Shown here piece by piece: positions 1 through 64,000 of a stretch of DNA of 64,000 nucleotides (the stretch's first letter is position 1; the number at the start of each line of letters is the position of its first letter). The notes under the pieces were generated by a model, which searched no databases, was not told the DNA's origin, and saw nothing but the letters and a program-made list of their open reading frames with translations. The DNA is from Barnesiella viscericola DSM 18177 (lineage in GTDB: Bacteria; Bacteroidota; Bacteroidia; Bacteroidales; Barnesiellaceae). The position numbers were made by a program, and so were the translations under genes. The stretch lies in NCBI RefSeq assembly GCF_000512915.1, contig NZ_CP007034.1, positions 2,232,001 through 2,296,000 on the forward strand, given 5' to 3'.

Positions 1-10
1 TTATCTTCTA

Positions 11-182
11 CAAAGATAGTGAAAGGCGAGAGCCGTGGCAAACGGAAACGGAGTTTTCAAGTTTGACAAGGCCGAGCCGCCTCCTGTCTTCTACAAAGAT
101 AGTGAAAGGCGAGAGTAATGGCAAGCGGGGAGCGAAGTTTTCGAGTAGAACTCGGTCGGGCCGCAGCCTCTCCATGCCTCTC
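11..182 (-). repeat. Head-to-tail pair of promoter-bearing intergenic repeats (copies A and B)
   Basis: Two related units, about 11-90 and 91-182, read leftward. Each ends in TCGCCTTTCACTATCTTTG (minus strand) and begins near a GC-rich block related to GAGGCGGCTCGG. Copy A has a -7 box TATCTTTG at 11-18 and a -33 box TTTG at 39-42, 20 bases apart. Copy B has TATCTTTG at 94-101 and CTTG at 122-125, again 20 apart. They lie beyond the frr terminator and point at whatever gene is left of the window. There is no gene in 1-260. Confidence 0.75.
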
Positions 183-196
183 GGGTGGCAGAAGGA

Positions 197-234
197 TAAA
201 AGCAGAGGGCCTCCGGCATGAACCGAAAGCCCTC
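197..234 (-). terminator. Terminator after frr
   Basis: On the minus strand, a GAGGGC...GCCCTC stem (205-216 with 223-234, some G-T pairs) is followed by TGCTTTTATC. It lies just past the frr stop, so it probably ends the pyrH-frr transcript. Confidence 0.7.
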
Positions 235-260
235 GAATCTGTTTTTGCGAAATCGGCCGT

Positions 261-821
261 TTATACGGTGAGAATCTCTTTCTCCTTCTCGGCAAAGATA
301 TCGTCGATTTTCTTCATGTATTTGTCGTGGAGTTTTTGAGCCGAGGCTTCACCGTCTTTGGCTACATCTTCGGCCATACCCTCTTTTTGAGCCTTTTTCA
401 AGGCGTCGATGACATCACGGCGGGCATTGCGCACACTCACCTTGGCATTCTCGGCCTCCTGTTTCGACTGTTTCACGAGAGCCTTGCGCCGCTCTTCGGT
501 CAACGGGGGAATGGAGAGGCGGATAATCTCGCCGTTGTTCTCGGGGGTGATACCCAGCTCGGAGTCCAAGATGGCTTTCTCGATTACCTTGAACATCGAT
601 TTTTCCCACGGGGTGATTACGATGGTGCGGGCATCGGGCACCGAGATGTTGGCTACATTGGAGAGCGGAGCCTGACTGCCGTAGTAGTCGACCCGTATGC
701 CGTCGAGAATCCGCGGATTGGCTTTGCCGGCACGGATATGAGCCAGCGCCTCGTCGAGAAATTCAATGGCCATGGTCATCTTTTCTTCGGCCGTGTTGAG
801 ATATGTTTTTACGTCGTCCAT
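261..821 (-). CDS. frr: Ribosome recycling factor
   Basis: This 186-residue protein has the full length and charged three-helix-bundle composition of ribosome recycling factor. With EF-G it splits the post-termination ribosome in the cytoplasm. The N-terminal half carries the conserved stretch around [14 protein letters not shown], and the C-terminal third has the Arg/Lys-rich helix ([17 protein letters not shown]). The gene follows pyrH with a 79-base gap, the usual bacterial pair, and is closed by a terminator. Nothing is missing. The identification is secure. Confidence 0.97.
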
Positions 822-900
822 AATAAGTAAGGTTGAAATGTTTCTATTAGTTTGGTGAACAAATGTACTCTTTTTTTCAGGAATGGCAAAGGGCGCGCTC

Positions 901-1611
901 TTAATATACCAGGGTCCCTATGTTTTCGCCCGACATCACCTTTTTCAAGTTGCCTACGGTATCCATGTCGAACACGATGATGGGCAGGTGGTTCTCCTTG
1001 CAGAGGGTCGTGGCCGTGAGGTCCATTACTTTCAGCCCTCGGGTATAGATTTCGTCGTAGCTGATTTTGTCGAATTTCACCGCCGTGGGATCCTTCTCGG
1101 GATCGGCCGTATAGATGCCGTCGACGCGGGTCCCTTTGAGCATGACGTCGGCCTCGATTTCGATACCCCGCAGGGCCGAGCCGGTGTCGGTGGTGAAGAA
1201 GGGGTTGCCCGTGCCGCACGAGATGATGGCGATTTCGCCCCGCTGCATGGCTTCGATGGCCTTCCATTTGCTGTAATGTTCGCCGATGGGAAACATGTTG
1301 ATGGCCGTGAATACCCGCGCCTTCTGACCTACCTTTTCGAGAGCCGAACTCAGAGCCAAGCTGTTGATGACCGTGGCGAGCATGCCCATCTGGTCGCCCT
1401 TGACCCGGTCGACTCCCTGGGTGGTTCCGCTCAGTCCACGGAAGATGTTTCCCCCGCCGATCACGATGCCGATTTCGATGCCCATCTCGGCAATCTCTTT
1501 GATTTGGGTGGCATATTCGTTGACTCTCTTTTCGTCGATGCCATACTGCTTTTCGCCCATGAGCGACTCACCGCTCAGTTTCAAAAGGATTCGTTTGTAT
1601 TGGTTACTCAT
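901..1611 (-). CDS. pyrH: UMP kinase
   Basis: Uridylate kinase phosphorylates UMP to UDP in pyrimidine nucleotide synthesis. Visible motifs of the amino-acid-kinase fold are KLSGE near residues 11-15, GGGNIFRG in the first third, and [11 protein letters not shown] and [10 protein letters not shown] in the second half. The frame stays open upstream to 1650, but I start at the ATG at 1611 ([10 protein letters not shown]), because this matches the family N-terminus and gives 236 residues. A -7 box at 1638-1645 would leave a leader of about 20 bases. It is the promoter-proximal gene of pyrH-frr. Confidence 0.96.
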
Positions 1612-1637
1612 AACTGTCTGGTTGTTCGTTGATTTTT

Positions 1638-1645
1638 CAAAAATA
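1638..1645 (-). promoter_or_regulatory. -7 box for pyrH-frr
   Basis: Minus-strand TATTTTTG matches TAnnTTTG, about 27 bases upstream of the pyrH ATG. No clear -33 box was found at the standard distance. Confidence 0.5.
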
Positions 1646-1739
1646 CACAAATTTTGTTATTCTCTGAATTTTGAACCGATAAAAGTCGAGGTTTCGTTTT
1701 TTTAGGTCTCTCTTTGCCGATATTCCGCCAACGAATCAC

Positions 1740-1747
1740 TATCTTTG
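1740..1747 (+). promoter_or_regulatory. -7 box for the TPR gene at 1774
   Basis: TATCTTTG. A possible -33 TTTG lies at 1713-1716, with a slightly long spacer of 23. Transcription would start near 1753, which favours the ATG at 1774 over the one at 1762. Confidence 0.6.
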
Positions 1748-1773
1748 TAAATCTGTCAAAAATGGTTAAGCAT

Positions 1774-2667
1774 ATGGACAAGAGGCAAATAATAGGTATT
1801 ATTCTGGCGTGTGCGATTTTTTTGCCCGCTTTGGGCGTGATGCCCTACCGCACGGTGCTGCGGAAGGCCGATGACCACTTTGTCAATGCCGAGTGGCGCG
1901 ATGCACTTGCCCTGTATGATACCTTGCTCGAACGGCGTCCTGGTCGGGTGAAGACCTATGTCGATGCCGTGGTTGCCTCGGCCATGCTTGGCGATTCTGC
2001 GGCCATCATGCGCTATGTGGTACGTTCCGAAATGCAGGGACTCTCGCTCGATTCGCTCTTCTCGGGAATCGATGCACTCTCTCGCTCCATCGGGCAGACC
2101 GGAGCCTATGAACAGGTGCTGTTGCTGGTCAAGAGCGAACAGCCGTGGTTCACCCGGGTGGCCAACAACTATCTGCTGGGTTACTACGAGTTCAGGCGTG
2201 ATGCTGAACATACGCTGGCCATTGCCGACGAACTGTTGGCGGTGATGCCCCGGCAGGTAAGCTACCTCAAATCGAAGGCCAACGCCCTGTTGCTGGCGGG
2301 GCAGAACGATTCGGCGGCTGTGGTGCAGCAGTCGATATTGCAGGTCGATTCGCTCGATTTCGATGCCAATCTCTTCCTGGGCAGCTACTATGCCGTCAAG
2401 GGGGAGGAGCGTCTCGACTCGATAGATGAGCGTTATCTCGAAACCTTGGGGCAGTCGACCCGGCCGGTTCTCCTCTATCGGGAGGAGAAGCGCGAGGTGC
2501 TCGATACCGATATTGCCCGGGCCCGTCACTATTTTACCGTTGCAATGGGGATTCGCAGCAATCGTTATCTCTCCGACCAACGGGCGCGATTGGAGGCGCT
2601 TACCGATGAATTGCCCCAAAGTGGGGGTACGACCATACCCCTGCTGAAACGGTTAAAGCAGGAATGA
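1774..2667 (+). CDS. Membrane-anchored tetratricopeptide-like protein
   Basis: About 297 residues. The N-terminus (after MDKRQIIG) is hydrophobic over roughly residues 6-22, suggesting a signal anchor or signal peptide; the remainder is helical with TPR-like periodicity (AEWRDALALYDTLLERRPG, then a long helical array). Three starts exist in frame; the -7 box at 1740 makes 1774 the best. The 3' end overlaps the convergent birA gene by 15 bases. I do not recognise an enzymatic domain; a scaffold in the cell envelope is an inference. Confidence 0.75.
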   Translation: MDKRQIIGIILACAIFLPALGVMPYRTVLRKADDHFVNAEWRDALALYDTLLERRPGRVKTYVDAVVASAMLGDSAAIMRYVVRSEMQGLSLDSLFSGIDALSRSIGQTGAYEQVLLLVKSEQPWFTRVANNYLLGYYEFRRDAEHTLAIADELLAVMPRQVSYLKSKANALLLAGQNDSAAVVQQSILQVDSLDFDANLFLGSYYAVKGEERLDSIDERYLETLGQSTRPVLLYREEKREVLDTDIARARHYFTVAMGIRSNRYLSDQRARLEALTDELPQSGGTTIPLLKRLKQE

Positions 2668-3402
2668 GACCTCTTTGAAGGCAAAGCGCCGTTCCTGACC
2701 CGATTCGGTCGTGAGTATCAGATGACCGTCGGGCTCCACTCCCGCAATCAATGCGTAAAACGTTTCGCCCTCGCTGCAATAGGGATACAGCCCGTCGTTG
2801 CGGTAGAGAGTTGTGAGGTACTCTTCGCGCAGGTTCTGGGCCGAGGTGGTGAAGGTTTGCAGGTAGCGGGTGCGGAAGGCCTCGGCGAACTGGTCGAGAA
2901 CTGCCTCGATGTCGTGGATATGCCCTGTAATCTGGAACAGCGACACGGGGTTGGGGGCATCGCTGATGAAACGCTCCTGGTTGATATTCAAACCTATACC
3001 CACAATCGAGCGGGCAAAGGTACTGCCGCTCAATACATTCTCGATGAGGATTCCCGCTATCTTCTTGTCCTCCCAATAGATATCGTTGGGCCATTTGATG
3101 GAGAAGCCCGAGGCGTATCGGTTCAGGACATCGGTTACCGCCAGCGACACGGCCTGCGAAAGCAGGAACTGCTGGTTGGCCGGGATATGCTCGGGACGGA
3201 GCAGCAGGCTGAACGTGAGGTTCTTGCCCGGTTGTGACTCCCACGAGTTGCCCCGTTGTCCGCGTCCGGCCCGTTGGGCGTCGGTGTAGACAATGTAGCC
3301 CTCGGGCAGGTGCCGGTCGGCATCGAGTTGTTGCAGATAGGTGTTGGTCGAGTCGGTCTCGGCCAGATGTTCTTTGGTGAAAATTATCTCTTTGGTTTCC
3401 AT
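2653..3402 (-). CDS. birA: Biotin--[acetyl-CoA-carboxylase] ligase
   Basis: Biotin protein ligase activates biotin as biotinyl-AMP and transfers it to the lysine of biotin carboxyl carrier protein. The catalytic core is visible: an AETDSTNTY segment at the start, the AGRGQRGNSWES biotin/ATP loop near residues 45-56, KWPNDIYWEDKKIAGIL in the middle and GIGLNIN after it. At 249 residues there is no N-terminal helix-turn-helix, so this is the class I, non-repressor form. It follows yraN by 25 bases on the same strand. Confidence 0.95.
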   Translation of the reverse strand: METKEIIFTKEHLAETDSTNTYLQQLDADRHLPEGYIVYTDAQRAGRGQRGNSWESQPGKNLTFSLLLRPEHIPANQQFLLSQAVSLAVTDVLNRYASGFSIKWPNDIYWEDKKIAGILIENVLSGSTFARSIVGIGLNINQERFISDAPNPVSLFQITGHIHDIEAVLDQFAEAFRTRYLQTFTTSAQNLREEYLTTLYRNDGLYPYCSEGETFYALIAGVEPDGHLILTTESGQERRFAFKEVSFLL

Positions 3403-3427
3403 TCCATTGTGTTTGCAGATATGAAAG

Positions 3428-3796
3428 TCAGCAGTTCAGCGGGGCCAGGAAGGCGTCTTCGATGTGCTCAATTTCAAAGTGCTCCGCGTCGCCCACCAGC
3501 GTGATGATGTCGAACCGCACCTCGAACGGTATCTGGAACAGTCGTACGTAGGCATCGGTCGCCCGCACGATGTTTTTGATTTTACGCAGGGTGACGGCCT
3601 CCTCGGGGCGCAGAAACTCGCTGTTGCGACGGGTCTTCACCTCGACTACGACGAGGGTCGTATCGCGGTAGGCCACCAGGTCGAGTTCCATCTTTCCGCT
3701 GCGCCAGTTGACGTCGCGAATGATGTAGCCCTTCGAGATGAGGTATTCGGCCGCCCGCTCCTCGCCCGATTTTCCCAACTGGTTGTGTTGTGCCAT
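3428..3796 (-). CDS. YraN family (UPF0102) endonuclease-like protein
   Basis: This 122-residue protein has the UPF0102 signature: GEERAAEYLISKGY near the start, then WR-GKMELDLVAY and VVVEVKTRR, the E-x-D-x(n)-E-V-K pattern of restriction-endonuclease-like folds. The frame is open to 3868, but MAQHNQLG at 3796 matches the family start. The cellular substrate is not established for this family. It is first in a yraN-birA unit; a weak -7 box (TATATTCG) lies at 3816-3823 on the same strand. Confidence 0.9.
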   Translation of the reverse strand: MAQHNQLGKSGEERAAEYLISKGYIIRDVNWRSGKMELDLVAYRDTTLVVVEVKTRRNSEFLRPEEAVTLRKIKNIVRATDAYVRLFQIPFEVRFDIITLVGDAEHFEIEHIEDAFLAPLNC

Positions 3797-3918
3797 AGGC
3801 TTGATTTTGGAGAAGCGAATATACGAAGATTCGGCGGGATTCGGAACAGGGGCATGGATAAAGTACAAAACGATAGGGGAAAAACGGTTTTAAATCGTTA
3901 TCTGTTCAAGAATAGTTA

Positions 3919-3926
3919 TATATTTG
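3919..3926 (+). promoter_or_regulatory. -7 box for the SIMPL gene
   Basis: TATATTTG, 35 bases before the ATG at 3962. No convincing -33 box. Confidence 0.5.
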
Positions 3927-3961
3927 TGCAGGAGTATGTCATACTTTATAATAGACAAGTT

Positions 3962-4666
3962 ATGAAAAACAAATGGATTGTACCGGCTATCATTATAGCC
4001 TTGGGCCTGTTTCTGTTGGGCCAGCGTATCGAGAGTGGTATCGTCAAGTCGAAAGAGGCTGTGCGAACGGTCTCGGTAAAAGGTCTGTCGGAGCGGGAAG
4101 TGCCGGCCGACCGGGTCATCTGGCCGTTGGTGTATAAGGAGTTGGGCAACGATCTGATTTCGATATACCGGGCGGTCAATACCAAGAATGAGATTGTAAT
4201 CGACTTCTTGAAATCGAACGGGATTCCCGAGAACGAGATTTCGGTGGCTCCCCCGAGCATCGTCGACATGCAGGCCGACCGGTACAGCAACCTCAATAAT
4301 CCCTATCGCTATAATGTCACCTCGGTTATTACCGTTTCGTCCAATCAGGTCGACAAGGTGCGCGAGCTTATCGTGAAGCAGGCCTCCCTGTTGGAGAAGG
4401 GGGTAGCCATCGTGTCGGGCGACTATCAGTATAACACGCAGTTCCTCTTTACGAAACTGAACGAACTGAAACCCGAGATGATTGCCGAGGCTACCCAGAA
4501 TGCCCGGGTGGCTGCCGAGAAGTTTGCCAAGGACTCCGACAGCAAGCTGGGCAAAATCTCTTCGGCCTATCAGGGCCAGTTCTCCATCGAGGACCGCGAT
4601 GCCAATACACCTTATTTAAAACATGTGCGCGTGGTTTCCTCGGTGGTATACTATCTGAAAGATTGA
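3962..4666 (+). CDS. SIMPL (DUF541) domain exported protein
   Basis: The 234-residue product begins with a signal anchor (KNKWIVPAIIIALGLFLLG) and continues with the SIMPL fold: RTVSVKGLSEREVPAD at about 38-53, a pattern shared by the family, and a C-terminal strand ending VVSSVVYYL. SIMPL proteins are periplasmic or membrane-tethered and poorly understood; no activity can be read from the sequence. The open frame extends upstream to 3464, across yraN, but the ATG at 3962 follows a -7 box and starts a clean signal sequence. A terminator follows. Confidence 0.88.
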   Translation: MKNKWIVPAIIIALGLFLLGQRIESGIVKSKEAVRTVSVKGLSEREVPADRVIWPLVYKELGNDLISIYRAVNTKNEIVIDFLKSNGIPENEISVAPPSIVDMQADRYSNLNNPYRYNVTSVITVSSNQVDKVRELIVKQASLLEKGVAIVSGDYQYNTQFLFTKLNELKPEMIAEATQNARVAAEKFAKDSDSKLGKISSAYQGQFSIEDRDANTPYLKHVRVVSSVVYYLKD

Positions 4667-4686
4667 AAAAGTGTGATTGAATAACC

Positions 4687-4735
4687 GGCGGAGGAGCCTG
4701 GGGTGGATAGTCTCAACGGGTTCCCTCCGCCTTTT
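4687..4735 (+). terminator. Terminator after the SIMPL gene
   Basis: GGCGGAGG (4687-4694) pairs with CCTCCGCC (4724-4731), the stem is extended inward by GAGCC with GGTTC, and TTTT follows. Confidence 0.75.
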
Positions 4736-4749
4736 AATGTAATATATGT

Positions 4750-5196
4750 ATGGCAGATGATCAAGCCAAAGATGAACAATTTATGAAGATGGCCTTGCAG
4801 GAGGCTCGGGCGGCATTCGATGCCGGCGAGATTCCGGTGGGAGCCGTCGTGGTGTGTCGGAATCGGGTGATAGCCCGGGCCCATAACCTCACCGAGCGGT
4901 TGGGCGATGTGACGGCTCATGCCGAGATGCAGGCCATAACCTCGGCAGCCGCCTCGCTGGGAGGCAAGTATCTGACCGACTGCACACTGTATGTTACCTT
5001 GGAGCCTTGCGTGATGTGTGCCGGAGCCATCGGGTGGGCCCAGTTGTCGCGTGTGGTCTTTGGCGCAAGCGATGAAAAGCGGGGATACCGGCGATTCGCT
5101 CCCGGAGCGCTGCACCCCAAGACTCAGGTCGAGCAGGGGGTGTTGGCCGACGAGTGTGCCGCCCTGATGAAGGACTTTTTTGTTAAAAAGAGATAA
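4750..5196 (+). CDS. tadA: tRNA adenosine(34) deaminase / nucleoside deaminase
   Basis: A zinc deaminase of 148 residues. The catalytic HAE (57-59) and PCVMC (86-90) supply the zinc ligands and the proton-shuttling Glu. Length and the C-terminal FFVKKR agree with TadA, which converts A34 to inosine in tRNA-Arg. A guanine- or cytosine-deaminase role is the alternative, because the families are close. The gene stands alone after a terminator and converges with the acyltransferase 10 bases away. Confidence 0.9.
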   Translation: MADDQAKDEQFMKMALQEARAAFDAGEIPVGAVVVCRNRVIARAHNLTERLGDVTAHAEMQAITSAAASLGGKYLTDCTLYVTLEPCVMCAGAIGWAQLSRVVFGASDEKRGYRRFAPGALHPKTQVEQGVLADECAALMKDFFVKKR

Positions 5197-5206
5197 TCAT
5201 TCTTGT

Positions 5207-6187
5207 TCACAGCCCGAAGCAGCGGCGCACGAGTGTCGAGGGGAATCGTTGTATCACCCGGGCGATGAGTACCGGCAGATAGACGCCCACGACGATGCTG
5301 GCGAGGTAGAGCCCCCAGTAGATAAGTTCGTGGTGTGGCAGATGTGCGTAGAGAATCCGTATGGCAATTTGAGGGAAGATACCCAACAGAAAAATCTGGA
5401 ACGTGTAGTCGCGGAACGACGAGAACAGCCGGGGAGCTACCGGTTCCAGGTTAAGAGCCAAGGCGACCGAGAACCCTATACCCGAGAGACTCAACAGCAG
5501 TTTGGGACAGTGAGGCACGAGTGTCAGCCCGGCGAAAAGGAGTATCCACACCACCAGTGCCGGTGTGCCGGCGAAATAGCGTTGCCACCCGAACCGGCAA
5601 AATAATATGCCAGCACAGAAGAAGATAAGCATATAGGCCACGTTGGAGAGGCAGAGCAACTCGATGCCGGTCGGGAAAAAGAGGTTCAGAGCGAGGCTTC
5701 CCAGTAGGAGCACTCCTATTTTGAACGGACTTGTAATCATGTATCGCAACAGCGGGTAGGCCAGCATGATGATAAAGAGAGTGGCAACGAACCACATCTC
5801 GCTCAGCGGATTACTGCCCGGATAAAGGAAACTGTCGATAAACTGGTTGGCCGACAACTCTACCGGTCGTTTCATGAACGGGGCAAAAGCCAGTTTCACG
5901 GCAAACGTGAAGAGGGTAAAGAAGAGGTAGGGTGAGCCCAATCGTTTGAGTTTATCAATCACCACATCTTTGTAGGCCAGGTTACGGCTTATCTTGGTGT
6001 GGTAGAATAGGAACCCCGAGATGAACATGAACAGCGGCATGTGAAAGCTGTATATGATCGATTCGACTGTCGCACTCACGGGCGTTGCGGGGTTTTTGAA
6101 TATTCCTGTTAAGGTGACGTGGCCGATTACGACCAGTAACATACTCCACCCTTGAAGAATTTGAAGCCAGATAATCTTTTGTTTCAT
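5207..6187 (-). CDS. Acyltransferase 3-family membrane protein
   Basis: A 326-residue integral membrane protein with about ten hydrophobic segments. The N-terminus has the family hallmark WSMLLVVIGHV (catalytic-type His in the first helix) followed by SFHMPLFMFISGFLFYHT. These enzymes O-acylate sugars of surface polysaccharides; the substrate here is unknown. No polysaccharide genes are adjacent. The start at 6187 fits the family; a TATATTTG box at 6193-6200 lies so close that the mRNA may be almost leaderless. Confidence 0.88.
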   Translation of the reverse strand: MKQKIIWLQILQGWSMLLVVIGHVTLTGIFKNPATPVSATVESIIYSFHMPLFMFISGFLFYHTKISRNLAYKDVVIDKLKRLGSPYLFFTLFTFAVKLAFAPFMKRPVELSANQFIDSFLYPGSNPLSEMWFVATLFIIMLAYPLLRYMITSPFKIGVLLLGSLALNLFFPTGIELLCLSNVAYMLIFFCAGILFCRFGWQRYFAGTPALVVWILLFAGLTLVPHCPKLLLSLSGIGFSVALALNLEPVAPRLFSSFRDYTFQIFLLGIFPQIAIRILYAHLPHHELIYWGLYLASIVVGVYLPVLIARVIQRFPSTLVRRCFGL

Positions 6188-6192
6188 ACGGG

Positions 6193-6200
6193 CAAATATA
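6193..6200 (-). promoter_or_regulatory. -7 box abutting the acyltransferase start
   Basis: Minus-strand TATATTTG. Its downstream edge is only five bases from the ATG at 6187. Confidence 0.45.
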
Positions 6201-6314
6201 GCTTTTTTTAATAAAAACATAAAAAAAGGTCTTTTATTATATGGTGTAGTTTATTCGTTTAGCTTGATCGGGAATATCCCCGTGAGTGGTTGTAAGTTAT
6301 TATTTGAGAAATAG

Positions 6315-6345
6315 TTTGCAGAGAAAAAAAGATTTCGTATCTTCG
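6315..6345 (+). promoter_or_regulatory. rpsA promoter
   Basis: TTTG at 6315-6318, a 19-base spacer, and TATCTTCG at 6338-6345. An A/T-rich leader of about 60 bases follows, with no strong Shine-Dalgarno, as is common for this phylum. Confidence 0.7.
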
Positions 6346-6409
6346 CACCGATTTTAACAGACCATATAATGTCTAACTTAGTAATCAAAAAATCAATTAT
6401 TTAATTAAC

Positions 6410-8206
6410 ATGAGTGAAGAACTGAAAAATGGCCCGGTAGAAAATTTCGACTGGGACGCCTATGAAAAAGGCGAGGTGTATGGCGACAAGAGTCGTGATG
6501 AGTTGGTAAAGACCTACGACCAATCGCTGAACACGGTAAAAGACAAAGAGGTAATCGAAGGTACGGTTATCGCCTTGAACAAACGTGAGGTAGTCGTAAA
6601 TATCGGCTACAAATCGGACGGTATCATTCCGATGAGCGAATTCCGCTACAACCCCGATTTGAAAGTGGGAGATAAAGTAGAGGTTTATATCGAAAATCAA
6701 GAAGACAAGAAAGGACAACTGGTTTTGTCGCACAAGAAAGCCCGTGCTACCCGTTCATGGGATCGCATCAACTCGGCTCTCGAAAACGACGAAGTCATCA
6801 AGGGTTATATCAAGTGTCGTACCAAGGGCGGTATGATTGTCGATGTATTTGGCATCGAAGCATTCTTGCCGGGTTCTCAAATCGACGTGAAACCTATCCG
6901 CGACTACGATGTATTCGTAGGCAAAACGATGGAATTCAAAGTTGTTAAAATCAATCAGGAATTCAAGAACGTGGTTGTTTCGCACAAGGCTCTTATCGAA
7001 GCCGAGCTCGAACAACAGAAGAAAGAGATCATCGCCAAACTCGAAAAAGGTCAGGTACTCGAAGGTACGGTCAAGAACATTACCTCTTACGGTGTATTCA
7101 TCGACCTGGGCGGCGTAGACGGTCTTATCCACATCACCGACCTCTCTTGGGGCCGTGTTTCTCACCCCGAAGAGGTGGTTTCGCTCGACCAGAAGCTCAA
7201 CGTGGTTATCCTCGACTTCGACGACGAGAAGAAACGTATCGCCCTCGGTTTGAAACAACTGCAACCGCACCCCTGGGACGCTCTCGATCCCAACCTGAAA
7301 GTGGGCGACAAGGTAAAAGGCAAAGTTGTTGTGATGGCCGATTACGGTGCATTCGTCGAAATCGCTCCGGGTGTAGAAGGTCTTATCCACGTTTCGGAAA
7401 TGTCGTGGTCGCAACACCTGCGTAGCGCTCAAGACTTCATGAAAGTGGGCGACGAGGTTGAAGCCGTAATCCTGACCCTCGACCGCGAAGAGCGCAAGAT
7501 GTCGCTGGGTATCAAACAACTCAAACCCGATCCCTGGGAAAATATCGAAGAGAAATATGCCGTGGGTTCGCGTCACCACGCCAAAGTTCGCAATTTCACC
7601 AACTTCGGTGTATTTGTTGAACTCGAAGAGGGCGTAGACGGTCTTATCCACATCTCCGACCTCTCTTGGACAAAGAAAATCAAACACCCCTCGGAGTTCA
7701 CTCAGATCGGTGCCGACATCGAAGTTCAAGTGCTCGAAATCGACAAGGAGAACCGTCGTCTCAGCCTCGGTCACAAACAACTCGAAGAGAATCCCTGGGA
7801 CGTATTCGAGAACATCTTTACCGTTGACTCGATTCACGAAGGTACAATTGTCGAGATGCTCGACAAGGGTGCCGTAATCGCATTGCCCTACGGTGTAGAA
7901 GGTTTCGCTACTCCCAAGCACCTGGTAAAACAAGATGGAACTCAGGCTCAACTCGAAGAGAAATTGCCCTTCAAGGTAATCGAATTCAACAAAGACGCCA
8001 AACGTATCATCTTGTCGCACAGCCGCATCTTCGAAGATGAAGCCAAGGCCGAAGCTAAGAAGGAATCGGCTGCCAAGAAAGCTGCCAAGAAAGCTGCTAA
8101 ATCGGAAGAAGCTATCGTAACTCCGCAAGTAGAGAAAGCTACGCTGGGTGATATCGACGCTCTGGCTGCTCTCAAAGAGAAGATGGAAGCCGAAGGCAAC
8201 AAATAA
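6410..8206 (+). CDS. rpsA: 30S ribosomal protein S1
   Basis: A 598-residue protein built of six consecutive S1 RNA-binding domains: repeated units such as GVFIDLGGVDGLIHITDLSW, then GAFVEIAPGVEGLIHVSEMSW and GVFVELEEGVDGLIHISDLSW, and a degenerate last unit (GAVIALPYGVEGFATPKHL). The tail is Ala/Lys-rich. S1 holds mRNA on the 30S subunit and matters most where Shine-Dalgarno sequences are weak. It is monocistronic, with its own promoter and a strong terminator. Confidence 0.97.
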   Translation: MSEELKNGPVENFDWDAYEKGEVYGDKSRDELVKTYDQSLNTVKDKEVIEGTVIALNKREVVVNIGYKSDGIIPMSEFRYNPDLKVGDKVEVYIENQEDKKGQLVLSHKKARATRSWDRINSALENDEVIKGYIKCRTKGGMIVDVFGIEAFLPGSQIDVKPIRDYDVFVGKTMEFKVVKINQEFKNVVVSHKALIEAELEQQKKEIIAKLEKGQVLEGTVKNITSYGVFIDLGGVDGLIHITDLSWGRVSHPEEVVSLDQKLNVVILDFDDEKKRIALGLKQLQPHPWDALDPNLKVGDKVKGKVVVMADYGAFVEIAPGVEGLIHVSEMSWSQHLRSAQDFMKVGDEVEAVILTLDREERKMSLGIKQLKPDPWENIEEKYAVGSRHHAKVRNFTNFGVFVELEEGVDGLIHISDLSWTKKIKHPSEFTQIGADIEVQVLEIDKENRRLSLGHKQLEENPWDVFENIFTVDSIHEGTIVEMLDKGAVIALPYGVEGFATPKHLVKQDGTQAQLEEKLPFKVIEFNKDAKRIILSHSRIFEDEAKAEAKKESAAKKAAKKAAKSEEAIVTPQVEKATLGDIDALAALKEKMEAEGNK

Positions 8207-8239
8207 TTGAGATGAAAATCTGAAAAAGTCTTTATACCG

Positions 8240-8275
8240 ATAGGCCGGCAATTTTGCCGGCCTATCTTGTTTTTA
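8240..8275 (+). terminator. rpsA terminator
   Basis: A perfect 11-bp stem ATAGGCCGGCA/TGCCGGCCTAT (8240-8250, 8255-8265) with a 4-base loop, then a T-rich tract. Confidence 0.9.
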
Positions 8276-8317
8276 TTACACTCATGTCCGGTAAGGCCTG
8301 TGTAAAATAAAAAGGTG

Positions 8318-8325
8318 TATCTTTG
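8318..8325 (+). promoter_or_regulatory. -7 box for rnz
   Basis: TATCTTTG, giving a leader of about 120 bases before the ATG at 8453. No clear -33 TTTG at 19-20 bases. Confidence 0.55.
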
Positions 8326-8452
8326 CCGTTGTCACGAGAGTCGCCCGACGTGAGGCAAAAGCCTCTTTGAATTGGAGAGTTGCCCGTTTTTCTCGGGGAA
8401 AATCCTATTCGACACGGGAGGCACACATCGGACAGGGACACAATAATAATGT

Positions 8453-9373
8453 ATGGGAAAATTTGAAATCAATATTTTGGGCTGCGGGTCGGCCTTGCCC
8501 ACCCTGCGGCACTACCCGAGTACCCAGGTGCTCAACATTCGCGACAACCTGTTTATGATCGATTGTGGCGAGGGGGCCCAAATCCAGTTCCGTCGCATGC
8601 GGTTGAAATTCAACCGACTGGGACACATCTTTCTGAGTCACCTGCATGGTGACCACTGTTTCGGACTCATCGGCATGATTTCGACCCTGTCGCTGCTGGG
8701 GCGCACGGGCGAACTGGTTGTCCATGCCCACCCCCAGGCCGAGGAGGTGTTCCGTCCCCAACTCGACTTTTTCTGCCGCGAATTACCCTTTGCCGTGCGG
8801 TTCGAGCCTGTCTTGCCCGGTCGGTCGGAGGTCATCTATGAAGACCACGCGATTCGGGTACGTTCGCTGCCGATGATTCACCGGGTGCCCTGTTCGGGAT
8901 TCCTTTTCGAGGAGAAGCCGGGGCTGCGTCATCTGCGGGGTGATATGGTCAAGTTCTACGACATACCCGTCTACCGGCGGACCGAAATCAAAGCCGGGGC
9001 TGACTATACCACTCCCGACGGGCAGATTGTTCCCAATGACCGGCTGACCACTCCGGCCGAGGCACCGCTGCGTTATGCCTATTGTTCCGATACCGCCTAC
9101 AATGAAGCACTGATACCTCTCATTGCGGGTGCCGATTGCCTCTACCACGAGGCAACCTTTGGCGACGATGCCGAGGAGCTGGCCCTATTGACCTGCCACT
9201 CGACAGCCCGGCAAGCTGCCCGCATAGCCAGCCAGGCCTCGGTCAAGCAGTTGGTGTTGGGCCATTTCTCGGCGCGCTACGACGATGAACAACCCCTGTG
9301 CGACCAGGCCAGTCAGGAGTTCACGCCCTGCACACTGGCCCGGGAGGGAATGAATATTGTGCTGGGGAAATGA
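8453..9373 (+). CDS. rnz: Ribonuclease Z
   Basis: The endonuclease that trims the 3' trailer of tRNA precursors; 306 residues, the short-form length. Metal ligands of the MBL fold are visible: HLHGDH at 63-68, an Asp in YCSDTAY, and the C-terminal His in GHFSARY. The TCHSTARQAARIA segment is the usual late motif. Since the two tRNAs in this window lack an encoded CCA, trailer removal plus CCA addition would be needed. The gene is monocistronic. Confidence 0.95.
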   Translation: MGKFEINILGCGSALPTLRHYPSTQVLNIRDNLFMIDCGEGAQIQFRRMRLKFNRLGHIFLSHLHGDHCFGLIGMISTLSLLGRTGELVVHAHPQAEEVFRPQLDFFCRELPFAVRFEPVLPGRSEVIYEDHAIRVRSLPMIHRVPCSGFLFEEKPGLRHLRGDMVKFYDIPVYRRTEIKAGADYTTPDGQIVPNDRLTTPAEAPLRYAYCSDTAYNEALIPLIAGADCLYHEATFGDDAEELALLTCHSTARQAARIASQASVKQLVLGHFSARYDDEQPLCDQASQEFTPCTLAREGMNIVLGK

Positions 9374-9487
9374 GCCGCATAAACAAAATCGGTAGGAAAA
9401 GTGTTTTTGTACTGTCGATTTTCTGTGGAAAAATCGAAGAAAAATACAAAAAACACATTGAGTATTAAAAATAAAGAAAAAATGTAT

Positions 9488-9495
9488 TAACTTTG
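9488..9495 (+). promoter_or_regulatory. -7 box for the winged-helix gene
   Basis: TAACTTTG within a very A/T-rich stretch, about 54 bases before the ATG at 9549. Confidence 0.55.
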
Positions 9496-9548
9496 CATCG
9501 GATTAAAACAATGTGTTTCCAAATTGTTTAATTAAACGCATAAAAAGA

Positions 9549-9749
9549 ATGAATGTAGAAGTTATTGGAACATGGGCAGGCCAAGTATGGAATGCTTTGA
9601 ATGAGTCGGGAAAACTGACCGTAAAAGGTTTGAAAAAAGCGACGAAATTGAAAGAAAAAGAAATCTATGCTGCCCTGGGTTGGTTGGCTCGCGAAGGTAA
9701 AGTGAGCATCTGTGAAGTAGAAGCCGACGTAGAAGTAGTATTGATCTGA
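9549..9749 (+). CDS. Winged helix-turn-helix protein (DUF2582-like)
   Basis: A 66-residue protein made of one compact winged helix: WNALNESGKLTVKGLKKATKL then KEIYAALGWLAREGKVSI and a beta-wing. This matches the small winged-helix family typical of Bacteroidetes (DUF2582). It probably binds DNA, but the targets are unknown. The frame opens at 9513, yet the ATG at 9549 (MNVEVIGTW) begins the fold. It is monocistronic between a promoter and a very stable hairpin. Confidence 0.85.
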   Translation: MNVEVIGTWAGQVWNALNESGKLTVKGLKKATKLKEKEIYAALGWLAREGKVSICEVEADVEVVLI

Positions 9750-9774
9750 TCGAGACGCAATACGAAAGTTTATA

Positions 9775-9810
9775 AATCGGGGGCGCGGAACAATTTCCGC
9801 GCCCCCGATT
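9775..9810 (+). terminator. Very stable 16-bp hairpin after the winged-helix gene
   Basis: AATCGGGGGCGCGGAA (9775-9790) pairs perfectly with 9795-9810 across a 4-base loop. The following T tract is weak (GTTAT), so it may work as an mRNA end stabiliser as much as a terminator. Confidence 0.7.
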
Positions 9811-9896
9811 GTTATAGCTATGGGGCAGAAGACACCTAAACAAAAGGACTCTATCGGCTGTTTAGTAGTAAATAAACAACTAAAAAACGAACAGCT

Positions 9897-10091
9897 ATGA
9901 AAGAAGCCATTGTACCGATAAAGCCCGAGGTGGTCGTGAAAGTAATCGAGTGTGGCCCGCTGCGCATCGGCGGGCATGTGCGTATCATGTTTGCCGACGG
10001 GAGTATGGTGATTAAACAGCGGGCCTTCATGTGCCGTTGCGGCAAATCGGCCAACCAGCCTTTTTGCGACGGTTCCCATGCCAAGAAATAG
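9897..10091 (+). CDS. CDGSH iron-sulfur domain protein
   Basis: A 64-residue protein with one CDGSH-type [2Fe-2S] motif near its end: CRC, then the PFCDGSH block. Three Cys and one His bind the cluster. Such small proteins are thought to act in redox or iron-sulfur chemistry in the cytoplasm; no partner is evident. The start at 9897 follows a short A/T-rich leader and is the only sensible ATG. A hairpin follows. Confidence 0.92.
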   Translation: MKEAIVPIKPEVVVKVIECGPLRIGGHVRIMFADGSMVIKQRAFMCRCGKSANQPFCDGSHAKK

Positions 10092-10113
10092 AACCGATAT
10101 GGCCCGATTGGTT

Positions 10114-10157
10114 AATGCCGGTCTTCCGCTCGACGAGAGGGGAGACCGGTATTCTTT
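10114..10157 (+). terminator. Terminator after the CDGSH gene
   Basis: AATGCCGGTCTTCC (10114-10127) pairs with the stretch 10139-10153 with two G-T pairs; CTTTTAT follows. Confidence 0.75.
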
Positions 10158-10209
10158 TATAGAGGTAGATGTGGACGTGTGCTCTTGCCTTCATGGGATA
10201 GACTGCGTT

Positions 10210-10352
10210 TGACCGTGCCATCGTTTAAAAGCAGGCTCCTGGCTTGGTACTGCTTTCGCCTTTCACTATCTTTGTTACACGAAGATAGGATGCGTCTCAG
10301 TATAAAAATCAAGCGAGCTTGTTTTTCTACTTTCGACTTTCACTATCTTTGT
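10210..10352 (+). repeat. Head-to-tail pair of promoter-bearing repeats upstream of purT (copies C and D)
   Basis: Copy C ends in TTTCGCCTTTCACTATCTTTG; boxes are CTTG 10243-10246 and TATCTTTG 10267-10274, 20 apart. Copy D (about 10285-10352) ends in TCGACTTTCACTATCTTTG; boxes TTG 10319-10321 and TATCTTTG 10344-10351, 22 apart. Copy D is the promoter nearest purT, with a leader of about 25-30 bases. The interval 10092-10383 holds no gene. Confidence 0.7.
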
Positions 10353-10383
10353 ACAAGAAAAACAAACCAATCACAAAGATATT

Positions 10384-11574
10384 ATGGTAGAAATAGGAAC
10401 GGTACTGACCCCCGTGGGGAAAAAGGCCTTGCTCTGCGGTAGCGGAGAGTTGGGAAAAGAGGTTGCCATCGAGTTGCAACGTTATGGAGTAGAGGTGGTT
10501 GCCTTGGACAAATATGCCAATGCACCGGCCATGCAGGTGGCTCATCGCAGCCATGTGTTGTCGATGCTCGACGGTAAGAAATTGCGGGAGATTATCGAGG
10601 AGGAGCGCCCCGATTACATTATCCCCGAGGTGGAGGCTATCGCCACCGATACCTTGGTCGCTCTTGAAAAAGAGGGCTATTCGGTAACGCCCACCGCTAC
10701 GGCGGCTTACCTCACGATGAACCGGGAGGGAATCCGTAGGTTGGCAGCCGAGCAACTGGGATTGCCCACCTCGCCCTACAAGTTTGCATCGACCCGCGAG
10801 GAGTTCGAGGCTGCCGTTCGGGAGATTGGCATGCCCTGTGTGGTGAAACCCATTATGAGTTCGTCGGGTCATGGACAGAGCGTGGTACGTACTGCCGACG
10901 ATATTGACCACGCCTGGCATTATGCCCAGGAGGGTGGCCGTGCCGGAGCCGGACGGGTTATCGTCGAGGGCTTCGTGAAATTCGATTATGAAATTACCCA
11001 ACTCACCGTGCGCCATTCGGCCGGGACAACCTTCCTCAAACCTGTGGGTCACATACAGGTCGACGGCGACTACCGCGAGTCGTGGCAGCCGCAGGCCATG
11101 TCGCCCAAGGCTTTGGAGCGTGCGCAGGAGATTGCCCGCAAGGTCACCGACGCTCTGGGCGGATATGGTATCTTCGGAGTCGAGTTGTTTGTCAAGGGCG
11201 ATGATGTCCTTTTCAGCGAAGTGTCGCCCCGTCCGCACGACACCGGTATGGTGACGATGATTTCGCAAGACCTTTCGCAGTTTGCCCTGCATGCCCGCGC
11301 CGTGTTGGGGCTGCCTGTTCCCGGAGTGCGTTTCTACGGCCCGTCGGCCTCGCGCGCCATTGTCGTCGAGGGCGATACCGACAAGGTGGTATTCGGTAAT
11401 CTCGACCAGGTATTGGCCGAGGAGGGCGTGCAGATGCGTATCTTTGGTAAACCCGAGGTAGTAGGTCATCGCCGTCTGGGTGTAATCCTGGCCATCGCCG
11501 ATACCGTGGAAGAGGCCCGTGCCAAGGCCGACCGCGCCTACAAGAAATTGCAGATAAAAGTGCTGCCTCGGTAA
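10384..11574 (+). CDS. purT: Formate-dependent phosphoribosylglycinamide formyltransferase (GAR transformylase 2)
   Basis: An ATP-grasp enzyme of 396 residues (family about 390) that makes formyl-GAR from GAR, formate and ATP, the third step of purine synthesis. Visible: [15 protein letters not shown] near residue 20 for the N-terminal fold; [17 protein letters not shown] in the ATP-grasp domain; [25 protein letters not shown] for the metal and substrate loop. It is alone behind the repeat-borne promoter pair and ends in a terminator. Confidence 0.96.
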
Positions 11575-11653
11575 TTGATATCACTTGTAATCAATGGCAG
11601 CAGTGTGCTGTGAGGCTCATTCTTGTCGCTATTGAAGAAAGGTCATATATATT

Positions 11654-11702
11654 GAGAGAACTCTACCAGCCCCGATACAAGGCCGGTAGAGTTCTCTCTT
11701 AT
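11654..11702 (+). terminator. purT terminator
   Basis: GAGAGAACTCTACC (11654-11667) pairs exactly with GGTAGAGTTCTCTC (11685-11698), then TTATTT. Confidence 0.8.
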
Positions 11703-11761
11703 TTCATATCGCGCAGCACTGCGACGCGGCATTAGTTTGCGACTTTACAAAACAGGAAAAT

Positions 11762-11806
11762 AAAACAAGAGCGAGGTTGTGCAATACACAACCTCGCTCT
11801 TGTTTT
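11762..11806 (-). terminator. tRNA-Phe terminator
   Basis: A perfect inverted repeat of 17-20 bp (11762-11781 with 11787-11806) and a 5-base loop. On the minus strand it follows the tRNA immediately and runs into TTTTATTTT. Confidence 0.85.
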
Positions 11807-11807
11807 G

Positions 11808-11880
11808 TGGTGCCAACGGGAATCGAACCAGTGACACAAGGATTTTCAGTCCTTTGCTCTACCAACTGAGCTATGGCACC
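11808..11880 (-). tRNA. tRNA-Phe (anticodon GAA)
   Basis: A full cloverleaf on the minus strand: acceptor GGTGCCA/TGGCACC, D loop AGCTCAGTTGGTAGAGC, anticodon loop CTGAAAA (GAA), T arm GGTTCGATTCC. The discriminator is A and CCA is not encoded. A TATCTTTG box lies upstream at 11896-11903. Confidence 0.95.
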
Positions 11881-11895
11881 ATCGTTTTGCGTGTG

Positions 11896-11903
11896 CAAAG
11901 ATA
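11896..11903 (-). promoter_or_regulatory. -7 box for tRNA-Phe
   Basis: Minus-strand TATCTTTG, 15 bases from the mature 5' end. Confidence 0.65.
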
Positions 11904-11997
11904 GAATTAATTTTTATTATCTACCTAATTTTTTATGGCAAAAATGAAAAAGATTGGATATTTCTCTTTTTCATGGAATATTTTTAGTCTATTCGTT

Positions 11998-12027
11998 TTT
12001 GCTTTTCTCAAACTTTATGTATCTTTG
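11998..12027 (+). promoter_or_regulatory. Promoter for tRNA-Pro
   Basis: TTTG at 11998-12001, an 18-base spacer, TATCTTTG at 12020-12027, 18 bases before the mature 5' end. Confidence 0.65.
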
Positions 12028-12045
12028 TCCCCGCAAAACAAAGTG

Positions 12046-12119
12046 CGGGGTGTAGCACAGTTGGTTAGCGCGCCACGTTCGGGACGTGGAGGTCGGACGT
12101 TCGAGTCGTCTCACCCCGA
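12046..12119 (+). tRNA. tRNA-Pro (anticodon CGG)
   Basis: Acceptor CGGGGTG/CACCCCG, D arm around GCACAGTTGGTTAGCGC, anticodon stem CCACG/CGTGG with loop TTCGGGA (CGG), T arm GACGTTCGAGTC. The discriminator is A and no CCA is encoded. Confidence 0.95.
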
Positions 12120-12124
12120 CACTT

Positions 12125-12168
12125 AATCGCAATTACTTGTATATCAAGCAATTGCGATTTTTTATTTT
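12125..12168 (+). terminator. tRNA-Pro terminator
   Basis: AATCGCAATT (12125-12134) pairs with AATTGCGATT (12150-12159), plus inner CTTG/CAAG, then a T-rich tail. The following 235 bases up to the tsaC-like gene contain only its promoter. Confidence 0.85.
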
Positions 12169-12354
12169 GAGAGGGGGTAATCCCGGGGTTAACGAAGAAA
12201 GATGTAGATGAAAAAGAGAGGGCTAAGGAGTAGACTATATCGTGCTGCCAGTATGGGGTCGGTCAAGGTAAGGGCAGTCAAGACTATCAAAGTTATCGGT
12301 TTGGGGTAGGGTGCTGTTTTTAGGAAGAAGATGGGGTGATTAAAGTCTTAACTA

Positions 12355-12385
12355 TTGTTGAAATATAAAAAAATGACTATCTTGG
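12355..12385 (+). promoter_or_regulatory. Promoter for the Sua5/TsaC gene
   Basis: TTG 12355-12357, a 20-base spacer, TATCTTGG 12378-12385 (one mismatch). Confidence 0.55.
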
Positions 12386-12404
12386 CGAAACTTAAACCGG
12401 GATT

Positions 12405-13016
12405 ATGAAACGAGTGAGAATTTATGAGGAGAAGCCGAGTGAAGCCGAGATTGACAAGGCGGTGAAGGTATTACGCGACGGTGGTATTGTTATCTATCCC
12501 ACCGACACGGTTTATGCCTTGGGGTGTGATGCCTTGAACGTGCGGGCCGTGGAGCGGATATGTCAGATCAAGGGTATCAATCCGCAGAAGGTGAATCTGT
12601 CGATTATCTGCCGGGAGTTGAGCTGGGTGAGCGAATATGCCAAGCTGAGTAACCTCTATTTCAAATTGTTGAAACGAAATCTGCCGGGGGCATTTACCTT
12701 TATCCTGCCCACGAGTTCCTCGTTGCCCAAAATCTACAAGAACCGCAAGACGGTGGGAATCCGTATTCCCGACAATGCGATAACCCTGGCGCTGGTCGAG
12801 GCGTTGGGTAACCCGCTGTTGACGACTTCGGTGGCTATCGACGAGGAGGAGCCCGAGTATGGTACCGATCCCGAGTTGATTGCCGAGCGTTACGAGGCGG
12901 TGGCCGACCTGATAATCGACGGCGGTGAGGGGGGCACGATTCCCTCGACGACGGTCGATTGCACAGGCGACGAGCCGGTTATCCTTCGTGAGGGTAAGGG
13001 GGAGTTGCAAGAATGA
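12405..13016 (+). CDS. L-threonylcarbamoyladenylate synthase (Sua5/YciO/YrdC family)
   Basis: This family makes threonylcarbamoyl-AMP from threonine, bicarbonate and ATP for the t6A37 modification of tRNA. The 203-residue protein shows the YrdC core: GGIVIYPTDTVYALGCDA near residues 27-44, KGINPQK after it, the substrate cavity residues in KTVGIRIPDNA, and a late PSTTVDCTG. The short length lacks the Sua5 C-terminal domain, so it is of the TsaC/YciO type; YciO-like proteins are close and a TsaC role is likely but not proven. tsaE, acting in the same pathway, lies at 30245. Confidence 0.88.
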   Translation: MKRVRIYEEKPSEAEIDKAVKVLRDGGIVIYPTDTVYALGCDALNVRAVERICQIKGINPQKVNLSIICRELSWVSEYAKLSNLYFKLLKRNLPGAFTFILPTSSSLPKIYKNRKTVGIRIPDNAITLALVEALGNPLLTTSVAIDEEEPEYGTDPELIAERYEAVADLIIDGGEGGTIPSTTVDCTGDEPVILREGKGELQE

Positions 13017-13140
13017 CTCTTGTATGAATATAATTATTTGATAATAAATAATTTAATTGATTTTTGAAGTGGGTTAAAAGATTATGCAAAGTTTATAAAA
13101 ATTTAATTGTGGAAATTTTTCCATAATGTCGAAATAATTG

Positions 13141-13148
13141 TAATTTTG
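13141..13148 (+). promoter_or_regulatory. -7 box for mdh
   Basis: TAATTTTG, with a leader of about 50 bases. The region from 13017 is A/T-rich and shows nothing else. Confidence 0.5.
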
Positions 13149-13203
13149 CGGAAAAATAGAGAGAAAAATAATTTGTAGTATTAACTTTATAAACCTAACA
13201 ATT

Positions 13204-14142
13204 ATGTCAAAAGTATCGGTTATCGGAGCTGGAAACGTGGGCGCAACTTGCGCAAACGTGTTAGCATTCAGAGAGATTGCAGATGAAATTGTTCTGCTCG
13301 ACATCAAAGAGGGCGTTGCAGAAGGCAAAGCCATGGATATGATGCAGGCTGCTGTAACGGCAGGATTCTCTTCGCGTATCAAAGGTGTAACCAACAATTA
13401 CGAGGCTACGGCCAATTCGGATATGGTGGTAATTACGTCGGGTATTCCTCGTAAACCGGGTATGACTCGTGAGGAGTTGATTGGTGTAAATGCCGGTATC
13501 GTGAAATCGGTAGTCGAGAGTGTATTGAAATATTCTCCCAATGCCGTTATCCTCTGTGTAAGCAACCCGATGGATACAATGACCTATTTGATTCACAAGG
13601 TATCGGGCCTTCCCAAAAACCGCATCATCGGTATGGGTGGTGCTCTTGACAGCTCGCGTTTCAGATATTATCTGAGCCAGGCTTTGAATGCTAACCTGTC
13701 GGAGGTTGAAGGTTTCGTTATCGGTGGTCACGGTGACACGACGATGATTCCTGTAACCCGCTACGCTACTTACAAAGGCATGCCCGTATCGGAACTGTTG
13801 AGCGCAGAGGCTTTGCAGAAAGTGGCTGCCGACACGATGGTAGGTGGTGCTACGCTCACCGGTTTGCTGGGTACCTCGGCCTGGTATGCTCCGGGTGCTG
13901 CATCGGCTTCGGTGGTTGAGGCTGTACTGGGCGACCAGAAACGTTTGGTTCCTTGCAGCGCCTTGCTGGAAGGTGAGTATGGCGAAAGCGACCTCTGCAT
14001 CGGTGTTCCCTGTGTATTGGGCCGTAACGGTATCGAGAAGGTGGTTGAACTGAAACTCAACGACGCCGAGAAAGAGGCATTTGCCAAGAGTGCTGCTGCC
14101 GTTCACAAGACCAACGCTGCTCTTGCCGACGCTTTGAAATAA
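13204..14142 (+). CDS. mdh: Malate dehydrogenase
   Basis: An NAD-dependent, LDH-like malate dehydrogenase of 312 residues, interconverting malate and oxaloacetate; in anaerobic Bacteroidetes it works in the reductive branch toward fumarate and succinate. Visible: the GAGNVG nucleotide loop at 8-13, an Asp after strand 2 (LLDIKEG), IPRKPGMTR with the substrate arginines, VSNPMD, and catalytic His in GGHGDT near 177. Monocistronic, with its own terminator. Confidence 0.96.
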   Translation: MSKVSVIGAGNVGATCANVLAFREIADEIVLLDIKEGVAEGKAMDMMQAAVTAGFSSRIKGVTNNYEATANSDMVVITSGIPRKPGMTREELIGVNAGIVKSVVESVLKYSPNAVILCVSNPMDTMTYLIHKVSGLPKNRIIGMGGALDSSRFRYYLSQALNANLSEVEGFVIGGHGDTTMIPVTRYATYKGMPVSELLSAEALQKVAADTMVGGATLTGLLGTSAWYAPGAASASVVEAVLGDQKRLVPCSALLEGEYGESDLCIGVPCVLGRNGIEKVVELKLNDAEKEAFAKSAAAVHKTNAALADALK

Positions 14143-14168
14143 GGCATTGACCGTTATATTTCGTTAGG

Positions 14169-14205
14169 CTGCCGCCCGGTAATTACCGGGCGGCAGTTTT
14201 GTTTT
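14169..14205 (+). terminator. mdh terminator
   Basis: A 12-bp perfect GC-rich stem (14169-14180 with 14185-14196), loop AATT, then TTTTGTTTT. Confidence 0.9.
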
Positions 14206-14214
14206 GGGATTCAT

Positions 14215-14260
14215 ACAAAAAAGTGAGAGCGCCATGAACGTTTCCGTTCATGGCGCTCTC
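14215..14260 (-). terminator. Second leftward terminator: 16-bp perfect hairpin
   Basis: 14225-14240 pairs perfectly with 14245-14260 across a TTTC loop. On the minus strand it is followed by ACTTTTTTG. It backs up the terminator at 14284-14324. Confidence 0.8.
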
Positions 14261-14283
14261 GCGCTGCTCCACAGGAGTGGTAT

Positions 14284-14324
14284 TAAAAAATGAGCCTTCG
14301 GTAGATAAAACTCTCCGAGGGCTT
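14284..14324 (-). terminator. Terminator after the DUF5723 gene
   Basis: On the minus strand AGCCCTCGG pairs with CCGAAGGCT (14315-14324 with 14292-14301, one G-T), then CATTTTTTAA. Confidence 0.75.
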
Positions 14325-14336
14325 TGTTTTTCTAAT

Positions 14337-15731
14337 TTATATTTCGTGCTTTTTCCCGAAGGTGAAGTTGAGGCCGAGGCTCAGGTTGGCCCGGGCGTGG
14401 TTGATGGGAATGAACTGTTTGGAGTACCGAGTTGCGAAGTAGTCGGTACCGATGAAAAAGTTGAATCCTTGTGCACAGAGATTAAGTATGGCCCCTACCG
14501 AGCTGCCCATGTTGGATACCGATCCGTTTACGGTAAGATGCAGGGCCGAGAGGGGACGGAAATTGATGGCAGCCATACCCTCGGCATAGGTGCGGTAGCC
14601 TACAAAGCGGGTGGTGGAGAGGAGGCCGAAGGAGATGGCATTGTCGAGTACACAATACTCGGCTCCCACTCGTAGAGTAGTACGCAACGAATTCCCTACC
14701 GATTGTGTATCGGTTTTGTAGAATTTGGTCATGGCCTTCAAGTCCTCGCCCAGTTGGTCGGCTTTTTGCTCGAAGGGATTATCTCCGTTTTCGTCGTCTT
14801 CGGCACCGATGTTGTCGAAGCCCGTGTATACGAATTCTTTATTGGGGTCGGTTTCGGCACGGGTCAAGTTGTTCCAGCGCATGAAACCGATGTCGGTCAA
14901 CGAGGCCGACAGCGTGAGATTGTCGATGATTTCGTAGGTGGCACCCAAATCGAATCCCAAGCCAAATCCGGCCAGACCGAAATTGCTGCCCATCTTGTAG
15001 TCGGTTATCTCGCCGGTTTCGGGGTCGGTGGTCAGTTCGAGGAGTGAGGTGGCCTGCAAGTGCCCCGACTGCTTGATGCGCCATTCGTCTTGCGACATGG
15101 AGATGTCCATACGGTCGATGCGCGCTTCGGCATGCGCTGCACCCAGCAGAAACTTCACGCGGGCGCCGACACTTAATTTGTCGTTGATGTCGCGGGCATG
15201 CCCCAAGGCCAGTTCCAGGTAGTTGTCGGTCGTGGCGGTGAGGTTGCTCATGTCGTAGCGGGTGACACCGGTAGCTTCTTGGCCTGTTTTGAGAAACTGG
15301 AAGATTTCTTTGGGCATATAGACTCCCGTACGGCTTTTTAAGGCCAGGTTGACGGTGTTTTGTCCGCCCCAGGACCAGAATCCGAACGAGATGAGGTCCA
15401 TGCCCAGGTCAAGTTCGAGCGTATTGTCGGACGAAAGTTTGGAAAGAAATTCGTTGGCATCGACATCGGGGTGCAGGAAAGTTACCAGTTTGTTGTCACG
15501 GGGATAGAGGAAGGTCCCCAGTCCCAGGTTGGAGTTTACTCCCAGATAGAAATTACTCAGTCCCGGGAAGCTGACGTAGTTGTTGGGCGTTTTGAGAGCC
15601 GGGTTCAACTGGGTGCGCATGGGCATCTTCTCCATGAAATAGGACGAGTTAAGTGCCGTTTGAGCTGGAAGTGCGGCAACAAATGCCAGCGCGATGCAGA
15701 GGCTGGCTATATATTTGATAGAATACTTCAT
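14337..15731 (-). CDS. DUF5723 outer-membrane protein
   Basis: A 464-residue exported protein with a signal peptide (cleavage near LPAQT, about residue 24) and alternating beta-strand segments ending in a short terminal strand (LSLGLNFTFGKKHEI), consistent with a beta-barrel. The NPALKTPNNYVSFPGLSNFYLG region is typical of DUF5723, a Bacteroidales family of unknown function. It follows the lipoprotein gene at 15753 by 21 bases on the same strand and was probably made from one mRNA. Two terminators follow. Confidence 0.85.
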   Translation of the reverse strand: MKYSIKYIASLCIALAFVAALPAQTALNSSYFMEKMPMRTQLNPALKTPNNYVSFPGLSNFYLGVNSNLGLGTFLYPRDNKLVTFLHPDVDANEFLSKLSSDNTLELDLGMDLISFGFWSWGGQNTVNLALKSRTGVYMPKEIFQFLKTGQEATGVTRYDMSNLTATTDNYLELALGHARDINDKLSVGARVKFLLGAAHAEARIDRMDISMSQDEWRIKQSGHLQATSLLELTTDPETGEITDYKMGSNFGLAGFGLGFDLGATYEIIDNLTLSASLTDIGFMRWNNLTRAETDPNKEFVYTGFDNIGAEDDENGDNPFEQKADQLGEDLKAMTKFYKTDTQSVGNSLRTTLRVGAEYCVLDNAISFGLLSTTRFVGYRTYAEGMAAINFRPLSALHLTVNGSVSNMGSSVGAILNLCAQGFNFFIGTDYFATRYSKQFIPINHARANLSLGLNFTFGKKHEI

Positions 15732-15752
15732 CGTTTCTTTGGGGTTAATCCG

Positions 15753-17513
15753 TTATAAATCTTCTAAATCCATTTGAGCACCTTCGGGGAGTCGGGCCGA
15801 GAGGTGGACCACGACAAATTGATCGGGTCGTAACGTGACATCATGGTTGTCCTGATTGTTCCCGCCAATTTGTATGGCCAGTTTATCCAACTCTTGCAAG
15901 GCATTTTCACGGTCTTCTTTGATGACCAGTTTGACTTGGGTCGATTGAACGGACTGTTCGTTGCCCTCGCTGTTGGCAGCGGCCTGAATTTCGATATGCT
16001 CGGGGAGTTCCAGTCCTGTAATGGGGTCGCCGTTCTGGTCATAGGGTTTGACCGACAGGTTCAAGGCCAGCGGAATGGCGTTGTCGACTTGCATGTTGAG
16101 CTCGATATGTTTCACTTTGTCCGTAACGTCGCTAAGGTCGCTGTGTATATCCTCGATGGTATCGTTGTAGAAGATGCTGAGGTTGTCGAATTCAAGCGGT
16201 ACGTTTATGTCGTAATCGACGTTGAGGTTATAGTCTCCTTTATTCAATACGATGGTTTGGTCGGCGGTTTCGCTCTCTATTTTGACTTCGGTTACCTTAA
16301 TGTCAATCTGGTCGGGTATCGTGCTCAACAACGAGGTGAGCGACCCCGATTCAATGACTGATGAGTTGCGGTTGATGTGGAAGGTGCTTGTTTCATCACC
16401 TGCTATTTTCAGTGCCAGCGACACAATGTTGTTGTTGATTACATTCCCGTTCTCGTCGAGTGGTGCTATCTGGAACCGGGTGGAGATGGGTGCTCCGATG
16501 GGATTGGTTACCGAGAGGTTGAGCGAGAGGTCTTTTATTTCGAGCGAGGTGCCCTCTTCTTTGAGAAAATCGGGCAGGTCGGCGAGCGAGACCGAGGTGT
16601 TTATATCGACATTCGGTACAATCGTTCCGGCCACCTCGGTAATGCGTATTTGAGGGGTTGCCAGGTCGAGATGAGGTTGTACCTCAACGGTGGTATTTTC
16701 GAGGTCGTCAAGACCGATGGACTGTTTATCGGCATATACTTTGCCCCTGAGGCCAATCTCATCGGAGAGAATCAGTGAGCCATTCTCAATCTTCGGGTTG
16801 GAGAATCCGTAGATGGTTACCGGAATGGATACAGACCCTGAGCCATTTGTCAATTCGATGGTTTTCGAAATGAATATCGAGGAGCCACTTTTTACGAGGT
16901 CTCGTTCGCTTTCATCTACTTCAAAGTCAATGACTTCGGGCAGAACCAGTTCGACGCCGGCCAGGTAGATGCGAGGCAGAAAATCGGGCATGCCCGATAT
17001 GTCGATAGTCAATTCGGTTTGAAGAGGCTTACCGTTGTTATCGGTGATCTTGATGGTTTTTACTGCTTGCACTTCGGAGGGCAGTTCGGTGTCGACATCG
17101 AAGTGTTCGGTCGTGTTGATATTGGCTTCAAAGGCTACTTCAATCTCAGGCATATCCAATCCGGGAATTTGGGGTAATTCCTCGATGGACGATGCCTTAA
17201 ATGTTCGTATGTAGGGCTCAAAGTGGGGCGAGAAATTATTGATGACCACTTCGTCAATCGCATCGATGTCCTCGGAGATATTGTCCGATTTGGTGATAAC
17301 ATATTTCCCGTCGATAACGTGGAGCACATCGCCCTCTTCAATCATGCGGCTCAATCTGATGGTGCCGGTTTTCCCGATGGGTAAACTTAAATTTCCTCCT
17401 ATGGTCACTTCCATGTCGATGTCTTTTCCCAAGTCATAATCGGCATCAATGCACGAAGTGAATGTAAGAAACAGTCCAATAAGACTACTTACAGTAAACT
17501 TTGAAAAATTCAT
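15753..17513 (-). CDS. Large beta-rich lipoprotein of unknown function
   Basis: A 586-residue protein with a lipobox at LTFTSC (Cys21), so an outer-membrane or periplasmic lipoprotein. The rest is a series of beta-sandwich-like segments with repeating TIELTNGSGSVSIPVTIYGF and LSVTNPIGAPISTRFQIAPL patterns. No catalytic motif is visible. I do not recognise a named family. Its position directly before a DUF5723 barrel suggests the two work together at the outer membrane. A -7 box TAACTTTG lies at 17572-17579 upstream. Confidence 0.8.
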   Translation of the reverse strand: MNFSKFTVSSLIGLFLTFTSCIDADYDLGKDIDMEVTIGGNLSLPIGKTGTIRLSRMIEEGDVLHVIDGKYVITKSDNISEDIDAIDEVVINNFSPHFEPYIRTFKASSIEELPQIPGLDMPEIEVAFEANINTTEHFDVDTELPSEVQAVKTIKITDNNGKPLQTELTIDISGMPDFLPRIYLAGVELVLPEVIDFEVDESERDLVKSGSSIFISKTIELTNGSGSVSIPVTIYGFSNPKIENGSLILSDEIGLRGKVYADKQSIGLDDLENTTVEVQPHLDLATPQIRITEVAGTIVPNVDINTSVSLADLPDFLKEEGTSLEIKDLSLNLSVTNPIGAPISTRFQIAPLDENGNVINNNIVSLALKIAGDETSTFHINRNSSVIESGSLTSLLSTIPDQIDIKVTEVKIESETADQTIVLNKGDYNLNVDYDINVPLEFDNLSIFYNDTIEDIHSDLSDVTDKVKHIELNMQVDNAIPLALNLSVKPYDQNGDPITGLELPEHIEIQAAANSEGNEQSVQSTQVKLVIKEDRENALQELDKLAIQIGGNNQDNHDVTLRPDQFVVVHLSARLPEGAQMDLEDL

Positions 17514-17571
17514 AGAATGTGTATAAATTGATAGTTTCTATTAAACATGAGACCCCCCTATTTTCGGTTTG

Positions 17572-17579
17572 CAAAGTTA
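17572..17579 (-). promoter_or_regulatory. -7 box for the lipoprotein-DUF5723 unit
   Basis: Minus-strand TAACTTTG, giving a leader of about 55 bases; no clear -33 box. Confidence 0.5.
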
Positions 17580-17675
17580 CCTTTTTTTTTTAGAAATAAT
17601 TATGTTCTCTATAAAAAAGTAATCATTTTATAGCATTTTGTAAATTTTGTCAAATGTAATGTTTTTGTAATACAA

Positions 17676-17710
17676 ATTCCCCCTCTTGCCCGAGGGGCAG
17701 GAGGGAGAAT
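17676..17710 (-). terminator. Terminator after the alpha-2-macroglobulin gene
   Basis: On the minus strand ATTCTCCCTCCTGCCC folds back on GGGCAAGAGGGGGAAT with three mismatches; TTTGT follows. Confidence 0.6.
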
Positions 17711-17736
17711 TGGGGAAACGGTCGGGTCGACCGCGA

Positions 17737-20700
17737 TTATTTGACAATGATGGTCTGTGCCGGGGTGCGGGCTATGATTTGCGGGGCATAGAGGCACTGT
17801 ATGGTCGATAGCCCCTGGGTGTATTCACCGGGACGGTCGACATTCAGTTCGTAGGAGATGACATAGGTGCCTTTGGGCAGGAAGTCGAAATAGAAGCGGG
17901 TCTCGGTATTCTTCACCTCCTGGTAGTATCCGATGCGTTCGCGGTAGGTATAGCCCGAGAGTTGGTCGACCGGTTCTAGGCAGGCAGCCCGGTTGTCGGT
18001 GAGGCAGACAAACTGCATGTCTTGTCCCACGGTGAGGGTGAGCCGTACAGCCACACGGTCGCCGGTTTTCAGGGCCACGGTATTGATGGGAACGTAGGTA
18101 CCCGAAGGTTGGCGCACGAGAATCTGCCGGTCGAGTGCCAACTCGTTGACCGAGGCGGCCTCCACGTTTTTCACATCGTCGTAGTATTGCCAGTAGAGGG
18201 CTCCCCACGAGGGTTGCCGGTGGTCGGTCGAGATGACGGCCGTTGCATCGGCTGCCGTCACCTGACTGCCCGGCAGACTGTATTCGGTCAATCCCAGGAA
18301 GGGCTCTTCGGGTGAGTATTTTATCTCCCGGCCGCCCCATACGATGACGGGTTGGGTCGAGTCGGCCGCCAGCCAGTCGGTGCCGCCGTAGAGCAGGGCG
18401 TAGATGGCTTCGAGGGTCGAGGGTACCGACTCCCATTCGTTGGTCTGCTTCTGGGTGAGCAGCCAGCGACGCATCTCGTCGAGTTCGGTGGTGACGGAGT
18501 CGACCGCCGTGAAGGCAGCGATGAGGGCACATTGCTCCTGCACGGCACTGTTGCTGTACCCGTAGGAGGAGCGGTTGTTGGGCCAGAACATACCTTTGTC
18601 GGGGGTGGTCACGGCATATTGGCGCAGCGAGGCGACAATCTCGCGGGCCACATCGGTGAATCCGTAGCGTTGCAGCGTGATGGCGGCGTAGGCCTTCTCG
18701 ATGGTCGAGAAATGAATCCATTGTTTGAGCTGTTCCATCATCGCCTGGTGTATCCCCAGGGTCTGCCCCAGCGGAATGTCCTGGTAGGAGGATCGGGTCA
18801 GCAGGTAGCAGATGTCGTTGTAGGAGAGGGGGGCATTGGGCTCGAGTCGGCGTTGCCGTTCGACGGTCCTGTCGAGGAAGGCGATGGCCTCGGTCTGCAT
18901 CTCGTGTATCGTACTGTCGTCGAGGGGAACACCCAGCGCACGCAGTCGGGCGAAGCCTTCGAGTATGTTCATCGTGACCCACGGGCTGGCCGGCATGCCT
19001 TGGAACCAGCTCCAACCGCCGTCGCTACCTTGGAGGTTTTGCAGTTTGAGAATGGCCTCGCGCGAGAGCCGGTTGGCCCGGTTGGTATCGAAGAGGGTGG
19101 CCAATTGCTGCAAGCGCTCGGTCTCGTTGTCGGCTTCGAGTACCCACGGGGTGGCCGAGAGCAGAATCTGTTTCAGCTCCTCGTTCTGAGCCAGGAGCGA
19201 GGTGAGGTTCTTGCCTCCGGCGGCTTGCCACGACTCGATAGCCCTGATGATGAGCGGATTGCTGCGGGCCATCGACGAGGCCAGACTGTTGGCATAGAGC
19301 ACGGCCGCGATTGAGATGGCGTCGTTGTCGGTCAGGTCGGTGAGGGCGGGTAGCGCCTGCACGGCATACCAGGCCGGATTGTTGCAATATTGCAGGGTCA
19401 TGCGCAGGCTCTTGACCGTGGGCGATTGCAGTTTTTTCTCCATGCCGGGCATCACCACGGGGACAGTCTGCTCTCCGCCGGGAATGTAGAAGGGCTTGCT
19501 GTCGGTTACCAGAACCTTGGCAGGCAGTACGGGCAGAATCTGCTGCTCGCCGTCGCTGTGTTGCAGGGTCGAGGCCTGGGCCCGGAAGCCCAGCAGTTCG
19601 ACGCCCTCGGGCACGGCAAAGGTGTAGTCGATGGTGCGGCTGTTGCCGGGGTCGATGATGAAGGCCGACTGGCTGGACTGAATCACCCGGTCGGTATAGG
19701 GGTCGAAGAGCTCGAAGCGAATGGTCCCGTCCTGGGGAGCTTCGCTCTGGTTCTGTATGGCGGTAGCGATGGTCACGTGGTCGTCCTGACGCACGAAACG
19801 GGGCAGGTTGGGCGACACCATGAGCGGTTTGCTGGCGACGGTCTGCGCCTCGTAGCGTCCGCTGAACAGACCTTGCGTGTAGGCCAGGGCGAGGAACTGC
19901 CAGGTAGTGTTCTCGTTGGGTACGGTAAACGAGAAGGATACCTGTCCCAGCGAGTCGGTGGTGAGCGAGGGATAGAAAAAGGCCGTACTTATTTCGCTGG
20001 TGCGTATGCTCTCGTCGGGTTGGGCCGATGACTCTCTTCCTGATACGGGGCTGGCTGCGGCTGCCGATTTGGTGACAACAACCTCGTCGAGTGCGGCATC
20101 GGCTTCATTGATTTGTATGCCCGATGCTACCGCATTGGAGGCGAAGATGGGGAAGCGTCTGCTACTACCGTCCAACAGGTTGAAGAAGAGGAACTGCGTA
20201 GCCGTCTCGTCGGGGGTAGACAGGTAGTCGGGCTGAACGGTCACTTGCAGCCGTTGGCCGTAATGGTGGTCGGTCGAGGGTTGTGTCGAAATGCGGGCGT
20301 AGGGTATCGGTGCCGGAGCATCGAAGGCCCAGTTGTGCGAGCGAATGGCCTGCATCGAGGCGTCGAACATCTCGGTCATGAAGCGGGCCGTGACGGGGTT
20401 ACCTTGGGCATCGGTTACCGAGAAGGTCCAGTTTTCGAGATTCCCAGGCAGCAGTTTGTCGCGGAAGGTCGAGGTTTTGAGGGTCAGCTTTCGGTCGGGC
20501 AGAGCCTGACGTATGGTTACTTGCGCCGTCTTCATCTCGCCGTTGCGCACGATGAGCAGGCTGATGGTGGCCACGTCGCCAAACGGCTTGTCGAATTTCA
20601 GCGAGAGAGTCTTGCAGCGGTTGCTCAGTTTGAGCAGGCGGGTCTCCACCAGATGGTCGGGCGTGTAGATGGAGTAGTATAGGTAGCCGTCGCGCAGCGA

Positions 20701-23511
20701 GGTACCCACGGGTATCTTCACCGTCTCGCCCACCTCGGCCGTGATGTCGGTGCGGGGCAGCCAGATTTCGGCAAAGCAGGACGGCTGCTTGTCCTTTTCG
20801 CCGTACAGTACGAAATTGCACTCCGAGCGGATAATCCGTTTCGTCTCGTCGTTGCTGAATGCCACGATGCGGTAGGGACCCGACGCCCATTTCGTGAAGT
20901 CGGGGTAGAGGGCCCGTCCGTCGGCGCCGATGGTCACCTCGCCCACCTGCATCTTGATTTTGAGGCTGTCGAGCGGTTGCCCTTCGGTGTCGTTGTAGAG
21001 CGAGTAGAATACGAGTCGGCAGGCGCGCTCGACGGTCTGCCCGTTGAGGGTGCGCACCTGAGCCTTAATCTGTCCGGCCGATTGGAACTTGTCGAGATAG
21101 CGGGGGGCAGATACCGTGATGAAATAGGGCGAATCGCCCACCTGTACCGAGGTCGATTGCTCTACGGTCTCGCCGGTGGGAGCGGTGACGGTCGCCACGA
21201 TTTGATAGAGGTAGGCTTGTTCGCGGTTGATATTTTCCTCGAAGGAGTCGCGTTGCGGGATAAAGGTGATGGCAAAGTTACCCGAGGCGTCGACCGTAGT
21301 GGTGCGACTCTCTATCTCTTCGCGGCCGGAGGGCAGGTAGTAGCGGAAGAAGGGGTTGGCCTGCCGGTAGATGGTGTATCGCACCGAGGCTCCTGCCTGC
21401 GGCACCCCGCTGTAACTGCGGGCCGACCCTTGCAGGGTGACCGGTTTGCCGAAGCTGGTACCCTCGGTCATCGGCTTGAACTCGACGCGGAACATGGGGA
21501 GTTTGTATTCGGCTACGGCAACGGTGAGCCGGTCGCTCCACGACTGGTTCACCCGCAGGGTGTAGTCGCCCAGCAGGTTGCCGCGGGGAATGACAAACGA
21601 ACCTGTGAACTGCCCGTAGGCGTCGGTAGTGACTTCGGTCGAAGCCACCTCGCGCGACGAGGGGTCGAGCAGGGAGACCGTGCAACGCTCACCCGCTACG
21701 GTGCGGCTCTCGCTGGTCGAGTTGATGTAGCGTATGCCCGAGAAGTAGAGCGTCTGTCCAGGCCGATAGAGCGAGCGGTCGGTGAAGAGCGCGGTGCGGG
21801 TATTGTTGTCGTCGCGGTCGTATAGTCTCGGTGAGGAGAGGAGGGTGGCCGGTGCAAAGCGGTCGAGTGCCGTCGAAACCTGGGCAAAGAGGAATCCTTC
21901 GTCCTCGGTGTCGATGAGACAGAGTCCGTTCTTGTCGGTGCGCAGCCGGGCCTTCTCGGTCGCGTCTGTACCTTGGTAACTCTTCGATTGGTAGAGCACC
22001 ACCTCGGCCTTGGACAGGGGCTTGCCGGTGCGGGCATCGACGGCAATCAGTTCGACCTGTTTGTCGGCCGCCGGCCGCGTAATGACCTTCACACCCGATA
22101 CGGTGTAGTAGCAGATCGATTGTTGTTCCTTGCCGTCGGCCAGCATCTCGACTGCATAGAGTCCGGGAGCGAGTTGCGGGAAGACGAGGCTCCGTTGGCG
22201 GGCCACAAGCGAGAGGGTGTCGTCGATGGTGTAGTCGTGGTTATAGACACACTCGTCGCGGTTACACGTCTGTGGGGTGATGTAATAGCTGTTCTGCTCG
22301 GCTATCGAGAGGGGCTTGGGTTGCCGGTAGATGCGTACGGTGAGGCTGTCGATGTTGCGGTAGGAGAGTTGCACGCTGTCGCTTTCGCCCGGATAGGCTA
22401 CGCTGGGCAGGAAGATGGAGGCTTCCCGGGCGGTGAGGGTGTTGCGCAGATTCACCAAATTGTTGATGTTGCGATACTTGGGGTAGGCTGTTATCCACTG
22501 GTTGCAGAGGTCGAGTGCCCGGCGGGCATCGTTGTAGCGGTCGGTATCCCACAGTCTTGATGCAAGAGTCGAGGCTACTTCGACCGAATAGGGCTTGTCG
22601 CGGTAGCTTTCGAGCAGAGCGCCCAGCAGGTCGATGTAGTTGCGGAAGAGGCTCTCTTCATGACGGTTGTAGTAGAGGTTTTCGCCCAGATATTCGAGCC
22701 GTTGCAGGTCCCACATCATAAGCGGGGCCGAACCCGCCTCGGCGGCATGCGCTTTGAGTGCTTCGGCATAGAGTTGGAGGATACGGCCGTCGGGTTGCTT
22801 CTTGCTGTCCAGAACAGCGGTTGTAAACTTTTGTGCCGGAACCAGCAGTTCTTTGCGGGCAATCGGTTGGACAGGCGAGTAGCTGCTCTCCTGCTTGTAG
22901 AGGTCGATGGCTTCGCCCACCACGAAGTCGTAGAGGGTGGGGTGGAAAATCGAATCGCTGCCGATGGTGAGGGCCTGGCGATAGGCACTTACCGGCGTAG
23001 CCAGCAGTTCCTGTACGGGGGCTGTGGCCTGGGTGAGGAGGGTGTCGATTTTGGACATGAACATGTTGGCGCTCCACGTCTCAAGCGGCTGGGAGAAGTC
23101 GTCGATCTCGTCGCGCAGGCGTATTCGGTAGTTATCCTCGAGATAGAGGTGGTACAACCGGGCCGAGATGAGGCGCAGCAGACTCTGCTCGACGGCGTTT
23201 TTCGAACGGTCGGCCAGCGATTCCGTCTGGCCGATGATGGCGGGGAGACTGTCGCGGTCGATGAGCAGTTGGGCTGCCGACTGCTTGATGAGCGAGGCGA
23301 TGATGGCCGGGGCGTCGTGGTCGGCCAGCGCCTTGTCGAGGTCGATACGGGCCGAATCGAGGGCCTCTTTGGGAGCCGCAACGATTTGCTCCTCGGCCGA
23401 TAGTTCTTGGTTTATAGTATCTGTTCCTGTCGTGTTAATCAGAGCGTTGGCTCCGACGATAGCTCCTAATGAAAAGAGAGTAGCCACGATTGTCCATGTT
23501 CCTTTTTTCAT
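17737..23511 (-). CDS. Alpha-2-macroglobulin family protein
   Basis: The longest gene here, 1924 residues. A signal peptide or anchor (residues 1-24) precedes a helical N-terminal region of about 450 residues, then macroglobulin domains (MG2 around LFTDRSLYRPGQTLYFSGI), a bait-like region, the A2M segment (TTDSLGQVSFSFTVPNENTTWQFLALAYTQG cut here into two parts: TTDSLGQVSFSFTVP and ENTTWQFLALAYTQG), and a helical toroid with GGWSWFQGMPASPWVT. I find no CxEQ thioester, so covalent trapping of proteases is unlikely. It is probably a periplasmic protease-interaction or envelope-guard protein. No pbpC-like gene adjoins. One TonB-plug-like EVVVT stretch sits in the linker. Confidence 0.9.
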   Translation of the reverse strand: MKKGTWTIVATLFSLGAIVGANALINTTGTDTINQELSAEEQIVAAPKEALDSARIDLDKALADHDAPAIIASLIKQSAAQLLIDRDSLPAIIGQTESLADRSKNAVEQSLLRLISARLYHLYLEDNYRIRLRDEIDDFSQPLETWSANMFMSKIDTLLTQATAPVQELLATPVSAYRQALTIGSDSIFHPTLYDFVVGEAIDLYKQESSYSPVQPIARKELLVPAQKFTTAVLDSKKQPDGRILQLYAEALKAHAAEAGSAPLMMWDLQRLEYLGENLYYNRHEESLFRNYIDLLGALLESYRDKPYSVEVASTLASRLWDTDRYNDARRALDLCNQWITAYPKYRNINNLVNLRNTLTAREASIFLPSVAYPGESDSVQLSYRNIDSLTVRIYRQPKPLSIAEQNSYYITPQTCNRDECVYNHDYTIDDTLSLVARQRSLVFPQLAPGLYAVEMLADGKEQQSICYYTVSGVKVITRPAADKQVELIAVDARTGKPLSKAEVVLYQSKSYQGTDATEKARLRTDKNGLCLIDTEDEGFLFAQVSTALDRFAPATLLSSPRLYDRDDNNTRTALFTDRSLYRPGQTLYFSGIRYINSTSESRTVAGERCTVSLLDPSSREVASTEVTTDAYGQFTGSFVIPRGNLLGDYTLRVNQSWSDRLTVAVAEYKLPMFRVEFKPMTEGTSFGKPVTLQGSARSYSGVPQAGASVRYTIYRQANPFFRYYLPSGREEIESRTTTVDASGNFAITFIPQRDSFEENINREQAYLYQIVATVTAPTGETVEQSTSVQVGDSPYFITVSAPRYLDKFQSAGQIKAQVRTLNGQTVERACRLVFYSLYNDTEGQPLDSLKIKMQVGEVTIGADGRALYPDFTKWASGPYRIVAFSNDETKRIIRSECNFVLYGEKDKQPSCFAEIWLPRTDITAEVGETVKIPVGTSLRDGYLYYSIYTPDHLVETRLLKLSNRCKTLSLKFDKPFGDVATISLLIVRNGEMKTAQVTIRQALPDRKLTLKTSTFRDKLLPGNLENWTFSVTDAQGNPVTARFMTEMFDASMQAIRSHNWAFDAPAPIPYARISTQPSTDHHYGQRLQVTVQPDYLSTPDETATQFLFFNLLDGSSRRFPIFASNAVASGIQINEADAALDEVVVTKSAAAASPVSGRESSAQPDESIRTSEISTAFFYPSLTTDSLGQVSFSFTVPNENTTWQFLALAYTQGLFSGRYEAQTVASKPLMVSPNLPRFVRQDDHVTIATAIQNQSEAPQDGTIRFELFDPYTDRVIQSSQSAFIIDPGNSRTIDYTFAVPEGVELLGFRAQASTLQHSDGEQQILPVLPAKVLVTDSKPFYIPGGEQTVPVVMPGMEKKLQSPTVKSLRMTLQYCNNPAWYAVQALPALTDLTDNDAISIAAVLYANSLASSMARSNPLIIRAIESWQAAGGKNLTSLLAQNEELKQILLSATPWVLEADNETERLQQLATLFDTNRANRLSREAILKLQNLQGSDGGWSWFQGMPASPWVTMNILEGFARLRALGVPLDDSTIHEMQTEAIAFLDRTVERQRRLEPNAPLSYNDICYLLTRSSYQDIPLGQTLGIHQAMMEQLKQWIHFSTIEKAYAAITLQRYGFTDVAREIVASLRQYAVTTPDKGMFWPNNRSSYGYSNSAVQEQCALIAAFTAVDSVTTELDEMRRWLLTQKQTNEWESVPSTLEAIYALLYGGTDWLAADSTQPVIVWGGREIKYSPEEPFLGLTEYSLPGSQVTAADATAVISTDHRQPSWGALYWQYYDDVKNVEAASVNELALDRQILVRQPSGTYVPINTVALKTGDRVAVRLTLTVGQDMQFVCLTDNRAACLEPVDQLSGYTYRERIGYYQEVKNTETRFYFDFLPKGTYVISYELNVDRPGEYTQGLSTIQCLYAPQIIARTPAQTIIVK

Positions 23512-23588
23512 ACGCGAAGTGTTAATAAGTTGGACTACTATAAATAAAATTTACTTAACCTTATATATCTATACAGATGCCGTGCCGG

Positions 23589-24779
23589 TCACGGACGCTG
23601 CATGAGGTGTCCGCTTTTCCCGTTGATACGGTCCACGACCACGGCGATGGCACCGTCGCCGGTCACGTTGCAGGCGGTACCGAAACTGTCCATGGCGATG
23701 TAGAGGGCAATCATGAGAGCCTGGGCCGTCTCGTCGAATCCCAGCATGCTTTCGAGTATTCCCAGGGCGGCCATGATGGCTCCGCCGGGCACGCCGGGCG
23801 CGGCGACCATCGTAATGCCCAGCATGAGAATGAAACCGCTGAAATCGAGGGTGTGGACGGGCATGCCGGCCATCATCATGATGGCCATGGCGCAGGCGGT
23901 GATTTTCATTGTGCTGCCCGACAGGTGTATGGTGGCACACAGGGGTATAACAAAGGTGGCGATGTTTTTGCTCACCCCGTTTTTAAGGGTTTGGGCCAGG
24001 GTGACGGGTATGGTAGCTGCCGACGACTGGGAGCCGAGTGCCGTGGCATAGGCGGGCAGCATGTTTTTGAGCAGCCGCAGGGGATTCTTGCGGGCCACCA
24101 GTCCGGCCAGCGAGAACTGGATAAGCAGCAGGAGAATGTGCAGCACGAAGATGACCACGATAATCTTGACAAAGACCGAGATGATGGAGGCTACCTGTCC
24201 CGAGAGGGTCATGTTGAGGAAGATGCCGAAGATGTGCAGCGGCAACAGCGGTATGATGACCTTCTCGATGAGCAGCGAGATGATGTCGCGCAGGTCGGAG
24301 GCGGCCATGCGCAGCGTGTTGCCCTGTATGGCCGACAGCCCCAGCCCGATGCAGAAGGAGAGGAGCAGGGCAGTCATGATGTCGAAGGGGGCGGGCATCT
24401 CGACGGTGAAGAAGGGTTTGAGGGTTGTGGCTGCTGAACTGTCGATGGCCGCCGCCGACTGGGTCGAGCCGGCAATGAGTCGGGGGAAGATGGCTTCGCC
24501 GGTGAAATAGGTGAAGAATCCCGAGAAGATGGTCGAGCCGTAAGCGATGAGTGCCGTGATGAGCAGCAATCGGCCGGCTCCCTTGCCCAGGTCGGCGATG
24601 GCCGGAATGATGAGGCCGATGATGATGAGCGGTATGGCAAAGTTGAGGAAGTTGCCGAAGAGACCGTTGAAGGTGACAAACACCCGGGCAAGGGGTATCG
24701 GCAGGAATTGTCCCAGCAGTACACCGGCTGCGATGGCGATGAGCACTTGCCCCAGAAGCGAGATGCGGAATTTTTTCAT
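23589..24779 (-). CDS. Dicarboxylate/amino acid:cation symporter (DAACS family)
   Basis: A 396-residue inner-membrane transporter with eight or so transmembrane helices and two hairpins. Family landmarks: serine-rich hairpin GSQSSAATIPVTLAQTL, the GSTMKI segment, PGVPGG in the second hairpin, and DSFGTACNVTGDGAIAVVV in the last helix with Asp and Asn for sodium and substrate. Serine/threonine, glutamate or C4 dicarboxylates are possible; the sequence does not decide. It lies 77 bases before the A2M gene on the same strand. Confidence 0.92.
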   Translation of the reverse strand: MKKFRISLLGQVLIAIAAGVLLGQFLPIPLARVFVTFNGLFGNFLNFAIPLIIIGLIIPAIADLGKGAGRLLLITALIAYGSTIFSGFFTYFTGEAIFPRLIAGSTQSAAAIDSSAATTLKPFFTVEMPAPFDIMTALLLSFCIGLGLSAIQGNTLRMAASDLRDIISLLIEKVIIPLLPLHIFGIFLNMTLSGQVASIISVFVKIIVVIFVLHILLLLIQFSLAGLVARKNPLRLLKNMLPAYATALGSQSSAATIPVTLAQTLKNGVSKNIATFVIPLCATIHLSGSTMKITACAMAIMMMAGMPVHTLDFSGFILMLGITMVAAPGVPGGAIMAALGILESMLGFDETAQALMIALYIAMDSFGTACNVTGDGAIAVVVDRINGKSGHLMQRP

Positions 24780-24838
24780 AATCGGGTAATTTGTGTGTGG
24801 TAGAGGTAATAATCGGGGTGACGGCTATCGAGTGCCTC

Positions 24839-25804
24839 TTAGTTGTCTATGCGAAAGTAGCGATAGGTGCCCAGGTTGCTCTCGGTCTTGATGAGGCCGT
24901 CGTTTTGGAGGGTCAGTTCGAACCACTTGTCGCCGGTCTCTTTGCCCGAGATTTGGGTGAGGTATATGCGTTTGCCGTCGATTCGGTAACGGTAAGAGGT
25001 GTTGCCGTCGCACCGGTTTCCCCAGAGCAGTACTCCGTCGCTGCCGAGTTCGATGTATTCACCCGTTTGGCATTCGAACCGGTTTGCCTCCTGCCCGTTT
25101 TGCGAGATACCGTAGGTCGTGAGCGAAAGGCGTTTGCCTATGAGCGCCTGCCAACCCTCGGCAGATGCCGGCGATTGGGGGGTAATTCGTTTCCCGATGA
25201 GGCTTTCGCGCAGTGATGCCCAGTCGGAGTTATCGGTGCCGGAAGCCGGAGAGGAGTCTCCCGTCGGTGTCGCCGGTGTGAAATAGAGTATCTCGCGGGT
25301 CTCTTTCGTCACCGTGCCGTTCCCCAACTTGCCATTGTCGTCCGTACTGCGATGCAGCACTTCCCGCTCAATCCAGTTGCCTCTGTCGTCATAACGGAGG
25401 ATCCGGTAAGTATCGACACTCATCAGGGAAAAACTATACGTCGTTGCTTTTTTAACCCGATCGCCTCTCGAATTGTATGAGTAGTCGATAACCATTACCC
25501 CCAGTAAAGTCTCATAGCTTTCCGAGGTGAGCTGCCCGTTTTCATTGTATTCATATTGCGTACACACGTTGCTGCACCTTTCCAAGGGATAACCGTTGTT
25601 GTCATACTTGGTATCCGGCGCATCTTCATGGTCTACGGTTGTCAGGCGACCGTCGGAATCATAAGAGAAAATCTTCCCGTCACTCTTTATCATCTTCACG
25701 GGGCCATGGGAATCCTCTACAATGGCATCGTGATACTTCTGTGCCCAAACCGGGGAAGTACCCAGCAGTAAAACGGCCCATACGGAAATCATCTTACTTT
25801 TCAT
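24839..25804 (-). CDS. Exported YD-repeat-like protein
   Basis: A 321-residue protein with a signal peptide (cut after PVWAQ, residue 21 or so). Residues 45-165 carry tandem YD-type motifs (FSYDSDGRLTTVDHED, KYDNNGYPLERC, EYNENGQLTSESYE, SYNSRGDRVKK), as in RHS wall proteins but only a handful. The C-terminal half (WASLRESLIGKRI repeated as WQALIGKRLSL) looks like a lipocalin- or beta-type module with an internal duplication. No toxin domain is present. Function unknown. Confidence 0.75.
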   Translation of the reverse strand: MKSKMISVWAVLLLGTSPVWAQKYHDAIVEDSHGPVKMIKSDGKIFSYDSDGRLTTVDHEDAPDTKYDNNGYPLERCSNVCTQYEYNENGQLTSESYETLLGVMVIDYSYNSRGDRVKKATTYSFSLMSVDTYRILRYDDRGNWIEREVLHRSTDDNGKLGNGTVTKETREILYFTPATPTGDSSPASGTDNSDWASLRESLIGKRITPQSPASAEGWQALIGKRLSLTTYGISQNGQEANRFECQTGEYIELGSDGVLLWGNRCDGNTSYRYRIDGKRIYLTQISGKETGDKWFELTLQNDGLIKTESNLGTYRYFRIDN

Positions 25805-25866
25805 TTCTACCTGTATTTTTTAGAACGAAACAACACGTAAAATTATAGATCTTTTGTTTTCAGGGT

Positions 25867-26556
25867 TTATTTCGAGAGGTCGAACTGCGAGGCCGCGACG
25901 ATTGTTGTGGTGATGTCGGTCGCTGCGACGAAGCGTTGCAGCAGTTCTACCGCCCAGCCGATAGCCTCGTCGAGCGGCATCTCTTGGCCGTAGGCGTTGA
26001 TGAGCATCAGCAGGTGGCGGGTGTCGAGCGAGATTTTCGTTCGCTCCTCGTCGCTGGTGGGGGTACCTATCCCTCCCGTGCGGTCGCGGTAGACGGGCAG
26101 CCCCTCGATGTTGAGCACCCCCCGGCCGATACCGTGGAAGAGCTCGCCCTCGCGGCCCACCCCCAGGGTGATGGTGTCGCCGTCGATGTGGTCGGCGTCG
26201 AAGGCGCCGATGGAGTAACCCGCCCGTATGGAGACGAGGTTGCCCAGGTCGACCAGCGTGTCGATGCGGTAGATGCCCATGCCCTTGACGATGCGCCGGC
26301 ACAGCGCTTCGGACGATACCCGGTAGCGGTTGGGATCTTTCCCGAAGGCCCGGTAGGCCTTGCGGGTGGCCTGTATGGCGGGGCGTTTGTTTATTTCGTC
26401 GAGCCGGTAGGCGGCCGTGATGCGCGACTCCTCGTCGCCGATGAGCTGCCACAGCGCCGGATTGCTCTCGCTGTTGGTCACCCGAGCCTCAATCACCCCG
26501 ATGCGCAGGGCCGGACAGACGGTGGCGAAGTCCTTTTCGATAGAGACGTTTTTCAT
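25867..26556 (-). CDS. B3/B4 tRNA-binding domain protein
   Basis: A free-standing B3/4 domain of 229 residues, the fold found in the beta subunit of phenylalanyl-tRNA synthetase where it edits mischarged tRNA. Landmarks: AIQATRKAYRAFGKDPNRYR, ALCRRIVKG, NLVSIRAGYSIGAFDADHI and a late MPLDEAIGWAVELL. Stand-alone copies may deacylate tRNA or free aminoacyl compounds; the substrate is unproven. A -7 box TACCTTTG (26585-26592) lies upstream, 29 bases from the ATG. Confidence 0.88.
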   Translation of the reverse strand: MKNVSIEKDFATVCPALRIGVIEARVTNSESNPALWQLIGDEESRITAAYRLDEINKRPAIQATRKAYRAFGKDPNRYRVSSEALCRRIVKGMGIYRIDTLVDLGNLVSIRAGYSIGAFDADHIDGDTITLGVGREGELFHGIGRGVLNIEGLPVYRDRTGGIGTPTSDEERTKISLDTRHLLMLINAYGQEMPLDEAIGWAVELLQRFVAATDITTTIVAASQFDLSK

Positions 26557-26584
26557 ACGTGATTCGTTTGTATCGTGTTTCCTT

Positions 26585-26592
26585 CAAAGGTA
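26585..26592 (-). promoter_or_regulatory. -7 box for the B3/4 gene
   Basis: Minus-strand TACCTTTG. It is divergent from the plus-strand box at 26646. Confidence 0.45.
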
Positions 26593-26645
26593 GCGATAAA
26601 TTTCTTTTTTATGGACCAGAGGTGCCGGATTTCTGTTAATAATAT

Positions 26646-26653
26646 TATATTTG
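26646..26653 (+). promoter_or_regulatory. -7 box for the membrane protein at 26692
   Basis: TATATTTG, 38 bases before the ATG; no -33 box at the standard spacing. Confidence 0.5.
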
Positions 26654-26691
26654 CAAGAACTGTTAAGCCTACTATTAAAAAACATATTTAT

Positions 26692-27534
26692 ATGAAAGCA
26701 CATTTGTTGTCGCCCAATGGCGCATTGAAAACGGGGTGGGCGTTGACCCGCAAGCACTTTATCGTTATGCTCGGCCTTTTGCTGGGCATCATGGTCCTGT
26801 CGTGGATTATCTCCATGGTGGGAGGAAACGATGTTTTTTCATTTCGTTACTGGATAATCTCTCTGGTGAATCTTATCTTGCCGATATGGCTTGGGGCCAG
26901 TCTGAATAAAATCATGCTGAATGCCTATGCGGGCGAAGAGCCTTCGTTCTCGGTCTTTGGAGATATGTTCCGTAAGCTGGGCGGATTGATCGGGCTGAAC
27001 CTGTTGGTGGGAATTGTCAGTGCCTTGCCTGTGATTATAGGATTTGTCATTTGGGGGGCCGGTCTGGGGGCAAGTCTGGCTGTGACCGACTTCTCCGACC
27101 CGTATGCAATGGGATATGCCTTGGGAACGATGTTCAGCGGTACCACCGGCCTTATTTTCGTCATCTGCTTTCTGGCCTTTTTATATCTTACGCTGCGTCT
27201 GATGTTTGCGGTTTATGCCTATGTCGACGATTTCTCGGTGGGCGTTTTCGGAGCCATTCAGCGCAGCTGGTCGATGACCCACGGCAATATGGGCAAAATC
27301 ATTCTCTGCTTCCTGATGATGATTGTGCTGAATATCATTGGCCTGATTGTCTTTATTGTGGGCATATTGGTAACCCTTATCATCTCGGCCTTCATGATGG
27401 TGGCCATGTATGAGCAGATTAAGGCGAGCGAGCAACCGGTTGCCGTGGAACCGGCTGTCGAGCCTGCTGTGGAATCGGAGAGACCGGCCGACGAACAACC
27501 GGCTCAGCCGCAGGAACCGGGTAGTGTCGAGTGA
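26692..27534 (+). CDS. Multi-pass membrane protein of unknown function
   Basis: A 280-residue protein with about six transmembrane segments (for example MLGLLLGIMVLSWIISMV and IILCFLMMIVLNIIGLIVF), a glycine-rich loop, and an acidic, Pro/Glu-rich cytoplasmic tail (VEPAVEPAVESERPADEQP). The frame is open from 26575, but MKAHLLSPNG at 26692 follows a -7 box. The layout resembles DUF975-like Bacteroidetes membrane proteins; the substrate is unknown. The ogt-type gene follows after 78 bases. Confidence 0.8.
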   Translation: MKAHLLSPNGALKTGWALTRKHFIVMLGLLLGIMVLSWIISMVGGNDVFSFRYWIISLVNLILPIWLGASLNKIMLNAYAGEEPSFSVFGDMFRKLGGLIGLNLLVGIVSALPVIIGFVIWGAGLGASLAVTDFSDPYAMGYALGTMFSGTTGLIFVICFLAFLYLTLRLMFAVYAYVDDFSVGVFGAIQRSWSMTHGNMGKIILCFLMMIVLNIIGLIVFIVGILVTLIISAFMMVAMYEQIKASEQPVAVEPAVEPAVESERPADEQPAQPQEPGSVE

Positions 27535-27612
27535 TGTAATCGTTCGATATTTCAATAACGGGCTCCCGGACGCTGCTCACGCCGGGGAGCTTGTCGTTTT
27601 TATACAGGTGTG

Positions 27613-28176
27613 ATGGAGAATTTCCGCTATAAAAGTGAATACCTCTCCCCGCTGGGGCCGATGACGATGGCCGGCGACGGGGAGTGTCTGACGGGGCTGT
27701 GGTTCGACGGGCAGAAGTATTTCCCCGCCTCTCTATTGCTCGACAGCACCCCGGTTTCACTCCCGGTGTTTGATCGGACGCGTGTGTGGCTCGACCGTTA
27801 TTTTGCAGGCGAGAATCCCGGGCAGGTACCTCCGCTGCGGTTGGCAGGTACCCCCTTTCGGAAAGCGGTTTGGAACCTGTTGCAGGAGATTCCGCGCGGG
27901 CAGGTGGTCACCTACCGGGCCATTGCCTGGCAGCTGTCGTTGCTGCACGGTGGAACCCGGGTGTCGGCTCAGGCGGTGGGTGGAGCCGTGGGGCATAACC
28001 CGGTGAGCATTGTGGTGCCCTGCCATCGGGTGGTGGGGTGTGACGGCCGACTCACGGGATATGCCGGAGGGCTCGACCGCAAGGCCTCGCTGTTGCGGGA
28101 CGAGGGAGTCGGTTGCGAGAAGGGTATCTGCCTGGCCGTGCCGGGGGAGTGGCCCCTCGCCGATGTAGGGCGATGA
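27613..28176 (+). CDS. Methylated-DNA--[protein]-cysteine S-methyltransferase
   Basis: A suicide DNA-repair protein that removes methyl groups from O6-methylguanine. The 187-residue protein shows the DNA-binding helix (GTPFRKAVWNLLQEIPRGQV), the Asn-hinge region GHNPVSIV, and the acceptor cysteine in VPCHRVVG. A 25-residue C-terminal extension after GGLDRKASLL is unusual. A GTG sits immediately before the ATG at 27613; I start at the ATG. It is probably Ogt-type. Confidence 0.93.
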   Translation: MENFRYKSEYLSPLGPMTMAGDGECLTGLWFDGQKYFPASLLLDSTPVSLPVFDRTRVWLDRYFAGENPGQVPPLRLAGTPFRKAVWNLLQEIPRGQVVTYRAIAWQLSLLHGGTRVSAQAVGGAVGHNPVSIVVPCHRVVGCDGRLTGYAGGLDRKASLLRDEGVGCEKGICLAVPGEWPLADVGR

Positions 28177-28196
28177 GTCGATGAATTGATGAAACA

Positions 28197-28234
28197 GAAA
28201 ACCAGGCGGCTCCCGTTTATCGGGGGCCGCCTGG
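28197..28234 (-). terminator. Terminator after the fimbrial-anchor-like gene
   Basis: CCAGGCGGCTCCCG (28202-28215) pairs with CGGGGGCCGCCTGG (28221-28234) with one mismatch. On the minus strand TTTTCTGTTTC follows, so it serves leftward transcription; it may act weakly on the plus strand. Confidence 0.75.
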
Positions 28235-28286
28235 CTGTTCAGGGGCAGGGACGTGCGGATTTCCCAGCCTCTGCGGTCGGAAGTAT

Positions 28287-29261
28287 TTAGTTGATGATGG
28301 GGAATTCGATGGTTTCGCTCACCTCGTTCCAGTCTTCGATGGAGAAGTCGCCCGGTGTCTCGCCCGAGAGAATTTCGCCCAGCACGATGTTGAGGGTGAG
28401 TTTGGTATTGGGCGAGAGGGTCGAACTGAGATTCTTGGAGAGAGTGTGTTCGGTCCCGTTGGCCAGGGTGATGACCAGTTCCAGCGGCGGGTTTTCGGCC
28501 GAGGGGAAGAGCATGACGGTGGCGTTGCTCATCACGGTATTGTCGTCAGACCGTTCCAGGTCGAACTTGACCACCTTGGTGGTATTTTCGACTTCGGCCG
28601 TATAGAAATTCATCTTCTCGGCGATGCCGCCTATGCGAGCCTGTATGCCGGTGATGGACAAGCTGAACTCCGAGTTGTCTTCCATTTTGGCAATGATTCG
28701 TATCCCGGCCGTTACCCGGGTGAGTGCTGCTTGCAGATCCTCCTGACCCACGTTGGCCGGTTTCACGGCGTGTACCAGGTCGTAGACCGGCATGTAGGTG
28801 CCGTCGGTATTGGCCCTCAGTCTGAAATAGAGCGTCGAGAGGTCGGCATCCTGGGTAATACCCGGTTCGTTGATGGCCGGGGTATTGTAGATGGGTTCGT
28901 CATATTTGGGAGTTCCCCAGTAGACCATGTTGTAGGTGCCTACCGGCAGTTGCAGGGGGCGGTTGTATTCGCCGTAGATGTGGCCGTCGACAATGGTGTA
29001 GTAGCCGTTGAATACGGTTTTCTTGTTGTTGATGTAGTTGCCGTAGTAGGTCGAGGTCTCGGGATAGCAAGGGTAGATTTCGAGGATACCCGTGAAGGGG
29101 TTTTGGTTGAGCGGGTCGGCAATGCGGGCGCTCACGTTGGGTGTGACCAGTTTTACCTCGGCGGGTTGAGCCGGTTCGTCACTCTTCTTGTCGTCGTCGC
29201 AACAGGCTGTAACTCCCGGCAAGAGCAGCAGGACGGTGGCCCCAAACAGAATCTTTTTCAT
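28287..29261 (-). CDS. FimB/Mfa2-like fimbrial-anchor lipoprotein
   Basis: A 324-residue lipoprotein: signal peptide with a GVTAC lipobox (Cys20), then two beta-rich domains in the order seen in the Bacteroidales FimB/Mfa2 anchors (NMVYWGTP in the first, TRVTAGIRIIAKM in the second). These proteins anchor and size major or minor fimbriae at the outer membrane. No fimbrillin, tip or usher-like gene is adjacent, so this is an orphan; a general surface lipoprotein is possible. A leftward terminator follows. Confidence 0.65.
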   Translation of the reverse strand: MKKILFGATVLLLLPGVTACCDDDKKSDEPAQPAEVKLVTPNVSARIADPLNQNPFTGILEIYPCYPETSTYYGNYINNKKTVFNGYYTIVDGHIYGEYNRPLQLPVGTYNMVYWGTPKYDEPIYNTPAINEPGITQDADLSTLYFRLRANTDGTYMPVYDLVHAVKPANVGQEDLQAALTRVTAGIRIIAKMEDNSEFSLSITGIQARIGGIAEKMNFYTAEVENTTKVVKFDLERSDDNTVMSNATVMLFPSAENPPLELVITLANGTEHTLSKNLSSTLSPNTKLTLNIVLGEILSGETPGDFSIEDWNEVSETIEFPIIN

Positions 29262-29476
29262 AATACTCTCTTTTTAATAAGGATTTGGTAAGATGTTGTG
29301 GAGATATAACAACCGTCGGGGTGAATTGTTTTGCTGTCGGGTGACGGCGAAGCAGACCGGGAGCGACGGGGCTGGCAATCGGAGGCAGGTCGGGGTGTAA
29401 AAAAGTGGCCGATGTTGTGGAAAAATCGGGAATAATGGGTTACTTTGAGGAGTGGATATGAAAAGGAGACGTTGTG

Positions 29477-29929
29477 ATGAAACAGCAAGAAAGTAAAAAG
29501 CCGGGTTCGCTCTCCGCTTCGAGTAGTCCGGCCAATCGCCCGGTGCGGTTTACGCCCGAGCACATTACCTCGCTGGCTCCCGGCGAGGTGTTTGTCTTTG
29601 GCAGCAATCTGGCCGGTATGCACGGCGGGGGAGCCGCCCGGGTTGCCATGCAGCGTTTCGGAGCAGTGTGGGGACAAGGTGTGGGGTTGCAGGGACAATC
29701 CTACGCCATTCCTACCATGCAGGGTGGTGTGGAGACTATCCGGCCCTACGTCGACGAGTTTATCGCCTTTGCCCGGTCGCACCCCGAGCTACGCTTCTAC
29801 GTCACCCGCATCGGGTGTGGCATTGCCGGATTTCAGGATTGTGAAATAGCCCCGCTCTTTGCCGGGGCGTTGGGGGTGGCGAATATCGTGCTGCCCGAGT
29901 CGTTTGTCGCCGTGTTGCAATCGCGCTGA
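29477..29929 (+). CDS. Small macro-like or A1S_2505-like protein
   Basis: A 150-residue protein of soluble type. After a low-complexity head rich in Ser and Pro it has VFVFGSNLAGMHGGGAARVA, then GQGVGLQGQSYAIPTMQGG, and late RIGCGIAGFQDCEIAPLF. This GSN-AG...GGGAA pattern resembles a phage-associated family whose fold looks like a macro domain, so ADP-ribose binding or removal is an inference. A GTG overlaps just before the ATG. The 3' end overlaps the convergent membrane-protein gene by 97 bases. Confidence 0.65.
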   Translation: MKQQESKKPGSLSASSSPANRPVRFTPEHITSLAPGEVFVFGSNLAGMHGGGAARVAMQRFGAVWGQGVGLQGQSYAIPTMQGGVETIRPYVDEFIAFARSHPELRFYVTRIGCGIAGFQDCEIAPLFAGALGVANIVLPESFVAVLQSR

Positions 29930-30213
29930 ACGACAGTGACGGCCGTGGTTGACCGTGGCTGGGGTTCGTGAGGCTTTGCTTTTTGTAACAGGTCGCGGGC
30001 GATGACGGCGGTCATGAGCAAGATGAGTGCCCCCAGCAGGCCGTAGAGCCACCGGGCCTGCCGTCGCGAGAGCCGCGAGGTGAAGATGCGGCAATTCTTG
30101 CTGTTGAAGAACCACTCCCAGTTGGCTATGGCGGCGCCGAGTGAGAGTATGCCCGAGACGAGGAACAGACACAGAACGATAATCGCGGGTATGAGAGCCG
30201 GGGCGTGTTGCAT
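29833..30213 (-). CDS. Immunity 17-like small membrane protein
   Basis: A 126-residue protein with two transmembrane helices (about 8-30 and 57-75) flanking WEWFFNSKNCRIFTSRLSRRQARWLYGLLGAL, the Imm17-family pattern (given here in two parts: WEWFFNSKNCRIF and SRRQARWLYGLLGAL). Imm17 proteins are usually 60-80 residues; the last 45 residues here are low-complexity and lie antisense to the end of the convergent gene, so the true gene may have drifted into its neighbour. No toxin gene adjoins, so an immunity role is doubtful. It is last in the aroA-porW-porX-tsaE unit, 31 bases after tsaE. Confidence 0.65.
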   Translation of the reverse strand: MQHAPALIPAIIVLCLFLVSGILSLGAAIANWEWFFNSKNCRIFTSRLSRRQARWLYGLLGALILLMTAVIARDLLQKAKPHEPQPRSTTAVTVVQRDCNTATNDSGSTIFATPNAPAKSGAISQS

Positions 30214-30244
30214 ATCGGGTGCTGAGGGGTTGGAGTTATCCCGG

Positions 30245-30667
30245 TTAGAGGTCTATGTTGATGGTGCGGGCACCGCCTTCGGTCTCGGCAATCTCGACAT
30301 TCACGCAGTCGTCGGGGAGCAGCTCTTCGATCTTCTCGGGCCACTCGATGAAACAGAGAGCACCGCTGGCGAAATAGTCCTCGGCTCCCAGGTCGTAGGC
30401 CTCCTGCAACTTGTTGAGGCGGTAGCAGTCGAAGTGGTAGATGAGTTCACCGGTCGTGGCCGAGCGGTATTCGTTGATGATGGCAAAGGTGGGGCTGTTG
30501 ACGGGGTCTTCGACGCCCAGCTCTTCGCACACGGCTTTGATGAAGGTGGTCTTGCCGGCACCCATCTCGCCGTGGAAGGCAAAGACGGTGTAGTCGCCCA
30601 TCAAGTCGATGAACTGGCGGGCGGTTTGACGAATCTGGTCGAGGTTCTTTATGACAAGGGTTTTCAT
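30245..30667 (-). CDS. tsaE: tRNA threonylcarbamoyladenosine biosynthesis ATPase
   Basis: A 140-residue P-loop ATPase that drives the TsaBDE complex in t6A37 modification. The Walker [10 protein letters not shown] is at residues 33-41, then [18 protein letters not shown], and [11 protein letters not shown], all usual for the family. It follows porX by 8 bases on the same strand. A Sua5/TsaC-type gene for the first pathway step lies elsewhere in the window at 12405. Confidence 0.95.
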
Positions 30668-30675
30668 AATCGTAT

Positions 30676-32217
30676 CTATTTTTTGGTGAGGGTAATCAGG
30701 GGTATCATCATCTCTTCCATGGAGATGCCGCCATGCTGGAAGGTATCCTTGTAATAGCCCACGTAGTAGTTGTAGTTGTTGGGATAGGCAAAGAAGTCGT
30801 GGTTGGTGGCAAAGATGTAGGTCGAGCTGATGTTGGGCGAGGGCAGTCCGTAGCGCTCGGGCGACTTGATTTCATACACCTGCTTGGGATTGTAGCTGAG
30901 CGATTTGCCCACTTTGTAACGCAGGTTGGTGTTGGTGTTCTTGTCGCCGATGACCTTGATGGGATTGTTCACGTGCACGGTACCGTGGTCGGTGGTGAGA
31001 ATGATTTTGAAATCCTTCTCGGCAATCTTGCGGAAGAGGTCGAGTGCCGACGAGTGCTTGAACCACGACTCGGTGATGGAGCGGTAGGCTGCTTCGGTCG
31101 AGGCCAGTTCGCGAATCATCTTCGACTCGGTGCGGGCGTGCGAGAGCATGTCGACGAAGTTGAGCACGCACACGTTGAGCTGGTTGTTTTCGAGCTGTGT
31201 AAAGTTCTGTATGAGCTTCTCGCCGAAGGCCGACTCGTTGATTTTGTGGTAGGAGAAGGTGTAGCGCTTGCGAAACCGGTCGAGCTGCGTCTGAATGAGG
31301 GGCGCCTCGTTGAGGTTCTTGCCCTCCTCCTCGTCCTCGTCGACCCACAGGTCGGGGAACATGCGGGCAATCTGGTTGGGCATCAGCCCCGAGAAGATGG
31401 CGTTGCGGGCATACTGCGTGGCTGTGGGCAGGATACTGAAATAGAGGTCCTCCTCGGCGGTGAAATATTCGTTCAGCAGGGGCTTGATGACCCGCCACTG
31501 GTCGAGTCTGAAATTGTCGATGAGAATGAAAAAGACCTTCTCGCCCTGGTCGATAAGGGGGAATACCTTGGTCTTGAAAAGCTCGTGGCTCATCAGCGGG
31601 TGTTCGCCGCCGGTAATCCACTTCTCGTAGTTTTTCTTGACAAATTTGGCGAAGGCGCTGTTGGCCTCGCTCTTTTGCAGGGTGAGCAGCTCGTCCATGT
31701 CGCTCTCGGCCTGGGTAAGTTCCAGCTCCCAGAATACCAGCTTCTTGTACACCTCGTACCAGTCGTCCCACGAGTAGGAGTCGTTGATTTGACTGCTGAT
31801 GTGCTGGAACTCCTGCCGGTAGTCGCTCGATGTCTTTTCGAGGATAATCTCCTTGTGGTGGAGATTCTTCTTGATGGAGAGGAGTATCTGGTTGGGATTG
31901 ACGGGCTTGATGAGGTAGTCGGATATTTTGTTGCCGATGGCCTGGTTCATGATGTTCTCCTCCTCGCTCTTGGTAATCATCACGACCGGGATCGAGGGGT
32001 TGTCCATCTTGATTTGGCTGAGGGTGTCGAGTCCGCTCAGACCGGGCATGTTCTCGTCGAGAATGATGAGGTCGAAGGCCTCGTGGGCCGCCTTTTCGAG
32101 GGCGTCGCGACCGTTGGATACGGTTGTGACGTCGTATCCCTTCTGTTGGAGGAAGAGAATGTGCGGTTTGAGTAAATCGATTTCGTCGTCGGCCCAAAGT
32201 ATTTTACCGTTCTTCAT
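30676..32217 (-). CDS. porX: PorX: response regulator / PglZ phosphodiesterase of the type IX secretion system
   Basis: A 513-residue two-domain protein. Residues 1-120 are a receiver domain with the acidic pair D10-D11, phosphoacceptor D54 (ILDENMPG), T82 and K104. Residues about 220-500 form a PglZ/alkaline-phosphatase domain with metal ligands in [13 protein letters not shown], the nucleophile region [14 protein letters not shown], and TTDHGTVHV. In Porphyromonas gingivalis PorX, with PorY and SigP, controls the T9SS and cleaves oligonucleotides. The start at 32217 drops 17 upstream residues in frame. It overlaps porW by 14 bases; tsaE follows. Confidence 0.93.
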
Positions 32218-34987
32218 AAGGCTCAGTAGGTTGAGGATTGTTTTCAAGGAACAGGAAGTAGTCTTCAAAACTGTATCCTTCGAGCAGTTTTTTGAAGTTA
32301 TCCTCGCTGATCATGATCGGCTTCACGCCCGGCGGGTAGCGGAAGGTCTCGCTGTTGTCGAGGAGCCGGCGATAGTGGGATAATTCCTCAAAGTTACTAA
32401 ATCCTTTGACAACTAACATACTTATTTCGTTAAAGGTCATTATTTCGAGGTCAAAATCTTTAACGACGAAGTTGGTGAAGTTGTGCTTGGCCACGTCGAA
32501 GAGCAGTTGGTTGGACGATACGCTGTCGGTGGCATAGACCAGCAGGAGCACGTGCGGGGCGTTGAGGTCCTGGGTGAAGGTGGCCCGCACCGAGTCGTTG
32601 AATACCGTGGTGGTGTCGTTGGTGAGGCGGGCCTTCCAGATCATGCCCCGCAGGTTGCCGCCGCCCTGGGCCACCTGGCGTCCCTGGGCTACCCCTTTGA
32701 GCATGGTCGAGGCCAGCGGCGATACATCGGCCTGGGGATAGCGCTCGAGCAGGTTTCTCAATCCCTCCTTGAACTGGTCGTACTGCTTGTCGCCGACGTG
32801 GGCCAGTGCGTCGAGGAAGAGGAACTTGGGCATGAGCGGCGAGAGCGGGTACTTCTGCTCCATGAAGGCGCGGTTGTCGTGCACCGTGCGGTTGTCGTTT
32901 TCGAGATAGGCGGCGTAGGTAGCCTCGTAGATGGAGTCCTGCTCGGTGCTCATGCGCCGCAGGTTGTCGAGGTAGTGGGGGTCGGCCATGGCCTGGGCAT
33001 AGGGGCTCTCGGGGAAGGTCGACCGTATCTTGTCGCGGTAGATACCGGCGGTCGCTTCGTCGCCGTCGCGCATGTACATGAGGTACATGTTGTAGTAGAC
33101 GTCGAGCCGGTAGGGGTTCTCGAGGAACCGCTCTTCGAGCAGGTTGAAGTTGGCTATCGCGGCGGGATAGTCTTCGAGTTTGTTTTTAAGAATGAGGCCC
33201 ATGTTGAAGAGACCTTCGGCCACCACCTCGTTGGAGGTTTCGAGGGCCTCGGGGGTCATGGGTATCTGTTTGAGGTAGAACTCGGGCTTGTGGGGGTCGT
33301 CGGCGGCCGCGGTCTCCGCGCTGTCGGGAATCTCCTCGACGGGCATGCCGTTCTCGTCAAATTCGGCTCCTCCTTCTTCACCGCCTCCGCCTGCGGTCTT
33401 CTCGGCAAAGTCGCTCATCGAGAATCCCGATTTGTTGCGCCGCCGCCAGTCGTCTTCGAGTTTACGGCTACCCCAGATGCGCTGGAACTCGGTCTTACCG
33501 GCCGATACCATCGTCTTGTTGTAGAAGTACCACGACTTGTCGCCCGAAATCAGGGTGGCGTTGTTCTTGGCGGCGTTGCTGCTGTTGAACTGCGGCCCCT
33601 GTTGCTGGGCCAGATACTCTTCGCGTTTCAGATTCTCGGCCTCCTCCTTCTCTTTCTTGATGAGGTCGTCGATGATTTTCTGGATTGCCTTGTTGCGCTC
33701 CTCTTCGCTCATGGCGGCCAGATTCTGCAAACTGTCCTGCAACTCCACGTTCTGGGCATAGACCACCAGCTCGTCGAGCACGGTGGAGCGCCGCGAGAGC
33801 AGGTCGTAGCGGGGAAAGTCCTCTTTGAGCTGGGGCAGTGCCTCGGCATAGCAGGGTTGTGCGTCGACATACTCGCGCCGGTCGAAATAGAGGTCGCCGA
33901 GGGTCACCTGGCAAATAGCCTTTTCGATGCCGTTGCGGGTGCTCTTCTGGTTGGCAAGCCGGTAGTTCTCCATGGCTTTGAGGGTGTCTTTGCGGGAGAG
34001 GTAGAGGTTGCCGATGGCATAGTATATCTGGTCGAGATACTCCTTGTTGCGGTCGCGCGAGGCCATGCGGGTGAGCTTCTTCACCTCCTTGTCGATGTTC
34101 TTGCCCGAGAAGACCTCAGTCTGTTTGATGCGGGCGTTGAACTCGGTGCGGTAGGGGGGATTCATCGAGATGACCTGCCCAAAGGTCTGGTAGGCCCGGG
34201 TCGGGTCCTGGGTCTTTTCGTAGAGCTGTCCCAGCAGGAAGGTGAGTCTGATGCGCTGGCGTTTGCTCGGGGCCGACTTGATGGCCGTTTCGAGAAACGG
34301 AATGGCCTTCTGATACTCGCCCTTGTGTATGAGGTAGTCGGCATTGACGGTGGCAAACCAGTTGTTTTGTGACTCGGGCAACTTGTCGTTGTTGATTTTC
34401 TGGAGAATGTCCTCGGCCTCGTAGAGCCACCCCAGGGCGATGTAGCACCGGGCTTGCCACAACTTGGATTCGGCCACGAGGTCGGGCATCCAGGTGAAGT
34501 GACGCGAGATGTAGAGGAAGGTGGCTGCCGCTTCGAGAAACTCGCCCTTGTAATACTGGGCCTGCCCCATCAGCCGCCAGGCGTTGTGAATGTAGGGGTT
34601 GAACTCGTCGCGTTTGAGGTAGTCGCGGTATTTGGGGTCGCTCATCTTCTTGGAGTTGCGACGGGGTTTTTTCTTGATGGAGTGCAGCTGTATGGCCTTC
34701 TGGCATTTCTCGATGGTGCGGTCGAAGCTGCCGGTAGGCTGGGGGTCCTTGGGGTTGGCATAGGCCTGCGCCGGGTGCATGTAGATGAGGTCGGTGAAGT
34801 TGTCCTCATACTCGTTCTCCATCGTCTTGATTTGCTCCTTGTAGTTCTCTATCCCGTTGAAATAGACATTGTACCGGGTGGTGAAGCTATGGTAAAAGCG
34901 GGTGAAGGCCGTATTCTTCTTGGTCGAGCAGGATACGAGCGCGAGTACGGCCAGCAGGGCGATGATATGTGAGACTCTCTTCTTCAA
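32204..34987 (-). CDS. porW: PorW/SprE: T9SS periplasmic TPR lipoprotein
   Basis: A 927-residue lipoprotein with lipobox LALVSC (Cys20) followed by FTRFYHSFTTRYNVYFNG, a stretch typical of PorW/SprE. Many TPR-like helices, a charged low-complexity linker near residues 520-550 (GGGGEEGG), further helices and a C-terminal domain. PorW links the PorKN ring to the translocon in the type IX system, and SprE is needed for gliding in Flavobacterium. It directly precedes porX with overlap. Confidence 0.92.
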   Translation of the reverse strand: MKKRVSHIIALLAVLALVSCSTKKNTAFTRFYHSFTTRYNVYFNGIENYKEQIKTMENEYEDNFTDLIYMHPAQAYANPKDPQPTGSFDRTIEKCQKAIQLHSIKKKPRRNSKKMSDPKYRDYLKRDEFNPYIHNAWRLMGQAQYYKGEFLEAAATFLYISRHFTWMPDLVAESKLWQARCYIALGWLYEAEDILQKINNDKLPESQNNWFATVNADYLIHKGEYQKAIPFLETAIKSAPSKRQRIRLTFLLGQLYEKTQDPTRAYQTFGQVISMNPPYRTEFNARIKQTEVFSGKNIDKEVKKLTRMASRDRNKEYLDQIYYAIGNLYLSRKDTLKAMENYRLANQKSTRNGIEKAICQVTLGDLYFDRREYVDAQPCYAEALPQLKEDFPRYDLLSRRSTVLDELVVYAQNVELQDSLQNLAAMSEEERNKAIQKIIDDLIKKEKEEAENLKREEYLAQQQGPQFNSSNAAKNNATLISGDKSWYFYNKTMVSAGKTEFQRIWGSRKLEDDWRRRNKSGFSMSDFAEKTAGGGGEEGGAEFDENGMPVEEIPDSAETAAADDPHKPEFYLKQIPMTPEALETSNEVVAEGLFNMGLILKNKLEDYPAAIANFNLLEERFLENPYRLDVYYNMYLMYMRDGDEATAGIYRDKIRSTFPESPYAQAMADPHYLDNLRRMSTEQDSIYEATYAAYLENDNRTVHDNRAFMEQKYPLSPLMPKFLFLDALAHVGDKQYDQFKEGLRNLLERYPQADVSPLASTMLKGVAQGRQVAQGGGNLRGMIWKARLTNDTTTVFNDSVRATFTQDLNAPHVLLLVYATDSVSSNQLLFDVAKHNFTNFVVKDFDLEIMTFNEISMLVVKGFSNFEELSHYRRLLDNSETFRYPPGVKPIMISEDNFKKLLEGYSFEDYFLFLENNPQPTEPYEER

Positions 34988-35035
34988 AGGCAGCAGGGAT
35001 AAAAGGCCATCTTTTTAAACTGAAAAACGGGTGTT

Positions 35036-35857
35036 TTATTGTCTTTTGTATCTGACCGCCTGCACCCGGCCGGTGATGAGCTTGACCGCGGCGTAGGCAA
35101 TGATGAGGGTGAAGACGATGGTCGCTCCGGCCGGAACGTCGAGCCAGTAGGAGAGCAGGAGCCCGCCGATGCCGGCCAGCAGGTTGACCAGCCCCGAGAG
35201 CCAGATGATACTCTTGAACTTGTGGCAGAAGAGTTCGGCAATCATCTGCGGCAGGGAGAGTATGGAGATGAGCAGCATGATGCCCACCAGCCGAATGGAG
35301 AGGACGACGGCCGTGGCTACGAAGAAGGTCATAATGTAGTTGATGAGCCGCGTGTTGATGCCCCGGGTGTGGGCAAAGTCGGGGTCGAAGGCGGTGAAGA
35401 CGATGTGCCTGAACTGTGCCCCGGTGTAGATAACCAGCAGGGCGGCAAAGGCGGCGAAGACGAGTATGTCGGTGCGGGTGATGGTGAGAATGTTCCCGAA
35501 CAGGAACTCGGTGAGCCCCGGGGTGTAGCCGGGTGTCATGAAGATGAAGATGATGCCCACGGCCATGCCCAGCGTCCAGATGACGGCGATGGCCGAGTCC
35601 TCCCGCACCGATTTGCCCCTCGAAATCCACTCTACCCCCAGGGCCGAGAGTATGGCAAAGAAGAGGGCCGAGAGGGTGGGGCTTATCCCCAGGTAGTAGC
35701 CGATGCCCAGTCCGCCGAACGAGGCGTGGGTGATTCCGCCGGTGATGAAGAGCATGCGCCGGGCTACGATGTAGGTGCCTATGATGGCACTGATAATCGA
35801 GATGAGGAGAATGGCCCACAAGGCATTTTGAAAAAACGTATAGTTGAGAATGTCCAT
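35036..35857 (-). CDS. Metal ABC transporter permease (ZnuB-like), orphan
   Basis: A 273-residue permease with about eight transmembrane helices, in the ABC-3 family for zinc or manganese: THASFGGLGIGYYLG in the first part, EFLFGNILTITRTDI, and late LPQMIAELFCHKF with GLLLSYWLDVPAGATIV. It lacks an adjacent ATPase and binding protein, so its partners must be encoded elsewhere. It sits between the 137-residue gene and porW in the leftward unit. Confidence 0.93.
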   Translation of the reverse strand: MDILNYTFFQNALWAILLISIISAIIGTYIVARRMLFITGGITHASFGGLGIGYYLGISPTLSALFFAILSALGVEWISRGKSVREDSAIAVIWTLGMAVGIIFIFMTPGYTPGLTEFLFGNILTITRTDILVFAAFAALLVIYTGAQFRHIVFTAFDPDFAHTRGINTRLINYIMTFFVATAVVLSIRLVGIMLLISILSLPQMIAELFCHKFKSIIWLSGLVNLLAGIGGLLLSYWLDVPAGATIVFTLIIAYAAVKLITGRVQAVRYKRQ

Positions 35858-35869
35858 TGTAAACGATAG

Positions 35870-36283
35870 TTATCGGTTGTTTCTTTGGTCGTTGACCACG
35901 AGCAGTATTTCGTCGCGCAGCTCCTCGGGCACCTCGATTTGCCGCAGTTGCAGACTGCGCACCCACCCGGGCACGTCGTCGGGACGCAGGGTGTAGAATA
36001 TCTCCCTGAACAGCTCCACCTGTTCGGGGGTGTACTGGTCGGCCGGGGTCTCCTTCCACTCGTCTAGCTCTTCGTCGTCGTAGTATTCGATGGTCTTGCT
36101 CACGGCAGCCAGCAGGCTGTCGCGTTCGCACACGAGGTGCTGTCCGCAGCACTCCTGCGGAGGCTCGGGGCTCTTTTCGGCCTCGGTTTGCGGGCCGGCG
36201 GTCGCCTCTCTTTTCAGGTCGCGACGGTGGAAGTAGTAGGTGACAAGACCCAGGAGTATGATGGCAACGACGAGTATGATCAT
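35870..36283 (-). CDS. Single-pass membrane protein of unknown function
   Basis: A 137-residue protein: one N-terminal transmembrane helix (residues 1-16), a Pro/Glu-rich linker with a Cys pair (PPQECCGQH, near 42-50), and a soluble helical C-terminus. Its ATG overlaps the aroA stop (4-base ATGA), and it precedes the ABC permease by 12 bases. I do not recognise a family; a regulator or accessory for a membrane neighbour is an inference. Confidence 0.75.
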   Translation of the reverse strand: MIILVVAIILLGLVTYYFHRRDLKREATAGPQTEAEKSPEPPQECCGQHLVCERDSLLAAVSKTIEYYDDEELDEWKETPADQYTPEQVELFREIFYTLRPDDVPGWVRSLQLRQIEVPEELRDEILLVVNDQRNNR

Positions 36284-37524
36284 AGCGTGGAGTCTCCTTT
36301 CTGCGGGGTGTCTATGGTAAAGCCCACCTGGCGCAGGTGTTCCCAGTAGCGGGGGTACGATTTGTCGACAACCTCGGGGTTGGCAATCGTGATGCCCGGG
36401 AACCGGAAGGCCGCCGGGGCAAAGGCCATGGCCATGCGGTGGTCGTCGTAGGTGTTGATGACCGGGTGAGCCTCCGGTTCGACGGTCTCACTCTCCCAGG
36501 AAAGCGAGTTATCCGAAGATATTAGTTTATATCCTAATTTATTAAGTTCATTACAGAGGGCTGCAATCCGGTCGGTCTCCTTGATTCGCAGCGTTTGCAG
36601 ACCGGTGAAATGGAAGGGGACACCCAGCAGGCAGCAGGCGACAACGAGGGTTTGAGCCAGGTCGGGTTGTTCCGAGAGATCTTGTGTGTAGGTGTCGATA
36701 TGGCTGTCCGATTTTCTTAGTTCTATCCCGTCGGCGGAAGGGTGAGTCGATACCCCGAGCGGTGCAAACAGGTGCTCGATGCGTGCATCGCCTTGCAGAC
36801 TGTGGGGGCTGAGCCCGGGCAGATGAATCGAGGCCGAGGGGGCGAGGGCGGCCATCTCGTACCAGTAGGAAGCGGCCGACCAGTCGGGCTCGACCCGGAA
36901 GGGGGCCGGGCGATAGGTGCCGGCCGGAACCTCGATGGTGTGGCCGATACGTCGGGCCTCGATGCCGAAATGTTCCATCATGGCAAGTGTCATCTCGATG
37001 TAGGGCATCGACACCAGTTCGCCGGTGAGGGTCAGGGTGAGTCCGTTGCGCATGGCCGGGGCAATCAGGAGCAGTGCCGAGACGTATTGCGAACTCACGT
37101 CGCCAGGTAGCAGGAGCTCCCCGCCGGTCAGTGACCGGCCGCATATATCGAGCGGCGGGAATCCCTCGCGGTCGGTGTAGCGAATGTCGGCACCGAGCGA
37201 GCGTAGGGCTTCGACCAGAATCCTGATGGGGCGTTGCTGCATTCTTGCCGAGCCGGTAATCGTGTGGCGGCACCCCTGTTTTTGGGCGTAGTAGGCGGTG
37301 AGAAACCGCATGGCAGTCCCGGCACCGTGTATGTCGATCGTGCTGTCGTCGTGGGCAAAGGCCTGTTGCATCACCCGGGTATCGTCGCAATCCGAGAGAT
37401 TCTCGACCGTGATAGCCTCGGGGCACAAGGCCTGGATAATCAAAGCCCTGTTACTGATGCTTTTGGAGGCCGGTAAAGTGATGGCTCCCGACAGCTGAGC
37501 GGGAGCAAAAAGCGTATAATTCAT
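36280..37524 (-). CDS. aroA: 5-enolpyruvylshikimate-3-phosphate synthase
   Basis: The sixth shikimate-pathway enzyme, joining shikimate-3-phosphate and phosphoenolpyruvate. The 414-residue protein has PASKSISNRALI at about 18-29, GAGTAMRFLTAYYA near 65-78, KETDRIAAL, and YDDHRMAMAFAPAAF near the end. It is a little shorter than E. coli AroA (427), as usual in this phylum. It leads a seven-gene leftward unit, 17 or so bases after a repeat-borne promoter. Confidence 0.95.
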   Translation of the reverse strand: MNYTLFAPAQLSGAITLPASKSISNRALIIQALCPEAITVENLSDCDDTRVMQQAFAHDDSTIDIHGAGTAMRFLTAYYAQKQGCRHTITGSARMQQRPIRILVEALRSLGADIRYTDREGFPPLDICGRSLTGGELLLPGDVSSQYVSALLLIAPAMRNGLTLTLTGELVSMPYIEMTLAMMEHFGIEARRIGHTIEVPAGTYRPAPFRVEPDWSAASYWYEMAALAPSASIHLPGLSPHSLQGDARIEHLFAPLGVSTHPSADGIELRKSDSHIDTYTQDLSEQPDLAQTLVVACCLLGVPFHFTGLQTLRIKETDRIAALCNELNKLGYKLISSDNSLSWESETVEPEAHPVINTYDDHRMAMAFAPAAFRFPGITIANPEVVDKSYPRYWEHLRQVGFTIDTPQKGDSTL

Positions 37525-37546
37525 TTAGTCGCTATAAGTTTGACCG

Positions 37547-37660
37547 CAAAAATAGTGAAAGGCGAGGGGAGAAGCAAATAGAAAACATAGTTTTCGATTT
37601 GAACACTCCCGAGCCGCCTCCTGTTTTCTGGGAAAACGGTGAAAGTCGGTGGGGAGATAT
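37547..37660 (-). repeat. Promoter-bearing repeat upstream of aroA (copy E plus a degenerate second unit)
   Basis: Copy E (about 37547-37632) reads leftward. Its -7 box is TATTTTTG at 37547-37554, the -33 TTTG at 37575-37578, 20 bases apart; it shares CTCGCCTTTCACTAT and GGAGGCGGCTCGG with copy A. A degenerate second unit follows at 37633-37660 (GTGAAAGTCGGTGGGG on the plus strand). It should drive aroA through porX. Confidence 0.75.
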
Positions 37661-37688
37661 TTCTTTTTTGGAGAAAATGAATTGAATA

Positions 37689-37720
37689 TTTGTGAGGAAC
37701 AAAAATTTATCGTACTTTTG
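37689..37720 (+). promoter_or_regulatory. rplU-rpmA promoter
   Basis: TTTG 37689-37692, a 20-base spacer, TACTTTTG 37713-37720. The leader is about 80 bases. Confidence 0.7.
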
Positions 37721-37804
37721 TGGGCTGATTCTGATATGGGCTCAAAAAGAGGTGTCGACATCGACCCCGCCCGGCAGAGATAAACGTAAAAAGAAAAAGT
37801 AAAA

Positions 37805-38140
37805 ATGTACGTTATTGTTGAAATTCAAGGACAACAATTCAAGGTAGAAAATGGAAAGAAATTGTTTGTCCACTATTTGGGAGCAGAGCATGGCGCCGTT
37901 CTCGAATTTGACAAAGTGTTGCTCGTCGACAAAGACGGAGCAGTAACCGTGGGCACTCCCACCGTAGAAGGTGCGAAGGTCGTATGTGAGGTTGTTTCGA
38001 ACGACGGATACGGTAAGAAAGGCCTCGTGAAAGGTGAAAGAATTCTTGTTTTCAAGAAGAAAAGAAGAAAAGGTTATCGTCGCTTGAACGGTCACCGTCA
38101 ATATTTCACCGAAGTGTTAGTTAAAGAAATTGTTGCTTAA
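37805..38140 (+). CDS. rplU: 50S ribosomal protein L21
   Basis: A 111-residue protein with the L21 pattern: [13 protein letters not shown] at the start, a central [20 protein letters not shown], and the basic RNA-binding [19 protein letters not shown] near the C-terminus. L21 binds domain VI of 23S rRNA beside L20. It is first of rplU-rpmA, with rpmA 21 bases downstream. Confidence 0.97.
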
Positions 38141-38161
38141 CCCTATTAAACTTCTAAGAAA

Positions 38162-38425
38162 ATGGCACATAAGAAAGGTGTTGGTAGTTCTAAGAACGGT
38201 CGTGAATCGGAAAGCAAACGATTGGGTATCAAAATTTTCGGTGGCCAATATGCCAAAGCCGGAAACATCTTGGTACGTCAAAGAGGTACAGTTCATCACC
38301 CGGGTGAAAACGTGGGTATGGGCAAGGATCACACCCTGTTTGCTTTGGTAAACGGTACGGTAGTATTCCGTAAACGTCAGGAGAACCGTTCGTATGTATC
38401 GGTTGTACCGGCAGACAATAACTAA
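38162..38425 (+). CDS. rpmA: 50S ribosomal protein L27
   Basis: An 87-residue protein. [20 protein letters not shown] is the typical start, with N-terminal residues reaching the peptidyl transferase centre; [16 protein letters not shown] and [17 protein letters not shown] follow. No cleavable N-terminal extension of the Firmicutes type is seen. It is second in the rplU operon and ends at a hairpin terminator. Confidence 0.97.
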
Positions 38426-38455
38426 TTAAAAAGTTATAACCTCATTCATAGAAAG

Positions 38456-38487
38456 CGTGACTGCTCGCAAGAGCCGTCACGTTTTTT
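38456..38487 (+). terminator. rplU-rpmA terminator
   Basis: CGTGAC-GCTC pairs with GAGC-GTCACG (38456-38466 with 38471-38481; one mismatch), loop GCAA, then TTTTTT. The next 230 bases up to the leftward DUF5106 gene show nothing else. Confidence 0.85.
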
Positions 38488-38715
38488 ATTTTTGGGCCGG
38501 GGCAGATTGTTTTTATAGGCTTAGTCGACTGGGCCTGAAAGAGGGAAAGAAAGTCTCCTCCTCTCGATTTATCCAGGAAAAAAGGAGACTTTGTGGCCGA
38601 TTCCTCCTTTTCAGGTGTTATTGGGTCAAAAAAAACTATGCTCACGCACAGAGGGGATCTCAAAATATAACGATTCCCATCGTCTTGGAATCAACACCAC
38701 AAAGTCTCTTTCCTC

Positions 38716-39609
38716 TTATTCTTCTTGCTTTAATGCCTGCTCTACCTCTTCGAGCGAAGCATTGCGCAATATAATTTTTTTATCTTTATCCAACAAATAG
38801 ATGGTAGGCATAATCCGCAGGTCGAAATAGCGGTCTCCATTTTCCATCGAAGCCACTATCCACTCTTTGGGATATTCTGCCACGCCAGCCAACCACTCCT
38901 CGGTCTCCCCGTCGGGATAGAGCGACAAGATGGTAAGCCGACCGGATCGCACCTCGTTGAGCAAAGCCTGCGACACACTTAGCCGCAAAGTAGCCAACGA
39001 GCAGTCTTCACACTCGGGGTCATTGATGTAAAGCAGGATAAAGGGCGATTTCAACTTGTTGATGCGATAGGCTTTATCCTTCCCGGGCAGTTTGTATTCA
39101 AAGTCGGTAATCTCCATACCCAACTGGTTCTTGGTCATTACGTCATACTGGTAGGAGTAACGCAATTTATACAACTTGTCGACCTTCTTGGAGTCGAGAA
39201 CAGCCTCGACGAACGGTAAATAAGCCTCTTCACTCACAAAAGGCCCCTGTCCACTATACAGATATTTGTCGGCAAAACCGGCATACATCAACAGAATATC
39301 TTCGTCGCAGGAGGCCCTCTTCAACAAGGCGTTTATTCCTTTCATCGTACCCTCTCGGGGAGCGATGCGCATAATCGAGACAAAGTCGACAAAGGCCTGC
39401 TCCGCCACTTGCAAGGAATCCAAGTAGATCCGATTCTCCACTTTGAAATTATCCCAATAATGTTCCATGAGATACTCACTTCTCGCATCGGGGGTGGTCA
39501 AACTGTCGGGGATATCGGGCAACCGGTAAGGAGCTACGAGAGTGGCTTGCGCCCCTGTCAAAGCAAAGGCACTTATAAACGCACACACGATTAACACTCT
39601 TCTTACCAT
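38716..39609 (-). CDS. DUF5106 / thioredoxin-like exported protein
   Basis: A 297-residue exported protein: signal peptide, then a helical DUF5106-type N-domain (about 30-160), then a thioredoxin-like C-domain with DPECEDCSLATLRLS, where the CEDC pair takes the CxxC place, and RIMPTIYLLDKDKKI with the cis-Pro. These proteins are taken as periplasmic thiol reductases. It stands alone, with a TATCTTTG box upstream. Confidence 0.85.
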   Translation of the reverse strand: MVRRVLIVCAFISAFALTGAQATLVAPYRLPDIPDSLTTPDARSEYLMEHYWDNFKVENRIYLDSLQVAEQAFVDFVSIMRIAPREGTMKGINALLKRASCDEDILLMYAGFADKYLYSGQGPFVSEEAYLPFVEAVLDSKKVDKLYKLRYSYQYDVMTKNQLGMEITDFEYKLPGKDKAYRINKLKSPFILLYINDPECEDCSLATLRLSVSQALLNEVRSGRLTILSLYPDGETEEWLAGVAEYPKEWIVASMENGDRYFDLRIMPTIYLLDKDKKIILRNASLEEVEQALKQEE

Positions 39610-39672
39610 AAAACCTCCTTACAAAAAATTATAAGCCATTCTTAAAAGTCCCCGCGAATTACATTTATATGA

Positions 39673-39702
39673 CAAAGATACTAATTTTATTAAAACCTGC
39701 AA
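39673..39702 (-). promoter_or_regulatory. Promoter for the DUF5106 gene
   Basis: Minus-strand TTG (39700-39702), a 19-base spacer, TATCTTTG (39673-39680). The leader is about 55-60 bases. Confidence 0.6.
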
Positions 39703-39784
39703 CTCTACCAACAAATTTTATACATAAAAAAATCGAATAAAAATACGTAGGAACAAAACAGAAATAGCAAGTAACGACTAACTG

Positions 39785-41125
39785 TCAAATTCTTTTATCG
39801 TTCCATTTCCCCCGCTTTATATAGGCTGCCGAGAACAGGAAGATGCCCAGGGCATAGATGTGCTCGGTAGTCCAGCACACGGCGACATCGACCCGCAAAT
39901 AGAAGATCATCACCACCACATAGACAATATAGATGAACAGTGTGATCAGTTCCAGAAAGAAGGCCACGCGGGTATTACCCGTACCCGAGACAGCCTGAAA
40001 ATAGACATTGCCCGGTACAATAAAGAGATAGGCCGAACAGAGCACAAAGAGCGACGGTACTGAGGCCAATATGAGGTCAGGCATATCGGTATAGATGCGC
40101 AGGATAAGGGTCGGGAAAAGAACAAAGAAGAGGATAAGAGGCAATTCAAACAGGTAGGCCATGCGAATGCATTGGTTCATCGTGCCCCGCACATACCGAG
40201 CGTCACCAGCTCCTATCAGGTTGCTGATGAGGGTACTGCACGTCGAGGCAAAGGTGATGACTATCATAAAGGGCAGAGCCGACACGTTGCGGATAATGTT
40301 GGTGATGGCCAACGAACGTTCACCCAGGTGCTCGACGGCGATAAAGAAGAGAAACCAGGTGGACATCGACACGAAATTCTGTATCATGGTCCACACCGAG
40401 GTGTTCAGGATATGCCGCAGAGAGTCGCCCTCGTGCCACCCGAAACGGTTCAACCCATACTTGCGCACATCGACCCGCAGACGGGTATAGACGATAAAGA
40501 AGACGAGCGACACCAGCTCGGCCAGCGACGACCCGATGGCGGCTCCGGCAATGCCCATGGCCGGGAATCCCAGCTTGCCGAAGACAAGAATGTAGTTGAA
40601 CACCACATTCGACAGCACCATGACCACCGAGTTGAGCGTGAGGGTCTTGGTCTGCGTCGTCCCCACAAAGAAGGCCCGGAACATCACGGCAACAAAGGCA
40701 AAGAAGAATCCGTAGACCCGCCAGTGTATGTAGCTCATGGCTGCCTCATAGACATGGGGCGAGCCGATAAAGCGGGCCAACAGCACGGGCGAAACGAAAT
40801 AGGAGCAGACAAACAGCACCAGTGCCACTCCCAGCAGAAAGAGGGTACCTTTGTAGAAGATAGGACCTATTCGTTCATAGTTCCCTTCGCCGTTGCGTCG
40901 CCCCATGATAATCTGTGCCCCCAGGCTGAACCCGAAGGCTATCATGAAAAAGGTCATGTAGTAGACCCCGGCAATGGCCGACGCACCCAGCTCCACCTCG
41001 CCCACCCGGCCCATAAAAGCGGTATCGGTCATACCGATAAGCTGCTCCATCACCAGGCTCACGAGTATGGGATAGGCAATGTGCCAAATCTGCTTGTAGC
41101 TGTATTTTACCGCATTACTCGCCAT
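39785..41125 (-). CDS. MATE family efflux transporter
   Basis: A 446-residue transporter with twelve transmembrane helices in two six-helix halves: GMTDTAFMGRVGEVELGASAI in the first (given here as GMTDTAFMGRVG and EVELGASAI) and the matching second half with STWFLFFIAVEHLG and ATSTLISNLIGAG-type motifs (TCSTLISNLIGAGD). It resembles the DinF-type subgroup that moves cationic compounds out in exchange for Na+ or H+. The frame opens at 41182, but MASNAVKYS at 41125 is the sensible start; the start overlaps the DUF3109 gene by 11 bases. Confidence 0.93.
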   Translation of the reverse strand: MASNAVKYSYKQIWHIAYPILVSLVMEQLIGMTDTAFMGRVGEVELGASAIAGVYYMTFFMIAFGFSLGAQIIMGRRNGEGNYERIGPIFYKGTLFLLGVALVLFVCSYFVSPVLLARFIGSPHVYEAAMSYIHWRVYGFFFAFVAVMFRAFFVGTTQTKTLTLNSVVMVLSNVVFNYILVFGKLGFPAMGIAGAAIGSSLAELVSLVFFIVYTRLRVDVRKYGLNRFGWHEGDSLRHILNTSVWTMIQNFVSMSTWFLFFIAVEHLGERSLAITNIIRNVSALPFMIVITFASTCSTLISNLIGAGDARYVRGTMNQCIRMAYLFELPLILFFVLFPTLILRIYTDMPDLILASVPSLFVLCSAYLFIVPGNVYFQAVSGTGNTRVAFFLELITLFIYIVYVVVMIFYLRVDVAVCWTTEHIYALGIFLFSAAYIKRGKWNDKRI

Positions 41126-41723
41126 ATTGTTGCAAATAGGCCTCGGCGGCCTCACAAAGTTCGTTGTACCAGGCCTCGCCAAACCGACGAATCAACGGCT
41201 CTTTCAAAAACTGATAGACCCGCACCTGCTCGCGCCGGCCCAGCACCTCGCCCGCCTTGCAGATTTTCCAGCGGTGATAGTTCACGGCCGAGAAATCGGG
41301 ATACTCCTTCAACCGTATGGGGTAGAGGTGGCACGAGATGGGTTTGTAGAAATCGATCTTCCCGGCCCGAAAGGCCTTCTCGATGGCGCACTGGCACATG
41401 CCGTTCCTGTCGTAGCAAGTAAAGACACAATCCTTGCCGTTGACAATCGAAGTCACCAGGTCGCCCTCCTCATCGACATAGGCCACCCCCTGTTGCTCGA
41501 TTACCCGACGGGCCTCGGGCAGCAAATCGTCCCACACCACCCCGAGTATCTCTTTGAGCTTGCGGCACTCCTCCTCGGTGACCGGCGCCCCTGCGTCGCC
41601 TTCGACGCAACAGGCCCCCAGACACTTGTCGAGGTTACAGATAAAGAAACGTTCTATGACGTCGAGGCTCACCAGAGCACGGCCTACTTGTAGCATAATC
41701 TCCTCGGTTACGGTTGTTTTCAT
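41115..41723 (-). CDS. DUF3109 cysteine-rich protein
   Basis: A 202-residue protein with the cysteine pattern of DUF3109: CNLDKCLGACC near 29-39, CVFTCYDRNGMCQCAIE in the middle and SCHLYPIRL with KICKAG after. The Cys arrangement suggests a zinc or iron-sulfur site, and similarity to YkgJ-type proteins has been noted for this family; function is unknown. It overlaps the MATE gene by 11 bases, so both probably share a transcript. Confidence 0.88.
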   Translation of the reverse strand: MKTTVTEEIMLQVGRALVSLDVIERFFICNLDKCLGACCVEGDAGAPVTEEECRKLKEILGVVWDDLLPEARRVIEQQGVAYVDEEGDLVTSIVNGKDCVFTCYDRNGMCQCAIEKAFRAGKIDFYKPISCHLYPIRLKEYPDFSAVNYHRWKICKAGEVLGRREQVRVYQFLKEPLIRRFGEAWYNELCEAAEAYLQQYGE

Positions 41724-41739
41724 CGGTTAATATAAGGCA

Positions 41740-41772
41740 GAAAAGCCGGAACGCAACCCAGTGCGCTCCGGC
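41740..41772 (-). terminator. gpmI terminator
   Basis: GCCGGAACGCA (41745-41755) pairs with TGCGCTCCGGC (41762-41772), one G-T; on the minus strand TTTTCTG follows. Confidence 0.8.
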
Positions 41773-41794
41773 ATATTCCAATCATGGATTACAG

Positions 41795-43309
41795 TTATTT
41801 CAACAGGTCGTGCCCCGTCATTTCGGCCGGTTGAGGCAATCCCATGATGTGGCAAATCGAAGGAGCCACATCGGCCAGGATACCGTTCTCGACACGAGCC
41901 TCTTTGTTCTCGGTCACATAGACAAACGGCACGGGGTTGAGCGAGTGTGCCGTGTTGGGCGTACCGTCGGGGTTCTCGGCATTGTCGGCATTACCGTGGT
42001 CGGCAATGATGATTACCTCGTAGCCGTTGGCCTTGGCAGCCTCGACCGTATCGCGCACGCAGGCGTCGATGGTCATCACGGCTTTCTCGATAGCCGAGTA
42101 GACGCCGGTGTGACCCACCATGTCGCCGTTGGCATAGTTTACGACGATAAAGTCATATTTGTTCTCGTTGATGGCGGCGACCAGTTTGTCTTTCACCTCG
42201 TAGGCGCTCATCTCGGGCTTCAAATCGTAGGTGGCTACCTTGGGCGACGGTACCAGAATACGGTCCTCACCCTCGAACGGAGCCTCGCGCCCCCCGTTGA
42301 AGAAGAAGGTTACGTGGGCATATTTCTCGGTCTCGGCAATGTGCAGCTGGCTCTTGTGCAGTTTCGACAGATATTCGCCCAGCGTGTTGTGCACGTTCTC
42401 CTTGTCGAAGAGGATATGCACGCCCTTGAACGAAGCGTCGTAGGGAGTCATGCAGTAATATTGCAGACCGGGAATGGTGTGCATGCCGGCCTCGGGCATA
42501 TCCTGCTGCGTGAGCACGATGGTGAGCTCTTTGGCACGGTCGTTACGGTAGTTGAAGAAAATAACCACATCGCCCTCCTTGATGCGACCGTCGCAGGTCG
42601 TGTTGACGATAGGCTTGATAAATTCGTCGGTCACATCGGCGTCATACGACTCCTGCATGGCCTGCACCATGTTGTCCGACTTGCGGCCGATACCGTTGAC
42701 CAACAGATCGTAAGCCTCTTTGATACGCTCCCAGCGTTTGTCCCGGTCCATGGCATAGTACCGACCGATAATCGAAGCCACCTTGCCGGCCGAAGCAGCG
42801 CAGTGAGCCTCCAAGGCCTCGATAAAGCCCTTACCACTGTGGGGGTCGGTATCACGACCGTCCATGAAGCAGTGGATAAAGGTATTCTCCAAACCATATG
42901 CTTTGGCAATGTCGCACAACTTGAACAGGTGGTCGAGCGAACTGTGTACGCCACCGTTCGAGGTCAATCCCATGAAGTGGATATTCTTGCCGTTGTCACG
43001 GGCATAGGAGAAGGCCGAAACGATCTCTTTGTTCTGCATGATGGAGTTGTCGGCACAAGCCTTGTTGATTTTCACCAGATCCTGGTAAACGATGCGGCCG
43101 GCACCGATATTGAGGTGACCTACCTCCGAGTTACCCATCTGACCGTCGGGCAAACCCACATTCTCGCCGCTGGCCTGCAACTGCGAGTGAGGATAGGTTT
43201 TCAACAGATAGTCCCAATAAGGAGTAGGGGTATTGTAGATTACATCTGCATGCGTATGATTGCCGATGCCCCAGCCATCGAGAATCATCAAAAGTGCTTT
43301 TTTGCTCAT
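41795..43309 (-). CDS. gpmI: 2,3-bisphosphoglycerate-independent phosphoglycerate mutase
   Basis: A glycolytic enzyme of 504 residues, of the manganese-dependent alkaline phosphatase superfamily. Asp11 (LDGWG) is a metal ligand, Ser61 in GNSEVGH the phosphoryl acceptor, and [12 protein letters not shown] carries the second metal cluster. [16 protein letters not shown] is the expected C-terminus. It has its own promoter about 200 bases upstream and a terminator. Confidence 0.96.
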
Positions 43310-43505
43310 CTCTTCTATTATTTAGAGTTATTTATCTTCTATTCTATGGCCAACAAAAACAGTGCCGGAATCGTTTCGGCCGCCGCATTCACGGCCTGCC
43401 GCATCATCGCGGCCCCGCTCTGTCAAAATGTCGCGTTGCCAAGAGGCTGTTCGCCAGCAGTCATACCGTCGCGGCCCGCCAGCCTCCTGCCTTGCATTTC
43501 TCTTG

Positions 43506-43536
43506 CAAAGATAGTGCAAACCGCGGGCATCGCAAA
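43506..43536 (-). promoter_or_regulatory. gpmI promoter
   Basis: Minus-strand TTTG (43533-43536), a 19-base spacer, TATCTTTG (43506-43513). The leader is nearly 200 bases. Confidence 0.65.
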
Positions 43537-43646
43537 ATTTATTTCAATTCGTTAAGGGACAGCGTAAACTTTCTTCCCCACAGAAAACAAGAGCTATCTC
43601 ACGACATCTAACCCAACCATATCATTTTATATATTTTTATATACAA

Positions 43647-43678
43647 TTGATTTGTTTAAGAAATATTTATTATATTTG
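43647..43678 (+). promoter_or_regulatory. Promoter of the exported four-gene cluster
   Basis: TTG 43647-43649, a 21-base spacer, TATATTTG 43671-43678, giving a leader of about 255 bases. Confidence 0.55.
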
Positions 43679-43938
43679 TAAGTCTGTAAGCCTTTTCTCT
43701 AAGGCTCACAGAAATCAAAGGGGCGTTTATACGCTTGTCTTCGAGGTTTCAACTTTGGCTCCTCTACGGAGAGAAAGAGTCGGCAAATCGAACCATTCAT
43801 GTCGAAGCAGCACCTATTGATTGAAGAATAGGGGGCAATTAAAAGTCATGGAACAAGGGGAACAAGCCAGACACGATCTCACGTCTCTTCATTTAAACAT
43901 CGTCTTGACGAGATCGTAAGACACAGGAAAAACACATT

Positions 43939-46146
43939 ATGAAAGCCAAATTGTTTTTATTGGGGCTTATTTTGTTTCCTTTTTTTTCGTTCGCGCAACA
44001 ACCTACACGAAACGAACTGCTCATGCTCTATTACCAGGCCAACCTTGCTGCCAACAACGGTCAGATAGACTCGGCGCTGGTCAAGTATCAAACCATTATC
44101 AACCTGGTGCCCCGCTATGCCGACCCCTATCTGAAAGCGGCTCAACTATGCGAAAAATATGCCGACACCGACCCCAAGTGGCTGGAAACGGCCATTGCCA
44201 TGTATCGTCTGTACCTTAATCTCGAACTCGACGACACCCGATCGGCCCAAGCCACCCTCCACCTGAGGGCTCTCGAAGACAAGTTATCAATTCCCCACTT
44301 TGACGAGGAGTTGACCAATAACCAGGGAGCAATGGAGGACTATGCACCGGGTATCGAGACTCCTGACCTGACTCTCACACCAACATCAACACCAACACCA
44401 ACACCAACACCAACACCAACACCAACACCAACACCAACACCTACACCTACACCTACACCTACACCACCAGCTGTTCAACAGCCGGTCGAGAATTCTCACG
44501 AAGGCCTCCTTGCCGAATCTCTGGCCAAAGCCACCGAGAATCAACTCTTTATCAATCCCTATACGATAGAAATTGTCCCGGGCAACACCTCGAACAGCCA
44601 TGCTTTGGATCAACCCGACCTGAAAAAGCTCTGCGGCCGATGGGTTTCGTTATCACGCATGAGCGATGGCCGCGAAGCCTGGATCATCGACATCGAAGAA
44701 CAGCAGGGCGAACTGAGAGTCACACTCTGCCCCAACTCGGGTATATTCAACCTGCCCCAGTGGCAACAAACCTTCCTGAAAGGACGCTCGTCGCTGCTAT
44801 CGTTGGCCAACGATTTCAGTGTGGTAACTACACGCCCCGACATCACACTGGGTACCATGAAGATGTTTGACAACTTGCAATCCAAAGTAACCAGCGGCCA
44901 TATCGATGAAAAGGCATGTATCTTCTCCTTCAAATACAACATAAACCTCACCTATACCCCCACGGCCAACAAATACGACTGGGCCAAATCGGGCATTCAG
45001 TTTTTAGGCTCGCTAATCGGAGGGCTCACCGGTTTGAACATTCTCAATACGCTGATAACCAATGTAGCGAACAATCTGATTGACAAGACCAAGAGTTCCG
45101 ATACCAACATCAACTACACGGGGTCGATTGCCTTCTCGCTGAAACCGAGCAGCGGTTTCATGACCGGATCCTGCAAAGAGTCGCTCACCGAATCGCAAAC
45201 CAGAGGTTCGCAAGAAAAGAAAAATCGCATCTTCGAAACCGAGTTTTGCAAGGTCGACTCTTATTACCCCGGCTACTCGGGAAACTATACCACCAAAACC
45301 GACGATGTCATCGCAAAGGAAAAAGCCATACTGGAACAACTGGAAGAGGCGGAGGAGACCCCCGAGAATCAATATCTCCTGGGTATGCTCCATGCCTATA
45401 ACTATGGAGAGAAGGAGTTTTTCGAATCGCCCCAATACTCCAAAAAGGCCATGCAAGCACTACAAAAAGCCGCAGCCGACGGAAACATCGAGGCTTTATC
45501 ATTCCTGTCCAACTATTTCTTTTGCCTATCGCTGGGCGATAAAATCGATGAACTGCCCCAATCCTACGGCTCCTCTTCGATGGACATCATCATGGCCAAT
45601 GCCTCGCTCCCGCCCAAGAACGTAAGAAAGGCTTCGCTTCAATACGCTCAGGAATATCTGGCCAAACTGCAACAAATGGCTCCGGCCCGAGCCAAAGTAA
45701 TCGAAGCCGAATATAAAATAAATAAAAACCGGGACGTCGATGCAGCCCTCTACCTCTTCAAGGAGGCTGCCCAACAGGGCGACGCTACGGCCATGAACCG
45801 CACGGGCGAACTATTGCTCTTCGACTACAACAAGCCCCAAGAAGCCTTTGAATGGTTCTCGAATGCCGCCCAACGAAATGAACCCAATGCCATGTTGAAC
45901 CTCGCCCGGCTCTATCGCGACGGAATAGGGGTAGGAGAAGATGTATCACAATATATCACATGGGCAGAACTGGCTTATAAATATGGTAATCTGGAAGCCC
46001 TCGACGAACTCTCCGACGCCTATACCAAAGGCATCGGGGTCAACCAAGACTACAATCAGGCCCTGCGATATATCGACCTGAAACAGGAGATTGCTCACGA
46101 CCGATATACCTACCTGCTGAAAATAAATGAAATAAGAAATATATAA
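43939..46146 (+). CDS. Exported TPR/Sel1-repeat protein with a Thr-Pro linker
   Basis: A 735-residue protein. Signal peptide (residues 1-19, FSFAQ), an N-terminal TPR-like region (about 20-125), a (Thr-Pro)n linker near 147-175 encoded by a hexanucleotide array, a globular region (about 200-440), then Sel1/TPR-like repeats from about 480 to the end (for example AALYLFKEAAQQGDATAMN and PNAMLNLARLYRDGIGVGED). Sel1 repeats bind partner proteins. I do not recognise the middle domain. It leads a four-gene cluster of exported proteins after a long leader. Confidence 0.8.
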   Translation: MKAKLFLLGLILFPFFSFAQQPTRNELLMLYYQANLAANNGQIDSALVKYQTIINLVPRYADPYLKAAQLCEKYADTDPKWLETAIAMYRLYLNLELDDTRSAQATLHLRALEDKLSIPHFDEELTNNQGAMEDYAPGIETPDLTLTPTSTPTPTPTPTPTPTPTPTPTPTPTPTPPAVQQPVENSHEGLLAESLAKATENQLFINPYTIEIVPGNTSNSHALDQPDLKKLCGRWVSLSRMSDGREAWIIDIEEQQGELRVTLCPNSGIFNLPQWQQTFLKGRSSLLSLANDFSVVTTRPDITLGTMKMFDNLQSKVTSGHIDEKACIFSFKYNINLTYTPTANKYDWAKSGIQFLGSLIGGLTGLNILNTLITNVANNLIDKTKSSDTNINYTGSIAFSLKPSSGFMTGSCKESLTESQTRGSQEKKNRIFETEFCKVDSYYPGYSGNYTTKTDDVIAKEKAILEQLEEAEETPENQYLLGMLHAYNYGEKEFFESPQYSKKAMQALQKAAADGNIEALSFLSNYFFCLSLGDKIDELPQSYGSSSMDIIMANASLPPKNVRKASLQYAQEYLAKLQQMAPARAKVIEAEYKINKNRDVDAALYLFKEAAQQGDATAMNRTGELLLFDYNKPQEAFEWFSNAAQRNEPNAMLNLARLYRDGIGVGEDVSQYITWAELAYKYGNLEALDELSDAYTKGIGVNQDYNQALRYIDLKQEIAHDRYTYLLKINEIRNI
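44376..44468 (+). repeat. Hexanucleotide tandem array encoding Thr-Pro repeats
   Basis: About 15 units of ACACCA, the last four drifting to ACACCT, inside the 43939 gene. Because the unit is six bases, changes in copy number alter the linker length without breaking the frame. Confidence 0.9.
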
Positions 46147-46254
46147 TCACACGAAAGCAATCAGTATGAGTGGTTTCACAGTCTCTTCTTTCAAGCCAGG
46201 CATCTAACCGATGCGGCCACATAAAGAGGGGGACGATAACGGATAAGAGGATTT

Positions 46255-47340
46255 ATGAAACTTCGATTGATATTCCCGGCAGTACTCCTGCTCATCGGTA
46301 CGAAAGTCCAGGCCCAGAACCAGATTCTGGCCGACTTGCATCTGCCCGAAACGCTCTGCGACACAACTGTCGATATACCCGCCGTCTCGGACAAAAAGAT
46401 TATCATCGAGTGTGACCCTGTCACCCAAAGCCGTCACGTGGGCATCTCGCTATTCAGTCCCGAGAGCAAAGAGATGATCGGGCGCCCCATTTGCGAGTTT
46501 CTCGAGCGACTGGCCCTGCAACTGTGCATGACCTCGACCCTCGACGAAGCAACCACCTACTTGAAGAGAAAAGGCATTGACCTCACTTTCAACGGCAAGC
46601 CCTATGGGTCGGAGCAGTTCAAATCGATGAGACGGGTTATCGATGCAGCCATCATTCCGTCGGACTTTCAGTTGACCGACTCGGACAAACGTTTCCACGC
46701 CACATTCTACTTCAACCTGTTCGACCGGCTCGAAATCGAGTTCCCAGCCTCCCGCGAACTTATCTTCGGCACCGACAAGAAAACGGCCGACCAGGAGATT
46801 TATGCCACCCTACTCTCCTCTACCGATTCGGCTTCGCTCCCCCCACACGACCTGCCTCCCATCGCATCGTTATACAACGACTCGACCGGACTGTATGTGT
46901 CGAAGGGGAAGTCGTTCATGCTCGACATTCTCAACGAGAACAAATACTACACCCTCGACGACAAGGGCAACCTGCATGTGCTCTTCTCGCCCGAGTACCC
47001 CGAACAGTCGGTGCGCAACGTGATGTGGGGAATTACCGACATAGACCCTCTGTTTTGTGTCACTCACCGAATGTATGGAGGCTACACCCCGTCGTTCGAA
47101 CTGCGGCTCTCCAAACTGTTCCAGACATTCGCCGACGATTTCACTCCCTATATAGGCACTCAGATGCTCGACGAGCAGACGTTACAATGTGTCATCGTAT
47201 TTCACAACAACACCTATCATTATCTGCACATGATTGTCTGCTCGATTTCGATTGGCGAAATCGGGCAACTTGCCACGAAGACTATTCAGGCCGACTTTTT
47301 CAGCAACATTCCCCAGCATAACTTGAAAAAATTATTTTAA
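46255..47340 (+). CDS. Exported protein of unknown function (second in the cluster)
   Basis: A 361-residue protein with a signal peptide (about 1-20, TKVQAQ). The rest is mixed alpha/beta with four or five cysteines (for example LHLPETLCDTTV, LALQLCMTSTL) but no motif I recognise. It comes 108 bases after the TPR/Sel1 gene and 11 before the next, so it is co-transcribed at least with the latter. Codon use and base composition match the neighbours. Confidence 0.7.
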   Translation: MKLRLIFPAVLLLIGTKVQAQNQILADLHLPETLCDTTVDIPAVSDKKIIIECDPVTQSRHVGISLFSPESKEMIGRPICEFLERLALQLCMTSTLDEATTYLKRKGIDLTFNGKPYGSEQFKSMRRVIDAAIIPSDFQLTDSDKRFHATFYFNLFDRLEIEFPASRELIFGTDKKTADQEIYATLLSSTDSASLPPHDLPPIASLYNDSTGLYVSKGKSFMLDILNENKYYTLDDKGNLHVLFSPEYPEQSVRNVMWGITDIDPLFCVTHRMYGGYTPSFELRLSKLFQTFADDFTPYIGTQMLDEQTLQCVIVFHNNTYHYLHMIVCSISIGEIGQLATKTIQADFFSNIPQHNLKKLF

Positions 47341-47351
47341 CTTTCAATTAC

Positions 47352-48329
47352 ATGAAAAGGATATTCATATTCATCGCTGCGTGCTTCATCATCTTCACAT
47401 CGAAAGCACAATTAGAAAACACCCGATTTGAAATTACCGAAGGCATTGCCGATGCCACCCTCCAAAAAGCGATGGAGAAGAACGCCTCGCTGCTGCTATC
47501 GTCGTTCAACACCGCGGTCATGGAGGGCAAAAAACCGAAAATTGACAAAGACTGGTGTACCGACGGCGCCAAGAAAAGCATCGAGGAGCTTTGGAAAAAC
47601 TCGACTATCGCTTGCCCCCTCTCTCTGGTCAAAGAGAAAGTAACCCGACTGCCGGGTGGCGGATACCAAATACGCAACATAGCCATCACCGTATTGTCGG
47701 CCCCCAAGGATAAGCAGGACCAGGAGATTGTTATCAATTTCAGTAATCAAGGATTAATCGACTATGTGAACATAGCTCTCGAACAGAACCGCTACGTCGA
47801 CATTATCGGAGCCAACATCTCGCTGAAAGACTTTGCCCGCCGGCAAATCATCGTGGACTTCGTCGAGAGTTTCCGAACTGCATACAACCGCAAGGACATC
47901 AAATACATCGAATCGGTATTCAGTGACGACGCCTTGATTATCACCGGCAAGGTCATCAAGGTAAAGAAAAGCGACAACCCCTATTTCAACTCCCTGGGAA
48001 GGGAACGGGTCGAATACATGACCCAGTCGAAAGCCCAATACATTGCCGGTCTGAAACGATGCTTCAAACGCAACAAATATATCGACGTGGAATTTGAAGA
48101 CATCGAGGTGATGCGCCACCCGGCCAATCCCACCATCTACGGGGTGACCCTCAAACAGGAGTGGGGATCCAGCACCTACAACGACACCGGCTTCGTGTTC
48201 CTGCTCATCGACTTCAAGGACGAGACCCAACCGTGTATCCAGGTGCGCACCTGGCAGCCCGAGCGTTACAACAACAAAGTACTGGATCGCAACGAACGAT
48301 TCAGCCTCGACTCCTTCAACATTCACTAA
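47352..48329 (+). CDS. Exported protein with an NTF2/SnoaL-like domain
   Basis: A 325-residue protein with a signal peptide (1-20, TSKAQ). Residues about 30-160 look like an alpha/beta domain; from about 165 the stretch DFVESFRTAYNRKDIKYIES then VFSDDALIITGKV is the start of an NTF2/SnoaL-like cone, a fold that binds small ligands or partner proteins. No catalytic residues are clear. Third in the cluster, with short gaps both sides. Confidence 0.7.
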   Translation: MKRIFIFIAACFIIFTSKAQLENTRFEITEGIADATLQKAMEKNASLLLSSFNTAVMEGKKPKIDKDWCTDGAKKSIEELWKNSTIACPLSLVKEKVTRLPGGGYQIRNIAITVLSAPKDKQDQEIVINFSNQGLIDYVNIALEQNRYVDIIGANISLKDFARRQIIVDFVESFRTAYNRKDIKYIESVFSDDALIITGKVIKVKKSDNPYFNSLGRERVEYMTQSKAQYIAGLKRCFKRNKYIDVEFEDIEVMRHPANPTIYGVTLKQEWGSSTYNDTGFVFLLIDFKDETQPCIQVRTWQPERYNNKVLDRNERFSLDSFNIH

Positions 48330-48344
48330 TCAAACCTCCACTTC

Positions 48345-49673
48345 ATGAAAAAACTGATTATTCTCATTCTCTTATTCATACCACTTTACAGTCACGCGCA
48401 AAAGATGCTCGAGGTAATCGACATAAGCAACACCGCATCGATTGATATTTTTGCCCACGAAGACCGCAAAGAGGCATTGATCCGGTTCGTATGCGACAAA
48501 TCCATGGAACTGATATTCAAGAGCAACTACGATAGCCCTTACCATAAGGACATTCTCTCGATAACCATCGACACCATAGGAACCGACAAACAATACTCGC
48601 TGGTTATTCCTACCGAAGGGAAGGGCACCAGCTACGACGGTCGAATACTGACCATCTACTGCAACGGATTCGACAAATACGAAATGCCCAATTTCAATTT
48701 CCCTGCGGGTCTGGCCAAAACCTATCAGGTGTCCGACCCCTATCGGAAGCTGAAAAATCCCTATTTCCAAGCCATAGACAACGCCACCAAACTGTTTGCC
48801 TCCGGTAACTATATCCAGGCCAAAACCCAGTTGGCACTGGCCAAACAAACGCCTGAATACAAGCTCTACAACGACTCGGTCGACTATAAGATGGCCGCCG
48901 CAGACTCCATCATCAAATGGCGCGACTTGGGCGATGCCGCTTTAAAAGAGATCAACTACATGACTGCGAGCCGATATTTCGACAAAATTTTGAAACTGAA
49001 TCCGCAAGACGAATATGTACGCGACAAGTACGAGAGTACCTTGATCTCCATGTCGACCGACTGCCAGAACTATTTCATGCTGGCCGAAGATCTGTTTGCC
49101 AACAAAGACTATGATCGGGCCCTGACCTATTACCAGAAAATCATCGACCAGGAGTGTATTCTCGCCACACAGGCCCAGGAAAAGATACTCTACATCAAAG
49201 ACTGGAAAGAATCCCGAAAATCAAAATCCGAGTTCTTCGTGTATGAATACAACCCCACGACCCCCATCGGGTTCTCGGTTGGTACCTGCAACACTCACAA
49301 AAGCGGAGGCTTCTTTACCCTGCGTACCAACGTCGATGTGTTTCATGCCATGAAGGGTGTCCCCGACGAGTTGATACACCCCCGAGCCAATGTCGCCTTC
49401 GGCTGGGTTATTAAAGTCTACCCGCCGGTTTGGTTCACACTCGGACCCGGATATTCGGGGCACGGTATCTGGAAAACGGTTCTTGACGAAGACAACGAAG
49501 AGGAGCACGAATTTGTCTGGGCCAACGCCATATCACCCGAGGTGGGTGTCATCGTAAAATTCTGGCACATCACCCTCAAATACTCGTTCCAATACAACTT
49601 CAACCTGGAACCGTCGTACAGCGACATGTTCAAGAAAATGGGACATTACGTCGGTATTGGTGTCTGCTGGTAA
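48345..49673 (+). CDS. Exported TPR protein with a C-terminal barrel-like domain
   Basis: A 442-residue protein: signal peptide (1-18), an N-terminal beta domain (about 20-125), a TPR segment (NATKLFASGNYIQAKTQLAL, then ASRYFDKILKLNPQDEYV and DYDRALTYYQKIIDQE; about 145-285), and a C-terminal region of aromatic-alternating strands (KVYPPVWFTLGPGYSGHG, ITLKYSFQYNFNLEP) ending in VGIGVCW, which looks like an outer-membrane or lipocalin-like barrel. Last gene of the four. It may couple a periplasmic scaffold to the outer membrane; this is an inference. Confidence 0.72.
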   Translation: MKKLIILILLFIPLYSHAQKMLEVIDISNTASIDIFAHEDRKEALIRFVCDKSMELIFKSNYDSPYHKDILSITIDTIGTDKQYSLVIPTEGKGTSYDGRILTIYCNGFDKYEMPNFNFPAGLAKTYQVSDPYRKLKNPYFQAIDNATKLFASGNYIQAKTQLALAKQTPEYKLYNDSVDYKMAAADSIIKWRDLGDAALKEINYMTASRYFDKILKLNPQDEYVRDKYESTLISMSTDCQNYFMLAEDLFANKDYDRALTYYQKIIDQECILATQAQEKILYIKDWKESRKSKSEFFVYEYNPTTPIGFSVGTCNTHKSGGFFTLRTNVDVFHAMKGVPDELIHPRANVAFGWVIKVYPPVWFTLGPGYSGHGIWKTVLDEDNEEEHEFVWANAISPEVGVIVKFWHITLKYSFQYNFNLEPSYSDMFKKMGHYVGIGVCW

Positions 49674-49713
49674 AACAGCCCCACTCCTTCATATGATTTG
49701 GTTACAAAAAAAT

Positions 49714-49745
49714 AAAAACCGCACCGATAGCTCGGTGCGGTTTTT
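49714..49745. terminator. Bidirectional terminator between the cluster and rplS
   Basis: AAAAACCGCACCGA (49714-49727) pairs perfectly with 49732-49745, loop TAGC. T runs at both ends let it stop both convergent units. Confidence 0.9.
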
Positions 49746-49764
49746 ATATGCCTCGGAAAAGAGA

Positions 49765-50112
49765 TTAAACTCTCTTCTCTTTGATACGGGCTTTTTTACC
49801 GGTGAGTGCACGCAGATAGTACAATTTGGCGCGACGCACTTTACCACGACGGTTGATTACGATCTCTTCGATGAACGGCGACTCGATGGGGAAGATTCTT
49901 TCTACACCTACGTTGCCCGACATCTTGCGAACCGTAAAACGCTTTTTGTTACCGTGACCCGAGATACGGATAACGTCCCCGCGGAATTGCTGGATACGCT
50001 CCTTGTTACCCTCTTTGATACGGTAAGATACGGTAATCGTGTCACCACTGCGAAAATCGGGGTGCTCTTTACCGCATGCGAATGCTTCTTCTGCAATCTT
50101 AACTAAATCCAT
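49765..50112 (-). CDS. rplS: 50S ribosomal protein L19
   Basis: A 115-residue protein, the usual length. [28 protein letters not shown] and the conserved [12 protein letters not shown] segment, then [14 protein letters not shown] with the basic tail. L19 lies at the 30S/50S interface. In many bacteria it belongs to the rpsP-rimM-trmD operon; here it stands alone with its own -7 box and a shared terminator. Confidence 0.97.
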
Positions 50113-50193
50113 TTTTAATAGCTATTTAAAATGTTTATAATGAAACGTAATGTAACAGGCCACTTTTCCTGCCAGAGATTACGAAAAGCGGTG

Positions 50194-50201
50194 CAAAGTA
50201 A
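50194..50201 (-). promoter_or_regulatory. -7 box for rplS
   Basis: Minus-strand TTACTTTG, a near match; a TTG lies about 20 bases upstream. The leader is about 80 bases. Confidence 0.4.
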
Positions 50202-50305
50202 CAACTTTTTTGCCACATAGCCAAGAGATACCCGTTTTTTTTACTCGTCAACCGGCTTCCATTGAGGATAAAAAGAATCCGGGACGCAACAAATTTAACG
50301 GCCCG

Positions 50306-50337
50306 TTTGATATATCTTCCCGAAATTTGTAATTTCG
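50306..50337 (+). promoter_or_regulatory. Promoter of the 5'-nucleotidase/GH3 unit
   Basis: TTTG 50306-50309, a 20-base spacer, TAATTTCG 50330-50337 (one mismatch); about 40 bases of leader. Confidence 0.6.
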
Positions 50338-50380
50338 TCCAACAGAAATCAAGTAACTCACAAAAAATACCCTGATACTT

Positions 50381-51265
50381 ATGGTAATAAAGAAAATCTT
50401 CGGAATCACGGCCATATGCCTCTCGGTCGCCCTGTGCGGACTGGCGCAGGAGGGGCGCGTCGTCATCTTGCACACCAACGACACCCACAGCCAGATAGAA
50501 CCCTTCGACCCGTCGCACAAAAGCTACGGCGGACTGGGCGGCGTGGTGCGCCGCATGGCCATCATCGACAGCATTCGCAGTGCCGAGCCCAACGTGCTGC
50601 TGGTCGATGCGGGCGATGCCATTCAGGGCACGCCCTATTTCAACCTCTTCGGGGGCGATGTCGAATTTAAGGCGATGAACGCCATGGGCTACGATGTGCG
50701 CACACTGGGCAACCACGAGTTCGACGCGGGCATGACGAAGCTCGCCGAGCTGGTCAAGCAATCGACGGCCGACTTCATCTCGACCAACTACGACCTGTCG
50801 GCCACGCCGCTGGCCGGGTTGGTGAAGCCGTGGGTAATCCGCGAAATAGGCGGCTATCGGGTAGGCTTCCTGGCCCTGAATGTCAACCCCGAGAATCTGA
50901 TTCCGGCCGAACTGTGCAAAGGGGTGGTATTCCACGACCCCATCGAGGCGGCCAACAAGACGGCCCGACTGCTCAAAGAGAAGGGGGCCGACATCGTGGT
51001 GGTTCTCTCGCACCTGGGCTACTCGGCCGAGAATGCCTCCGACACGACCGACCCGCAGGTGGCTGCCGCCAGCAGTGACATCGACCTTATCATCGGCGGA
51101 CACTCGCACACCGTAATCGACCCCGAGAAAATCGATGCCAACCCCGATTCCGAGTTGCGCTACCGCGTGAAGAACCGGGAGGGCCGCGAGGTGGTCATCG
51201 CCCAAACCGGTATGGGCGGAGCCTACCTGGGCTACATCGCCATCGATCCTCACAAAAGTAAATAA
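50381..51265 (+). CDS. 5'-nucleotidase N-terminal (metallophosphatase) protein
   Basis: A 294-residue exported metallophosphatase: signal peptide (1-22), LHTNDTHSQIEPF with the Asp-His metal pair, DAGDAIQGTPYF, GNHEFDAGMTKL, SHLGYS and late GGHSHTVID, the five UshA/CpdB blocks. It lacks the C-terminal substrate domain, which is encoded by the next gene 18 bases on. Together they would remove phosphate from nucleotides in the periplasm. Confidence 0.92.
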   Translation: MVIKKIFGITAICLSVALCGLAQEGRVVILHTNDTHSQIEPFDPSHKSYGGLGGVVRRMAIIDSIRSAEPNVLLVDAGDAIQGTPYFNLFGGDVEFKAMNAMGYDVRTLGNHEFDAGMTKLAELVKQSTADFISTNYDLSATPLAGLVKPWVIREIGGYRVGFLALNVNPENLIPAELCKGVVFHDPIEAANKTARLLKEKGADIVVVLSHLGYSAENASDTTDPQVAAASSDIDLIIGGHSHTVIDPEKIDANPDSELRYRVKNREGREVVIAQTGMGGAYLGYIAIDPHKSK

Positions 51266-51283
51266 TCCCATTGCACACGACTT

Positions 51284-52054
51284 ATGAAAACAACACAGAA
51301 ACATCTCTACACCATATTTGCGGCTGCGCTGCTCACCCTCTCGGCCTGCACCACGGCGCGCACGGAGTTTGACATCACCTCGCGGCTCATACCTGTCGAC
51401 GCCCATTGGGACCAGACGCCCGAGCCCGAGATGGAGGCGCTTGTAGCCCAATACAAAACGAGTGTCGACAGCATCATGCACATCGTCATCGGCACAGCAA
51501 GCCAATACATGGAGGCGGCCCGTCCCGGCTCCCTGCTCACCAACCTGACGGCCGACATCATCAAGAGCGAGGCGGCAAGCACCTTCGGCGAACCGGTCGA
51601 CCTGGCCATCACCAACATCGGTGGCATACGCAATCCGCTGATGCAGGGCGAGATTACACTCGGCACCGTCTACTCCATCTTCCCCTTCGACAATACGCTC
51701 TGCCTCATCAAGTTGAAAGGTAGCGACCTGCGTGCCCTCTTCGACATCATCGCATCGCGGGGCGGCGAGGCTGTCAGCCACGAGGTGCGCATGACCCTGG
51801 CCGACGGGAAAGCGACCAACCTCACCATCGACGAGGCTCCCATCGACGACAACCGCATCTACTCGGTGGCCACCATCGACTACGTAGCCAACGGGGGCGA
51901 CCACATGACGCCGTGTCTGAATGCAACCGAGCGGAAAAACAGCGCCACCTCCCTGCGCGACGCCGTCATCAACTACATCGGAAACGAAACCCGGGCACAT
52001 CGTGCCATCTCGGCTCTGGACGAGGTGCGCATCGCTCCGGCCAACCCTCAATAA
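51284..52054 (+). CDS. 5'-nucleotidase C-terminal domain lipoprotein
   Basis: A 256-residue lipoprotein (lipobox LSAC, Cys22) of the 5'-nucleotidase C-terminal family: GSLLTNLTADIIKSE, DLAITNIGGIRNPLMQGEIT (nucleoside-binding Asn/Gly/Arg), SIFPFDNTL, and late VATIDYVANGGDHM. In UshA this domain is fused after the metallophosphatase; here it is a separate, membrane-anchored partner. The GH3 fusion gene begins 6 bases later. Confidence 0.92.
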   Translation: MKTTQKHLYTIFAAALLTLSACTTARTEFDITSRLIPVDAHWDQTPEPEMEALVAQYKTSVDSIMHIVIGTASQYMEAARPGSLLTNLTADIIKSEAASTFGEPVDLAITNIGGIRNPLMQGEITLGTVYSIFPFDNTLCLIKLKGSDLRALFDIIASRGGEAVSHEVRMTLADGKATNLTIDEAPIDDNRIYSVATIDYVANGGDHMTPCLNATERKNSATSLRDAVINYIGNETRAHRAISALDEVRIAPANPQ

Positions 52055-52060
52055 CGACAC

Positions 52061-55039
52061 ATGAAAAGACTGGCAGTATATACGGCACTTCTCCTCACCC
52101 TGTTCGCCCCATCGGGACAGGCGGCCGAACCGACCCTGTTACGGGAGGCCGACCGACAAAAGATGGAACAGTGGACCGACTCGGTATTCAACACTCTCTC
52201 GCCCGCAGAGCGCACGGCCCAGCTGTTTGTCATCACCGTACGCAACAGCGACACGCCCCAAAACCGCCAGTCGCTGCGACGCCTCGTGCGGGAGTTGAAG
52301 GTGGGCGGACTGCTTTTCGACTCGGGATCGGTACAGGACCAGGCGGCCCTCACCAACTACTGCCAGGCCCTGTCGAAGGTCCCCCTGCTCATGACCCTCG
52401 ACGGTGAATGGGGGCTGGCCATGCGCCTGACCGACACGCCCAAGTTTCCCTTCAACATGACGCTGGGAGCCGTTCAAGACGACTCGCTTCTTTATGAATA
52501 CGGGCGGGCCGTAGGCCGACAATGCCGTCGCATGGGCATACAGGTCAACTTTGCCCCGGTGCTCGACATCAACAGCAACCCCGCCAATCCGGTTATCGGC
52601 AAACGCTCGTTCGGGCAGGCGCTCGACAACGTCTCGGCCAAGGGCATCGCCTATGCGCGGGGGCTCGAAGCCGAGGGGGTATTGTCGGTGGCCAAACATT
52701 TCCCGGGCCACGGCGACACCTCGGAGGATTCGCACAACACGCTGCCGCTCGTGCCTCACAGCAAAGAGCGACTCCTGCGCATGGAGATAGAACCCTTCAA
52801 ACGCTACGTCGACAGCGGGCTGTCGGGCATCATGGTGGGCCACTTGAATATCCCCGCACTGGACCCTTCGGGCCGGCCGGCCTCGCTCTCGGGCGAAATC
52901 GTGCACGACCTGCTGTGCGACTCGCTGGGTTTCGAAGGACTCGTCTTCACCGACGCCCTGAAAATGAAAGGGGCTTCTACCTTCGGCAACACGGCCCTGT
53001 TGGCCCTGCTGGCGGGCAACGACATCGTGCTGAACCCCTCGAATCCCGAGGCTCAGCTCAAAGCCATCGCCCAGGCGGTAGCCGATGGCCAACTTTCGCA
53101 ACAGTTCATCGACGAGAAATGTAAAAAGATACTGCGATACAAGTATGCGCTGGGTCTGGCCTGCCGGAAGGCCATCGACATGGAGCGGCTCGTGGCCGAC
53201 CTGAACGCGCCCGAATACGAGGCGTTGAACCGCCGGCTCCACAGCGAGGCACTCACCCTGCTGCACAACCGCCACCACACGATACCCGTCACCCTCCTGG
53301 ACAAGACTCGGATAGCCGTCGTATCGGTGGGGAGCAACTCCCAATCGGTATTCCAGAAGACCACGGCACTCTACACTCCCGAGGCGGGACGCTTCGACGA
53401 CAGCACCGACCTGTCGCTGCTGCTCGACACCCTGCACCACTACGACCGGGTGATTGTGGCCATACACAGCGACAAGACCCAGTACCGGGCCCGCATCGGG
53501 CGCCTCTGCCAAACGGGCAAAGCCATCGCCGTCTGCTTCTTCTCGCCCTACCAGATGAGCCGACTGGGACACGAGTTGGCCCACAACCGCGCCTTGCTGC
53601 TGGCCTACGAAGATACACCACTCATGCAGGAGTATGCTGCACAGGCAATCTTCGGCGGCTGTGCCATCGGCGGGAAACTGCCGGTAGACCTGGAAGGAGC
53701 CTTTGAACAGGGCGAGGGCATACGCACCGAGAAGTGCCGCCTGGGCTACACCCTGCCCGAGGTCGTGGGCATGGACAGCCGACTGCTCGCGAAGGTCGAC
53801 TCGATCATTGCCGAGGGTATCGCACAAGAGGCCTTCCCGGGGTGCCAACTGCTGGTGGCCCGCCGGGGCGAGGTGGTGTGGAACAAAGCCTACGGCTATT
53901 TCGACTACGAGACCCGTCGCCACCCGGTCGCCACCGACGACCTCTACGACCTGGCTTCGGTCTCGAAAGCTACGGGCACCCTGCCCGCCGTGATGAAGGC
54001 CTGCGACGACGGCCGCATTGAACTGGGTCGTCCCATGAGCCACTACTTTGCACCGCTGCGCAAGAGCGACAAGCGGAACCTCACCGTGCGCCAGGCACTG
54101 CTCCACGAGACCGGCCTGCGGGCCTCGCTGAACATGGGGTCCGTCCTCATCGACCCTCAAAGTTTCACCCCGCCGCTTTTCAAACGCCGGTCGGACGCTA
54201 CCTACTCGATACCGGTCGATGCCTGCACCTTTGCCAACCATCACGCTCGGCTGCGCACCGACCTCGTTGCCACGCAACCCTCCGAGAAGTTTCCCATCGA
54301 AATTGCCCGCGGAGTATATGGTGCCGCGTCGCTCCCCGACACCCTCATCGCCCGCATCATCGCCACCCCCCTGCGCCGCTCGAAGCGCTACCTGTACAGC
54401 TGCCTCAACTTCATTCTCCTGAAAGAGACGGTCGAGAGCGCCACAGGCGAACCGATGGACCAGTATTTGCACAAACACATCTATGCCCCGCTGGGCATGA
54501 CGACCACGGGATACCGTCCGCTCGACCGGTTTCCCGTCGAACGGATAGCCCCCACCGAGCACGACTACCTCTACCGTCGGCAACTGATTGATGGCTATGT
54601 GCACGATGAGACGGCCGCCTTCTTCGGCGGCGTGCAGGGCAACGCCGGGCTCTTCGCCTGTGCCAACGACTTGGCCAAACTCTGCCAGATGTGGCTCAAC
54701 AATGGTTCGTATGGAGGGGAACAGATTCTGTCGGCCGAGACCGTGCACCGCTTCCTGACCGAGAAGAGTGCCACCAGTCGCCGCGGACTGGGCTTTGACA
54801 AGCCCGACACGAAAGATTCCGAGAAGAGCCCCACCGCCCCCGAAGCCTCGGCTGCTACCGTGGGGCATCTGGGATTTACCGGAACCTGCTTCTGGATAGA
54901 CCCCGAGCAGGAGCTCATCTACATCTTCCTCTGCAACCGCATCTATCCCTCGCGCACGCACAACGCCCTGGCCGAACTCAACGTCCGGCCCGAACTCTTC
55001 TCGGCCATCTACCGGGCCATCACCGATTATTCAAAGTAG
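52061..55039 (+). CDS. GH3 beta-N-acetylhexosaminidase fused to a serine hydrolase
   Basis: A 992-residue exported fusion. After a signal peptide (1-22), the GH3 part has K212-H-F-P-G-H-G-D219 and H225, the NagZ-type Asp/His dyad, with D298 in VFTDALKMKGA as likely nucleophile, so it may cut beta-GlcNAc in peptidoglycan or glycans. From about residue 590 a class-C-beta-lactamase/DD-peptidase domain shows S633-V-S-K636 (SxxK), YSCLNF (YxN) and a late HLGFTGT. The order suggests coordinated attack on wall fragments. It overlaps the convergent porT by 13 bases. Confidence 0.93.
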   Translation: MKRLAVYTALLLTLFAPSGQAAEPTLLREADRQKMEQWTDSVFNTLSPAERTAQLFVITVRNSDTPQNRQSLRRLVRELKVGGLLFDSGSVQDQAALTNYCQALSKVPLLMTLDGEWGLAMRLTDTPKFPFNMTLGAVQDDSLLYEYGRAVGRQCRRMGIQVNFAPVLDINSNPANPVIGKRSFGQALDNVSAKGIAYARGLEAEGVLSVAKHFPGHGDTSEDSHNTLPLVPHSKERLLRMEIEPFKRYVDSGLSGIMVGHLNIPALDPSGRPASLSGEIVHDLLCDSLGFEGLVFTDALKMKGASTFGNTALLALLAGNDIVLNPSNPEAQLKAIAQAVADGQLSQQFIDEKCKKILRYKYALGLACRKAIDMERLVADLNAPEYEALNRRLHSEALTLLHNRHHTIPVTLLDKTRIAVVSVGSNSQSVFQKTTALYTPEAGRFDDSTDLSLLLDTLHHYDRVIVAIHSDKTQYRARIGRLCQTGKAIAVCFFSPYQMSRLGHELAHNRALLLAYEDTPLMQEYAAQAIFGGCAIGGKLPVDLEGAFEQGEGIRTEKCRLGYTLPEVVGMDSRLLAKVDSIIAEGIAQEAFPGCQLLVARRGEVVWNKAYGYFDYETRRHPVATDDLYDLASVSKATGTLPAVMKACDDGRIELGRPMSHYFAPLRKSDKRNLTVRQALLHETGLRASLNMGSVLIDPQSFTPPLFKRRSDATYSIPVDACTFANHHARLRTDLVATQPSEKFPIEIARGVYGAASLPDTLIARIIATPLRRSKRYLYSCLNFILLKETVESATGEPMDQYLHKHIYAPLGMTTTGYRPLDRFPVERIAPTEHDYLYRRQLIDGYVHDETAAFFGGVQGNAGLFACANDLAKLCQMWLNNGSYGGEQILSAETVHRFLTEKSATSRRGLGFDKPDTKDSEKSPTAPEASAATVGHLGFTGTCFWIDPEQELIYIFLCNRIYPSRTHNALAELNVRPELFSAIYRAITDYSK

Positions 55040-55797
55040 AACGAAAGCACCACCATGTTGGAGGTGGCCTTTTTCAAGGATTGGGTAAACTTGATATCGG
55101 CAGGGTCATTCAAGTCGTTGCGATTGCGATTAATCACATTGGTCAGCCCGAAGCAGAATTTCAGTTCGGGAATCAGTTTGAAATAGGGCAGATAAAGGTC
55201 ACACCCGAAACCGATAGTCAGGTAACCGTCAAAGGTATTCAGTTTGAGCAGGTCGTTCCGCTTCTTCGACACGTCGGCCGTAGCCATCACACCGCCTATC
55301 AGATAGGGGCGATAGTTGTTGCAGCGCTCGGCGCTGAACTTCAACTCGACGGGCAGCACGATATAGTTCGATTTCAGGTCCTGAGTCCGGTACTCCTGCG
55401 TATTCGACTCCCGGTACTTCACCACCTTGTTGCCAAAGAAGATACCCGGCGACACCCGCAAGTTGAGGTATTGGCACAGGTAGAGGTCGGCCATGAGATT
55501 CACGTTGAAGCCCGGCGAAAAATCGGGAATATCCATGTACCAGCTTTCGCCACTCTCGGTGACGAACCCCGAGTGGACGAAGGTCATGTCCTGCACATGG
55601 GTACCGATGGAGAAACCCAGGTGCAACAGCTTGTAGTCGGCATAAGGCAGATTCTGCACCTTGCGGGGCTGCGCCCACACCGTGCCGCCTACCAGCGACA
55701 GGAGCACAACCACCCCGGCACACCACCGCGCGGCCGATATTCTGCACAAGAATATCCGCTGCCACAGAGAATTGCTATGTAGCCTTCGGTTCATCAT
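55027..55797 (-). CDS. porT: PorT/SprT: T9SS-associated outer-membrane protein
   Basis: About 256 residues. A hydrophobic signal (after an extended, basic head) ends near VWAQ; then KVQNLPYADYKLLHLGFSIG, a stretch seen in PorT/SprT, followed by an eight-strand barrel ending in VVLSFYFE, where the terminal aromatic suits outer-membrane insertion. PorT is required for type IX secretion in Porphyromonas. The longest frame uses a TTG at 55815; ATGs at 55797 and 55794 are better. Confidence 0.85.
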   Translation of the reverse strand: MMNRRLHSNSLWQRIFLCRISAARWCAGVVVLLSLVGGTVWAQPRKVQNLPYADYKLLHLGFSIGTHVQDMTFVHSGFVTESGESWYMDIPDFSPGFNVNLMADLYLCQYLNLRVSPGIFFGNKVVKYRESNTQEYRTQDLKSNYIVLPVELKFSAERCNNYRPYLIGGVMATADVSKKRNDLLKLNTFDGYLTIGFGCDLYLPYFKLIPELKFCFGLTNVINRNRNDLNDPADIKFTQSLKKATSNMVVLSFYFE

Positions 55798-56114
55798 CGA
55801 GTAACTATCTATCAAACGGGAAAACCGCCCCGATATTGTTTCGACAGGATTGTATTTGATTTTTTATCACCTCCCGCATGCCAGGCAAAAACAGGTATCA
55901 CAAGCAGGGTCGCTTTTACACGACGATAGGGGAATAAAAGAGGGAGCAAAAAATTACCTATTATATTGCTTTATACTAATTTATATTTTATTTTTGTCAT
56001 ACAGTTCTATAAAAGCGTATTGCCCTATTCCCCGCAAATAGAGAGTTCCCCTGCGCTTTTCATTTATATACCTGCCGCAAGGGGGGACTGGCAGAATTAT
56101 AAATCAATTCCGTT
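55798..56114 (+). other. Intergenic region upstream of the leucine-rich gene
   Basis: 317 A/T-rich bases divide divergent porT and the 56115 gene. Only the promoter at 55966-55996 is recognisable. Confidence 0.6.
55966..55996 (+). promoter_or_regulatory. Promoter of the leucine-rich repeat gene
   Basis: TTG 55966-55968, a 20-base spacer, TATTTTTG 55989-55996; leader about 110 bases. Confidence 0.6.
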
Positions 56115-57758
56115 ATGAAGATACATCTACAAATTTGGCTTTGGATTGCAGCAATCTTGTCGGGAGTATTTCCGATGAGTGCGTATGACTTTCAAGCAGA
56201 TGGAATTTATTATGGTCTTAATGGCGAGGAGGCTACGGTTGTTCAGGGTGATACCCCCTATTCAGGCAATGTGGTTATCCCATCGTCGATTTCGTATGAC
56301 GGCAATACCTATTCGGTAACCGCCATCGGGGAAACAGCTTTTGAGAGTTGCAGCGAATTAACCTCCATAGCCCTGCCCAACACGGTAACCACAATCGGAT
56401 ATGCGGCTTTCTACAATTGTAGCAGCTTAGCCTCGGTTTCGATGGGAAATTCGGTAACCAGCATCGGAGTTCATGCCTTCTTTCTGTGCAGCAGTTTGGC
56501 TTCTATAACCCTGCCCGCTTCGGTAACCTCCATCGAAACCGATGCATTCCTGAGTTGTGCAAATCTGGAAGAGATTATCGTCGCGGAAGGAAATAATTCC
56601 TATTCATCGGTAGATGGGGTATTGTATGATAAAAACAAGACAGTCCTATTAAAGTGCCCCGATAAAAAATCGCAGGTAACCATACCCTCCTCGGTAACGA
56701 CTATCGAAAACGGGGCTTTTACAAGTTGCCACGGTTTAACCTCAATCGAGATTCCCAATTCAGTAGAGCGCATCGGCCAAGCTTTTGCTGGTTGTCGGAA
56801 CTTAACCACAGTGTCGATTGGGAACTCGGTAACCGCTATCGGAAACGGGGCTTTCTCGGCTTGTACAAGCCTGGAAGAAATTATCGTCGCGGAAGAGAAT
56901 CCTTCTTATTCATCGGTAGAGGGGGCATTATACAATAAAGACCAGACCGTGTTATCGAAGTGGCCAGATAAAAAACTGAATGTAAGTATACCCAATTCGG
57001 TAACCGCCATCGGTAATTACGCTTTTGAATATTGCAGCGAATTGACCTCCATAACCCTGCCCGAATCGGTGACCACCATCGGAGAATGGGCTTTCTCCGG
57101 GTGCAGTGGTCTAACCTCCATCGATATTCCCCATGCAGTAAAGAACATTGGCTATCAAGCCTTTTCATATTGCAGCAACTTAACCTCTATATCGATAGGA
57201 AACTCGGTGATTGTTATCGGTGACTACGCTTTTGAAAATTGCAATAGCTTAACCTTGGTAGCGATGGGAAATTCGGTTTCCGCTATTGGCAACCATGCCT
57301 TTTCCGGGTGCAGCAGTCTGCCGTCCATAACCTTGCCCGCATCGGTAACCCGCATTGGAGCGAATGCCTTTTGGAGGTGCAACAACTTGCAGAAGATATA
57401 TTCATGGCCCCAAAATCCGCCAGAGATTGCCTTCAACACATTCTCAATTGATCACTATACCTCCTCCACCTTATATATACCGACCGGCTGCAAATCGAAA
57501 TATGAGGCAAACCCAAATTGGTACAATTTCATGAATATGGTTGAAATACAAAGCAGTGTCGATGAAATCGACCGTCAGGAACTACACATTTATGTGGTTG
57601 ACTGCACCCTGCATGTCGAGAATGACGGAGCCGCCTATCGGGTATATAGCGCCTCGGGCAAAGCGGTGTATGCAGGCAACGCTGCCACCCTCTCCCTCGC
57701 CCCCGGCGTGTATGTGGTTTGTACGGAAAACGATGTTCAGAAAGTATTGGTGAAATAA
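56115..57758 (+). CDS. BspA-type leucine-rich repeat protein with a T9SS sorting tail
   Basis: A 547-residue secreted protein. Signal peptide (about 1-23), then about 15 LRR_5 units of 23 residues (for example GYAAFYNCSSLASVSMGNSV), interrupted by two inserts around EEIIVAEGNNSYSS and EEIIVAEENPSYSS. The last 70 residues (YRVYSASGKAVYAGN, then LAPGVYVV and VQKVLVK at the end) match a type IX C-terminal sorting domain. It would be carried across the outer membrane and may bind host or bacterial surfaces. The terminator at 57783 follows. Confidence 0.88.
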   Translation: MKIHLQIWLWIAAILSGVFPMSAYDFQADGIYYGLNGEEATVVQGDTPYSGNVVIPSSISYDGNTYSVTAIGETAFESCSELTSIALPNTVTTIGYAAFYNCSSLASVSMGNSVTSIGVHAFFLCSSLASITLPASVTSIETDAFLSCANLEEIIVAEGNNSYSSVDGVLYDKNKTVLLKCPDKKSQVTIPSSVTTIENGAFTSCHGLTSIEIPNSVERIGQAFAGCRNLTTVSIGNSVTAIGNGAFSACTSLEEIIVAEENPSYSSVEGALYNKDQTVLSKWPDKKLNVSIPNSVTAIGNYAFEYCSELTSITLPESVTTIGEWAFSGCSGLTSIDIPHAVKNIGYQAFSYCSNLTSISIGNSVIVIGDYAFENCNSLTLVAMGNSVSAIGNHAFSGCSSLPSITLPASVTRIGANAFWRCNNLQKIYSWPQNPPEIAFNTFSIDHYTSSTLYIPTGCKSKYEANPNWYNFMNMVEIQSSVDEIDRQELHIYVVDCTLHVENDGAAYRVYSASGKAVYAGNAATLSLAPGVYVVCTENDVQKVLVK

Positions 57759-57782
57759 TAGCACACCTTACCTTATTATATG

Positions 57783-57817
57783 GGGCGATGGGGCCGTTGG
57801 GACCTGTCGCCCTTTTT
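57783..57817 (+). terminator. Terminator after the LRR gene
   Basis: GGGCGA (57783-57788) pairs with TCGCCC (57807-57812), partly paired interior; TTTTT follows. Confidence 0.7.
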
Positions 57818-57958
57818 ATAGCCGGGATTATCACTCCGCACCGCGATGCCACGTAGCACGTCGTATCACGATGCTATCGGGGAGCCGAAATAAAATCGAC
57901 AAACAGAACTCAACAGGATTCAGAAGCAGAATTGTGCCAGAAATTATCCCCCATTTTT

Positions 57959-57988
57959 TTTGCAATCGCAATAAAAGTACTACATTTG
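57959..57988 (+). promoter_or_regulatory. Ferredoxin promoter
   Basis: TTTG 57959-57962, an 18-base spacer, TACATTTG 57981-57988; leader about 40 bases. Confidence 0.55.
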
Positions 57989-58033
57989 TGCTGCAATTAG
58001 ATCTAATTATTTCAAACTAAAAACTACAAAACA

Positions 58034-58201
58034 ATGGCTTACGTAATTAATGACAACTGTGTTGCTTGCGGTTCTTGCATTAGCGAGTGCCCGGTAGAAG
58101 CTATCTCGGAAGGCGATATCTACAAAATCGATCCCGATAAATGCTTGAGCTGCGGAACTTGCGCCGAGGTTTGTCCTAACGACGCTATCCACGAAGCATA
58201 A
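58034..58201 (+). CDS. 2[4Fe-4S] ferredoxin
   Basis: A 55-residue bacterial ferredoxin. Two CxxCxxCxxxCP clusters are visible: CVACGSCISECP from residue 9 and CLSCGTCAEVCP from residue 38, joined by VEAISEGDIYKIDPDK. It carries electrons for pyruvate:ferredoxin oxidoreductase and similar anaerobic enzymes in the cytoplasm. The gene is monocistronic, with its own promoter and a strong terminator. Confidence 0.97.
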   Translation: MAYVINDNCVACGSCISECPVEAISEGDIYKIDPDKCLSCGTCAEVCPNDAIHEA

Positions 58202-58230
58202 GAAGCACACACGTGAAAAATTAAAGAAAG

Positions 58231-58260
58231 GGCTGTGTCTCGATGAGACACGGCCTTTTT
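58231..58260 (+). terminator. Ferredoxin terminator
   Basis: An 11-bp stem (58231-58241 with 58245-58255; one G-T) then TTTTT. Confidence 0.85.
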
Positions 58261-58289
58261 CATGTTTATCTATTTATAAACTGGCCTAG

Positions 58290-58614
58290 TCGATAAAATT
58301 CAGGATGAAATCTCAGTAAAATATCGATTTCTACATCTTTGTGAAGATTGTTATAAATATGGCACCAAAAATGCTTTTCCCGTGGGGCTTCACATGTAGT
58401 TAAAAATGGACAAAGGGAGCAGATACAGCAGTATAAATGTAGGGATTGTGGACGTCAGTTCCTAGGAGGGAAACGTCGTAATAAACAGCAGATTATCACA
58501 GATTACATGGAGGGTAAACAGCCTCGGAAACAGCTCGCTGAGAAAAATGTCGTATCTATTAGGACAATAGAACGAGATTTGGAAGGAATGCGTTATGTAC
58601 AGAAGGTATTATAG
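58290..58614 (+). pseudogene. Transposase remnant with an N-terminal zinc ribbon
   Basis: Two frames join into one zinc-ribbon transposase head. The first reads LHLCEDCYKYGTKNAFP then stops; the other reads SHVVKNGQREQIQQYKCRDC, GRQFLGGKRRNKQQI and KQLAEKNVVSIRTIERDLEG, then stops at 58614. The CxxC pairs (CEDC and CRDC) and a helix-turn-helix follow the order seen in IS transposases. No catalytic domain remains and I see no terminal inverted repeats. A frameshift and truncation leave it inactive. Confidence 0.6.
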
Positions 58615-58616
58615 AA

Positions 58617-58690
58617 TTCGGCTCGGTTAAGCCAAAACTTGAAAACTTTGTTTTCTGTTTGTCTTTGCTCTCTCCTTTTGCTATATTTGT
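58617..58690 (+). repeat. Promoter-bearing repeat (copy F) upstream of the bifunctional nuclease gene
   Basis: Begins GGCTCGG at 58620 and runs through AACTTGAAAACT to CTCCTTTTGCTATATTTG. Boxes: TTTG 58658-58661, 20 bases, TATATTTG 58682-58689. Aligns with copy A along most of its length. A single unit lies directly after the transposase remnant. Confidence 0.7.
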
Positions 58691-58712
58691 TCTTCATAAA
58701 AACGAAACGAAC

Positions 58713-59303
58713 GTGGAAAATCGCATTAAGTTAAAGGTCCTGGGATTGACATACAGTCAAGTGAAAAAAGGTGCATACGCTTTGGTGCTGGCCGAGGAGG
58801 AGGGCCCTCGCCGTATTCCCGTGGTCATAGGGGTGGCCGAGGCTCAGTCGATAGCCATATCGCTCGAAGGTATCATACCGCCGCGACCGATTACGCATGA
58901 CCTCTTTGTAAGTTTTGCCCATGGCTTCGGTATTCGTTTGAAGGAGGTCTGCATTTACAAGTTTGAGAATGGAGTCTTCTCCTCCGAGATGGTCTTCGAC
59001 GACGGTACCCGCGAGATTCGGGTCGATGCCCGCACCTCCGATGCCATTGCTATCGCGTTGCGCACCCGTTCCGATATTTATGTCATGCAGGATATTATCG
59101 AGGAGGCCGGGTTTATTTATGAAGAGAGCGATGAGAAAAATATCGTTCGGGGAGACCATGAACCGGCTCAGAAGGATCGTGGCCTGTCGAGCTGTTCGCG
59201 CAAGGAGTTGAAGGAGAAGCTCGAAAAAGCTATTGCCGAGGAGGCCTACGAAGAGGCCGCCCGCATACAGGAGGAGTTGAATAAAAGAGATAATCGCTTG
59301 TGA
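58713..59303 (+). CDS. Bifunctional nuclease family protein with a UVR domain
   Basis: A 196-residue protein of the DUF151 nuclease family: KLKVLGLTYSQVKKGAYALV at the start, RRIPVVIGVAEAQSIAI in the middle, and DARTSDAIAIALR. The C-terminus (KELKEKLEKAIAEEAYEEAA) is a UVR coiled-coil. The frame opens at 58659, but the promoter in copy F leaves only a GTG at 58713 as start, about 18 bases after the expected transcription start. The family has RNase/DNase activity in plants; its bacterial role is unclear. Confidence 0.88.
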   Translation: MENRIKLKVLGLTYSQVKKGAYALVLAEEEGPRRIPVVIGVAEAQSIAISLEGIIPPRPITHDLFVSFAHGFGIRLKEVCIYKFENGVFSSEMVFDDGTREIRVDARTSDAIAIALRTRSDIYVMQDIIEEAGFIYEESDEKNIVRGDHEPAQKDRGLSSCSRKELKEKLEKAIAEEAYEEAARIQEELNKRDNRL

Positions 59304-59328
59304 AAACAGCGATATTTTGGTAGCTTTG
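59298..59328 (+). promoter_or_regulatory. Promoter of the nupG-rsmE-kdsA unit
   Basis: TTG 59298-59300 (inside the end of the nuclease gene), a 20-base spacer, TAGCTTTG 59321-59328; leader about 60 bases. Confidence 0.6.
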
Positions 59329-59390
59329 CCTGCTGATCTAAACCATGTACAGGTGTAGAGGATAAATCGCAATACAAAAAACACGATTAT

Positions 59391-60647
59391 ATGAAAAATA
59401 TCAAACTACGACTTATCGTAATGAATTTTCTCCAATTCTTCATTTGGGGAGCCTGGCTCTGTACCTTGGGGCTTTATATGACGACCCCTACCGAAGAAGG
59501 AGGTTTGGCATTCGACGGTGCACTCGTGGGCAGCGTGTTTGCCCTGTCGGGTATCGCTTCACTCATCATGCCGGCACTGATTGGAATCGTTTCCGACAAA
59601 TGGATTAACGCCGAGCGGCTCATGGGTGGCTTGCACTTTGTGGGTGCCATTGCGCTTTTCAGTGCGGCTTTCATCTCGGACTACGACTGGTTCAAGATTG
59701 CCATGCTGGTCAACATGCTGGCCTATATGCCCACCCTTTCGCTCTCCTATACGGTGGCCTATAACGCCATCGACAAGGCCGGTCTCGACCGGGTCAAGGA
59801 CTATCCGCCGGTGCGGGTGTGGGGTACGGTCGGGTTTATCGTGGCCATGTGGATTGACAACTTTACGGGGTTCAGTGCCAACAACGGGCAGCTGATTATG
59901 GCCGGTGTCGCTTCGGTGGTGATGGGGTTCTACTGCTTCACCTTGCCGGCTTGCCCGCCGGCCAAGGCGATGAAGAACAGCGGACTCCTGTCGATGTTGG
60001 GGCTCGACGCATTGTCGCTCTTCAAGAACTACCGCACGGCCGTCTTCCTGCTCTTCTCGTTCCTGCTGGGTGCCGCCTTGCAGGTGACCAACATGTATGG
60101 GGTACCCTTCCTCGACAGCTTTAAGGCTACCTCGCCCGACTCGTGGGCCGTTAAATATGCCGTTATTCTGTCGTCGCTTTCACAGGTATCCGAGACTCTC
60201 TTTATATTGGCGATTCCCTTCTTCATGAGCCGTTACGGCATCAAGCGGGTGATGATCATCAGTTTCATGGCCTGGGTATTGCGGTTCGGCTTCTTTGCCA
60301 TCGGCGGGCCCGAAGGTTTCTCGGTACTCTTCCTCATCTTGTCGATGATTGTCTACGGTATGGCCTTCGATTTCTTCAATGTGTCGGGTTCGCTCTTTAT
60401 TGCCGACGAGGCTCCGGCCGAAATCAAAGCCAGTGCGCAGGGTATCTTCATGATGATGACCAACGGTCTGGGTTCGATTGTAGGTGGTTATGGCGCCGGC
60501 TGGGTAATCAAGTCGCATACCGTAGCCGGGGTAATCGACTGGACTTCCTGCTGGACTATCTTTGCCGGATATGCCCTTGTCATCGGCGTGCTGTTTGCCT
60601 TGACCTTCCACTATAAACACCAACGGGTAAAACCGGCCAACGCTTGA
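59391..60647 (+). CDS. NupG-type nucleoside:H+ symporter (MFS)
   Basis: A 418-residue, twelve-helix transporter. The N-terminal FFIWGAWLCTLGLYM and the second-helix region with Asp and Gly match NupG/XapB; PPVRVWGTVGFI and MIVYGMAFDFFNVSGSLFI are further family stretches. It brings nucleosides in with protons. The rsmE gene starts 16 bases after the stop. Confidence 0.9.
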   Translation: MKNIKLRLIVMNFLQFFIWGAWLCTLGLYMTTPTEEGGLAFDGALVGSVFALSGIASLIMPALIGIVSDKWINAERLMGGLHFVGAIALFSAAFISDYDWFKIAMLVNMLAYMPTLSLSYTVAYNAIDKAGLDRVKDYPPVRVWGTVGFIVAMWIDNFTGFSANNGQLIMAGVASVVMGFYCFTLPACPPAKAMKNSGLLSMLGLDALSLFKNYRTAVFLLFSFLLGAALQVTNMYGVPFLDSFKATSPDSWAVKYAVILSSLSQVSETLFILAIPFFMSRYGIKRVMIISFMAWVLRFGFFAIGGPEGFSVLFLILSMIVYGMAFDFFNVSGSLFIADEAPAEIKASAQGIFMMMTNGLGSIVGGYGAGWVIKSHTVAGVIDWTSCWTIFAGYALVIGVLFALTFHYKHQRVKPANA

Positions 60648-60663
60648 TTGACGCAAAGAGACC

Positions 60664-61377
60664 ATGCAGATATTCTATGCTCCCGAGATAGAGACGCTCC
60701 ACGAGTTGCCCGAGGCCGAGAGTCAGCACTGTGTGAAGGTGCTGCGCATGAAGGAGGGCGACGAGATAGGTATTATCGACGGTCGGGGTACCCGCTATCG
60801 GGCCGAGATTGTCTTGGCTCACCCGAAGTGTTGCAGCGTAAGACTGCTCGAAAAGGTGGCTGCCCCTAACCCGTGGACCGCTCAGGTGCATGTGGCTATT
60901 GCTCCCACCAAGAATCTAGATCGCATCGAGTGGTTTGCCGAGAAGACTACCGAGATTGGTATCGATTCGATAACCTTGCTGCGCTGCCGGTTCTCGGAGC
61001 GGAAGGAGCTGAAGACCGAGCGGTTGAACAAGATTCTTGTCTCGGCCATGAAGCAATCGCTCAAAGCGGTACTGCCGCAACTCTCCGAGATGACTCCCTT
61101 TGCTGAATTTGTAGCTCGTCCCTTCGACGGGCAGAAGTTCATTGCCCACTGTTACCAGGAGGGTGAGCGTCGGGAGTTGACCGAACTCTATCGACCCGGT
61201 GAAAATGCCTTGATATTGATTGGCCCCGAGGGCGATTTCAGCCCCGAGGAGGTGGAGCAGGCTCTCGCCTGTGGATTTCAGCCCGTGATGCTGGGGCCGA
61301 GCCGCCTGCGCACCGAGACGGCTGGGGTAGTGGCCTGCCACACGATACACGTCATGAATCAATTAAACCCGAAATAA
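60664..61377 (+). CDS. rsmE: 16S rRNA (uracil(1498)-N3)-methyltransferase
   Basis: A 237-residue SPOUT-fold methyltransferase, dimeric, that methylates U1498 of 16S rRNA. An N-terminal PUA-like part (QIFYAPEI, EAESQHCVKVLRMKEGD) precedes the knotted SAM site: LIGPEGDFSPEEVEQA and LGPSRLRTETAGVVA. It overlaps kdsA by one base (TAATG), so they are translated from the same message. Confidence 0.95.
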   Translation: MQIFYAPEIETLHELPEAESQHCVKVLRMKEGDEIGIIDGRGTRYRAEIVLAHPKCCSVRLLEKVAAPNPWTAQVHVAIAPTKNLDRIEWFAEKTTEIGIDSITLLRCRFSERKELKTERLNKILVSAMKQSLKAVLPQLSEMTPFAEFVARPFDGQKFIAHCYQEGERRELTELYRPGENALILIGPEGDFSPEEVEQALACGFQPVMLGPSRLRTETAGVVACHTIHVMNQLNPK

Positions 61378-62198
61378 TGGAAATCGAAAAACTGAAATAT
61401 ACCGACAGCGGCAACTTCTTCCTGATGGCCGGCCCCTGTGTAATCGAAGGGGAGTCGATGGCCATGGAGATTGCCGAGAAAATCGTGCGTATGACCGATG
61501 CGTTGCACGTTCCCTACATATTCAAAGGCTCTTACCGTAAGGCCAACCGTTCCCGCCTCGACTCCTTTACCGGCATCGGCGACGAGAAGGCCTTGAAGAT
61601 TCTGCGCCGGGTGGGCGAGACCTACCAGATACCGGTTGTGACTGATATTCACACGGCCGACGAGGCCCGCATGGCGGCCCAGTATGTCGACGTGTTGCAG
61701 ATTCCCGCCTTCCTGTGCCGTCAGACCGACTTGCTGGTCGCCGCCGCCCAGACCGGGCGTGTGGTCAACATCAAGAAGGGGCAGTTCCTCTCGCCCGAGT
61801 CGATGAAGTTTGCCGCTCAGAAGGTAGTCGATGCCGGCAATGACCGGGTGATGATTACCGAGCGGGGCACCACCTTCGGCTATCAGGATTTGATTGTCGA
61901 CTATCGCGGTATCCCGGTGATGCAGAAGTTTGGATTCCCCGTCGTGCTCGATGCTACCCACTCGTTGCAACGGCCCAATCAAGACTCGGGTGTAACCGGT
62001 GGTATGCCCGAACTCATCGAGACGATAGCTCGTGCCGGGGTGGCCGTGGGGGTCGACGGCCTCTTTATGGAGACCCACCCCAATCCCCGCGAAGCCAAGT
62101 CGGACGGTGCCAACATGCTGCCCCTCTCGTTGCTCGAAGGGCTGCTCACCCGGTTGGTACAACTGCGACGCACGATCCTCGCTTTTGACCGGAAATAA
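61377..62198 (+). CDS. kdsA: 3-deoxy-8-phosphooctulonate synthase (Kdo8P synthase)
   Basis: Condenses arabinose-5-phosphate with phosphoenolpyruvate to Kdo-8-phosphate for the LPS inner core; 273 residues. Visible: FLMAGPCVIEGE, FKGSYRKANRS, TDIHTADEA, DVLQIPAFLCRQTDLL and DATHSLQRPN, ending in a loop with GLFMETHPNP. The Cys in AGPCVIEG marks either metal type. The gene follows rsmE directly. Confidence 0.95.
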   Translation: MEIEKLKYTDSGNFFLMAGPCVIEGESMAMEIAEKIVRMTDALHVPYIFKGSYRKANRSRLDSFTGIGDEKALKILRRVGETYQIPVVTDIHTADEARMAAQYVDVLQIPAFLCRQTDLLVAAAQTGRVVNIKKGQFLSPESMKFAAQKVVDAGNDRVMITERGTTFGYQDLIVDYRGIPVMQKFGFPVVLDATHSLQRPNQDSGVTGGMPELIETIARAGVAVGVDGLFMETHPNPREAKSDGANMLPLSLLEGLLTRLVQLRRTILAFDRK

Positions 62199-62313
62199 CA
62201 CTCTCCGATTATAACCCAGTTACGGGAGGAAACGACACGAGGGGCATTGGCCTCTGAAATTTGTTCTCTCCCTTTTTCCCCGTCCTCAGACCCGGTGAAA
62301 ACCTGCGGCCCGA

Positions 62314-62345
62314 TTTGCCCGGGCTGGCTCCATTTTGTATCTTTG
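62314..62345 (+). promoter_or_regulatory. Promoter of the MBL-fold gene
   Basis: TTTG 62314-62317, a 20-base spacer, TATCTTTG 62338-62345; leader about 25 bases. Confidence 0.75.
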
Positions 62346-62374
62346 CAGACCGTAAAAACGGAAATACGACGAAG

Positions 62375-63187
62375 ATGAATCACAATTTTATCACGATGCT
62401 GGGTACGGGCAATGCCATGGCTACCCGTTGCTATAACACCTGTTTTGTACTGGGCACGGCGACCTCCCGTTGTCTGGTCGATGCCGGGGGCGGCAACGGG
62501 GTGCTTTCGCAACTCGAAAAGGCACACATCGACCTGGGCGAGATACACGATATGTTTGTCACCCACGCCCACACCGACCACATTCTGGGGGCCGTGTGGG
62601 TGGTGCGTATGGTGATAAACCGCCTGAAAAACCATCGATACGAAGGTCGGTTCACCGTGTATGGCCACGACAAGGCGTTGAAGGTGCTCGACTGGATATG
62701 CCGGGAGACCTTCTCGGCCAAGGACCGCTCCTTTCTGGGGGAGTCGGTTCGCTTCTGCGAGGTGAAGGACCAGGACCGCTTCGAGGTGGGCGACATGCGA
62801 TTCCAATGTTTCGACATCTTGTCGACCAAGGAGAAGCAGTTTGGCTTTCGGGCCGAGTTGCCGGGTGGGCGGACGCTCGTCTGTCTGGGCGACGAGCCCT
62901 ACAACGAGGCCAACCGCACCTACGCCGAGCACGCCGACTGGCTGTTGTGCGAGGCCTTCTGCCTCTACCGCGATCGTGATATTTTCAAGCCCTACGAGAA
63001 GCACCACAGTACGGCGCTCGAAGCCGGGACTTTGGCCGAAGAGCTGGGGGTGAAAAATCTGCTGCTTTACCACACCGAGGATCGCAACCTCGCCATTCGC
63101 AAGGAGGCCTATCGGGCCGAGGCCTTGCAGCATTTCACCGGGCAGGTGTTTGTCCCCGACGATTTGGAGACGATTGATTTGGATTGA
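62375..63187 (+). CDS. MBL-fold metallo-hydrolase
   Basis: A 270-residue metallo-beta-lactamase-fold enzyme: LGTGNAMATRCYNT at the start, THAHTDHILG (metal site) near residue 70, and late LLCEAFCL, KHHSTALEAG and LLYHTEDRN. It resembles the RNase Z-like branch but lacks the tRNA-binding arm. Substrate unknown. The frame opens at 62261; MNHNFITMLG at 62375 is 30 bases after the promoter. Confidence 0.88.
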   Translation: MNHNFITMLGTGNAMATRCYNTCFVLGTATSRCLVDAGGGNGVLSQLEKAHIDLGEIHDMFVTHAHTDHILGAVWVVRMVINRLKNHRYEGRFTVYGHDKALKVLDWICRETFSAKDRSFLGESVRFCEVKDQDRFEVGDMRFQCFDILSTKEKQFGFRAELPGGRTLVCLGDEPYNEANRTYAEHADWLLCEAFCLYRDRDIFKPYEKHHSTALEAGTLAEELGVKNLLLYHTEDRNLAIRKEAYRAEALQHFTGQVFVPDDLETIDLD

Positions 63188-63235
63188 TGCGAACGGCAGG
63201 CCATTGGTTTTCTTGTGAAAAATCGGTTTTCAGCG

Positions 63236-63265
63236 TTGTTTTATTGGGAAAAATTTATATATTTG
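63236..63265 (+). promoter_or_regulatory. Promoter of the TPR gene at the window end
   Basis: TTG 63236-63238, a 19-base spacer, TATATTTG 63258-63265; about 195 bases of leader. Confidence 0.5.
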
Positions 63266-63462
63266 GATAACCATATAGCAGTCGGTTGGGCAAAGTCCGA
63301 TAGCAGCGGCTGTCTCTCATCTCCTTTGCATTTCCGGTCTCTATATTCGACGCATGGGTTGCGGCTATCGAGGGTGATGGAAGGTTCATGTATCCTCAAA
63401 GAGAAACTCCCGGCAGCCGAAACACCGCAAATGATTAACCAAAAGTAGAAAGGGGGTTTACG

Positions 63463-64000
63463 ATGGGTACACGACGCAACTACATGATGGGAATTGTCCT
63501 ATTGGGATTATCGGTAGTTCCTGCTCCGGTATGGGGTGCAAGTGACGACGATCTGGTAAATGCCATGATGGAGGTCTATGCCGAAGAGCTGGCCGCCAAT
63601 CCACGCGATTATCGCACCTATTATTGTCGGGCTGCTGCCTATTTCAGCCAGGGGAATATGGATATGGCCTTGGCGGATATCAATCAGGCCATCAAATATT
63701 TTCCCCGCAAAGAAAAAGAAGATCTGTCCCGTACCTATTTGCTGAGGTCTCGTATTTTGACATTGAAAGGCGACGACAAGTCGGCCCTGACCGACTTGAA
63801 CAGTGCCCTGCGTCTGGTGCCCAACCTGCGCCAGGCCTTGAAGGACAGGGGCGACCTGCTCTGTCGGTTGGGACAGTACGACCTGGCCAAAATCGATTAT
63901 AACAATTTGCTGCGTCTCGATACCCGCAATCAAAGTGCCTATCTGGGGTTGGCGCGTATTGAGGCTCACCAGGGAGCGACGGCCCATGCCCAGGAGCTGT
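63463..64000 (+). CDS. Exported TPR protein (cut by the window end)
   Basis: The first 179 residues only; the frame is open at 64000. A signal peptide (about 1-25, VPAPVWGA) precedes TPR units (DYRTYYCRAAAYFSQGNMDM, KSALTDLNSALRLVPNLRQ, RLGQYDLAKIDYNNLLRLDT). A partner-binding scaffold in the periplasm or at the outer membrane is likely; nothing more can be said without the 3' end. Confidence 0.85.
   Translation, partial: MGTRRNYMMGIVLLGLSVVPAPVWGASDDDLVNAMMEVYAEELAANPRDYRTYYCRAAAYFSQGNMDMALADINQAIKYFPRKEKEDLSRTYLLRSRILTLKGDDKSALTDLNSALRLVPNLRQALKDRGDLLCRLGQYDLAKIDYNNLLRLDTRNQSAYLGLARIEAHQGATAHAQEL

Follow-up and report, generated by a model that had tools for sequence, protein, structure and literature searches.

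A conserved four-gene unit of putatively exported proteins in Barnesiella viscericola, with a possible role in periplasmic sensing

We describe four consecutive genes, here called A, B, C and D, which form an optional unit between gpmI and rplS in Barnesiella viscericola DSM 18177 and which keep the same order in another family. The unit lies in a 64,000-nucleotide stretch of contig NZ_CP007034.1 (positions 2,232,001 to 2,296,000; hereafter the window) and belongs, as one branch, to an exported core that is more widespread in Bacteroidota. The reading that we favour, for and against which the balance is about even, is that A-D make up an accessory operon, the products of which form a periplasmic sensing complex anchored in the outer membrane. 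No description of this gene set was found among the literature matches listed, judged by title and the start of the abstract, in agreement with the suggestion of the first-pass annotation that the system is undescribed.

The unit and its insertion site

The four ORFs all lie on the + strand and each starts with ATG (Table 1). Gaps of 108, 11 and 15 bases had been given for them and were borne out by the ORF coordinates; the genes are probably co-transcribed. The signal peptides claimed for every product are likewise recognisable as signal-peptide-like starts, since in all four an N-terminal hydrophobic stretch is followed by an 'A/Q' boundary (A, ..FSFA/QQP; B, ..KVQA/QNQ; C, ..SKA/QLE; D, ..SHA/QKM), pointing to export of A-D. 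Every later 19-residue segment of B, C and D stays at or below 1.2 on the Kyte-Doolittle scale, and A has one later hydrophobic stretch above this value, at residues 351-377. There is no inner-membrane component at the window locus.

Similarity to the empty site of a congener (G001) ends near 43561 and resumes near 49706, and the limits obtained with G005 are nearly identical. Across the nine genomes of the genus, the gpmI-rplS site holds the unit in two, is empty in two, carries other cargo in four and is unresolved in one. The four-gene unit is optional cargo in this genus, and very close relatives with and without it at one site offer a natural experiment. Among the other cargo are LRR proteins of the BspA type that end in a T9SS-type sorting tail (by Pfam in G003 and G002; in G004, G007 and G008 they look similar by eye), as well as pectate-lyase-like proteins (sub-threshold in G003, at 23.2 vs 27 bits; by eye in G008). 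By eye, nothing defence-like accompanies this cargo, and a defence-island context for the genus was rejected. Spread by plasmids or phages was also ruled against, as searches of phage and plasmid records with C gave nothing at E <= 1e-5.

Upstream of A, the sequence TATATTTG fits TAnnTTTG, the consensus of the Bacteroides -7 promoter element. An RNA element in the leader was sought and discarded; the one match, to CrcZ, scored 16 bits, where the gathering score is 95. The bidirectional terminator said to close the unit does exist, but we assign it to the rplS flank and not to the unit itself because its sequence occurs at sites that lack the unit as well.

Table 1. Features of the four-gene unit and its flanks, in window positions
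Feature	Position	Strand	Basis or remark
Inserted cassette between gpmI and rplS, approximate extent	43562..49705	+	comparison with the empty site of G001
Putative -7 promoter element TATATTTG	43671..43678	+	sole match in 43301-43960, ~260 bases before the ATG of A
Gene A, 735 aa: predicted signal peptide, then an N-terminal TPR-like part, the Thr-Pro linker, a middle domain and, at the C-terminus, a Sel1-type part	43939..46146	+	
Thr-Pro linker of A	44377..44466	+	6-base repeat ACACCA x15
Sel1 repeat of A, residues 686-711	45994..46071	+	PF08238, 35.2 bits vs cut-off 30.7
Gene B, 361 aa: predicted mixed alpha/beta fold, no known family	46255..47340	+	model mean pLDDT 86.5
C-terminal part of B, residues 245-356, weakly NTF2-like	46987..47322	+	VIA-align
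Gene C, 325 aa: N-terminal domain and NTF2-like C-terminal part (sub-threshold)	47352..48329	+	
Csd6-type NTF2-like stretch of C, residues 222-290	48015..48221	+	PF24125 (Pfam 'Cds6_C'), E 6e-05, 23.7 bits, below cut-off 27
Gene D, 442 aa: predicted N-terminal beta-rich domain, TPR arm, C-terminal beta-barrel	48345..49673	+	model mean pLDDT 82.3, pTM 0.41
TPR arm of D, residues 137-292	48753..49220	+	sub-threshold Pfam TPR, structure model
Predicted 8-strand outer-membrane barrel of D, residues 293-442, last residue Trp	49221..49673	+	predicted model
Bidirectional terminator common to the unit and rplS, 16-pair stem	49712..49747	.	in the flank, outside the cassette

Predicted domains of the four proteins

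The part labels proposed earlier were upheld for A (TPR/Sel1 with a Thr-Pro linker), for B (no known family) and, by structure model, for D (TPR with a barrel), but for C the NTF2-like label was reached only below threshold. The Sel1 repeat of A scores above the Pfam cut-off. We considered whether A belongs to a widespread family and rejected this; 62 of 295 genomes of the order have a match. Among the matches listed, only those of the window, G118 and G298 extend well past the Sel1 part, and a few others span just the linker or a short TPR piece.

Neither Pfam nor NCBIfam assigns B to a family at E <= 1, and its model found nothing among solved structures at E <= 0.001 with Foldseek. A second look with VIA-align, using a list of structures that hardly probes the first 200 residues, returned weak NTF2-like matches only, the best with Z 4.8 and an rmsd of 3.9 over 96 residues, and a known fold for B was not accepted. 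A tandem duplication inside B had been suspected by eye and was dropped, as profile comparison of the two halves gave a probability of 0.3%.

The whole of window C falls short of the PF24125 gathering score, and matches to this family at E <= 0.01 occur in 8 of 11 scanned C proteins, that of the window among them. Searching by sequence profile against solved structures gave C chance-level matches only and no NTF2 fold. Invariant residues were identified across 29 C proteins.

For D, structure prediction supports the outer-membrane part that had been claimed for the unit. The TPR repeats lie slightly under the Pfam cut-offs (TPR_2, 26.1 vs 27), and a TPR arm is seen in the structure model. The modelled barrel superposes on Ail (3qrc; Z 14.6, rmsd 3.0, 130 aligned) and on OmpX (1qj9; Z 14.5, rmsd 3.0, 129 aligned); the superpositions span rmsd 3.0-3.5 over 130-133 residues, consistent with an 8-strand fold. 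Moreover, the model has nine Foldseek matches at E <= 0.001, and all nine are outer-membrane barrels. The C-terminal Trp and the signal-peptide-like start also fit the predicted outer-membrane location. D differs from the OmpX/Ail/OmpA barrels in the predicted TPR arm and beta-rich domain that precede its own, and identity is ~10%. As the pTM is low (Table 1), the model does not give the arrangement of the D domains relative to each other.

Conservation and links to cytosolic proteins

The first-pass annotation had proposed that the four genes belong together, and their synteny agrees with this: the order A-B-C-D is kept in nine loci, two in the window's genus and seven in another family. Protein identity with the other-family A-D is about 25-45%, and because the order is kept at this distance the arrangement goes beyond chance. 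In the seven other-family loci a fifth exported gene, E, stands before A. The C proteins of 11 (E)ABCD-type loci form one clade in a quick tree (SH-aLRT 99). Nor did A-D each turn out to fall in a well-known unrelated family.

C recurs more widely across Bacteroidota, usually with a partner, X, and often with B. B is immediately upstream or one gene beyond in 24 of 37 standalone C loci; X is directly upstream in 24 of the 37, and E is <=3 genes away in 8 others. This 37-locus table excludes four further loci, one of which (L190, in G063) is used below and three of which hold fragments or an unclassified C. We name this set the B-X-C core. At the window locus B and C are adjacent on one strand, and neither X nor E was found in the two loci of the genus; an E-like gene lies elsewhere in the window genome (G000:C1:1619663). 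The profiles of E and X align at 92.6% probability. Their LPP20 label rests on sub-threshold matches or on profile comparison: against a PF02169 cut-off of 25.9 bits, X of L121 scores 17 and the fused form of L044 25.4, and the X proteins of L037 and L154 and the E proteins of L034, L035 and L152 give no match at E <= 0.1.

These surveys cover the window and 20 further neighbourhoods from the 33 genomes of the order with a C match (the other 12 were left out). Besides the window and G113, 18 standalone-length C loci were taken, and fused-length and weak 394-398-aa matches were left out. Alignment A9 is without six fused rows, L053 duplicates L002 on the same contig and was dropped from the counts and the tree, and several loci are cut by contig ends. 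The labels B, X and M derive partly from profiles seeded with the same loci.

In a few Bacteroidales, a protein that combines a TM-like stretch with a MORN-like end precedes the exported genes. It is fused to a TIR domain in G030 and G063 (the latter slightly below the Pfam cut-off) and to a kinase in G146, and it adjoins a tubulin-like protein (PF13809; about 1030 aa) in G286, G081 and G113. G245 is a fourth tubulin-like case, with its two halves on different contigs. Since the exported genes follow a protein tied in this way to TIR, kinase or tubulin-like parts, their order suggests that the exported core is linked to transmembrane signalling in some relatives. Strong MORN-like matches (E <= 1e-11) occur in 7 of 295 genomes, six of which, all but G063, were seeds of the profile; the match is beside C in six of the seven, the seventh being G245. 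At E <= 0.001 the profile matches 35 of the 295, and the 28 weaker matches mostly cover one third of it. The last gene of one tubulin-linked locus (L036) has an N-terminal part in common with D, by profile matches to D proteins; its product has 361 aa and the barrel is seemingly absent.

Further genes adjoin the operon in three of the nine A-B-C-D loci. In L156, a TIR-Sel1 gene and a RyR-domain gene lie beside the operon and converge on D, and similar ORFs are found in L157 and L158; Pfam confirms TIR-Sel1 in L156 and L158 and RyR in L156 only. In the window, A-D contain no Pfam TIR family and the locus has no cytosolic TIR, kinase or tubulin-like partner in cis. A PF13809 or MORN-like partner elsewhere in the window genome was also considered and rejected, with no match to either at E <= 0.001.

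A possible sensing complex and its alternatives

In the sensing complex that we favour, D would be anchored in the outer membrane by its OmpX-like barrel, and its TPR arm and beta-rich domain would reach into the periplasm. A, a long and probably exported protein of TPR/Sel1 type whose Thr-Pro linker would be flexible, would be the scaffold on which B and C dock, and the NTF2-like part of C would most likely read a cell-wall or envelope ligand. We infer the physical assembly of A-D, the ligand and the sensing role. Within a wider Bacteroidota module, the complex may form the exported half that senses; in some relatives a TM/MORN-like protein could carry the module on across the inner membrane to a TIR, kinase or tubulin-like protein. 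The window operon has no such partner next to it; therefore it would either signal through an unlinked partner or be an envelope-binding structure only. If the sensing reading is true, the gene order points to an envelope-sensing module by which cytosolic TIR, kinase or tubulin-like proteins, themselves without obvious means to see the cell surface, are coupled to the outer layers of the Bacteroidota cell. It would also provide testable partners for B and E, for which no family was found, and for A, in which only repeats were recognised.

A more general version, which we regard as doubtful, is a modular envelope-spanning device of Bacteroidota. Here an exported chain (D or a counterpart, C, X and B) would report the condition of the wall or envelope to a periplasmic MORN-like domain carried on a TM helix, and this domain would switch on an exchangeable cytosolic part (TIR, kinase or tubulin-like), with outer-membrane anchoring of the chain at least where D has a barrel; in the window operon the Sel1 scaffold would replace the cytosolic part. 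This version is weakened because the D relative of L036 seems to be without a barrel and the LPP20 label is sub-threshold.

It is unlikely that A-D instead form a non-signalling accessory complex of the surface or outer membrane, serving adhesion or the display of glycans or proteins, and so one more secreted or surface cargo. The LRR and pectate-lyase-like cargo elsewhere at the gpmI-rplS site, the lack of a cytosolic partner and the predicted barrel of D would all suit such a role, but no adhesin or carbohydrate-binding family scores above cut-off in A-D (Pfam, NCBIfam), and the same exported core is tied elsewhere to cytosolic proteins. Those ties could also indicate an envelope-facing defence, in which the chain of exported proteins would detect damage or an entering phage and set off the cytosolic part, the window operon being the sensing half. 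The TIR and kinase parts of relatives do have PADLOC matches to TIR-like and kinase-like defence proteins, TIR-Sel1 and RyR genes flank some operons, and in the conflict-system sections of PMC7159879 PEGA and Sel1 are peptidoglycan-associating parts. However, the PADLOC matches are generic, and A-D and the tubulin-like protein have none at E <= 0.01; with nothing defence-like seen by eye at the site in other species of the genus and no C in phage or plasmid records, we judge a defence role improbable. That A-D are unrelated exported proteins and neighbours by chance in the genus is scarcely credible: the distribution is patchy (C is full-length in two of nine genomes of the family, the window's included), but the order shared by two families and the single C clade contradict it.

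Of known systems, the Vibrio flagellar rings have a repeat type or domain alone in common with these loci, in which no flagellar gene was seen: the Sel1 part of A matches MotX chains, and X and E show a sub-threshold resemblance to LPP20 proteins. FlgT and FlgP are among the Sel1-repeat/LPP20-type parts of those rings. GTPase-centric and iSTAND conflict systems, as set out in parts of Kaur et al. 2020 (PMC7159879), combine PEGA, Sel1 or NTF2 parts beyond a TM segment with NTP-dependent parts, and some include tubulin homologues. The core described here is like them in its modular neighbourhoods; it differs in that its exported proteins (B, X, C, D) are separate and form a chain, with a predicted outer-membrane barrel in the window's group, and the window locus is without an NTP-dependent component. 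This chain is not described in those parts of PMC7159879, and the terms MORN and LPP20 are absent from the main text of that paper. Window C differs from the Csd6/Pgp2 carboxypeptidases in its score under the gathering cut-off and in that Pfam finds no carboxypeptidase domain in it. Its C-terminal part nevertheless weakly matches their NTF2-like family PF24125, and the NTF2 domain of Campylobacter Pgp2 binds peptidoglycan, according to the relevant part of PMC8038945.

A conserved, optional four-gene unit

The first-pass annotation proposed that four consecutive genes, A to D, form an undescribed envelope system. On re-checking, the four open reading frames lie at the same positions, in one direction and with gaps of 108, 11 and 15 bases. 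All four products (4/4) begin with a hydrophobic stretch that ends in an 'A|Q' boundary, which makes their export likely. Beyond the N-termini, a scan of A to D gave hydropathy >1.2 only in A, at residues 351-377. The host genome is complete (3.08 Mb).

Features of the four-gene unit and its site, in window coordinates
Feature	Position	Strand	Remark
Gene A	43939-46146	+	ORF
Gene B	46255-47340	+	ORF
Gene C	47352-48329	+	ORF
Gene D	48345-49673	+	ORF
Thr-Pro linker of A	44377-44466		6-base microsatellite
Cassette	~43562-49705		limits by comparison with the empty site of G001
Terminator	49712-49747		outside the cassette
gpmI-rplS interval	43309-49765		variable in the genus

The synteny comparison proposed at that stage returned an identical A-B-C-D order in nine loci (the window, L002, L034, L035, L152, L155, L156, L157 and L158). 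A fifth exported gene, E, lies ahead of A in all seven of those from f111, a family different from the window's. Of two further loci, L153 reads E-B-C-D, its B being short and A not called there, and L154 begins within B. In a quick tree, C from all 11 loci groups in a single clade (SH-aLRT 99). Within the window's family, 2/9 genomes have full-length C (the window's is one of them), and a third has only the C-terminal part of C within a longer frame; in f111, C is present in 9/15 genomes. Some C match is found in 33 of the 295 genomes of the order and in 25/395 of the phylum. Among the A matches listed order-wide, those of the window, G118 and G298 alone extend well past the Sel1 part.

The unit is flanked by gpmI and rplS, where A-B-C-D occurs in 2/9 genomes of the genus. 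The site is near-empty in G001 (~390 bases), a near neighbour with flanking proteins 96-100% identical, and in G005 (~350 bases); in 4/9 genomes other cargo of 2.6-6.0 kb occupies it, and 1/9 has a contig that ends within rplS. BspA-type LRR proteins at this site were confirmed by Pfam in G003 and, beside A-B-C-D, in G002, and were recognised by eye in G004, G007 and G008. A pectate-lyase-like cargo protein was seen in G003 (sub-threshold) and G008 (by eye). Across the genus (the window and L163-L168) the interval is empty or holds LRR, pectate-lyase-like or A-B-C-D cargo.

Composition of the products

From N- to C-terminus, A comprises a TPR-like part, a Thr-Pro linker, a middle domain without family and a Sel1-type part. 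At the DNA level the linker is fifteen 6-base units, whole-unit changes of which preserve the frame; the sister species has a linker of different length and sequence, so slippage may alter it with the frame intact. B has no family match in Pfam or NCBIfam. Its predicted model is confident (mean pLDDT 86.5), Foldseek found no clear counterpart among solved structures, and its last third is weakly NTF2-like in model comparison (Z up to 4.8).

C weakly matches the NTF2-like domain of Csd6 peptidoglycan carboxypeptidases (23.7 bits, Pfam cut-off 27), a match found at E <= 0.01 in 8/11 scanned C proteins, the window's among them. Profile searches against solved structures found no NTF2 protein for C. 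The predicted model of D (mean pLDDT 82.3) has good domains, whose mutual arrangement is uncertain given a pTM of 0.41. Residues 293-442 of this model superpose on the Ail and OmpX barrels (Z 14.6 and 14.5, ~130 residues) and residues 137-292 on TPR proteins. By profile matches, the N-terminal part of D recurs in its relative from L036; that protein is shorter (361 aa) and apparently has no barrel, so that outer-membrane anchoring is predicted only for the window's branch.

A wider module around C

Among 37 standalone C loci (L053 excluded as a duplicate), B lies immediately upstream of C or one gene further in 24, and X, a partner of C in relatives, lies directly upstream in 24. E is found <=3 genes from C in eight other loci of the 37. 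The profiles of E and X align (92.6% probability, E-value 4.7e-07, 8% identity, signal peptides included), and the two look related. 'LPP20-like' is our own label for X: every Pfam LPP20 match of X or E is below cut-off, and several of these proteins have none. The gene directly 3' of C matches a PEGA-type protein profile in 10/37 loci, confirmed by Pfam in 3/3 scanned (L037, L126 and L154). C also commonly occurs in a second form, as the C-terminal end of longer proteins (mostly ~590-675 aa), which has its own tree branch, one long-branched row excepted. L154 (492-6945) has two C genes, with B-C-D followed by X-C-PEGA/Sel1, two module types side by side.

Coupling in relatives and possible role

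In several Bacteroidales loci, a gene for a protein with a strongly hydrophobic TM-like stretch and a MORN-like end is followed by the exported genes. The stretch is internal in 7/8 such proteins examined; in the eighth, from L135, it is N-terminal and resembles a signal peptide. In G286, G081 and G113 a CxxC motif precedes the stretch, and the gene itself follows a tubulin-like gene (~1030 aa, PF13809). In G245 the tubulin-like and MORN-like genes lie at the end of one contig and B-X-C on another. Fusions also occur: G030 joins the MORN-like end to a TIR domain (53.8 bits, cut-off 28) and G146 joins it to a protein kinase (98.7 bits, cut-off 31.7). G063, which the MORN-like profile recovered from outside its seeds, provides a second such TIR case besides L040: directly upstream of C, one protein (L190 6129-7896) combines a TIR-like domain (27.6 bits, cut-off 28), a TM-like stretch and a MORN-like end. 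At E <= 1e-11 the MORN-like domain is found in 7/295 genomes, six of them seeds of that profile, and lies beside C in 6/7, the seventh being G245; weaker matches occur in 28 further genomes. From the tubulin side the link to the C core is not exclusive, since PF13809 scores above cut-off in five other genomes that lack a C match.

The best-supported reading treats A-B-C-D as an operon, both conserved and optional, with D as the point where its products come together at the outer membrane. The gene order suggests that these products would form a complex. Such a complex may sense the wall: C has its weak match to the Csd6/Pgp2 type, whose domain in Pgp2 binds peptidoglycan (PMC8038945), and Sel1 and PEGA parts elsewhere are described as peptidoglycan-associating (PMC7159879). 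The foremost ground for wall sensing is that relatives link the same exported core to TIR, kinase and tubulin-like proteins. In the window no such coupling lies in cis; this counts most strongly against signalling by this version, which may instead serve a purely structural or surface function. Judged by titles and abstract openings among the matches listed, the literature holds no description of this gene set. The nearest described kind is that of the modular TM-linked conflict systems (PMC7159879), to which the operon would be linked by analogy and not by membership.

Beside the E-A-B-C-D operon of L156, a unit that converges on D (3883-8308) holds three genes: one for a TIR-Sel1 protein, one for a small protein with an RyR domain, confirmed in this locus, and one for a large protein without clear family; the relation is one of adjacency only. 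ORFs of like size and start occupy this position in L157 (3877-8292) and L158 (3-3123), where the TIR-Sel1 protein of L158, the one product of the two loci scanned, was confirmed. Elsewhere in the window's genome lies an E-like gene (L160 7959-9380; G000:C1 ~1618958-1620379). G005 has a similar one, and in both genomes a 421-aa gene precedes it.
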